Translations under genes and position numbers: made by a program
DNA from: an uncultured Spirochaetaceae bacterium
Lineage (GTDB): Bacteria > Spirochaetota > Spirochaetia > Sphaerochaetales > Sphaerochaetaceae
Direction of reading: 5' to 3'
Assembly (NCBI GenBank): GCA_944389975.1
Contig: CALXOH010000003.1
Span: 1 to 37,980, forward strand
Length of the DNA stretch: 37,980 nt
Part shown: positions 1-37,980 of the stretch, one piece after another
How the letters are laid out: each line of letters opens with the position of its first letter
How positions within the stretch are numbered: the stretch's first letter is position 1
The notes under the pieces: generated by a model
Told to the model about the DNA's origin: nothing
The model's input: the letters and a program-made list of their open reading frames with translations, nothing else
Databases searched by the model: none

Positions 1-90
1 ACACCCGTTCCCATCCCGAACACGGAAGTGAAACACCCATGCGCCGATGGTACTGGGGCACCGTCCCCGGGAGAGTAGGTCGCTGCCAGT
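1..90 (+). rRNA. rrf: 5S ribosomal RNA, 3' part
   Basis: The first ~90 bases match the conserved 3' three quarters of bacterial 5S rRNA: the CCGAACACGGAAGTGAAAC loop region near 17-35, the GCGCCGATGGTA segment near 41-52, and the GAGAGTAGGTCGCTGCCAG end at 71-89. A full 5S is about 115-120 nt, so the 5' ~30 nt lie before the window. It is the last gene of an rRNA operon, since a terminator follows. The exact 3' end is uncertain by a few bases. Confidence 0.95.
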
Positions 91-118
91 TTTATTGACT
101 CCAATCCATTCACATACA

Positions 119-142
119 AGGCTCCTCCAAGGAGCTTTTTTT
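119..142 (+). terminator. intrinsic terminator of the rRNA operon
   Basis: GCTCC at 121-125 pairs with GGAGC at 131-135 across a short loop (an extra A/T pair is possible), followed directly by seven T at 136-142. Placed about 30 nt after the 5S 3' end, it should end the rRNA transcript before the lipoprotein promoter. Confidence 0.85.
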
Positions 143-163
143 ATTCCCTTGATGATTTCTTCC

Positions 164-194
164 TTGACGAACCCGAACCGGGGGGGGGTATGCT
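164..194 (+). promoter_or_regulatory. promoter with poly-G9 spacer tract upstream of lipoprotein gene
   Basis: A -35 box TTGACG (164-169, 5 of 6 to consensus) and a -10 box TATGCT (189-194, 4 of 6) are separated by 19 nt. The 3' nine bases of that spacer are an uninterrupted G run (180-188) touching the -10 box. The predicted start is near 201 and the 5' leader about 26 nt. In Treponema pallidum, poly-G runs in promoters of tpr genes and tp0126 change length and switch expression. By analogy a loss of two G would give the optimal 17-nt spacing. The boxes are read by eye, so the promoter assignment is inference. Confidence 0.6.
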
Positions 195-226
195 TATTCC
201 ATCATACTTTCTTTTGGAGGAATCTT

Positions 227-775
227 ATGAAGAAATTGTTGGTCGCCCTTCTGGCTCTCGCCATGGTATTCGCGTTCACTGCTTGCGATGACACGAACAA
301 TGGAGTAAAGCAGAATATTACTCTTAGTGATGAAAATTATTTCTCAGATGAAACAATTAAGTTTGCTAATGCGGATGGGGTTTCCATCTCTTCAGATGAT
401 GGATACAACTACAAGGTCAGCGGCATTTTGGCGAAAATGACTTCTGATCAGGCATCCCAGTTTGGTCTCTCTGAGAACTCAAGTTATCTTGGACTTCACA
501 TTGATGAGACTAGAAAGGGTGCTACGGTTGTCCGCGGTTGGGTTGCCACTCTTGATTCCACTGAGTATCAGGACAAGAGGGAAACTGCAGATATTACTGA
601 TGAAGGATGGGGAATCGTACTTGCCATCACAGACGGTGAAACGCTTAGGTATGAGAATGCTCCTATTTGGAAGGCTGTCGTGACGGTTGGTGATAAGTCC
701 ACAACTTACTCTGTTGATTTCACTGATCAGATCAAGGCCATCAAGGATGCAGCTTCAACAGGAAGCGAGGAATAA
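227..775 (+). CDS. small putative lipoprotein of unknown function (182 aa)
   Basis: The chosen ATG at 227 follows a good ribosome binding site (TTGGAGGA, 214-221). The frame is open further upstream only because it runs back through the 5S gene and terminator. Residues 1-20 form a lipoprotein signal: two Lys, a hydrophobic stretch, then FTAC with Cys20 as the lipidated residue. Phe at -3 is outside the strict E. coli lipobox but spirochaetes tolerate this. The mature part is acidic, Asp/Ser/Thr rich and probably beta-rich, with no transmembrane segment and no domain I recognise. Expected location is the periplasmic face of a membrane or the cell surface. The poly-G tract in its promoter suggests it may switch on and off, as surface antigens do. 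Function is unknown. Confidence 0.8.
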   Translation: MKKLLVALLALAMVFAFTACDDTNNGVKQNITLSDENYFSDETIKFANADGVSISSDDGYNYKVSGILAKMTSDQASQFGLSENSSYLGLHIDETRKGATVVRGWVATLDSTEYQDKRETADITDEGWGIVLAITDGETLRYENAPIWKAVVTVGDKSTTYSVDFTDQIKAIKDAASTGSEE

Positions 776-797
776 TTCAAATTTATATTGGATTACC

Positions 798-827
798 AGG
801 GAGGGCGGAGACGTCCTCCTTTCTTGA
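798..827 (+). terminator. possible weak terminator after the lipoprotein gene
   Basis: AGGGAGG (798-804) can pair with CCTCCTT (815-821) with one G-T wobble and a 10-nt loop, followed by a short T-rich run (TTCTT). The tail is poor for an intrinsic terminator, so the call is tentative. Confidence 0.4.
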
Positions 828-832
828 TATCT

Positions 833-1024
833 ATGGAAACCAAACAAGCTCGCATCAGCCAGGATAAGCGTAGGGAGTGTTTATACCTGTTTCAAAAGGG
901 TGTTGGGTACAAGAAGACGGCAAGCTTGCTGGGCCTTTCGAGTTCTGCAACGCGTGAGTATCTCAGAAGGTACAAGGCTGGTGATATCTCATGGAGCGAG
1001 AGGGGACCGGTGGAGCAAGCGTAA
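833..1024 (+). CDS. orphan helix-turn-helix protein, transposase-OrfA-like (63 aa)
   Basis: I place the start at ATG 833. In-frame TTG codons at 788 and 824 are alternatives, and none has a convincing ribosome binding site. Residues ~10-50 look like a helix-turn-helix: a basic helix (DKRRECLYLFQKG), then a turn and recognition helix (ASLLGLSSSATREYLRRYKAG). This pattern resembles the DNA-binding N-terminus of IS3/IS150-type OrfA and of small Trp-repressor-like regulators. No orfB, catalytic DDE domain or inverted repeats flank it, so it is either a solitary DNA-binding protein or a leftover of an insertion sequence. It lies between the lipoprotein gene and lepB. A role in regulating either is possible but not shown. 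Confidence 0.5.
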   Translation: METKQARISQDKRRECLYLFQKGVGYKKTASLLGLSSSATREYLRRYKAGDISWSERGPVEQA

Positions 1025-1074
1025 TCACTGATTCTTCCTTGTAAGTTCTTCCTCTTTATAGTACTTTAGATTCC

Positions 1075-2073
1075 ATGGACAAGTTCCTTACTTTTCTTGA
1101 AAATACAGCATCGCGCTATCTTACTCATAGAAAGCAGCTGAGGGAATATAAGAAGGCACAGCCCAGGACGCTTTTGGGCGAAGTGTGGTCATGGGTTGAT
1201 GCACTTTTGTTTGCGATATTCTGGGTGATAATCATCAACCAGTTTCTCTTCCAGTTCTTCGTCATCCCTTCGCCGAGCATGGTATCGACGCTGAACGTAG
1301 GTGACAGGGTAGTCGTCACGAAGAACGCTTATGGCACTGAGCTTTATCCTGCGGGTCCCAAGGTGTTTTCAGAGAGGCGCAGGGTAGGTCGGGACCAGAT
1401 CATTACATTCTACAACCCCGAGTACGACTCAAAAGGACCTGTATTCGATATTCTCTCCCAAGCAGTGTTCATGGGAACTTTCTCTCTTGTGAACATCGAC
1501 AAGAACCCTGACGGGACTCCTGCCGAGAGATTATACGTCAAAAGAGCTGCAGCGATGGGCGGCGATACAGTTAGATTTGAAAACGGCAACGTACTTATAA
1601 AACCATCCGGATATGATGAGTTTGTAAAGGAAGAGGATTTCAGAAGAGAGAACGGGCTTTCCTCGGGGCCTCATAGAAACGTCGACGAGTCGCTTTACCC
1701 TGGGCTTGAGGCGTATGCAGAGATTTTGGCTTACCAGGAAGACGGGAAGATCTCCGAGCTTCCTTCGTATATATATAGAACGTATTCAACGCTTCCTGAG
1801 AACACGAGGATATTCGACCTTTACGAGGTTGAGAAGACTACTGCAGAGACGAAAGTTCGAATCGATCCGTCCGATTTCGCCGCTCGGAGCGAGTATGGAA
1901 AGTATCAAAGCGGGATATACGTTCCAGAGCATCACGTGCTTCCGCTTGGCGACAACAGGGACAACTCCCACGACGGAAGGTATTTCGGACCGGTTGACGA
2001 GAACAAGGTGAACGGACGTGTTGTCGCACGCTTCTGGCCGCTTTCCGCATTCTCCACGCTACACGACAAATGA
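1075..2073 (+). CDS. lepB: signal peptidase I
   Basis: Type I signal peptidase, which cuts signal peptides from exported proteins at the periplasmic face of the inner membrane. A membrane segment lies at residues ~40-62. It is followed by the box B motif PSPSM with nucleophile Ser68, the KR pair in LYVKRAAAMGGD with general base Lys155, and box E GDNRDNS at 292-298. At 332 aa it is longer than minimal enzymes because of an insertion between the Lys and box E regions (~170-280), common in Gram-negative members. No other start codon is available just upstream, and ATG 1075 has no visible ribosome binding site. A -10-like TATAGT lies at 1057-1062, so the mRNA may be nearly leaderless. It overlaps hemW by 4 bp (ATGA). 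Confidence 0.95.
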   Translation: MDKFLTFLENTASRYLTHRKQLREYKKAQPRTLLGEVWSWVDALLFAIFWVIIINQFLFQFFVIPSPSMVSTLNVGDRVVVTKNAYGTELYPAGPKVFSERRRVGRDQIITFYNPEYDSKGPVFDILSQAVFMGTFSLVNIDKNPDGTPAERLYVKRAAAMGGDTVRFENGNVLIKPSGYDEFVKEEDFRRENGLSSGPHRNVDESLYPGLEAYAEILAYQEDGKISELPSYIYRTYSTLPENTRIFDLYEVEKTTAETKVRIDPSDFAARSEYGKYQSGIYVPEHHVLPLGDNRDNSHDGRYFGPVDENKVNGRVVARFWPLSAFSTLHDK

Positions 2074-3197
2074 TTGAACTGATCGACCGGGAAAAGCCGC
2101 TATCCCTCTACATCCACGTTCCGTTCTGCTCAAGCAAGTGCTCCTATTGCGCATTCTACTCTGAGCCTCAAGGTGCGTGGAATAAGAGCATCATCGAGCG
2201 TTATACGGATTTGATATCAAATCAGATCGGGAAGTGCACTGAAAAGTATCCACATCCGTTCCATACGGTATACATCGGAGGGGGAAACCCGGGAAAACTC
2301 GGGGAGAAAAATCTTTTGAAGATACTTGAAAAAGCACTTTCGGCGGGGAAGCCCGATGAAGTCACGGTCGAGCTTAATCCCGAGGATGTCGGCCCTTGGA
2401 TATCATCCATGGAAGGCATTGTCGACAGGATCAGCATCGGAATACAGAGCATGAACGAAAAGATGCTTTCGTTCCTTGGTCGTAATGCAACCTTGAAGGA
2501 GAACACAAGGGCTTTGGAAACTCTATCGTCATCCCGGTTTTCGTTCAATGCAGACATCATAACTTCCGTTCCTGGCTTCAGCGTGGAAGATACACTTGAG
2601 GACATACGCAAGGTTTCACTATACGGCCCGGATCATATATCTTTCTACTCACTCGTTTACGAGGAGGGTACGAAGTTCTACCCGCTATATGAGAAAAGGG
2701 ACGAGGAATACGAGGAGAAGTGCCTCCGCGAGGGCTGGCACCTTTTGAAAGAGCTCGGGTACAGGCACTATGAGGTTTCGAATTTCGCAAAGCCCGGGAA
2801 TGAAGCGAAGCACAACCTTGTCTATTGGAACCTCGGCGCCTACATCGGGCTCGGGCCCGGTGCGGAAGGTAGGACGGGCAGGAATGAGGTGTACACGATA
2901 CGTTCAAACCAGGATGTATTCGAATTCCTTGAAAAGCCTGTGTATGACGTGGAGATCCTGGATAGGATGGACAGGATCGTGGATTACATTATGTTAAAGC
3001 TCAGGATTGAAGAGGGTATTGATAAGGCTGAGTTCGAAAAGCTTTCGGGTCTTTCTTTCGATTCCCTCCTTCCTTTCCTTGAAAAGGAGTGCCCCGGGGA
3101 ATGTTACATCAATGCAAAGGAGAGCTTCAGACTCACCGAAGAAGGTTTGATGGTTCTTGACAATATAGTGCGCACTTTGGTTCTCGCGCTCGTTTAA
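2070..3197 (+). CDS. hemW: radical SAM haem chaperone HemW (HemN-like)
   Basis: A radical SAM enzyme family member of 375 aa. The iron-sulphur motif is C20-x3-C24-x2-C27 followed by AF rather than the CxC end seen in true coproporphyrinogen dehydrogenase HemN. HemW proteins (E. coli YggW) share this ending and act in haem binding and delivery. A GGGNP motif near residue 71 corresponds to the usual GGGTP SAM-binding motif. The typical HemW C-terminal part is present. Often annotated as oxygen-independent coproporphyrinogen III oxidase, but the motif and length favour HemW. Translationally coupled to lepB by an ATGA overlap. Confidence 0.88.
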   Translation: MIELIDREKPLSLYIHVPFCSSKCSYCAFYSEPQGAWNKSIIERYTDLISNQIGKCTEKYPHPFHTVYIGGGNPGKLGEKNLLKILEKALSAGKPDEVTVELNPEDVGPWISSMEGIVDRISIGIQSMNEKMLSFLGRNATLKENTRALETLSSSRFSFNADIITSVPGFSVEDTLEDIRKVSLYGPDHISFYSLVYEEGTKFYPLYEKRDEEYEEKCLREGWHLLKELGYRHYEVSNFAKPGNEAKHNLVYWNLGAYIGLGPGAEGRTGRNEVYTIRSNQDVFEFLEKPVYDVEILDRMDRIVDYIMLKLRIEEGIDKAEFEKLSGLSFDSLLPFLEKECPGECYINAKESFRLTEEGLMVLDNIVRTLVLALV

Positions 3198-3257
3198 TCG
3201 TTTTGATGCAAACAATTAATCCCAGTACTACATAATTCTTCCATTCTTATTGCATTG

Positions 3258-3287
3258 TTGACTGATGAAAAGCCATTGTGATAGATT
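3258..3287 (+). promoter_or_regulatory. putative promoter of the yebC-ruvCAB-queA operon
   Basis: TTGACT (3258-3263) and TAGATT (3282-3287) are 18 nt apart, and the -10 is preceded by TGA, giving an extended -10. This lies in the 145-bp gap after hemW. The predicted leader (~3294-3342) can form a 7-bp hairpin at 3303-3320 (GGAAGGC / GCTTTCC, one wobble) before the ribosome binding site AGAAGAGG at 3325-3332. Called by eye. Confidence 0.45.
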
Positions 3288-3342
3288 TTGTTAGAAAACA
3301 CGGGAAGGCATCCGCTTTCCATATAGAAGAGGTATATAGTCA

Positions 3343-4083
3343 ATGTCAGGTCACAGCAAATGGGCAACCATCAAGCACAAGAAAGGTGTTGCGGACGCTA
3401 AGCGTGGACAGAAGTTCACCAAGCTCATCAAGGAAATTTCCGTTGCAGCGAAGATGGGGGGCCCCGATCCTGAATCAAACGCACGCCTCAGGACTGCAGT
3501 TCTGAAGGCAAGGGCTGAGAACATGCCCAAGGACAACATCGAAAGAGCGATCAAGAAGGGTTCGGGCGAACTCGGAGCTACAAGCTTCTATGAATTGACT
3601 TACGAAGGATATGCACCAGGTGGAGTCGCAATCATCATCGATACGCTTACAGACAACAAGAACAGGACTGCAGCTGACGTGAGAAGCACGCTCACGAAGC
3701 TCGGCGGATCACTGGGATCAACAGGCTGCGTAAGCTACATGTTCCAGACGAAGGGTGTAATCACATACGATGCATCGAAGTACACCGAAGACCAGATCTT
3801 CGAGGCGGCTTTGGAGAATGGGGCGGAGGATGTAACCACATCCGACGGAGTTATCGAAGTCACTACCGGTCCGAATGATTTCGCGACAGTTCTCGAAGCG
3901 ATGCAGGCTGCAGGATTCGAGCAGGAGAGTGCTGACGTGGAGAAGATCGCGGATCAGACTGTAACGCTCGACAATGAGAAAGCGAACAAGGTCCTGAGAA
4001 TTGTAGAGCGCCTTGAGGATCTTGATGACGTACAGCAGGTATCGACAAACCTCGACCTTCCGGATGATTTCCAGGAGGAGTGA
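3343..4083 (+). CDS. yebC: YebC/PmpR-family protein
   Basis: A 246-aa protein with the unmistakable N-terminus MSGHSKWATIKHKKG, continuing with the conserved DAKRGQKFTKLIKEI block. Bacterial YebC proteins are now linked to translation (relief of stalling, related to mitochondrial TACO1) as well as older reports of transcriptional regulation. Length is normal. Start ATG 3343 is set by the family motif and by the AGAAGAGG site 10 nt upstream. It is the first gene of a tightly packed run with ruvC, ruvA, ruvB and queA, the common bacterial order for yebC-ruvCAB. The next gene starts on the base after its stop. Confidence 0.96.
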   Translation: MSGHSKWATIKHKKGVADAKRGQKFTKLIKEISVAAKMGGPDPESNARLRTAVLKARAENMPKDNIERAIKKGSGELGATSFYELTYEGYAPGGVAIIIDTLTDNKNRTAADVRSTLTKLGGSLGSTGCVSYMFQTKGVITYDASKYTEDQIFEAALENGAEDVTTSDGVIEVTTGPNDFATVLEAMQAAGFEQESADVEKIADQTVTLDNEKANKVLRIVERLEDLDDVQQVSTNLDLPDDFQEE

Positions 4084-4575
4084 TTGAGGATACTGGGTAT
4101 AGATCCAGGTCTTGCTGAGACGGGCTGGGGTGTCGTGGAAGAGATTTCAGGGCGCATCCGGCCTGTTTCTTTTGGAGTAGTCAAGACCTTTCCTTCGATG
4201 GAGCTTTCAGAGAGGATATATACGCTTGGCGAGGACATCTCCTCGCTGGTTGAAAAATACTCCGTGGATGTGTGCTCGATGGAGGACATATACTTTGCAA
4301 GGAACATCACAAGCGCCGTTCCCGTTGCAAAGGTAATAGGTGCACTCACGTACAAACTCAAAAGCATGGGGATTGAAGTATTCTATTACTCACCGCTTGA
4401 GATCAAGCTTGCGGTAACAGGCACGGGAACTGCGGACAAGCATCAGGTGCAGGAGATGGTGAGGCTCCATTTGAAGCTTGAGAAGGTGCCGAAGCCCGAT
4501 CATGCGGCCGATGCGCTCGCAGATTGCATATGTCACGTGACTCATAATACAAATCTTATCAGGAGCAAGAGATGA
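4084..4575 (+). CDS. ruvC: Holliday junction endonuclease RuvC
   Basis: RuvC resolves Holliday junctions by paired nicking after RuvAB branch migration. The 163-aa sequence shows all four metal-binding acidic/His positions: Asp7 in GIDPGL, Glu67 in SMEDIYFARN, and His140 and Asp143 in PDHAADALAD. The His variant is as in Thermus RuvC. The start is TTG at 4084, immediately after the yebC TGA. It is supported by AGGAGG at 4073-4078 inside the yebC end and by the family N-terminus beginning MRILGIDPG. It overlaps ruvA by 4 bp. Confidence 0.96.
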   Translation: MRILGIDPGLAETGWGVVEEISGRIRPVSFGVVKTFPSMELSERIYTLGEDISSLVEKYSVDVCSMEDIYFARNITSAVPVAKVIGALTYKLKSMGIEVFYYSPLEIKLAVTGTGTADKHQVQEMVRLHLKLEKVPKPDHAADALADCICHVTHNTNLIRSKR

Positions 4576-5201
4576 TAAACGCACTCAGGGGAAGGATAGT
4601 GGAGTGGGGAGACGGCTTTGTAGTCGTTTTGACAGCCTGCGGCATTGAATATTATATGGAAGCATCGACCAACAGTATCCAGAAACTCCGTACGCTCTCG
4701 GAAAAGAGCGATGAAGTGCGCGTCCTTGCCCACATGATACACCGAGAGGATGCGATGCTTCTCTACGCTTTTTCTGACGAAAAGGAACGCACTTGCTTTC
4801 TCGAGCTGATGAGCGTGAATGGAATAGGGGCGAAGCAGGCTTTGAAGATACTTTCATCGGTTACGGTGGAGGAGTTCGTGAGGGCACTGAACAACCAGGA
4901 TGTCAGAAAGCTTTCCAAGATCCCGGGAGTCGGGCAGAAGACCGGGCAGAAACTCATACTCCAGCTGAGGAACGTGCTTGTCCTCGACGAGGATATTGAA
5001 TCGTCTTCTCCATCCACCGCTTCTTTGAAATCGAGCGAGTATGATGACATAATCGAAAGCATCGTGGGACTTGGATACGAGAGGAAGAGCGCCAGGGAGA
5101 AGGTTATGAAGTACGTCAAGGAACATGAGATGGAACTCTTCGGCCTCAAGCACCAGGAGAAGGAAGACAGGATACTTATGGCTGTCATGAGAGGTTATTG
5201 A
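4572..5201 (+). CDS. ruvA: Holliday junction helicase subunit RuvA
   Basis: RuvA binds the four-way junction as a tetramer and loads RuvB. The 209-aa product has the N-terminal OB-fold ([12 protein letters not shown]), the central paired helix-hairpin-helix region ([12 protein letters not shown], then [18 protein letters not shown]), an acidic linker, and a C-terminal RuvB-contact domain ([15 protein letters not shown]). ATG 4572 overlaps the ruvC stop (ATGA) and its TGA is followed at once by ruvB. Confidence 0.96.
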
Positions 5202-6265
5202 TGGTTGTCGATTTTGAGAGCGAATTGGAAGATCTTGAAAAGCTTGGAAGCGACAAGCTGATGAAGAAGGAGTACGTTGAGAGCGAAGACCAGCACGAGA
5301 ACGTGCTTAGGCCTCTGAGGCTGGAGGATTTCCAAGGGCACGGGGAGATGAAGGAGAATCTAAGGATCTTCATCTCTGCCGCAAAGGAGAGGGAGGAGGC
5401 TTTGGACCACACTTTCATAGTCGGACCGCCCGGACTTGGGAAGACCACCCTTGCCTCGATAATCGCAAACGAGATGCACTCGGAGATAAGGATGACGAGC
5501 GCACCTGCACTAGACAAGCCGAAGGATCTTGCGGGGATACTGACGAACCTCAATGAAAACACCGTGTTCTTCATCGACGAGATCCATAGGCTCAAGCCTG
5601 CAATCGAAGAGATGCTTTACATCGCGATGGAGGATTTCGAGATCGACTGGGTCATCGGGCAGGGACCTGCAGCACGCACGATGCGCGTTCCTCTTCCACA
5701 CTTCACGCTCGTAGGTGCAACTACGAAGGCAGGAAGCGTCTCAAGTCCTCTTGCATCCCGCTTCGGTATAAACATACACATCGATTTCTACTCGGATGAA
5801 GAGCTTGCTTTGATAATTAAGCGGTCAAGCGGGATATTGGGGGTTAAGATCGACGACGATGCGCTACTACTCCTTGCGCACTGCTCGCGGGGTACTCCAA
5901 GGATTGCAAACCGCCTTTTGCGTCGCCTGCGCGATTACGCGTTCGTTCTCTCTGATGGCGTGATTACCAAAAAGACGGTCGAGGAGGGCCTGAGGAGGCT
6001 CGGAATCGACGAGAACGGACTTGAGAAGATGGACAGGAGCATACTTCGAACGATAATAGAGTACTACCAGGGTGGCCCCGTGGGTGCAGATACCCTGTCG
6101 ATATCCGTAGGGGAGGCTGTCGAATCGCTTGAGGATTTCTACGAGCCTTACCTCATACAGCAAGGTTATTTGAAGAGGACGCCGAGGGGACGTTGCGTCA
6201 CCCGCAAGGCATACCAGTTGTTGGGAATGGAGGAGAGAATTGCTGACCAAGGACTTTTATTTTGA
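5201..6265 (+). CDS. ruvB: Holliday junction branch-migration ATPase RuvB
   Basis: AAA+ motor of the RuvABC resolvasome, 354 aa from ATG 5201 (TGATG junction with ruvA). An in-frame TTG at 5198 would add only one residue. Walker A GPPGLGKT lies at residues 75-82, Walker [10 protein letters not shown] follows near 125, then the sensor 1 GATTKAG, and the C-terminal winged helix with [11 protein letters not shown] ~25-residue acidic N-terminal extension precedes the usual RP..L.DF start. The 3' end overlaps queA by 26 bp in another frame. Confidence 0.96.
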
Positions 6266-7283
6266 TCTTCCCGAGGAGTTGATCGCGCAGTTTCCCACCG
6301 AACACAGGGGGGATGAGAGGCTGCTTGTATTGGATCGGAACGACGGAAGCTACTCGGATATGCTCATGCATGACTTCCCGTCCCTTCTCACTCCCGGCTC
6401 CCTGCTTGTTGTCAACAACAGCAAAGTCAGGAAGGCACGCTTGTATGCAACAAGCGGATCGGGCGGAAACGTGGAGTTCTTGTTTTTATATCCATACCCT
6501 GACGGTTCCTGGGCGGTGATGACCAAAAGGGCCAGGAAGCAGAAAGTAGGGAAGAGCTACAAGTTTTTCTCAAAAGACGGGGATGTAGCGCTGTCAGGAA
6601 CAATTACGAAGGAGAACGAGGACGGGACGAAAGTGTTCGCTCCGGACGATTCGATCTCTGAAGAGCTTTTTGACAAGATAGGGCACGTGCCTCTCCCCCC
6701 ATACATAAAAAGGGAGGATCTTTTCTCCGATGAGACGAGGTACCAGACGGTGTATGCCAAGAAAGAGGGGAGCGTTGCATCCCCGACTGCGGGACTTCAT
6801 TTCACCCCGGAGATACTCGGCGAGATAAGAAAACGCGGAATTGATGTGGCGGAAGTGACTCTTCACGTCGGATCGGGAACATTCCTCCCGGTAAGAAGCG
6901 AGAGGATAGAGGATCACAGGATGCACACTGAAAGCTATGAGGTTCCCGATGATGTCGCGCGGAAGATAAACGAAGCAAAGAAGTCCGGGAGGAAGATCGT
7001 CGCCGTCGGCACGACGAGCATGAGAACCCTTGAAAGTGCAAGTTGTGATGACGGGATGGTGCGTTCTGGGCGATCAAGCACGAACATATTCATCTACCCC
7101 GGGTATCGCTTCAAAGTGGTTGACGAGCTTCTGACGAACTTCCATACGCCCGAGTCGACGCTGTTGATGCTTGTAAGTGCGTTCGCCGGGAAAGAGAACA
7201 TCATGAATGCATACCATCATGCGATCGGGGAAAGGTACCGTTTCTTCAGCTACGGTGATGCAATGTACATAAGACTCAAGTGA
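6240..7283 (+). CDS. queA: S-adenosylmethionine:tRNA ribosyltransferase-isomerase
   Basis: QueA transfers and isomerises the ribosyl part of SAM onto preQ1 in tRNA, giving epoxyqueuosine. The 347-aa protein has the family N-terminus ([15 protein letters not shown]), [11 protein letters not shown], the GLHFTPE block, [10 protein letters not shown], and the [11 protein letters not shown] region. The start is TTG 6240 with GGAGGAG at 6229-6235. An ATG start would lose the conserved N-terminus. The start lies inside ruvB, so translation is coupled. The enzyme acts just after Tgt in the pathway, and tgt is at 30868 in this window. The 3' end overlaps convergent tmk by 8 bp. Confidence 0.96.
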
Positions 7284-7878
7284 AAAGGGATAGTATCTCG
7301 GAGTGGGTCTCCTCGATCCCTTTCTCTCCAGAGATCCGCATCAGGCGTGTTTCCGTGGGGATCCGCCCAAGCTCCGAGATGTAGTTCTTCCTTACTTTCT
7401 CAAGTATCTCCTTCTTTTCGAATATCTCTTTCTCCCCACCCCTTTTCCCGATCCTCTCCAGTGCCATATCAACCTCGACGTCGAGGAATATGTAGTACTC
7501 GGGGAACGGGAACGGGTTTGTCTCTATTACGAATGACTTTTCCACCGAGAGCCCTTGGTATGCGATCGATGACTGGAAATACCTGTCGGAAATTACGTAA
7601 AAGCCGTTTTCCATGTGTTCGATCACCCCGCCTTTGCCGTAGAGGTGCTCGGCCCTGTCGCTTGAAAAGAGCAGGGATAGCGATCTCGGGTCAATTTCGC
7701 ACTTTCCCGATAGTACCTTCCGTATAAGCTTTCCGATCTCGCTATCCGTCGGTTCTTGAGTCAGAAACACCTTCTTTCCTTCCTTCTCAAGGAATTTTGC
7801 AAGGAGCTTTGACTGCGTGGTAGTCCCCGCACCGTCTATTCCTTCGATTACTATGAAATTTTTGAGTATTTGTTTCAT
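7276..7878 (-). CDS. tmk: thymidylate kinase with non-canonical P-loop
   Basis: dTMP kinase makes dTDP for DNA synthesis. Start ATG is at 7878 (200 aa); an in-frame TTG at 7893 would add five residues. Family signs are FIVIEGIDGAG at residues 8-18, the QEPT motif with substrate-site Glu/Pro, DRYFQSSIAYQG, and FLDVEVDMALERI with a lid region after it. The P-loop reads GIDGAGTTTQ, with Thr19 where most P-loop kinases have the catalytic Lys. The reverse-strand codons were checked (GCG GGG ACT ACC ACG). I recall similar GTT forms in other spirochaete Tmk proteins, so the enzyme is probably active. It is the only clear core gene on the - strand and converges with queA, overlapping it by 8 bp. Confidence 0.93.
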   Translation of the reverse strand: MKQILKNFIVIEGIDGAGTTTQSKLLAKFLEKEGKKVFLTQEPTDSEIGKLIRKVLSGKCEIDPRSLSLLFSSDRAEHLYGKGGVIEHMENGFYVISDRYFQSSIAYQGLSVEKSFVIETNPFPFPEYYIFLDVEVDMALERIGKRGGEKEIFEKKEILEKVRKNYISELGRIPTETRLMRISGEKGIEETHSEILSLFT

Positions 7879-7893
7879 CTTTTCCCATCCCAA

Positions 7894-7944
7894 GTGTCAA
7901 AAGCTTCTTCTTTCAATTATAATCCTCCGTTGAAGAGTTATGAA
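7894..7944. promoter_or_regulatory. putative bidirectional promoter between tmk and tamB
   Basis: The 61-bp divergent gap holds a symmetric AT element. TATAAT reads on the + strand at 7918-7923 and again on the - strand at 7921-7916. On the + strand a weak -35 GTGTCA lies at 7894-7899 (18-nt spacing). On the - strand a weak -35 TTCATA lies at 7944-7939 (17-nt spacing). Predicted starts would be near 7930 (+, leader ~10 nt) and 7909 (-). Shared, symmetric -10 elements are known to fire both ways in bacteria. Assigned by eye. Confidence 0.5.
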
Positions 7945-10900
7945 ATACCATACCCCGAAGATGATCATGATCATTTCTCTTTCGATCCTCCTCCTCTTTC
8001 TCGTGGCGGCATCCTTTCTTTTGATCTCATTCGGCCCGTACAGTCCGACGATGAAGGCCGCAGAAAGTGCGATAAGCGTGCTGAAAGAGGGGGTCGGCGG
8101 GTATCGTATATCGTTCTCGTTCCAAGAAAGAACGATACTCTCCAAGATGATATTGCACGATTTTTCACTTTACAGGGACGGCGATCCCTCTCCCTTGCTC
8201 GATGTAGAGAGGGTGACGCTGGATGAGTCGACGAAGGATCTTGTACTTTCATTCTTGAAAGGGGAGGGGAAACTTGGCATAGAGTTTGGAAAGAGCGACG
8301 TGTACATCCCCGATGGCATGCTCGACAGTTTTTTCGACGCTTTGGAGAACTTTGGCTCGGAGAACGGAGGAGGAAGCTTTTCCCTTCCTCAGATGGCGAA
8401 TAGCGGAGAAGGGGGCGCGAAGCTTCATCTTTCAGCCTATTCAACGGACGTGACTTTCCATTACCAGGGAAAGTGCATTGCAAACGACTCTTCGTTCCGC
8501 TTTTCCTACGACGGCTTTTCCGGTGGGACTGACTTCTCCCTTTCGATAGGGGATGTCGCGTACGAACGCTCCGAGGGGGAGGGGATCGAAGCGACGGATA
8601 TAAACGCCAGCTACACGTCAGGAGACCTGGTGCTGTCAATTCCATCGTTCTCGCTCTTATACGGAGGAAACGACATCGAGATAAGCGGACTGGAGCTATT
8701 GCTTTCGGATGATCTTTCGTTATCAGTGTCATCAGTTTCGCTTTCGCGCGGGGATGACGTGTACATCTACCTGTCATCCGTTGAAGTAGTGGGCGATGAC
8801 GATGGAATCACTTTCCAAGCAGAGAGGGTAAGCGGAGGCTATCTTGGCTATGTCATCGTACTTGATTCTTTGGATGGAAGTTACTCATCGAAATCAAAGG
8901 TGCTCGATGCATCGTTCTTGGAAGGTGCGTTCTACAACCAGGCTGATGAAGTCTTTGCAATCGCACCGAGTTCGATCCTTTTTGACATCGGATCAAAGGA
9001 TCTTGATTTCCATACGAAAGGCGTGAACATAATCCTTGATGGAATGATCGCCGAAGGGAGGATAAAAGGTGCGCTGTTATCTCCTTTGTCGATCCACGTT
9101 GAAAACGGGACGGACGTAGAAGCGCATGCAAGCGTTTCAGCGGATTCTTCCCTTCCTTCGATCGCATCGTTCTCAACGGATCTATCCCTATATGCAAAGC
9201 TTGACGGGAACACCCTTTCCATGTTGGATGTGCAGAACGACGGGATAAAGTACATGGGAATGGATCTCGAGGTGGATTTTTCGCTCTCGTACGAAGAAGA
9301 CGGCGCATTTGAGGTGGGCTTGGTCAACGGAGGGGATGTCATAGCCTCCTTCCTGATGGAAAACGGCGTGTTTTCATTCTCATTCATCCCTGACTCTTTG
9401 GATTTCTCCCTGTTACGGGAGCCTGTTGTCGCGCTTTTTCCGTTCTTCGAGAACTACATCGGCGTCGATACCAAGGCGTATGGAAGAGTTGACGGGAAAG
9501 GAAATCTCGGCAATGACGGCATTGCTTTCCAGACAGCGGGGGATATCGGAATCGAGAGGCTGCACTTCAATGCGTTCTCTTTCGACACTACGCTCTCATT
9601 TTCCCTTTTGAAGGAGAAAAACATTCTCACTCTTCCTTCTTTGAGGATGACTTTGCCTTTTGCAACACTCGATGCATCGGGGGATATGGACCTCGGGAAC
9701 TTCCTGCCGTCATTTGATTTGAACATATCGGATGGAAATGACGTTGTCCTTCTTTCCCTGGTCATGGAGAGGCTTGGAGGAAGCGAAGTTTCCTTCTCTC
9801 TCACCCTCCCCGTGATAGGTAGCGGCGGGCTATCCGGGAACCTTGCGCTCGGCGAAGACGATACGCTCCGCTCCGACGCAGACCTGACGCTTCTTGGAAA
9901 GTCATACGACTTTTCAGTCCTGGTTGACTTTGCAGAGAGCGTTGTTGCAGTTGAGAACGAGAAAGCGTTTTTGGGGATATCGTGGAGGGATGAACTAGTG
10001 ATGGATCTTGATTTTCTCTCATTTGAACTTCCTTCGCGCTACTACCAATCGGGAGGGTTGTTGGATGGCAGCGTGCATTTTGATTTCGACTTCCGCGGGC
10101 AGACGTACACCCTCTCATCGACATCTTTCACGCTCAGGGATCTCACTCTGCTTCCATCCTATCCTGACTTCTCTTTCGACTTATTCTTCGACGAGAGTGG
10201 TTTCTCAGTTGAAAACATACTTGTCACCTCGGACGATTACGATCCCCTTTCCGGACGCTTCAGATACGAGGACGGCCAGTTCGCGCTTGCGCTCACCTCA
10301 TCTGGCGAGGAGATTCTTTTCTCACTCGCACCAGACGTTGCAGGCTACTCGGGGCTTCTTGCATTAAGTTCCCTTGACCTCGGACGATTCAACTCCCCGG
10401 GAAAGGTGCTTGATCTCTCTCTCGTCGGAAGCGGGGCGAGCTTGGAAGATCTTTCATTCAGTGGGGAAGTACGCATGGAGAGCACTGACGAAGTGAACGC
10501 TCCGTTCTTCCTGAACGCTGAAATATACATCGACAAGGATGAGCTGGACCTTGAAAGGATCGTTTATCAGGGAAAGGAGGACATGATAGAGGTGCCATCA
10601 TTCCTTTTCTCGCTGGAAAAAGGAACCTTCGACTTGCCGTTCTCCTACGAGAGGGTGTTGGAGAACGTCGACAGGAACCATACGTTCAGTGCAAAGGGAA
10701 GGATCTCGGGAGAGTTCGGGAAACGCTCTGATTTCCTTGCTTTCTACAATACGTTCAAGGATGGTGGGTTTGACCAGGCATCGGGCAAGGTTTACATCGA
10801 GTCGATGATGCTTGATGAGATGGCGATCGCACTCGACGGGGAGAGCGATATCAACTATGAAAACTCATCGTTCTCTTTCTCAGGTTCACTTGTCTCCGGA

Positions 10901-12520
10901 AACCTTGATTTCTCAGACCAGGTGATAAACCTCGACATGGCCTTTGACTTCAACCCCCTTGGAAGGGTTTCCGTCAAAGGTAATCTTTCTGATGAGACTG
11001 AGCTTGAGATCTCCCTTGACGATATAATGTTATACATCGTAAATCCTTTCTTCAAAGGGCCCATAGTGGTCATCGACGAAGAGACTCTTGTCTCAGGAAA
11101 CCTCCTTGTCTCCGGCAGTCCCGGGGATTTCCACATGTACGGCTACCTCTCCTCGGAGCGCTTGGGAATGGATGTATTCTGGCTTCCTGGGGAGCACTTG
11201 GTCGCGAACAACGCCTACATGAGCGTTTGGGACAACTACGTCAGGTCCGACTTGACGGAAGTCACGGTGATCGAGAACGGGGGAGAAAGGATCAAGCGCG
11301 GAAAAGTCATAGTCTCATTCTCCTTGGAACCATCGCTGATGATGGAGTACTACGAGGTTGATGCGTTCGTTGAGAAAGGGAACGAACTGGAGTTCCGTTT
11401 TCCTTTGAGGAGCATGAACATAGACATACTCGGAGCGATCTCCGGTCACTTCAGCCTTCATCAGGATGCCCATAAGAACGTTGACTTGAAAGGGGAGCTG
11501 GATGCAACGAGGTTCGAGCTCTCATACGGATTGCACGAACTGCCGCCATGGTACAGGCCTACTGCGCACGTAGAGTTCGATTTCGACATGAACCTAGTCG
11601 GAAACTCATCGTTTGTCTTCCCGCTCGGGCCGAACCCGATATTGAGCGCTACGTTCGAAGAGGGGCAGCGCGTGCGCTTCCAAAGCGACGACGAAGGCTT
11701 CAGGGCATCAGGGCAGCTCGATTTCCGCACAGGAGAGATCTATTACTTCCAGCGCTCTTTCTTCATCCGTGAAGGGGGGATTCTATTCAGGGACACAGGG
11801 TACGGGATGATGCCGGTTGTGAACCTTCGCGCAGAGCTCCGCGATTACGACTCAAGAGGTGACAGGGTGAGCATATTCCTCGTATTGAGGGAGGCAACCC
11901 TCGATGATTTCACACCTACGTTCGAGTCATCGCCGCAGCTTCCTTTGAACGAGATAATGCAGATACTTGGAAACGCGATAGTCTCCAACGAGAGGGGCTC
12001 TTCCGATCTCTCTTCGGTTGTTTCATTGGTAAGCACCGGGGTGGATGTGCTCTCACGCTTCGGCTACATCCCTGCAGGGGACGTTGGAATAAGGGAGTCT
12101 ATAAGGAAGACGTTCAACCTTGATACGGTGAACATCCATACGAATATAATCGGAAACGTCGTCTACGAGGCATTCAGAGGGAACGAGGGAAGGCAGGTGA
12201 GCCCCCTTGCAAGGTACCTCGACGGCACGACGCTATACCTCGGAAAGTACATCTCCGAGAACCTGTACGTCGAAGCGCTTTTCCACCTTGCTGCAGACAG
12301 CGGCAGGATAAGAAGGGAGAACAACGTCGACAGGTGGGGTAGGACAAGAAGGAACGGAACAAGTTTCATCTCGAACGACCTCGATCTCGAGACAGAGATA
12401 TCCGTGGAGTGGACAAACCCGATGTGCACGGTGAAAGTTTTCACCGCGCCCGGTAATTTCAACATCTATGAAGTAGTCGATTCACTTGGATTCAGCATAA
12501 CCAAGCAGTTTGTTTTCTGA
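7940..12520 (+). CDS. tamB: TamB-like translocation/assembly module protein (1526 aa)
   Basis: A very long protein with one N-terminal membrane anchor (residues ~7-30) and an otherwise periplasmic, beta-strand-rich body full of Ser, Asp, Leu and Phe. This is the profile of AsmA/TamB bridge proteins that form a hydrophobic groove from inner to outer membrane. The C-terminal ~370 residues carry the TamB (DUF490) signature: GQLDFRTGEIYYFQRSF followed by REGGILFRD near 1257-1290, the LRAELRDYD block, and LPLNEIMQILG. Members move phospholipid or help insert outer-membrane proteins. bamA follows 33 bp later and no tamA is present. The Borrelia TamB homologue is likewise encoded next to BamA and binds it. 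Start ATG 7940 has a weak GAAGAG site; ATG 7961 is an alternative. Confidence 0.9.
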   Translation: MKYHTPKMIMIISLSILLLFLVAASFLLISFGPYSPTMKAAESAISVLKEGVGGYRISFSFQERTILSKMILHDFSLYRDGDPSPLLDVERVTLDESTKDLVLSFLKGEGKLGIEFGKSDVYIPDGMLDSFFDALENFGSENGGGSFSLPQMANSGEGGAKLHLSAYSTDVTFHYQGKCIANDSSFRFSYDGFSGGTDFSLSIGDVAYERSEGEGIEATDINASYTSGDLVLSIPSFSLLYGGNDIEISGLELLLSDDLSLSVSSVSLSRGDDVYIYLSSVEVVGDDDGITFQAERVSGGYLGYVIVLDSLDGSYSSKSKVLDASFLEGAFYNQADEVFAIAPSSILFDIGSKDLDFHTKGVNIILDGMIAEGRIKGALLSPLSIHVENGTDVEAHASVSADSSLPSIASFSTDLSLYAKLDGNTLSMLDVQNDGIKYMGMDLEVDFSLSYEEDGAFEVGLVNGGDVIASFLMENGVFSFSFIPDSLDFSLLREPVVALFPFFENYIGVDTKAYGRVDGKGNLGNDGIAFQTAGDIGIERLHFNAFSFDTTLSFSLLKEKNILTLPSLRMTLPFATLDASGDMDLGNFLPSFDLNISDGNDVVLLSLVMERLGGSEVSFSLTLPVIGSGGLSGNLALGEDDTLRSDADLTLLGKSYDFSVLVDFAESVVAVENEKAFLGISWRDELVMDLDFLSFELPSRYYQSGGLLDGSVHFDFDFRGQTYTLSSTSFTLRDLTLLPSYPDFSFDLFFDESGFSVENILVTSDDYDPLSGRFRYEDGQFALALTSSGEEILFSLAPDVAGYSGLLALSSLDLGRFNSPGKVLDLSLVGSGASLEDLSFSGEVRMESTDEVNAPFFLNAEIYIDKDELDLERIVYQGKEDMIEVPSFLFSLEKGTFDLPFSYERVLENVDRNHTFSAKGRISGEFGKRSDFLAFYNTFKDGGFDQASGKVYIESMMLDEMAIALDGESDINYENSSFSFSGSLVSGNLDFSDQVINLDMAFDFNPLGRVSVKGNLSDETELEISLDDIMLYIVNPFFKGPIVVIDEETLVSGNLLVSGSPGDFHMYGYLSSERLGMDVFWLPGEHLVANNAYMSVWDNYVRSDLTEVTVIENGGERIKRGKVIVSFSLEPSLMMEYYEVDAFVEKGNELEFRFPLRSMNIDILGAISGHFSLHQDAHKNVDLKGELDATRFELSYGLHELPPWYRPTAHVEFDFDMNLVGNSSFVFPLGPNPILSATFEEGQRVRFQSDDEGFRASGQLDFRTGEIYYFQRSFFIREGGILFRDTGYGMMPVVNLRAELRDYDSRGDRVSIFLVLREATLDDFTPTFESSPQLPLNEIMQILGNAIVSNERGSSDLSSVVSLVSTGVDVLSRFGYIPAGDVGIRESIRKTFNLDTVNIHTNIIGNVVYEAFRGNEGRQVSPLARYLDGTTLYLGKYISENLYVEALFHLAADSGRIRRENNVDRWGRTRRNGTSFISNDLDLETEISVEWTNPMCTVKVFTAPGNFNIYEVVDSLGFSITKQFVF

Positions 12521-12553
12521 CCGAATTTTGATATAGTTGCCAAAGGAGTAAAG

Positions 12554-15500
12554 ATGAAGGTCAATAAATTCCTTTCGATACTGGTACTGATGATTCTTTT
12601 CGCACTCTCTACACTGGGTGCAAAAGAGAGCATAAAAGAGATAAGGATATCCGGGGAACTTGCAAAAGAGGAAGTGGATGCACTTTCGTCCATCTTCGAT
12701 CGCTATATCGGAGAGGATCTCTCGAACGATCTGATCGCAAGTGCGGAATCTGAAGTTTCAGGCGCCTTCGGATGGGTTGAAAGCCTTTCGATCCTCGATT
12801 CGACGAAGGATGAGGATGGATATTCCTTGGAAGTCGGGGTGGAAAAGTATCCTGAAAGCGAATTGATCTCATCTGTTTCCGTCTCCGGGGATATCGGGAG
12901 TTTCGAAGAGTCATACCTTGAAGAGTACCTTTCATCGTTCTACGGCAGGCACTACGACGAGAATACAAGCAGTGAAGCTCTTTCCGGGGTGAAGGAGATC
13001 TTTGGAAACGATGCGTCTTTAAGCATCGAGGGGGAGGATTGGACTGACGATGGCGTTGCCCTCTTCCTTTCTGCATGCATTCCTGATGCGAAGATATCAT
13101 CATTCTCTTTCACAGGTGACGAACTTGATGAAGGACAGATGCTTTCATTGGAAGAGGTGACCGGAAAGTACGTAGGATATGCTCTTGACGACGAGGATCT
13201 GGTTGACGCAGCTGATGAAATATCCTCAGCGCTTCCTTTCGTTTCCTCCATCTCCGTTGCCGGCGTTGCCCTTGAAGACGGGAATGCTGACGTGACGCTT
13301 TTTATTGAAAAAAGTGCTGAGGAAACAGCATCAGTCCGAAGTGGAAGTGAAAATACCAATATGGATGGAGGCACTGCTCCAGACACCCTCTGGTACGAGG
13401 GCCTTCCCATCGGGGGCTTTGATATCTCGGGAGTTTTGGATGACGGCATCTACCAGGAGGAGCTTTCGTCATTCCTTGGTTCCCCGTTTGACTCTGAAAC
13501 AGAAAGTGCAATCGCATCATACCTTGATTCCCTTGAGAGCGTCGACTTCTACGTCATGGGTGTAAGCGGAAGCGGGGATGCCTTGACCGTTTCCCTGGAA
13601 ATCTATGAGACTCCGAGGCTTGGAAGCATCGTCTTCTCCGGAAACGACAACATACCTTCGTCAGATCTTGCTGCAGCATCAGGCTACCAGGTCGGAGAGT
13701 ATCTCAAACTTCCAAGGCTTGATGAAGCAGAGGGGATGGTAAGATCGTTCTATGCACAGAACGGGTATCCTGATGCAGAGGTGAGTGCAGTCTCCACTTA
13801 CGATTCGAAAACAAACACCGAAGAGATAACATTCGAGATCAACGAAGGGGAGAGGGACGCATCATTTTCTTCCGGCGCCTCATCCGATCCTTCACGCCCG
13901 TGGTATGAGGGGATGGAGATGGCCGATTTCGAATACACGGGGCTTTTGAACGTCAAGCAAGCGCAGGTCGATCGCCTGATGCGATCTTTCAGGGGGGATG
14001 TACTTGACAACGAGACATTCCAGAGGATGTTCGACACTTTATACGCACAGCCTTGGCTTGAGTTTGTAACAGCAGATGCAATCAGAAGGGAGTCGGACGG
14101 AGCTTTGATCGTACGCTTCAATTTCGTCGAATACCCGATGGTCTCCGAGATCATAATCGAAGGGAACGATGCATTCAGCGACAGAACGCTTATAGGGGAG
14201 CAGAGCTATACAGTCGGCTCGTTTGTTGGTGCGAACAACATCCCGCAGGCCGCGCTTTCGATAAAATCCTACTATCTATCAAGAGGCTACAAGGATGCCG
14301 ATGTCACCGGATCAAGCACGTTTGATGAAGCGACGAACACGGAGAAAATCACATTCACTGTCACGGAGGGAAGGCAATACAAGGTACGCGACATCCTGTA
14401 CGAAGGTGTGAGCGCATTCTCATCGCGCGACCTGAACAAGATAATCACCAGCAAGAGGAAAGGGTTCTTCACCCCCGGAAACTTCGTCGAGGCAAACATC
14501 TCTCAGGACGTGAGCGCACTTGAGACACATTATCTCAACCAAGGCTTCATGGATGCCCGCGTCGTCTCTGTCGATACTCCCGACGTGACTACAGCGGAAG
14601 ACAAGACAGGGTTTGTGAACATCGTATTTACGATCGAAGAGGGTGAGAGGTGGTATTTCGGCCCGATCACGTTCAGCGGAAACGAGCGCTTTGACGATGA
14701 AGCGATCTCTTCCCTTATTGATATCGAAGAGGGGGAGGTGCACGACCAGAGCAAGCTTACATCGCTGTTCCAGGCGATAAGCGGGCTTTACTACGACAAC
14801 GGATACATAAACGCAAGCATAATCCCCCAGCCTGACTTCGACAGGGAAAGGAACTTGGTTTCCTATCACATTTCGATCGATGAAGGGGCGCAGTCAGTCA
14901 TCGAAAGCATAAGGATCAGGGGGCTTTCGAAGACTAAGCCGTATGTATTCGAGCGCGAGCTTACGATACACGAAGGGGATATATTCGACCGCTCGCAGGT
15001 GATAAGAAGCCAGCAGAACATATACAACACCGGGCTGATAAAGAACATCAGGCTCGAACTTCTCCCCGGAGAGACGGAAAACGGGGTGATCATAGATCTG
15101 GAAGTCGAGGAAGGAAACCAGATGGAACTCCAGTTCGGCGCCACATTCGGCGGCACTGTCGACGGCTTTCCGATCTCGGGATTCCTGCAGTGGTCCGACA
15201 AGAACCTCCTCGGAACAGGCAGGAACCTCGCGATATCCACGACGCTCTCCCCGGACACCCAGTCTGTCGCAATTTCGCTTAGCAACGGATGGGTAGGGGA
15301 CAAGAGGTGGTCCAACGGCATTTCGTTCTCGTTCTCGCATCAGCTGTTGGACGATGAACTCCAGAAGGCTGAGGGAAGTGCGTTCTATGACGGAAGGGAT
15401 GAAGGAAAGGAGACCTTCCCGCTCGGCTACAACAGCGCGGAGGAGTGGTACGGCTCGGACAGGATATACCCGGACAACTACTACCTGATGGATTACGACT

Positions 15501-16333
15501 ATTTCCGCTTCTCCATCGGATACGACACCGGCTATACATTCAACTTCCTTCCCGGAAACCTCACCCTGGGTGCAGGCATTTCGATCGGGTTGAACCGTGC
15601 ATATTACGATGAGTCGAGGTATACGCCTTACAACGACCTTGTAGTCAAATACCACGATGCATGGCAGTTCTCGAACAAGCTCTCGTTCCGCGTGGTCTGG
15701 GATGCAAGGGACTACGTGACGAATACTACGAAAGGTTACCTCCTTTCTGTGAACTACACATACGCCGGCGGCGTGCTCTTCGGCCTTTCGAATTACAACA
15801 GGCTCTCGGTGGGCGCGCAAGGTTTTGTTCCTTTGTTCTCGTACCTTGACGAGGATGAGAGGAACAGGAGCCTGGTGCTTTCCTTCACGACCAATGCGTC
15901 GTTCATGTTCGACCAGTACTGGAACCGCGACGGGCACTGGGGAAGGTATTCGGCGCGTCAGGGCGCAACAGAGTACGAGATGCTGTACATCGACGGAATG
16001 AATATCGGACGTGGTTTTGACACCATCACCGACCTTTCGTTCTTATGGCACAACCAGATCGATCTCTCGTTCCCCGTGGTACTCGATCTGTTGAACGTCG
16101 AGGCGTTCGTATCGATGACTGGCGCGACAAGTACGCTCGAAGACCTTTCGTCCTTCTACAACATACGCTGGTACATGGCGATGGGTGCCGGGTTCAAACT
16201 TACGATTCCGGGTTTCCCGCTCGGGCTTTACCTTGTGAAGAACGCAACGATACTCGACGGATCCTTCCAGTGGGAGGATGGATACATCTTCGGCATGAAG
16301 CTCGTGCTTGCGATATCCACTTCACTGATGTGA
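12554..16333 (+). CDS. bamA: outer-membrane assembly protein BamA with about ten POTRA-like domains
   Basis: Omp85-family insertase that folds beta-barrel proteins into the outer membrane. Start ATG 12554 follows AAAGGAG (12542-12548), and residues 1-23 are a signal peptide. At 1259 aa it is far longer than the usual ~800. By eye I count ten POTRA-like units at roughly residues 26-98, 103-176, 178-253, 286-352, 355-434, 456-527, 529-607, 609-697, 699-778 and 780-853. Each has a strand ending in a Gly-containing turn, helices, and a closing strand. The last five match the canonical P1-P5. A WYEG linker motif occurs twice, at 280-283 and 450-453, marking a repeated block. The barrel starts near 856, with the lid-loop motif GRGF (MNIGRGFDT). 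The C-terminus ends STSLM, with no final aromatic residue. mutS begins 7 bp later. Confidence 0.94.
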   Translation: MKVNKFLSILVLMILFALSTLGAKESIKEIRISGELAKEEVDALSSIFDRYIGEDLSNDLIASAESEVSGAFGWVESLSILDSTKDEDGYSLEVGVEKYPESELISSVSVSGDIGSFEESYLEEYLSSFYGRHYDENTSSEALSGVKEIFGNDASLSIEGEDWTDDGVALFLSACIPDAKISSFSFTGDELDEGQMLSLEEVTGKYVGYALDDEDLVDAADEISSALPFVSSISVAGVALEDGNADVTLFIEKSAEETASVRSGSENTNMDGGTAPDTLWYEGLPIGGFDISGVLDDGIYQEELSSFLGSPFDSETESAIASYLDSLESVDFYVMGVSGSGDALTVSLEIYETPRLGSIVFSGNDNIPSSDLAAASGYQVGEYLKLPRLDEAEGMVRSFYAQNGYPDAEVSAVSTYDSKTNTEEITFEINEGERDASFSSGASSDPSRPWYEGMEMADFEYTGLLNVKQAQVDRLMRSFRGDVLDNETFQRMFDTLYAQPWLEFVTADAIRRESDGALIVRFNFVEYPMVSEIIIEGNDAFSDRTLIGEQSYTVGSFVGANNIPQAALSIKSYYLSRGYKDADVTGSSTFDEATNTEKITFTVTEGRQYKVRDILYEGVSAFSSRDLNKIITSKRKGFFTPGNFVEANISQDVSALETHYLNQGFMDARVVSVDTPDVTTAEDKTGFVNIVFTIEEGERWYFGPITFSGNERFDDEAISSLIDIEEGEVHDQSKLTSLFQAISGLYYDNGYINASIIPQPDFDRERNLVSYHISIDEGAQSVIESIRIRGLSKTKPYVFERELTIHEGDIFDRSQVIRSQQNIYNTGLIKNIRLELLPGETENGVIIDLEVEEGNQMELQFGATFGGTVDGFPISGFLQWSDKNLLGTGRNLAISTTLSPDTQSVAISLSNGWVGDKRWSNGISFSFSHQLLDDELQKAEGSAFYDGRDEGKETFPLGYNSAEEWYGSDRIYPDNYYLMDYDYFRFSIGYDTGYTFNFLPGNLTLGAGISIGLNRAYYDESRYTPYNDLVVKYHDAWQFSNKLSFRVVWDARDYVTNTTKGYLLSVNYTYAGGVLFGLSNYNRLSVGAQGFVPLFSYLDEDERNRSLVLSFTTNASFMFDQYWNRDGHWGRYSARQGATEYEMLYIDGMNIGRGFDTITDLSFLWHNQIDLSFPVVLDLLNVEAFVSMTGATSTLEDLSSFYNIRWYMAMGAGFKLTIPGFPLGLYLVKNATILDGSFQWEDGYIFGMKLVLAISTSLM

Positions 16334-16340
16334 GAAAGCC

Positions 16341-18911
16341 ATGGAAAGGGAAGAAAACGAACTGACTCCGATGATGAGGCAATATGCCCAGATCAAGAAA
16401 GAGCACCAGGACAAGGTGCTCTTCTTCCGCCTGGGTGACTTCTACGAGATGTTCTCATCCGATGCCCGGGAAGTCTCGAGACTTCTGAACCTCACCCTTA
16501 CCCACAGGGGTTCCGAGTTGATGTGCGGCATACCCTACCACGCTGCAAAAGGGTACATCAAAAGGCTCTTGGAAGCGGGAAAGAAGGTTGCGATATGCGA
16601 ACAGACCGAGATGTCTGGGGACTCAAGGAAGCTATGCGAGAGAAAGGTCGTCGCGATATACACCCCTGCGACGGTAGTCGAGGATGATTTCCTCTCATCC
16701 CTCGATTCTTCGTACATACTCTCTGTCTTCCAGGATAAGAGCGGGCTTTACATCGCCTATTCTGATATCACGAGCGGGGACTTCAAACTCTCGGTACTAC
16801 CTTTGGATAAGAACTACAAGCTTCTTGACGACAAACTGATGATGATCATGCCCAAGGAGATACTCATCGAGGATGACCTGTATTACTCATCGAAGGCTCT
16901 GAAGATGCTTCTCGACTCAACGGAAGCCATGGTCACTCCGCTTCCTTCCTTCTACTTCGAGAAGCGAAGCGCGTACAAGGAACTCGAGGCGCAGTTCTCA
17001 TCCCACATACTCTCATCGCGCTCAATCGAGGAGGCCTCCCCCCAGTCCAGGGTTGCTGGTGCGCTTCTACGCTACATGAGGGAGATGAGGAAGGAGAGCC
17101 TTCCGCAGCTTGACATAATAGAGTGGGAGAACGGGGATGAGCACCTCTTCCTCTCAAGTGCGAGCATAAAGAGCTTGGAACTGGTGAAGAACCAAAGCGA
17201 CGGGGGAAGCCAGATGACCCTCTTTTCCGCGGTGAACAGGACCAGGACCAGTTCCGGTGCAAGGCTGTTGAAAAGAGAGATACTCAACCCTCTTGCAAAC
17301 GTCGGTGAGATACTGGCCCGGGAGGATTGGGTCGAACGCTTTTATGAAAATAACGAAGAGCGTGAAAGCGTACGGAAAGCGCTCTCCGGGATATCCGATG
17401 TGGAGAGGATAGCAACGAGGATGGAGATGGAGAAGACCCAGCCAAGGGACCTTGTCGCGTTCTCGGACTCCCTTTCATCTCTGATGTCGATCCTCGATGG
17501 AAAAGAGGATCTTTTGAAGCTTTCCGACGACGAAGTCGACTTCGAGAGCCTGGTGGAGTTCTCGATCGAGATTGAAAAGGGGATCAACAGGGAGTGCACG
17601 AACATCCAGAGCGAGGGAACGATCATACTCAAAGGGTACGACGAAGAGTATGACAAGATACTTTCGTTCGCCAACGACAACAGCTTCATGCTCACATCCT
17701 ATATGGAGAAACTCAAGGAAGAATACGGGATAACGAGCATGAAGCTCTCGGAGAACAGGATAATAGGGCATTTTCTTGAAGTCTCAAAGCGTGAAAGCGA
17801 TAAAATCCCGCCGTTTTTCATCAGAAGGCAGACTTTGGTCTCTTCAGAGCGCTACACAACTGAAGAGCTTTCGAATATGGAAAATGAGATCGTAAGGGCC
17901 AAGGAGAGTGCGTTTTCATACGAGAAAAAGCTTTACAAGAACTTCGTAGGGAAAGCCAAGGATCTCTCTCTGGAGATAAGGAAGATGGGCGGGATGATTT
18001 CGCGACTTGACTTCTTCTCATCCCTTGCCGAGCTTTCACGACAGATGTCGTACGTACGGCCCGTGCTATCCGAGGACGGGAGCGTGGAGATAAGAAACGG
18101 AAGGCATCCCGTGGTCGAGAGCTACATGAACAGAAGCGATTACGTTCCGAACTCCTTCTCGACGGAAAAGGGGCGGTTTTCCCTTGTAACAGGCCCGAAC
18201 ATGGCGGGTAAGAGCACCTATTTGAGGGAAGTTGCGCTCATCGCGATACTCTTCCAGATCGGGTCGTTCGTCCCTGCCGAGAGTGCAAGACTTCCTGTGT
18301 TTGACAAGCTTTTCTCCAGAGTCGGCGCATCTGACAACCTTGCGCGCGGAGAGTCGACGTTCCTTGTGGAGATGTCTGAAAGCGCCGAGATATTGCGCTC
18401 CGCCACATCACGCTCGTTGATAATCATGGATGAGATAGGAAGGGGTACGAGTACGGAGGACGGGATGGCGATTGCGTATGCGATAATGCAATACCTGAAG
18501 AAGCTCGGGGCTGTCACTTTGTTCTCAACCCATTACAGGGAGCTGTCGGGACTCGATCCGGATGGAGTTTCATTGTTGACTATGGAGGTCGAGGAGGAAA
18601 AGAGCGGGATAAGGTTCCTCAGAAAGGCTGTCGAGGGGGTTGCCAAAAGCTCGTACGGAATACACGTTGCAAAGATCGCAGGGCTTCCCAGATCCGTGAT
18701 AAAGGATGCAAAGGACTTCCAGAAAAGGCACTTCGATCTCTTCGAGAGTATCTCTTCAGGGCAGCAAAGCCTCTTCCAGGGGGATGATGAGGAGTCCGTA
18801 TACGAGGAAGCGGGGAAGGAGATCGCTTCTTTCGACATCGACAACTCGACTCCGATGGAAGCGTTCCTCTTCATCAGGGAGCTGAAGAAAATGCTTGAAG
18901 GAAAACAATGA
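16341..18911 (+). CDS. mutS: DNA mismatch repair protein MutS
   Basis: MutS recognises base mismatches and starts repair with MutL. The 856-aa protein has the N-terminal mismatch-binding motif GDFYEMF with Phe34 and Glu36, the connector and lever/clamp domains, and a C-terminal ATPase with Walker A GPNMAGKS at 618-625, Walker B LIIMDEIGRGTS, and the STHYREL switch. Length is normal. It begins 7 bp after bamA, with GAGAAAG as a modest ribosome binding site, so it probably shares the bamA transcript. It is followed by a promoter-like sequence for the next operon. Confidence 0.97.
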   Translation: MEREENELTPMMRQYAQIKKEHQDKVLFFRLGDFYEMFSSDAREVSRLLNLTLTHRGSELMCGIPYHAAKGYIKRLLEAGKKVAICEQTEMSGDSRKLCERKVVAIYTPATVVEDDFLSSLDSSYILSVFQDKSGLYIAYSDITSGDFKLSVLPLDKNYKLLDDKLMMIMPKEILIEDDLYYSSKALKMLLDSTEAMVTPLPSFYFEKRSAYKELEAQFSSHILSSRSIEEASPQSRVAGALLRYMREMRKESLPQLDIIEWENGDEHLFLSSASIKSLELVKNQSDGGSQMTLFSAVNRTRTSSGARLLKREILNPLANVGEILAREDWVERFYENNEERESVRKALSGISDVERIATRMEMEKTQPRDLVAFSDSLSSLMSILDGKEDLLKLSDDEVDFESLVEFSIEIEKGINRECTNIQSEGTIILKGYDEEYDKILSFANDNSFMLTSYMEKLKEEYGITSMKLSENRIIGHFLEVSKRESDKIPPFFIRRQTLVSSERYTTEELSNMENEIVRAKESAFSYEKKLYKNFVGKAKDLSLEIRKMGGMISRLDFFSSLAELSRQMSYVRPVLSEDGSVEIRNGRHPVVESYMNRSDYVPNSFSTEKGRFSLVTGPNMAGKSTYLREVALIAILFQIGSFVPAESARLPVFDKLFSRVGASDNLARGESTFLVEMSESAEILRSATSRSLIIMDEIGRGTSTEDGMAIAYAIMQYLKKLGAVTLFSTHYRELSGLDPDGVSLLTMEVEEEKSGIRFLRKAVEGVAKSSYGIHVAKIAGLPRSVIKDAKDFQKRHFDLFESISSGQQSLFQGDDEESVYEEAGKEIASFDIDNSTPMEAFLFIRELKKMLEGKQ

Positions 18912-18926
18912 TAGGTGAAATGGGAA

Positions 18927-18955
18927 TTGACAAGTGTTTTTCTTCTCGGTAAGCT
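18927..18955 (+). promoter_or_regulatory. putative promoter of the rimP-nusA-infB operon
   Basis: A perfect -35 TTGACA (18927-18932) is followed after 17 nt by TAAGCT (18950-18955), a 3 of 6 match to the -10 consensus. The predicted start is near 18962, which places the hairpin at 18982-19003 inside the leader. The -10 is weak, so confidence is moderate. Confidence 0.45.
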
Positions 18956-18981
18956 CAAATCAAGTTTCATTAAAGTAATTT

Positions 18982-19008
18982 AAGGGACCGTTCAGGGTCC
19001 CTTTGTTT
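18982..19008 (+). terminator. terminator or leader attenuator before rimP
   Basis: AAGGGACC (18982-18989) pairs perfectly with GGTCCCTT (18996-19003) around a 6-nt loop, followed by TGTTT. It lies 71 nt after the mutS stop and ends only ~7 nt before the rimP ribosome binding site. It can end the mutS transcript. If the TTGACA promoter at 18927 is real, it also sits in the rimP-nusA leader as an attenuator. Confidence 0.65.
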
Positions 19009-19023
19009 ATGTTTAGGAGGATT

Positions 19024-19500
19024 ATGTTAACTAATGACGGAAAGGATCTTCCTCTTTACAAGGAAATCCTGCCATTTGTAAACGCACTGGGCCTTGATTT
19101 GGTCGAAGTCAGGAAGAACGAGACCAAGGGTGGCGTTGTGATGTGCATAATCGTCTCCCGGAAAGATGGAAGTGTGACCACCGGGGATTTGGAAGGGGTG
19201 TACAACGTGCTATACCCGCGCTATCAAGTGAAGTACACGCGCTCGCTTGAAATGGAAGTGTCGAGCCCCGGGATCGAGCGTACGATCAAGGACGTCCTCG
19301 AGTTTCCGCTATTTGTCGGAAAGAGCATCAAAGTCTACGTGCCTTCCCTCTCTTCCTACGTCACCGGCGTGATACGTTCGGCATCCACATCCGATGTAAT
19401 TGTCGGAGACTACAGGATAATAGACAAGGATGAAGGGGGAGACGAGATGTCGATCCCCTATGATGATATTGCCAAGGCTAAACTTGACGGAGGGCTTTAG
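19024..19500 (+). CDS. rimP: ribosome maturation factor RimP
   Basis: RimP binds the small ribosomal subunit and helps S12-dependent assembly of the 30S head. The 158-aa protein has the N-terminal LGLDLVEVRKNE region and the signature VSSPGIERTIKD, then an SH3-like C-terminal domain. I chose ATG 19024 because AGGAGG is at 19015-19020, although the 3-nt spacing is short. ATG 19009 and TTG 19003 are in frame but overlap the hairpin and the binding site. It is the first gene of the rimP-nusA-infB-rbfA-truB-ribF-rpsO-pnp run, and nusA begins 2 bp after the stop. Confidence 0.93.
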   Translation: MLTNDGKDLPLYKEILPFVNALGLDLVEVRKNETKGGVVMCIIVSRKDGSVTTGDLEGVYNVLYPRYQVKYTRSLEMEVSSPGIERTIKDVLEFPLFVGKSIKVYVPSLSSYVTGVIRSASTSDVIVGDYRIIDKDEGGDEMSIPYDDIAKAKLDGGL

Positions 19501-19502
19501 TA

Positions 19503-21038
19503 ATGAGTTTGGATCTAAGGAATGAAATCGATGCGATGATCAATGACAGGAAGATGGACGAAGAACAGGTCCTTGCCCTGATTGAAGACATGATCAAGAG
19601 CGCATACAAGCGAAAGTACGGAACTGACGAGAACGTGAAGGTCGTATTCTCGGATGACAAGAGGACGATGAGCGTATTCCAAGTCAGAAAAGTAGTAGAG
19701 GAAGAGAACTGGTACAGCGAATTTACTGAAATCCCTGTCGAGGATGCCGAAGAGATAGTCGGGCATGAAGTAAGCGTGGGGGAGGAAGTCGAGATCGAAC
19801 TCGATCCGAAGTCGTTCGAATCCTCATCTGTGCAATCTGCAAAGCAGCGCGGTCAGCAGATCGTCAAGGAGTACTACAACGACAAAGTGTACGCGGATGC
19901 AAAGAGGAAGGAAGGAAAGCTCATCTATGGTGAGATAACAAGGGAGAGGGAAGACAGGAGCTACCTTGTGAACCTCAACATGGAGATCGAAGCGGTATTC
20001 CCGTACAGGGCCCAGTCCCCGAGGGAGACTTATCAGATCCAGCAGAAATACAAATTCCTCGTAGAGCGGGTTGAGAAAGCTGACGCACAGCCTTCCGAAG
20101 GCCAGGAAAAAGATCGGAGGAAGGGACGGAAAGAGCGTGGCGTCAGGATATTCCTCACCCGCGCAAGCAAGGATTTCGTGAAAGCGTTGATCGAAAACGA
20201 AGTTCCCGAGATCGGAAGCGGGGATGTCGAGATCAAGGCGATCGCACGCCAGGCAGGCATGAGGACAAAGATAGCTGTCGATTCGAAAAAGAGCGACGTG
20301 GATCCCGTCGGTGCAGTCGTAGGTGCAAAGGGTTCGAGGATCCAGACTGTCAAAACCGAATGCGAAGGCGAGATGATCGATGTTGTACGCTACTCGTCAG
20401 ATCCCTTGGAGTTCGTTGCAAATGCGTTGATTCCCGCACAGGTTGACAAAGTCGTGATAATCGATGCAGAGAGCAGGCACGTTGTGGCTGTAGTTGATGA
20501 AAACCAGCTCGGGCTTGCCATCGGGCAGGGCGGCGTGAACGTCAAGCTTGCCAAAGCGATTACCGACTGGAACATTGAAGTGAAGACTCCTGCACAGTTT
20601 GAAGAGATGAGCGAGATCAGGAAGATCTACACTGAAGTAGAGGATCTCTTCGGAAAGAAGGATGAGATTGAGGAAGTTGAAAGCGAAGAAGTGACGGACG
20701 ACGAGGAAGTCGCTGAAGCTGCAAACGAGGAACTCGTTCCCGATGAGGGAGTCGGCGGGGAACTCGAAGAGGATGAGATGTCCATCGACGAGCTTTCGCT
20801 TGGAGATGAACTGACCAACAAACTCAAGTCGGTCGGAATCTTCTCAGTCCAGAAATTCTTCGATCTGGATGAGGAGCAACTCAAGGCAATGGGCCTCTCA
20901 GACGAGGATATAAAGGAAGTCAACGACAGCGTCGAGATCGAGGAAGAGGATGAGTTCGAATGCCCGAACTGCCATCAGATGGTGCCTGAAGGTTCGACAG
21001 TTTGTCCTTTTTGTGGTGCAGAGTTCGAGTTCGAGTAA
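19503..21038 (+). CDS. nusA: transcription factor NusA with C-terminal zinc ribbon
   Basis: NusA binds RNA polymerase and RNA and controls pausing, termination and antitermination. The 511-aa protein has the N-terminal polymerase-binding domain (to ~residue 125), an S1 domain (~135-200) with a basic insert (EKDRRKGRKERG), then two KH domains (PVGAVVGAKGSRI and LGLAIGQGGVNVKLA). An acidic Glu-rich linker (~390-425) and a helix-hairpin-helix-like repeat (LGDELTNKLKSVGIFSVQKF) follow. The last 27 residues hold CPNC (Cys487, Cys490) and CPFC (Cys501, Cys504), a short zinc-ribbon pattern that E. coli NusA lacks. It sits between rimP and infB as in most bacteria. Confidence 0.96.
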   Translation: MSLDLRNEIDAMINDRKMDEEQVLALIEDMIKSAYKRKYGTDENVKVVFSDDKRTMSVFQVRKVVEEENWYSEFTEIPVEDAEEIVGHEVSVGEEVEIELDPKSFESSSVQSAKQRGQQIVKEYYNDKVYADAKRKEGKLIYGEITREREDRSYLVNLNMEIEAVFPYRAQSPRETYQIQQKYKFLVERVEKADAQPSEGQEKDRRKGRKERGVRIFLTRASKDFVKALIENEVPEIGSGDVEIKAIARQAGMRTKIAVDSKKSDVDPVGAVVGAKGSRIQTVKTECEGEMIDVVRYSSDPLEFVANALIPAQVDKVVIIDAESRHVVAVVDENQLGLAIGQGGVNVKLAKAITDWNIEVKTPAQFEEMSEIRKIYTEVEDLFGKKDEIEEVESEEVTDDEEVAEAANEELVPDEGVGGELEEDEMSIDELSLGDELTNKLKSVGIFSVQKFFDLDEEQLKAMGLSDEDIKEVNDSVEIEEEDEFECPNCHQMVPEGSTVCPFCGAEFEFE

Positions 21039-21053
21039 TATACAAGGTGGAAG

Positions 21054-23612
21054 ATGTCAGAAGAAAAGAACAATAACGTAAGAATTGCAGAGAACGACGG
21101 CAAGAAGAAGATAATCATCAAGAAAAAACCTACCGTCGTGAAGGTAAAGCTTAAGGAAGAGATGCAGCCTGAGAAGGAGGTGAGGAAGGAAAGCCTCCCT
21201 CCTTTGGAGGAGAAGAAGGATGATAGGAAAGAGGAGAGCAAAGTCTCCGTGATCGCATCATCCCCGAATGCAAAGGCGAAGGAGAACATCGCACGCGACA
21301 AGGTCATAAGCGGTCATGTGTTCCAGCCGAAGAGCACCCCGAAAGTCTCGAGCACCCGTATCTCATCCCCGCTTCATAACGGCCCTGTGATCATCAAAAG
21401 CGCCAATCTTCCCCCTGTGCCCGGACAAAAGAGCGCAGAAAGCGAAAGAAAGGGACCACGCGTCGCAGGAGTAGTCGGCGGCCGCCCTGTAGGCGGACAG
21501 AGGCGAGACGGGCAGTTCAGGCCACGACAGGGGCAGCAGAGGAATTTCCAGAACAACTATCAGAACGGACAGCGCCCTGTCAGAAACGGCCAGAGCTTCT
21601 CCCCCCAGCGTCAGGGCGGACAGTTTTCGAGGCAGGGGCAGCCTTCCAATTTCCCTCAGCGCCCGGGATTTGCCGGAAAGAACACAGGCGTTTCCCAGAT
21701 GGAACTCAATCAGAAGGGAAATCAGAAGAGAAACCCGAATGCCAACAAGAAAAGGGATTTCGAGAGGGGAAACCGCACCGAGCAGCAGGAGATCGATTTC
21801 CAGTTCAAAGCGAAAAAGCATACCGATCGATCGGCAGCAGTCCCCTCCAAGATCGACATCATGGAGAACATCACCGTTGCAGATCTTGCCAAGAAGATGA
21901 ACCTCAAGGCTTCGGATATCATCTCGAAGCTTTTCCAGATGGGAATGATGGTCTCGATAAACCAGCAGATCGACTATGAGACGGCTGCGATCATCGCAAG
22001 CGAATACGGGTGTGAAGTCCACCTCGTTTCCCTTTATGATGAGACTGTCATCGAAAGCGAGGAAGACAGGCCCGAGGACATGGTTCCCCGCGCTCCGATC
22101 GTTACGATCATGGGACACGTCGACCACGGAAAGACAAAGCTGTTGGATGCAATCCGCTCAAGCGACGTCGCATCCCACGAGTTCGGAGGAATCACACAGC
22201 ACATCGGTGCGTACAAGGTGTACGTGAAGGACAAAGGCAACATAGTCTTCCTGGATACCCCGGGCCATGCCGCGTTCTCCATGATGAGGGCACGCGGTGC
22301 ACAGGTTACGGACATCGTAGTCCTTGTCGTTGCTGCAAACGACGGCGTAATGCCGCAGACAAGGGAGGCGATTGATCACGCGAAGGCTGCAAACGTACCT
22401 ATCATAGTTGCGATCAACAAGTGCGATCTGCCAGAGGCGAACCCCGAACGGGTAATGCAGCAGCTTTCAGAGATAGGGCTGATGCCGGAGGAGTGGGGAG
22501 GTCAGACTCTCTTTGTCCGAATCTCTGCATTGAAGAAAGAGGGAATCGACGAGCTGTTGGATACGATCCTCCTCGAGTCCGAGATGCTCGAACTGAGGGC
22601 AAACCCGAATTGCAGGGCGGTTGGAAAGATCATCGAGTCCAGAATCGACCAAGGGCGTGGTACCGTCGCAACCGTCATCATCGAAAAGGGTACGCTCCAT
22701 CAGGGCGATTACTACGTTGCGGGAATCTACCCCGGACGCGTAAGGGCGATGTTCGATGACAAGGGAAAGAAGATCCAGAGCGCAGGCCCCAGCGATCCCG
22801 TGGAGATCATAGGGCTTTCGAACATTCCGTCAGCGGGCGATCCGTTCCAGGTTACCGAGGATGAGAAGCAGGCGAGGATGGTCGGTGCGAAGAGACAGGA
22901 ACTTGAGAGGCTCGGAGAGGGCAGGGGTGGAAACAAGATCACACTCGAGAACCTCAACGAGAAGATCAAGGAAGGTAAGGTTACGAACTTCAACGTCATC
23001 ATCAAAGGCGACGTCCAAGGCTCGGTTGAAGCCTTGCAAGGTGCTTTGGAAAAGCTCAGTACCGACGAGATCAAGCTCTCGGTACTCCGCGCAAGTGCAG
23101 GTGCGATCATCGAGAGCGACATTACGCTTGCAAGCGCATCCGATGCGATCGTCATAGGCTTCAACGTCCGTCCGACTCCGAAAGCACAGGCTCTTGCCGA
23201 GAAAGAGAAGGTCGAGATCAAGAAGTACAACATCATCTACGATGTAGTGGACGACATCAAGAGCGCGATGGAAGGAATGCTCAGCCCCGAGATCAAGGAA
23301 GTCGACATCGGAACGTGCGAAGTCAGGGATACCTTCAAGGTTCCGAAGATCGGAATCATTGCAGGTTGCTACGTTACATCCGGAAAGGTCGAACGCTCTG
23401 CATTCGTACGCGTCATCCGCGACAGCATACAGCTTAACCAGAACCTCATCAGGATCTCATCGCTCAAGAGGTTCAAGGACGATGCAAGGGAAGTCAACGA
23501 AGGCTATGAATGCGGTATCGGACTTGAAGGCTGGCAGGATCTGCAGATCGGGGACGTTTTGGAGATAGTCGAACAGGAAGAAATCAAGAGGACGTTGGAA
23601 ACAAATGAGTGA
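21054..23612 (+). CDS. infB: translation initiation factor IF-2
   Basis: IF-2 is the GTPase that brings fMet-tRNA to the 30S subunit and promotes subunit joining. The 852-aa protein starts at ATG 21054 after AAGGTGGA. Residues ~1-80 are Lys/Glu rich. Residues ~140-220 are a disordered Gly/Arg/Gln/Asn-rich region with repeated QRRDGQ/RQGQ-like units. The IF2N helical domain follows near 263-330. The G domain has G1 GHVDHGKT at 354-361, DTPGH, and NKCD. Domains II-IV complete it. The Gln/Gly/Arg-rich part resembles RNA-binding low-complexity tails, but this region varies freely in IF-2. It overlaps rbfA by 8 bp. Confidence 0.97.
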
Positions 23613-23973
23613 GCACCAGAAGGAAAGGATCAAGGCACGCTTGATCGAAAGCGTGTCCATGATGATCGTAGGCGGGGAGATAAAAGACCCCCGCTTGAAT
23701 ACGCTTTGTTCCATAACTGACGCGGACCTCAGCCCGGACTATGCATACGCAACACTCTACGTCTCATCCCCGTTCTCAGACGGATCGTTGGACAAGTCCG
23801 TCAAAGCGCTTAACAGCGCATCATCCTTCATCCAGTCAAGGATTGGAAAGATACTGAAGACCAGGAACACACCTGTCCTTACATTCAAGAAGGATGTTTC
23901 GTTCAGGGAGGGGGAGAGGCTTTCGAGCCTCATCTCATCGCTTGTCAAGGACGACGATGTCAGAGAATCTTGA
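23605..23973 (+). CDS. rbfA: ribosome-binding factor A
   Basis: RbfA is a small KH-fold protein needed for late 30S maturation and 16S 5'-end processing. The 122-aa product has the family pattern: a basic N-terminal helix, then DPRLNTLCSITDADLSPD, a YATLYVS strand, and the PVLTFKKD segment. Start ATG 23605 lies inside the end of infB (8-bp overlap). The 3' end overlaps truB by 17 bp, so translation of the three genes is likely coupled. Confidence 0.92.
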   Translation: MSEHQKERIKARLIESVSMMIVGGEIKDPRLNTLCSITDADLSPDYAYATLYVSSPFSDGSLDKSVKALNSASSFIQSRIGKILKTRNTPVLTFKKDVSFREGERLSSLISSLVKDDDVRES

Positions 23974-24793
23974 GATCAGGATAGAGGACAAGAGGGAGGG
24001 GGAGACCTCTTTTTCCTCCCTCTACCCGGTAAAGAGGGAGAGAAAGGGAAAGAAGGTCGGGCACGCCGGAACCTTGGACAAGTTCGCTTCCGGCTTGATG
24101 ATCGTGCTTGTCGGAAACGCGACGAAGCTCAATCCGGTCTTCTCATCTTTTTCAAAGAGCTACAGGGCGACATTGTGCTTTGGAAAGGAGACCGACACCC
24201 TCGATCCGGAAGGAAATGTAGTTGCAAGGTCAGGAGTTCCCTCACTTTCCGATATAGAGCGCACCATCCCCCTTTTCATCGGTAAACAGATGCAGAGACC
24301 ACCGTTGTACTCTGCACTCCATGTCAACGGGCGCAGGGCGTACGAGATTGCAAGAAGCGGGGAGAATGTTGATATGAAGGAGCGGGAAATAGAGATATAT
24401 TCGATATCTCTTCTCTCGTACGATCCGCCTTACCTCGTACTGGATCTTGAAGTCTCGAAAGGAACGTACATAAGGAGTTTTGCAAGGGATTTCGCATCAA
24501 GTATGGGAGTTTCTGCATACCTATCGGCACTCCGCCGACTCACCATAGGTCCCTATGACCTCGGCGACGTTGGAAAGGATACCATGTCCCTACTGGAGAA
24601 AAGCGGGCTTTTCTCAATTCTCACGCTCGACGGGAAGTATAGAAAACTGATCGAGAACGGTACGCTTGAGCGTTCGTTCGTCACCTCTGACACGGACGAA
24701 GGGAAACGTTACAAGATTGCATGTCTTGAAGGCGAACCATTCCAGATCATCTACGACGACGGAAGGAAGTTGAAGGGGATTGCGAGGTTCTGA
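23957..24793 (+). CDS. truB: tRNA pseudouridine-55 synthase TruB
   Basis: TruB converts U55 of the tRNA T-loop to pseudouridine. The catalytic motif GHAGTLDKFASGL is present with Asp41. YRATLCFGKETDTLD and the QRPPLYSALHVNGRRAYE region also fit the family. I chose ATG 23957, with AAGGA at 23946-23950, giving 278 aa. The open frame continues upstream only as an out-of-frame shadow of rbfA. The N-terminus before the motif is short and polar. Its TGA overlaps the ribF ATG by one base. Confidence 0.95.
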   Translation: MSENLEIRIEDKREGETSFSSLYPVKRERKGKKVGHAGTLDKFASGLMIVLVGNATKLNPVFSSFSKSYRATLCFGKETDTLDPEGNVVARSGVPSLSDIERTIPLFIGKQMQRPPLYSALHVNGRRAYEIARSGENVDMKEREIEIYSISLLSYDPPYLVLDLEVSKGTYIRSFARDFASSMGVSAYLSALRRLTIGPYDLGDVGKDTMSLLEKSGLFSILTLDGKYRKLIENGTLERSFVTSDTDEGKRYKIACLEGEPFQIIYDDGRKLKGIARF

Positions 24794-25602
24794 TGGAAGT
24801 ACTGTCGTTCTCTCATCTTGTTTCAGGAAAGTATTCAGACATCCCGTTTGATCTCACGATAGGAGTGTTTGACGGGATGCACAGGGGGCATAGGAAAATA
24901 ATCGATGCCCTTTTGGATAGCGCGAAAAGAGACTTTGCATCCTCTTTGATAATCACATTCGACAGGAACCCGAAGAGAAAGGGGCTGCCATTTCTCGATT
25001 CAGAGAACATGAGGCTTGAGAAGTTCCGCTCCACCGGGGTGGATTTTCTTGCAGTGATTGACTTTTCTCCCGATTTTGCTAAAATGTCGGCGTTGGAGTT
25101 CGCATCTCTCCTTTCTGAAAACTTATATCTCAAGAGATTGGTGGTCGGAAGGGATTTCAAATGCGGATGTCCCTCGAGGCAACTCGATGGAAAAGGATTG
25201 GCCGAGGCTGTATCGAAGCCGGGGATGGATGTTCAAGTCACGTTCGTCGACTACCTCATGCTCCCGGACGGGGAAAGGATCTCGTCAAGTCTTATCCGTG
25301 AAACTCTTGCCAAAGGGGATATGGAGGAGTATTTTCTCCTCTCCGGCCAGTCATTCTTGGTGGACATGAAGGTGTTTCCTTCCTCATTCCGCTCAGGTGT
25401 ACTGACTATAAGCTTTTCACCGCAGTCACAGCTTCTGCCGTCGGCAGGGGCATATGATGCAACGATTCTGGATGATGACGGTTCGTCGTTCGACGGCCTG
25501 TTGGAACTTGACGGGCAATCGGGTAGGTTCGTTTTCTCTTCCAGTTTGGTTGGATGTCGCGTGGAAAGACTCAAATCGCTCGTAATTAGGAGAAGAAGAT
25601 GA
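24793..25602 (+). CDS. ribF: RibF-type FAD synthetase with degenerate riboflavin kinase half
   Basis: Bifunctional RibF makes FMN and then FAD. Here the N-terminal nucleotidyltransferase is well kept: TIGVFDGMHRGH at residues 22-33, FDRNPKR, a GRDFKCG block, and the ISSSLIRETLAKGDMEEYFLLSGQSF segment near 157-183. The C-terminal ~85 residues should be the kinase. They lack the FPTAN motif and the downstream catalytic Glu region. Only a PSAGAYDATI stretch recalls the PxxGVYAV strand. Total length is 269 aa against ~305-315 usually. So adenylyltransferase activity is likely, while kinase activity is doubtful. It starts at ATG 24793 overlapping the truB stop and overlaps rpsO by 4 bp. Confidence 0.9.
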   Translation: MEVLSFSHLVSGKYSDIPFDLTIGVFDGMHRGHRKIIDALLDSAKRDFASSLIITFDRNPKRKGLPFLDSENMRLEKFRSTGVDFLAVIDFSPDFAKMSALEFASLLSENLYLKRLVVGRDFKCGCPSRQLDGKGLAEAVSKPGMDVQVTFVDYLMLPDGERISSSLIRETLAKGDMEEYFLLSGQSFLVDMKVFPSSFRSGVLTISFSPQSQLLPSAGAYDATILDDDGSSFDGLLELDGQSGRFVFSSSLVGCRVERLKSLVIRRRR

Positions 25603-25865
25603 TCACAAGCGAACAAAAGAAGGAAATCATCGAGAAGTTCGGCACGAACTCGCAAAACACCGGAGACAGCAAAGTGCAGGTTGCTCTCCTCTCTGCAAGG
25701 ATCAACGACCTTCAGGGCCACTTCAAGGCAAATCCAAAGGATCATGCATCACGTCGTGGACTTTTGAAGCTCGTAGGTCAGAGAAGAAGGCTTTTGAAGT
25801 ACATTCGCGAAAGGGACATCGACGAGTACAGAAAGCTCATTGCCGACCTCAACCTCAGAAAGTGA
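25599..25865 (+). CDS. rpsO: 30S ribosomal protein S15 (uS15)
   Basis: An 88-aa protein of exactly the usual S15 size. It shows the conserved TGDSKVQVALLSARI motif, the HFKANPKDHASRRGLLKLVGQRRRLLKYI core that binds the 16S three-way junction, and a C-terminal helix. ATG 25599 overlaps the ribF stop (ATGA). A hairpin with a T run follows before pnp, as in many bacteria where rpsO and pnp are separated by a terminator. Confidence 0.98.
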   Translation: MITSEQKKEIIEKFGTNSQNTGDSKVQVALLSARINDLQGHFKANPKDHASRRGLLKLVGQRRRLLKYIRERDIDEYRKLIADLNLRK

Positions 25866-25872
25866 TGAAAAC

Positions 25873-25907
25873 GCGGAGGGGGATGGATCATCCCTTTCCG
25901 CTTTTTT
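25873..25907 (+). terminator. intrinsic terminator between rpsO and pnp
   Basis: GCGGA (25873-25877) pairs with TCCGC (25897-25901) and GGGAT (25880-25884) with ATCCC (25890-25894). Two G-T wobbles join the stems, making a 12-bp hairpin around GGATC, followed by six T (25902-25907). It probably ends part of the rpsO transcript. In E. coli the same interval also holds an RNase III site that controls pnp. Confidence 0.85.
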
Positions 25908-25961
25908 ATCGTTGGCAGGAAAAAGAACAAGAAAAGAACAAATCAGGAAGAAGGAAAAGTT

Positions 25962-28085
25962 ATGTTTGAAGTAAAGAAAGTTTCAGTCCAGATCGGAGAC
26001 GGCGAACTCGTTTTCGAGACTGGAAAGATCGCAAAGCAGGCGAACGGCGCAGTTTATGCGTACTACAAAGGATCGGCAGTCATCGCAACAGTATGCTGCG
26101 GGGAAGCCCCGAGCGAGCCGATCGATTACGTCCCCGTATCTGTTGAATACAATGAGAAGTATTATGCCGCCGGAAAGATCCCCGGAGGATTTCTTAAGAG
26201 GGAGGGAAAGCCGAAGGACAAGGAGATCCTCGTATCCCGTCTCATCGACAGGCCTATGAGGCCGCTTTTCGACAAGGCATTCGGTCGTGAGATCCAGATT
26301 GTCCCTACAGTCGTCTCTTCCGATATGACGAACACTCCAGACATCATCGCAATCAATGCAGCATCATGTGCAGTCACGATCAGTGACATCCCGTTCTATG
26401 GTCCTATCGCTGCAGTACGCGTTGCGCTCATAGATGGCAAATACGTCATCAACCCGACTTTCCAGGAGATTCCACAGGCGGAACTCGATATCGTAGTTGC
26501 AGGCACGCACGATGGAATCACGATGGTGGAAGGAGGAGCGAAGGAAGTATCCGAGGATGCGATGCTTGGAGCAATCGCGGCAGCACAGCCTGTGATCTCA
26601 AAAATCTGTGAAGCACAGATGGAGATGCAGAAGATCGCAGGAAAGGAAAAGCTTCCCCTGATGAAAATCGAAGAGAAGGATATGTCGTGGATGGATCCGA
26701 TAAAGGAGTATGCATATCCATTGGAGAAGGAAGCTTCGTTTGTCAAGGGAAAGGCAAACAGGTATGCAGCATTGGCTGACGTTCATAAGAGCGTCAAAGA
26801 GAAGTTCCAGGATCTCATCAGCGAGGATGAGAAGAGGGAAGGGGAAGTCGACAAGCTCTTTGAGGATATGGAGTACGAGATCCTCCGCTCAAGCATCCTC
26901 AACGACGGGGTGAGAACCGATGGAAGAAGCGTTACCGAGATCAGACCGATCACATGCGAAGTAGGAGTTCTACCATCGACGCACGGCTCTGCGCTCTTTA
27001 CCCGCGGCGAGACCCAGTCTCTTGCAGTAACTACCCTTGGAACAGTCCAGGACGAACAGCTTTTTGACAACATCGACGGGGAAAAGAGCTACTCGAACTT
27101 CATGCTCCACTACAACTTCCCTCCGTACTCGGTAGGAGAGTGCGGACGCCTTACAACCGGAAGAAGGGAGATTGGACACGGACACCTTGCCCAGAGGGCT
27201 TTGGAAGCTGTTGTACCAAAGAAGGACAAGTTCCCGTACACGGTCCGCGTCGTATCCGAGATCATGGAGTCAAACGGCTCTTCTTCGATGGCTTCGGTAT
27301 GCGGAGGCTGCCTTTCACTGATGGATGCGGGCGTTCCGATTTCAAAGCCGGTTGCAGGCATTGCAATGGGCCTCATCACCGAAGGTGCCGACTACAACAA
27401 GTATGTGATCCTTTCTGACATCCTCGGAGAGGAAGACCACCTCGGAGACATGGATTTCAAGGTTGCTGGAACAAAAGATGGAATTACTGCATTCCAGATG
27501 GATATCAAGATCGCCGGCGTTACCCCGGAGATCATGAGGAAGGCCCTCGATCAGGCGAAAGCCGGCAGGATGCATATCCTTTCGATCATGGCTGAAACGC
27601 TCCCCGGACCGAGAAGCGACATCAACGAGCGCGCTCCGAAGATCCTTTCATTCAAGGTACCTGAGGACAAGATCGGTGCGATCATCGGTACCGGCGGAAA
27701 GACGATCAAGGGGATTGCCCAGCAGAGCGGCGCTGAAGTCAACATCGACGACGATGGAACCGTGATGATCTACGGAAGGAACAATGCGGTTGCACAGGAA
27801 GCAAAGAGGCTTTGCCTCGAGATCATCGAGGAACCGGAGGTTGGCAAGATCTACCACGGAACAGTAAAAAGGATCGTCGACTTCGGCGCATTCATCGAGA
27901 TTCTTCCCGGAAAGGAAGGGCTCTGCCACATTTCAAAGCTTTCAAAGAAGAGGGTGAAGAAGGTGGAGGATGTCCTTTCACAGGGTCAGGAAGTCGATGT
28001 AAAGCTTATCGACATCGACAGGATGGGAAGGCTCAACCTTTCTTACATTGACGCACAGACGGACGATGGAAAGAAAGAAAACTGA
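25962..28085 (+). CDS. pnp: polyribonucleotide nucleotidyltransferase (PNPase)
   Basis: PNPase degrades RNA 3' to 5' with phosphate and is a main mRNA decay enzyme. The 707-aa protein has two RNase PH-like domains (~residues 10-215 and 310-545), joined by the helical linker. A KH domain ([17 protein letters not shown]) and an S1 domain ([29 protein letters not shown]) complete it. The second PH domain carries the active-site region with RRSEIG-like [15 protein letters not shown], and [21 protein letters not shown] 25962 follows AAGGA (25951-25955). Its end overlaps dut by 20 bp. The 96-bp gap upstream holds the rpsO terminator; no clear separate promoter was seen. Confidence 0.98.
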
Positions 28086-28518
28086 CGTCAAAGTCAAATT
28101 GAAACTTGGGAAAGGGGCTTCGGCCCCTTCTTATTCCACATCCGGCTCTAGCGGCATGGACGTAAGAGCCAGGTTGGATTCAGATGTCGTTTTGAAAAGT
28201 CACGCACGGACGCTTGTTCCCACAGGTATTTTCTTCGAGATTCCCGAAGGGTATGAGATACAGGTTCGTCCGAGAAGCGGACTTGCGCTCAAGAGCGGGA
28301 TTTCTGTACTCAATACCCCGGGAACGATAGACAGCGACTACCGGGGGGAATTGGGTATCATACTTATAAACCTATCCGATGAGGACTTTACGATACACGA
28401 CGGCGACAGGATCGCCCAGATCGTGCTTTCGAAAGTCGAACGGATCGGATTTGAACTAATCGACGAACTTTCCGAAACCGAAAGGTCATCCGGAGGGTTC
28501 GGGTCTACGGGAGTCTGA
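28066..28518 (+). CDS. dut: deoxyuridine triphosphate nucleotidohydrolase (dUTPase)
   Basis: Trimeric dUTPase removes dUTP and supplies dUMP for dTMP synthesis. All five motifs are recognisable in 150 aa: GSSGMDVRA (1), PRSGLALK (2), [13 protein letters not shown] (3), GDRIAQIV (4), and the C-terminal [10 protein letters not shown] (5). I chose ATG 28066; TTG 28048 in frame would add six residues. Neither has a strong ribosome binding site, and overlap with the end of pnp suggests coupling. It works in the same pool as Tmk, encoded at 7276. Confidence 0.96.
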
Positions 28519-28523
28519 GGCAA

Positions 28524-29795
28524 TTGGAACTAAAAAGGGGAGGATCCTCCCTTCTTTTCAGATATATATCGAGGGAGTTCCTGATCTCTTTTTCAGTTGC
28601 CTTCGTCTTCTTTTTCCTCATATTCTTCGTCAACAGCATCCTTCTCCTGGTCCAAAGGATACTGTTGAAGAACATCACGTTTCTGACGATGCTCGAGATG
28701 GTTGCGTTGAGCATGCCACAGTTTCTGATCTATACGATTCCCTTTGCAACCCTTTCGGGCGCATCGATGGTGCTCGGGGATATGAACAGCAACAACGAAC
28801 TACTTGCGTTCCGTTCCAGCGGCGTACCCCTTGCGTCTATTTTCCGTCCGATAATCATATGGGCTGTCGTGCTTTCCTTCTGCACGTTTTTTGTTGCAGA
28901 CGTACTTCATCCGTGGTCGAACAAGATATACAGGGAGCGACTGACGGTGCTGATGCGCGATATGCCGACGTTCGAACTTGAGAGCAACAGCATCAACACT
29001 GTCGGAAATATTATGCTCTCAAACGGAGTAGTCGAGGGCTCTTCGATCGACGATGTCGTATTGATGAACACTGACAGGACGGAAGAGGACAAGACCATAA
29101 CGTCCCCCCATGGGAACCTCGAGTTGATTGACAGCATCTCTTTCGTCTACCGACTCGATCTATCATCCCCGTCACTGCTGATGACCGATTCGACGAACCC
29201 TGCAAAGTTTTTGAGTGCCGAAGGGGAGAGCGCATCTTTCTTCCTTGATTTCTCCGATCAGGTTCCTTCCCTTACAAGTACAAGCCCCACGAACCTCTCG
29301 TCCCGTGAGCTTCTTTCCTTCATCAGGGAGCGAAATGAGATACAGGATAAAGACAGGCTCGAGTTCCATACGAGGAGGGAGGATCAAGGGTTGAGGATTG
29401 CAAGCGCAGCACGCTTATCCGGATGGGATGGAAAGGACACATCGGGGGAGGTTGCGGGCGCAAGCGAGGAGCTTATGAGCATGACCACCCCTCCGACGAA
29501 CTTCTACGGACAGTATTACAAGGCTGAGCTAATGAAGAAATTCTCACTCTCTTCAGCTTGTTTCTTCCTTTCATTGGTTGCTCTTCCATTGGGACTTATG
29601 AGGTTGAAGTACGGGAAGCTTGCCGGTTTTGCAATCTCTTTGTTGATTGCTGTAAGCTTCTGGTACATGCTCTTTTTCGCACAACTTGCGATATTCGACA
29701 TCACGTCAAGCCCGTACCTTCTGATATTCTCTCCGAACCTCGTGATCGGCTTTCTTGCCTTCATCCTTTATCTGCTGATGAGGAAGGCGCGATGA
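28524..29795 (+). CDS. lptF: LptF/LptG-family permease (YjgP/YjgQ), first copy
   Basis: A 423-aa inner-membrane protein of the LptF/G family, the permease half of the LptB2FG ABC transporter that lifts lipopolysaccharide or another glycolipid from the inner membrane. There are three hydrophobic segments in the N-terminal part (~12-35, ~50-75, ~100-125), a large periplasmic beta-jellyroll-like region (~135-330), and three membrane segments at the C-terminus (~335-420). The family opening RYISREFLISF is clear. TTG 28524 is the only usable start, since no ATG or GTG precedes the conserved block, with GAGG just upstream. A terminator-like hairpin lies inside the first codons. lptG overlaps by 4 bp. 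Many spirochaetes lack classical LPS, so the cargo is uncertain. Confidence 0.88.
   Translation: MELKRGGSSLLFRYISREFLISFSVAFVFFFLIFFVNSILLLVQRILLKNITFLTMLEMVALSMPQFLIYTIPFATLSGASMVLGDMNSNNELLAFRSSGVPLASIFRPIIIWAVVLSFCTFFVADVLHPWSNKIYRERLTVLMRDMPTFELESNSINTVGNIMLSNGVVEGSSIDDVVLMNTDRTEEDKTITSPHGNLELIDSISFVYRLDLSSPSLLMTDSTNPAKFLSAEGESASFFLDFSDQVPSLTSTSPTNLSSRELLSFIRERNEIQDKDRLEFHTRREDQGLRIASAARLSGWDGKDTSGEVAGASEELMSMTTPPTNFYGQYYKAELMKKFSLSSACFFLSLVALPLGLMRLKYGKLAGFAISLLIAVSFWYMLFFAQLAIFDITSSPYLLIFSPNLVIGFLAFILYLLMRKAR
28536..28558 (+). terminator. hairpin with T-rich tail inside the start of lptF
   Basis: A perfect 14-nt palindrome GGGAGGATCCTCCC (28538-28551), extendable by one wobble and one A/T pair, is followed by TTCTTTTC. 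It can fold as a 7-bp stem with a GATC loop. It lies 18 nt after the dut stop but within codons 5-10 of lptF. It may thus end the pnp-dut transcript or attenuate lptFG-tgt. Confidence 0.45.
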
Positions 29796-30871
29796 GGATA
29801 TTTACACGCTACACTGTAAAAAGCATATTCCTCACAGCTTTCGTCGCGATGTTGATCTTCTCTTTCCTGGTAATGGCTGTAGAGACGTTCATGAACATGG
29901 ATGGTTTCATCCAGAACGAACTTGCGTTTCCTGATATGGCGCGCTATGCATTCTTTGCACTATCAGATTATTTTCTAATGCTTTTGTCCGTCTCCATGCT
30001 ATTCTCAGTCTCGTATTTTCTATCAAACCTATCTGCGAACAACGAACTTATCGCACTCTATACTGCCGGATACTCGAAGAGGAAGATAATAAGACCGATA
30101 CTCATTTTCGCAATCGTCCTTACCCTTCTGATGGTCCTTTTCAACGAGAACATAGGGCTGAAGTGGAAGAACGGGAAGGATGTTGTCTCCACGGAGCTTT
30201 TCGGAAGAAGCGGAACGCAGGATGCGACGAACGTAAGCCTGCGCGACATGGCAAGCGGGTTTGTAGTCCATGCCGACAGGTACGATGACGACAGGAAGGC
30301 ACTAACAAGGCCGAAGGTTGTATTGGTGGAGGATGGAAAGCCAGAAATGAGGCTCGATGCCGAAAGATGCGTATATACGGAAGGAACCTGGGAGTTTTCC
30401 AATGCAGTCGTATACGAGAGAAGTGATGATGGAATTTACTTTGAAAGCACGTTCCCAAGCTACAGTCTCACGGGCTTTGACATCGAACCCGATATGTTCC
30501 TAAGCCAGAACATGCAGATGGACACGATGGATTTCTTCCAGGCGGTCGAATACCTGTCTGAATTGAAGAACCTCGACAGGGAGAACTACCAAGTGAGGGC
30601 GACTGATTTTCTTTCACGCGTCTTCGAACCGTTCTCGATACTCGTACTGATGGCGATCGGAATGTCGATGAACTATACGTTCAAGAAGAACGTTTTATTG
30701 TTTTCGATAGTCGAATCATTGGTCATAGCCGTAGTTTACTACGTAGCGGACATGGTATTCTCAATCACGAGCGAGCAGGGGATGACGAGCCCTCTTTTTT
30801 CTGTGATCGCACCGATGGTGATGACAATAATCCTTTCATACGTGCTATCATTCTTGGGAAAACGAATATGA
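29792..30871 (+). CDS. lptG: LptF/LptG-family permease, second copy
   Basis: The second half of the LptF/G pair, 359 aa. The start is ATG 29792, overlapping the lptF stop (ATGA). The longer open frame upstream is an out-of-frame shadow of lptF. It has the same layout as its neighbour: RYTVKSIFLTAFVAMLIFSF near residue 6, two more N-terminal membrane helices, a periplasmic domain (~125-265), and a C-terminal membrane set after FLSRVFEPFSILVLMAIG. Which of the two is F and which G is assigned by order only. No lptB is in the window. It overlaps tgt by 4 bp. Confidence 0.86.
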   Translation: MRIFTRYTVKSIFLTAFVAMLIFSFLVMAVETFMNMDGFIQNELAFPDMARYAFFALSDYFLMLLSVSMLFSVSYFLSNLSANNELIALYTAGYSKRKIIRPILIFAIVLTLLMVLFNENIGLKWKNGKDVVSTELFGRSGTQDATNVSLRDMASGFVVHADRYDDDRKALTRPKVVLVEDGKPEMRLDAERCVYTEGTWEFSNAVVYERSDDGIYFESTFPSYSLTGFDIEPDMFLSQNMQMDTMDFFQAVEYLSELKNLDRENYQVRATDFLSRVFEPFSILVLMAIGMSMNYTFKKNVLLFSIVESLVIAVVYYVADMVFSITSEQGMTSPLFSVIAPMVMTIILSYVLSFLGKRI

Positions 30872-32031
30872 GCAATTTGAATTTTGATGTAATTGGGAAA
30901 GACACTGGATCGAAGGCCCGTATCGGAGTCCTTTCGCTTCCCCATGGAAAAGTGGATACACCGATGTTCATGCCAGTAGGCACGAACGCGACAGTCAAGG
31001 GAATATACCACGACAAGATCAAGGAGATAGGGTACAACCTTATTCTTGCAAATACATATCACTTGTATCTCAGGCCGGGGCTTGATGTCCTTTCTTCTTT
31101 TGGTGGCGCGCATGCTTTCTCATCTTGGGATGGAAACATACTTACAGACTCGGGCGGCTTCCAGGTCTTCTCCCTCTCAGGGCTGAGAAAGATAAACAAG
31201 GAAGGTGTGACGTTCCAGTCGCATATCGATGGTTCGAGGCATATATTCACCCCTGAGAAGGTAGTGGACATCGAGAGCGTGATCGGAAGCGACATCGCAA
31301 TGTGCCTTGACGTGTGCACGCCCCCGAGGATCGATTACAAAGCCGCAAAGGAAGCGATGGAGATGACGCACTCTTGGGCAAGGCGCTCGATAGAAGAGCG
31401 AAACAGGCTTGAAGGGGAGGGCGCGTTCAGAGGAAACCTCTTTGGAATAGTCCAGGGCAACTTCTATGAGGACCTCAGGAAAGAGAGTGCTGAAGTGATT
31501 TCATCGATGGATTTCCCGGGAATAGCGATCGGAGGGCTTTCCGTAGGGGAGGAGAAGAGCGAGTTTTCACATTTTCTTGCACACACTGCAGAGTACATCG
31601 ATTCGACGAAACCCAGATATGTGATGGGGATAGGAAGCCCTGACTATATCCTTGAAGCGGTGGAGAACGGAATAGATCTCTTTGACTGCGTGCTGCAGAC
31701 GAGGATGGCGCGTAACGGTGCCGCGTTCACTGACGACGGGTACATGGTCATGAAGAAGGCAAAGTACAAGGATGACCACTCCCCGATAGTCGAGGGTTGC
31801 AGATGCACGTGCTGCACGAAGTACTCAAGGGCGTACGTGCATCACCTGGTGAAGTGCAATGAAATGCTAGGGGGCATGCTTCTTACCGAGCACAACCTCA
31901 CGTACATGTACGACTTGATGGAACGGATCAAGAAAGCTATAGCGGAAGATAGGTTCACATCTTTCAAGAAAGATTACCTCGATAGATTCCTGAGGGGAAA
32001 ATGCTCCCCTGATAGAAGACAGGAGTGCTGA
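30868..32031 (+). CDS. tgt: queuine tRNA-ribosyltransferase
   Basis: Bacterial Tgt exchanges guanine-34 for preQ1 in tRNAs of the Asp/Asn/His/Tyr group. The 387-aa protein has LILANTYHLYLRPG, DSGGFQVFSL with Asp94, GIAIGGLSVGEEK, GIGSPDYILEAVENGIDLFDCV with the nucleophilic Asp, and the zinc site CRCTCC followed by RAYVHHL. After FDCV the sequence reads LQTRMARNG, where MPTR is more usual; this does not remove a known catalytic residue. It acts before QueA (6240). It is the last gene of the lptF-lptG-tgt run and marks the end of the conserved core. No terminator is visible after it. Confidence 0.96.
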   Translation: MSNLNFDVIGKDTGSKARIGVLSLPHGKVDTPMFMPVGTNATVKGIYHDKIKEIGYNLILANTYHLYLRPGLDVLSSFGGAHAFSSWDGNILTDSGGFQVFSLSGLRKINKEGVTFQSHIDGSRHIFTPEKVVDIESVIGSDIAMCLDVCTPPRIDYKAAKEAMEMTHSWARRSIEERNRLEGEGAFRGNLFGIVQGNFYEDLRKESAEVISSMDFPGIAIGGLSVGEEKSEFSHFLAHTAEYIDSTKPRYVMGIGSPDYILEAVENGIDLFDCVLQTRMARNGAAFTDDGYMVMKKAKYKDDHSPIVEGCRCTCCTKYSRAYVHHLVKCNEMLGGMLLTEHNLTYMYDLMERIKKAIAEDRFTSFKKDYLDRFLRGKCSPDRRQEC

Positions 32032-32304
32032 TTTGTGAACTATGATCTCAATATAGAGGCCAGTATCATCTCTTTTTGCATCAACAGAGACATTAGAGTA
32101 GTTCAGAGCCTGGACTATGCTGTTCGGAATTGTATCGAGCAATCTCTTTGTCTCCTTGACTCCAAGGTCGACAGTGTTTCCATCATCATCCTTTCCAATG
32201 TACATCTTTCCGCCGGAAGCATTGGCCATCCCACATATCTCATTAAGAAACTCTTTCTTCCAGATGACTTTGTATTCTATGTTCTGCATTTCAAAATTAT
32301 TCAT
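31867..32304 (-). pseudogene. truncated AlbA_2 (Schlafen-type) ATP/DNA-binding domain protein
   Basis: From ATG 32304 residues 1-92 match the start of the AlbA_2/DUF4062-like proteins often called RecG-like or 'putative DNA binding domain' proteins. QNIEYKVIWKKEFLNEICGMANASGGKMYIGKDDDGN is the hallmark, then LLDTIPNSIVQALNYSNVSVD and LYIEIIVHKS. The similarity stops at about 32029, which is exactly the tgt stop codon. The remaining 53 residues are only antisense tgt sequence. Full family members are ~380-480 aa, so this is a broken gene left at the edge of the accessory region. It is downstream of the HTH gene and small ORFs on the same strand. Confidence 0.7.
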
Positions 32305-32311
32305 TTATGCC

Positions 32312-32374
32312 TCATTTGATCGCTTTCAGAGCATTCCCGGACTTCTGATAAGTCATATTCTCCAGTTCACACAT
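32312..32374 (-). pseudogene. tiny ORF (20 aa) in decayed minus-strand cluster
   Basis: An ATG at 32374 overlaps the TGA of the preceding 45-aa ORF (TGATG), giving MCELENMTYQKSGNALKAIK, and ends 7 bp before the AlbA_2 start. The codons look protein-like and the stop/start coupling is neat. The length is so short that it may be a fragment of a broken gene. No family recognised. Confidence 0.25.
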
Positions 32375-32511
32375 CAGATACTGGAGTGAAGAGGGTAGGG
32401 TATGTTCAATTTGTCGAAGATCTCATACTCAAATTCCTTCTTTGGTACTCCCGCAGTTTCTGCAAACTTGATCCTTGGACTGATCTTATCCCTTCTCTGT
32501 CTCTCCATCAT
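32374..32511 (-). pseudogene. small ORF (45 aa) overlapping the HTH gene
   Basis: ATG 32511 opens a 45-aa frame that overlaps the end of the HTH gene by 26 bp. The product is basic then acidic: MMERQRRDKISPRIKF at the start, ending near KLNIPYPLHSSI. It looks like genuine coding sequence rather than noise, but I recognise no family. It could be a real tiny gene or the frameshifted tail of a longer protein. Confidence 0.35.
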
Positions 32512-32704
32512 TTTGCCTACTTCGGTATGATTTTGTCCTTCTATCGTCCGGTTTTGAAGATGCTGTGGGAATAAGCCAGACTGAACCCTTCCTCACGGCT
32601 CCCGGTATCAAGTTGTGGTCACAATAATGGATTACCATCCTTGTAGTGATTCCCCATATTTCAGCCATTTCCTTGGCCGTCGAATAATCATCAATCGAAA
32701 GCAT
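32486..32704 (-). CDS. small MerR/excisionase-like helix-turn-helix protein (72 aa)
   Basis: From ATG 32704 the product has a single winged HTH: YSTAKEMAEIWGITTRMVIHYCDHNLIPGAVRKGSVWLIP, then SSKPDDRRTKS. This closely follows a common small family in gut bacteria (pattern AAKKWGIS.RRVQ.LC..GRIPG..R.G..W.IP..A.KP.D.R). Its members are DNA-binding regulators found beside mobile or defence genes. An upstream extension to ATG 32788 is open but looks non-coding. A -10-like TATACT (32716-32711) would give an almost leaderless mRNA. It is divergent from hsdR across ~144 bp, so it may regulate either its own cluster or the hsd operon; this is not shown. Confidence 0.6.
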   Translation of the reverse strand: MLSIDDYSTAKEMAEIWGITTRMVIHYCDHNLIPGAVRKGSVWLIPTASSKPDDRRTKSYRSRQNDGETEKG

Positions 32705-32822
32705 GTATAAAGTATATTTCCCAAATAGGAAACGTTCAGTTGCGTTTTGAATCAATCGAATAATTATCCCTACTTTCATGCAAAACATAACTTTTAGCTG
32801 AGAAAATAAAGCCTGAAATTCG

Positions 32823-32828
32823 TATAAT
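32823..32828 (+). promoter_or_regulatory. -10 element of the hsdRMS promoter
   Basis: A perfect TATAAT at 32823-32828 lies 20 nt before the hsdR start. No convincing -35 is found 16-18 nt upstream (GAGAAA at 17 nt). The gap 32705-32822 is AT-rich and otherwise shows nothing clear; an activator site there is possible. Confidence 0.45.
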
Positions 32829-32848
32829 CAATAATAAAGGTGAGGAAG

Positions 32849-35800
32849 ATGAGTTCTACCAATAGTTTTACAGAGAAGAGTTTTGAGAATGCTGTGATAC
32901 AGTTTTTTCAAGACAAGCTTGGATATGAATATATTCCAGGATCAGAGATAGATAGGAATAGCTTTAGGGATGTATTGTTTGAGAAGCAATTAAGAAATTC
33001 CTTGACAAGAATCAATCCTGGTATACAAGACGAAGCAATTGATGCAGCTATTTTCGAGTTGAAAAATAGATTATCAGGCAATTTGGTACAACAAAATGAA
33101 ACTTTCACTAATTATCTTCAGAATGGATTGACTGTGAGTATCATGACTAATGGAAAGGTAACATATCCTTTGGTCAAGCTTGTCGATTACGATAATGTTG
33201 ATAACAACTCATTCATAATCTCCAATCAATTTACGATCGATGGTGTTGAACGTAAAATCCCTGATGTAATCGTGTTCTTGAATGGTATTCCCCTTGTTGT
33301 GATGGAACTAAAAACATGTACTAGGGAGCAAACTGATTCTTCAGATGCTTTTTTACAGCTTGAAAACTATAAGAAGGTTATACCTCAACTCTTTTCCTAC
33401 AATGCGTTTTGCATCATTAGTGATATGATTGTTACAAAAGCAGGTACGATCACATCCGATGAGACGAGATATAGTCAATGGAAAACGGTCGATGGAAAGA
33501 CAGTAAACGATAAACCTCATTTTTCAATCCTGATGGAAGGAATGATGGAGAAAAACAGATTCCTTGATATCATCAGAAATTTCATACTATTCAGTAAAGA
33601 CGAAAAAGGCTCAGTAAAGATTTTGGCTGCTTATCATCAGTATCATGCAGTCCGTAAAGCATTGTCATCAGTATCCAATGCGATCGGGACAACTAGAAAG
33701 GGTGGTGTATTCTGGCATACTCAGGGAAGTGGAAAGTCACTTTCCATGGTATTCCTTAGCCGATTGTTGATGGTAACTCATCCAAATCTTACTATTGTTG
33801 TCATTACGGATAGGAATGATCTTGATGATCAATTATATTCGCAGTTTGCAAAATGTCGAGGATTTCTAAGGACTGAACCCAAACATCAACATAGCACGAG
33901 GGATCTTTCAGAGACACTAACCAACACACATTTCGGTGGCATTATCTTTACTACGATGCAGAAGTTCGAGGAAGCAGAAGAACCTTTCTCTCTTCGTGAT
34001 GATATTGTCGTAATGGCAGATGAGGCGCATCGAAGTCAATATGGATTATCAGAAAGCTTTGATTTCAAGACTCAACGAATGAGGAAAGGTACTGCTCGGA
34101 TAATTCGTGATGCATTGCCAAATGCGACTTTTATTGGATTTACAGGCACTCCTATTGCCAAAAAAGATCACAATACAATAGAGGTTTTCGGAGACTGCAT
34201 AGACGTATATGATATGACGCAGGCCGTAATTGATGGTGCAACGCGACCTGTATATTATGAAAGTCGTGTCATGAACATACAGCTCAATCAGGATATCTTG
34301 AAAAGAATTGATGGTATTCTTGCCGAGTATGTTGCAGAAGAAGAACCTGATTATACCTCTTCAAATATCATGAAAACCCAGAAAAAGAATGCAACAATGG
34401 AGGCTCTACTTAGCGCACCTGAAACGATACGAACTTTGGCAACTGATATCATAAAGCACTACGAAGGAAGGCAGGATATCCTTACAGGTAAAGCTATGAT
34501 AGTTGCATATTCCAGACCGATTGCAATGTTGATCTATCAGGAAATGCTGAATCAACGTCCAGAGTGGAAAGAGAAAGTTAAAGTTGTCATGACTCATGGC
34601 AATCAAGATCCTCCGGAATGGTTGGATTTGATAGGCAATATCTCGAAACAGGATTTGGCAAACAAGTTCAAAGATAACAATGACCCAATGAAAATAGCTA
34701 TAGTCGTCGATATGTGGTTGACTGGATTTGATGTTCCTTCTCTCGCTACGATGTATGTTTTCAAACCGATGGCCGGGCATAATCTCATGCAGGCAATTGC
34801 AAGGGTAAACAGGGTATTCAAGGATAAGGAAGGTGGCTTGGTTGTCGATTATATCGGTATAGCAACTGCTTTAAAGGAAGCAATGAAGCAGTATACGTTC
34901 CGCGATCAACAGAACTATGGCGAGATGAATATAGCTGATACTGCATTGATTACGTTCCGAGACAAGTTGGAAGTATGTTTTTCTATTTTTCATGGCATGA
35001 AGGGAGAGTTGGCGAAATTCATTACTGGAGATGATTTGGATAGATCCCGTGTCATTACTGATGGGATTGAATATATAGTTGACAATCATAGGGAGAGGGA
35101 GAAGAAAAACTTTATTGAAACAGCGTATCAACTCAAACAAGCAGCTTCCCTATGTCGAAGTCTTTTGGATAAGACCGAACGATTATATGCTTCTTTATTC
35201 GAGGCAATCCGAGTTTCCGTCCTTCGATTGGAAGGGCCTCGGGGTGCATCCGGGCAAAACCTAAGGGAAATATCTTCTCAAATCAAGGAGTTGCTCAATC
35301 AATCAGTGTCAAGTAATGGCGTCATCAACGTATTTGACAACATTGATACTGAGTTCTCAATCTTTGATGAGAAGTTCCTTTCTGAAGTTGCTGCTCTCAA
35401 GGAGAAAAACATTGCGTCTGAGTTGTTGAGACGTTTGCTTGAAGATAAAGTTCATGTGTATCAGCGGACAAACTTGGTAAAATCACAGTTATTTTCAGAG
35501 AAAATGGCAGAAATCATGAACAAGTGGCGCAATATGCAGATTACCAATGCAGAAGTAATCGAAGAATTGTTGAAACTAGCCGAGGATTTGAAGAATGATG
35601 CAAATAAGGCAAGGGAATTGAATTTGTCTGTTGAAGAAATGGCTTTCTATGATGCACTCTCAAAACCTATTGCCCGGAAGGATTTTTATACTAATCAGGA
35701 ATTGATTGCAATGACTCGCGCGCTAACCGAATCCTTGAGAAAGAATAGAACTATCGATTGGAATAAAAAGGATTCGGCCAGAGCGAAGATGAGAATGGCT

Positions 35801-35923
35801 GTAAAGCGTCTGTTGAAAGATTACAAGTATCCTCCGGAGGGATACGACGATGCTTTGGATCTTGTATTGAAACAATGCGAGTTGTGGTCAGAAAATCAGA
35901 TTGAAGAGGTATGTAATGGCTAA
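32849..35923 (+). CDS. hsdR: type I restriction enzyme, R subunit
   Basis: The motor and nuclease subunit of a type I restriction-modification complex, which cuts unmethylated foreign DNA after translocating it. Start ATG 32849 follows GGTGAGG (32839-32845), giving 1024 aa; GTG 32840 in frame is less likely. The N-terminal PD-(D/E)xK nuclease is visible as IPDVIVFL with Asp139 and VVMELK with Glu153 and Lys155. The SF2 helicase has Walker A HTQGSGKS (Lys296), motif II DEAH at 391-394, and motif III GFTGTPI. The C-terminal part is helical for HsdM contact. The gene is clearly AT-richer than the core before it, a sign of transfer. It overlaps hsdM by 8 bp. Confidence 0.96.
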   Translation: MSSTNSFTEKSFENAVIQFFQDKLGYEYIPGSEIDRNSFRDVLFEKQLRNSLTRINPGIQDEAIDAAIFELKNRLSGNLVQQNETFTNYLQNGLTVSIMTNGKVTYPLVKLVDYDNVDNNSFIISNQFTIDGVERKIPDVIVFLNGIPLVVMELKTCTREQTDSSDAFLQLENYKKVIPQLFSYNAFCIISDMIVTKAGTITSDETRYSQWKTVDGKTVNDKPHFSILMEGMMEKNRFLDIIRNFILFSKDEKGSVKILAAYHQYHAVRKALSSVSNAIGTTRKGGVFWHTQGSGKSLSMVFLSRLLMVTHPNLTIVVITDRNDLDDQLYSQFAKCRGFLRTEPKHQHSTRDLSETLTNTHFGGIIFTTMQKFEEAEEPFSLRDDIVVMADEAHRSQYGLSESFDFKTQRMRKGTARIIRDALPNATFIGFTGTPIAKKDHNTIEVFGDCIDVYDMTQAVIDGATRPVYYESRVMNIQLNQDILKRIDGILAEYVAEEEPDYTSSNIMKTQKKNATMEALLSAPETIRTLATDIIKHYEGRQDILTGKAMIVAYSRPIAMLIYQEMLNQRPEWKEKVKVVMTHGNQDPPEWLDLIGNISKQDLANKFKDNNDPMKIAIVVDMWLTGFDVPSLATMYVFKPMAGHNLMQAIARVNRVFKDKEGGLVVDYIGIATALKEAMKQYTFRDQQNYGEMNIADTALITFRDKLEVCFSIFHGMKGELAKFITGDDLDRSRVITDGIEYIVDNHREREKKNFIETAYQLKQAASLCRSLLDKTERLYASLFEAIRVSVLRLEGPRGASGQNLREISSQIKELLNQSVSSNGVINVFDNIDTEFSIFDEKFLSEVAALKEKNIASELLRRLLEDKVHVYQRTNLVKSQLFSEKMAEIMNKWRNMQITNAEVIEELLKLAEDLKNDANKARELNLSVEEMAFYDALSKPIARKDFYTNQELIAMTRALTESLRKNRTIDWNKKDSARAKMRMAVKRLLKDYKYPPEGYDDALDLVLKQCELWSENQIEEVCNG

Positions 35924-37454
35924 AAAAAGTGCAAATACCAAAAATACAGGTAACATCGGATTTGAGGAACAGCTTTGGAAAGCGGCGGAAATACTTTGGG
36001 GATCAATGTCTCCAAGCAATTACCAAAACATAGTTCTTGGCTTGATTTTCCTAAAATATATCTCTGATAAATTTGATGCCAGGTACAAGGCTTTGGTAGA
36101 TGAGGGTGCTGGATTTGAGGAAGATCCTGATGCCTACATGGAGGATGGTGTATTCTATGTTCCTGAGAAATCACGATGGACATACATACAAGGTTTCGCA
36201 GGTAAAGAGGAAATAGGGCAGGTCATCGATAACGCCATGGTTGAAATCGAGGATATGTATCCAAAGCTGAAGGGCGTTCTACCAAAAGATTATTCAAAGC
36301 CTGATTGGGATAAACAGAAGCTTGGTGAAGTCATCCTGCAATTCTCCAATATTATGATGAATGCTGACGAGAATGACAGGGATGTCTTGGGTAGGACTTA
36401 CGAATACTTTTTAACCCGTTTTTCAAAGACTGCAAGCATTGGCGGAGAATTCTTCACTCCTCCATGCATCGTCAAAATACTTGTTGAGGTAATAAAGCCA
36501 TACAAAGGTAAACGTATTTATGATCCATGTTGCGGATCAGGTGGTATGTTCGTGCAGTCGAAAAGGTTCATCGAAGCACATTCCGGGAGAATTGATGAAG
36601 TCACGATCTATGGACAGGATTCCAATCCGGAAACGTGGAGGCTCTGCAAGATGAATCTTGCAATTCGTGGAATCGATGCAGACTTGGGAGACTCTGCATC
36701 CGATACGTTCCTGAATGATAAACATCCAACGCTTAAAGCAGATTTCATATTGGCAAACCCACCTTTCAATCTAAAATCATGGGGCGGTGATAAACTTCAG
36801 GATGATCCTAGGTGGAGTTATGGAAGACCTCCTGTCGGAAATGCCAACTTTGCATGGATTGAACACATGATATCGCACCTTTCTACAGAGGGTAGAATAG
36901 GGTTGGTACTTGCAAATGGTGCCCTTTCTTCTAACACAGGTAATGAAGGGGAGATACGTAAGAATTTGATTATCGAAGGCAACGGAAACCGTCAAGGGGA
37001 TCTTGTCGAAGGAATAGTATCGCTACCTGCGCAGTTATTTTATACAGTTCAAATCCCTGTCAGCCTTTGGTTCTTCTCAAGACGTAAAGAACAGAAAGGC
37101 AAAACGCTCTTTATCGATGCCAGAAACCTCGGACATATGGTATCCAGAACACAGAAAGAGATCAGGGATGAGGAAATCGAAAAGATAGCAAATACATTCG
37201 AACGTTTCCGTAAAGGTGAAGATGTCGATGAGTTGGGTTTTGCCAAGGTTGCGACAACCGAAGAGATTGCAGCTCAGGATTATATACTCACTCCGGGACG
37301 TTATGTGGGCATTCCGGAAGAAGAGGACGATGGGATTCCTTTTGAAGAGAAGATGAAAGTTCTGACAACTGAGCTCTCTGATCTATTCAAGCAATCACAT
37401 GAACTGGAGGAAGAGATAAGAAAACAACTGAAGGGGATTGGATATGAGCTCTGA
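35916..37454 (+). CDS. hsdM: type I restriction-modification DNA methyltransferase, M subunit
   Basis: HsdM methylates N6 of adenine in the target half-sites chosen by HsdS. I chose ATG 35916 after GAAGAGG (35903-35909), giving 512 aa. An upstream in-frame TTG adds five residues. The N-terminal helical domain (WKAAEILWGSMSPSNYQNIVLGLIFLKYISDKF) is typical. The SAM site YDPCCGSGGMF begins at Asp203, and the catalytic NPPF is at 281-284. A helical C-terminus follows. Lower GC than the core genes, as for hsdR. It overlaps hsdS by 11 bp, supporting a coupled R-M-S operon. Confidence 0.97.
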   Translation: MAKKSANTKNTGNIGFEEQLWKAAEILWGSMSPSNYQNIVLGLIFLKYISDKFDARYKALVDEGAGFEEDPDAYMEDGVFYVPEKSRWTYIQGFAGKEEIGQVIDNAMVEIEDMYPKLKGVLPKDYSKPDWDKQKLGEVILQFSNIMMNADENDRDVLGRTYEYFLTRFSKTASIGGEFFTPPCIVKILVEVIKPYKGKRIYDPCCGSGGMFVQSKRFIEAHSGRIDEVTIYGQDSNPETWRLCKMNLAIRGIDADLGDSASDTFLNDKHPTLKADFILANPPFNLKSWGGDKLQDDPRWSYGRPPVGNANFAWIEHMISHLSTEGRIGLVLANGALSSNTGNEGEIRKNLIIEGNGNRQGDLVEGIVSLPAQLFYTVQIPVSLWFFSRRKEQKGKTLFIDARNLGHMVSRTQKEIRDEEIEKIANTFERFRKGEDVDELGFAKVATTEEIAAQDYILTPGRYVGIPEEEDDGIPFEEKMKVLTTELSDLFKQSHELEEEIRKQLKGIGYEL

Positions 37455-37980
37455 ATGGAAGCAATGCACGCTGTCGCAAATTGGTAAAATAATAACAGGG
37501 AAAACACCTTCTACTAATGATAAGTCCAACTATTGTGGAGATATCCCTTTTCTTACTCCAAGTGATGATTTAAGTGGCAAATATGTTGTAGATACCCAGC
37601 GCAAACTGTCATCAAAAGGTGTAGAGAAGGTAAAGAACTGTGTCCTCCCTAAAAATGCTGTCTGCGTTAGTTGTATCGGTTCTGATTTGGGAAAGATTGT
37701 TATCACTACGTCATCTACAGTAACCAATCAGCAATTCAATTCAATTATTGTCGATACAGAGTCTTTTGATGTTGACTTTGTTTATTATGCTTTAGTTTTA
37801 CTTGGTCAGAAGCTTAACTATCTGAGTAAAACATCAACAGCTATTCCGATTGTGAATAAAACAATGTTTTCTCAACAGATAATAAGTTGCCCAGATTTAA
37901 AGATGCAACGAGTTTTTGGTCGCATTTTATCTACCTTGGACAACAAAATCCAAGCTAACAAACTGTTAAACGATAATTTA
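37444..37980 (+). CDS. hsdS: type I restriction-modification specificity subunit, 5' part
   Basis: The frame opens at ATG 37444 inside the end of hsdM and stays open for 179 codons to the window edge, so the gene is cut by the window, not broken. The product begins SSEWKQCTLSQIGKIITGKTPSTND, the usual HsdS opening, then IPFLTPSDD, CIGSDLGKI and STAIPIVNKTMFSQQII. It ends in the conserved coiled-coil spacer (FGRILSTLDNKIQANKLLN). So the first target-recognition domain and the start of the first dimerisation helix are present. HsdS sets the DNA sequence recognised. The second recognition domain, and any extra or inverted hsdS copies, lie beyond the window. Confidence 0.92.
   Translation, partial: MSSEWKQCTLSQIGKIITGKTPSTNDKSNYCGDIPFLTPSDDLSGKYVVDTQRKLSSKGVEKVKNCVLPKNAVCVSCIGSDLGKIVITTSSTVTNQQFNSIIVDTESFDVDFVYYALVLLGQKLNYLSKTSTAIPIVNKTMFSQQIISCPDLKMQRVFGRILSTLDNKIQANKLLNDNL

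Follow-up and report, generated by a model that had tools for sequence, protein, structure and literature searches.

BamA inserts proteins into the outer membrane and normally carries five POTRA domains, on which docking in the periplasm takes place. The locus described here raises the question of how the BamA of an uncultured member of the Spirochaetaceae came to carry about twice that number, and what the additional domains might do. The gene lies in a stretch of 37,980 nucleotides (assembly GCA_944389975.1, contig CALXOH010000003.1, positions 1 to 37,980), hereafter the window, for which an earlier note had proposed about ten POTRA-like domains produced by internal duplication and a doubled arm reaching much further into the periplasm. 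BamA proteins with more than five POTRAs are already known, up to seven (PMC8292188, PMC6604945, PMC4494059), seven being the largest number given in reviews (PMC8292188, PMC6604945), and spirochaete BamA has been described with its characteristic five (PMC4494059). A text search of the open-licence literature found no paper on eight, nine or ten POTRAs, the maximum of seven being taken from the reviews. The features of the locus, all on the forward strand, are the following.

7940 to 12520, forward: TamB-like gene of 1526 aa, an open reading frame directly upstream of bamA, ending 33 bp before it
12540 to 12553, forward: Shine-Dalgarno-like sequence AAAGGAGTAAAG (AAAGGAG) before the bamA ATG, from the sequence
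12554 to 16333, forward: bamA, 1259 aa in a single uninterrupted frame
12554 to 12622, forward: signal peptide-like N-terminus, residues 1-23, read from the sequence by eye
12623 to 12859, forward: E1, extra POTRA, POTRA1-like, residues 24-102 (P1 HMM E 6e-4; hhalign to P1 86%)
12860 to 13090, forward: E2, extra POTRA-like unit, residues 103-179 (likeness to E1 and E3; stand-alone model)
13091 to 13321, forward: E3, extra POTRA, POTRA1-like, residues 180-256 (hhalign to P1 95%; bAABB fold)
13322 to 13390, forward: flexible linker 1, residues 257-279 (pLDDT below 50 at 256-278)
13391 to 13615, forward: E4, POTRA1 copy starting with WYEG, residues 280-354 (P1 HMM E 4e-6; hhalign 98%)
13616 to 13849, forward: E5, POTRA2 copy, residues 355-432 (P2 HMM E 7e-21 at 356-432; hhalign 99%)
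13850 to 13900, forward: flexible linker 2, residues 433-449 (pLDDT below 50 at 440-445)
13901 to 14137, forward: canonical POTRA1, residues 450-528 (P1 HMM E 2.5e-29; alignment to E. coli and Neisseria POTRA1)
14138 to 14371, forward: canonical POTRA2, residues 529-606 (HMM and structural alignment to known BamA)
14372 to 14641, forward: canonical POTRA3, residues 607-696 (HMM and structural alignment to known BamA)
14642 to 14884, forward: canonical POTRA4, residues 697-777 (HMM and structural alignment to known BamA)
14885 to 15139, forward: canonical POTRA5, residues 778-862 (P5 HMM E 1.6e-42 and structural alignment)
15140 to 16330, forward: Omp85 beta-barrel, residues 863-1259 (Pfam Omp85 2.2e-16; TIGR03303 409 bits)

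The protein is BamA by its signatures: the NCBIfam BamA model TIGR03303 scores 409 bits against a curated equivalog cut-off of 297, the TamA model reaches 34 bits where its cut-off is 625, and P1-P5 are followed by the Omp85 barrel. It is also the only full-length BamA of its genome, in which a search returned a single strong match. It shares P1-P5 and the barrel with canonical BamA (E. coli, Neisseria; TIGR03303), which lacks the five extra N-terminal POTRAs and the two linkers, and with nine confident POTRAs and a probable tenth it departs from the exactly five by which Spirochaetes BamA has been characterized (PMC4494059). The upstream tamB and bamA likely form one operon, and a tamB homologue, 1507-1651 aa long, adjoins bamA in each of the 20 genomes examined; the Pfam TamB family PF04357 matches six of ten homologues (best 6e-14) and gave no match for the window's own TamB-like protein. 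Directly after bamA, an 856-aa frame at 16341-18911 is, on reading by eye, presumably mutS. A bamA adjoined by tamB, with TamB thought to work with BamA, is also found in the BAM-TAM hybrid of Borrelia, whose BamA, unlike that of the window, has five POTRAs and is accompanied by BamB and BamD lipoproteins (PMC13382580).

Duplication within the arm is well marked. The motif WYEG recurs at a distance of exactly 170 residues, at 280 and at 450, as had been noticed, the similar closing segments are found at about 414 and 588, and residues 280-448 align to 450-618 with Z = 33.6, a score that none of 1000 shuffles attained. E1, E2 and E3 are mutually alike (Z 3.7-7 by shuffled pairwise scores; E2 is at 5.8 to E1 and 3.7 to E3). 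HMMs of P1-P5, built from five-POTRA relatives, assign 280-354 to P1, 356-432 to P2 and 450-862 to P1-P5. Profile comparison with hhalign links E1 and E3 to POTRA1 only; E2 by itself reaches no significance against P1, and E1 against E2 gives 72%. A BLASTP self-comparison of the N-terminus yielded the self-hit only, and shuffled pairwise scores and HMMs were required. The architecture is E1-E2-E3, a linker, E4 (P1') and E5 (P2'), a second linker, and then P1-P5 and the barrel. These results support the origin of the ten POTRAs through internal duplication; the doubled arm holds only in so far as units were duplicated, for what was added is one P1-P2 pair and three P1-like units, and the five-domain arm was not copied as a whole. 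GC3 along the gene is 0.43 in E3, 0.30 in linker 1 and up to 0.73 in the barrel. E1 to E4 are acidic, with a net charge of -13 to -15 each and no K or R at all in E4; this acidity may be a general trait of the genus, since its TamB and SurA-like protein are acidic too.

Structure prediction, which the earlier note had proposed for counting the domains, gave nine of them in place. AlphaFold2 on residues 1-870 with an alignment of 50 relatives (mean pLDDT 83.8, pTM 0.52) produced the beta-alpha-alpha-beta-beta elements with good pLDDT in E1, E3, E4, E5 and P1-P5, E1 having this fold at pLDDT mostly 75-90, so that nine POTRAs are well supported by the model. Most of residues 99-165, the E2 region, fell below pLDDT 50. 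Predicted alone with its paralogues as alignment, E2 adopted a POTRA fold (pLDDT 86) for which Foldseek ranked BamA POTRAs first (E 2e-3 and weaker; the two best at TM 0.71-0.77); as an alignment of paralogues favours a POTRA answer, E2 is graded a probable tenth POTRA. Residues 453-858 superpose on POTRA1-5 of the E. coli and Neisseria BamA (VIA Z 26.0, rmsd 10.0, 391 residues), which means that the usual arm is complete and that the extra units were added at the N-terminus. Given its low pTM and the linkers, the model does not fix how the modules lie relative to one another. Three modules are separated by flexible linkers, which makes a single long rigid arm unlikely.

In a draft genome of 51 contigs, an error of assembly or gene calling could have fused unrelated sequence to BamA. 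This explanation is largely refuted and hardly credible: the frame is unbroken, the extra units are homologous to BamA's own POTRAs, and a second species from a separate assembly (an uncultured Spirochaetales MAG, G016, CASFDA010000013.1) shows the same architecture minus E2, with nine POTRAs in 1213 aa and 69% identity over residues 173-1259. Moreover, the signal peptide-like segment stands ahead of E1, with a comparable one in the sister species, and reading by eye found no second such segment ahead of P1, so that export via a signal peptide is possible only for the long form.

The distribution of the long gene was surveyed in 139 genomes of the order, all from one family. Among them it is present only in the window species and the sister species, two of the 48 genomes of the genus. 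A BamA of about 1000 aa with seven POTRAs occurs in five other genera of the family, ten genomes in all (loci L051-L060, in G001, G003, G015, G017, G021, G031, G033, G036, G045 and G048). Like the window BamA it has a P1-P2 pair duplicated ahead of P1-P5, but its junction has no linker, its extra units form a separate clade and its position in the P3-barrel tree is separate. The remaining complete genes examined in the order have five POTRAs. Three genomes, G010, G043 and G013 (L062, L063, L065), have five POTRAs, with POTRA1 set apart from the signal peptide by a long low-complexity linker. The longer frames of G009 and G051 appear to be misread upstream starts, and in G038 (C1:95992-98483), a fairly complete genome, BamA is in three pieces, for which frameshifts of the assembly are a possible cause.

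In the P3-barrel tree, built on P3-P5 and the barrel, the window and sister species are nested among five-POTRA members of the genus, and well-supported branches force the expanded state to have changed at least twice. The P1-P2 unit tree places the extra pairs of the long species and of the seven-POTRA clade in separate clades; AU tests on it reject neither a shared origin for both expansions (p 0.31) nor a placement of E4E5 beside their own P1P2 (p 0.33), and the case for two origins accordingly lies in the P3-barrel tree. Two origins are the parsimonious reading of these sequences, not a proven one, and a single ancient gain followed by many later losses is the alternative.

Amplification of N-terminal, distal units is recurrent within Spirochaetota, the phylum to which the sequence survey extends, as judged from the seven-POTRA clade and from the family f30 (L129 in G296, L130 in G158), whose BamA of 1022-1030 aa contains the motif YEGK three times, read as three tandem POTRA1-type units followed by P2-P5. 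Among the matches listed (about 150) for 247 genomes sampled more widely from the phylum, the best BamA matches are otherwise 796-934 aa long. Further search in the phylum found some longer BamA genes of other make-up. In the family f41 (L141-L145; about 1050-1060 aa) additional sequence lies between the P4 and P5 matches. G429 has a frame (L139, 2380-6684, forward strand) with a WD40 beta-propeller ahead of a five-POTRA Omp85 protein, resembling the WD40-Omp85 subfamily described earlier (PMC4104836), and also a second match of ordinary BamA length. The apparent 2291-aa frame over BamA in G201 is no fusion; it proved to be open in a different frame from tamB, which it overlaps. Outside the phylum, more than five POTRAs are likewise found in the seven-POTRA BamA of Myxococcus and in duplicated BamA of Acidobacteria and Aquificae (PMC8292188, PMC4494059); seven compare with ten in the window, and the duplicated copies have a divergent third POTRA, whereas the window BamA is the sole copy and its additions are N-terminal.

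Our preferred reading, to which we give a probability of roughly one in two, is that of a sole canonical BamA whose N-terminus was extended by repeated copying of distal POTRAs, the extra domains being tethered modules for docking substrates or chaperones; it is favoured because, of the five additions, four are of POTRA1 type or resemble units that are. The main and a real rival, which we consider possible to a lesser degree, is that amplification was neutral or nearly so, distal copies being tolerated, arising, drifting and vanishing again with no added function. The extra units diverge rapidly between the two long species, as loosely constrained sequence would, which counts against docking: identity is 83% in the barrel, 89% in P5 and 63% in P1, and falls to 50% in E4, 35% in E5, 42% in E3 and 29% in E1. 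The two closest species also differ in copy number (nine against ten), GC3 drops towards the N-terminus (barrel 0.73, E3 0.43), and some bacteria can do without distal POTRAs (PMC8292188). However, E1, E3, E4 and E5 retain predicted POTRA folds despite this deep divergence, and the seven-POTRA state persists across ten genomes from five genera. Between the two long species dS is saturated in the extra units, so that selection there is not measurable; in two closely related members of the seven-POTRA clade dN/dS of the extra units is about 0.06-0.09, similar to P2, and the extra pair of that clade is under purifying selection, which neutral amplification would not predict.

The partners of BamA bear on two further explanations. 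A longer arm might reach further, either in the direction of the inner membrane or alongside TamB, and so fit a wider periplasm, as ten domains, the adjoining tamB and the binding of TamB DUF490 to POTRA2/3 of BamA in Borreliella (PMC11361582) could suggest. TamB is, however, of the same length in the 20 genomes with five, seven or nine POTRAs and in the window with ten, and shows no correlation with POTRA number among them, which argues against an arm adapted to TamB or to a wider periplasm; together with the linkers, predicted at low confidence (256-278 and 440-445), which split the predicted arm into modules, this weakens the earlier claim of a much further reach and makes the explanation unlikely. 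That the extra units provide docking sites, perhaps for TamB as the earlier note suggested, is possible. It is quite unlikely, too, that the extra POTRAs stand in for the surfaces of absent BAM lipoproteins (BamB, BamD) and Skp. Pfam searches, with positive controls that gave matches, found no BamD, BamB (PQQ_2), Skp or LptD in 16 genomes of the family, regardless of POTRA number; but five-POTRA relatives do equally without BamB, BamD and Skp matches, and divergent homologues may escape Pfam, the BamD of Borrelia being truncated (PMC13382580). A SurA-like parvulin (about 340-370 aa) occurs in all 16 genomes, and from their sequences the family apparently has a minimal system of BamA, TamB and a SurA-like protein. 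That protein is no more basic in the two long species than in five-POTRA relatives, which gives no sign of co-evolution. A short parvulin (about 95 aa) is matched in 12 genomes and not in G000, G016, G049 and G055, independently of POTRA number, and autotransporters, considered as demanding substrates, had no match over the cut-off in the 16 genomes.

If the extra domains are tethered docking modules, the core of P1-P5 and barrel would insert outer-membrane proteins as usual, and the extra units, as two small modules on flexible linkers, would offer additional beta-edges in the periplasm, several of POTRA1 type and one of POTRA2 type. In E. coli SurA docks on the edge strand of POTRA1 via backbone beta-augmentation (PMC11366764); comparable edges may bind a SurA-like chaperone or unfolded substrates themselves, so that more is captured locally before it passes to P1-P5, while TamB would act alongside BamA with its length not remodelled. 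More tentatively, up to four extra POTRA1-type domains on tethers might let one BamA engage several substrates or SurA-like chaperones simultaneously, as a multivalent capture antenna; the BAM machine concerned would be one in which Pfam searches recognise no BamB, BamD or Skp.

Whichever function applies, the locus shows that the arm is able to grow by copying at the distal end, from P1 and P2; the emphasis had previously been on duplication of the internal POTRAs P2-P4 (PMC4104836). With POTRA numbers of five, seven, nine and ten at a constant TamB length, the family represents a natural experiment on the role of the distal POTRAs, for which substrate capture, chaperone docking or nothing at all are the candidates.
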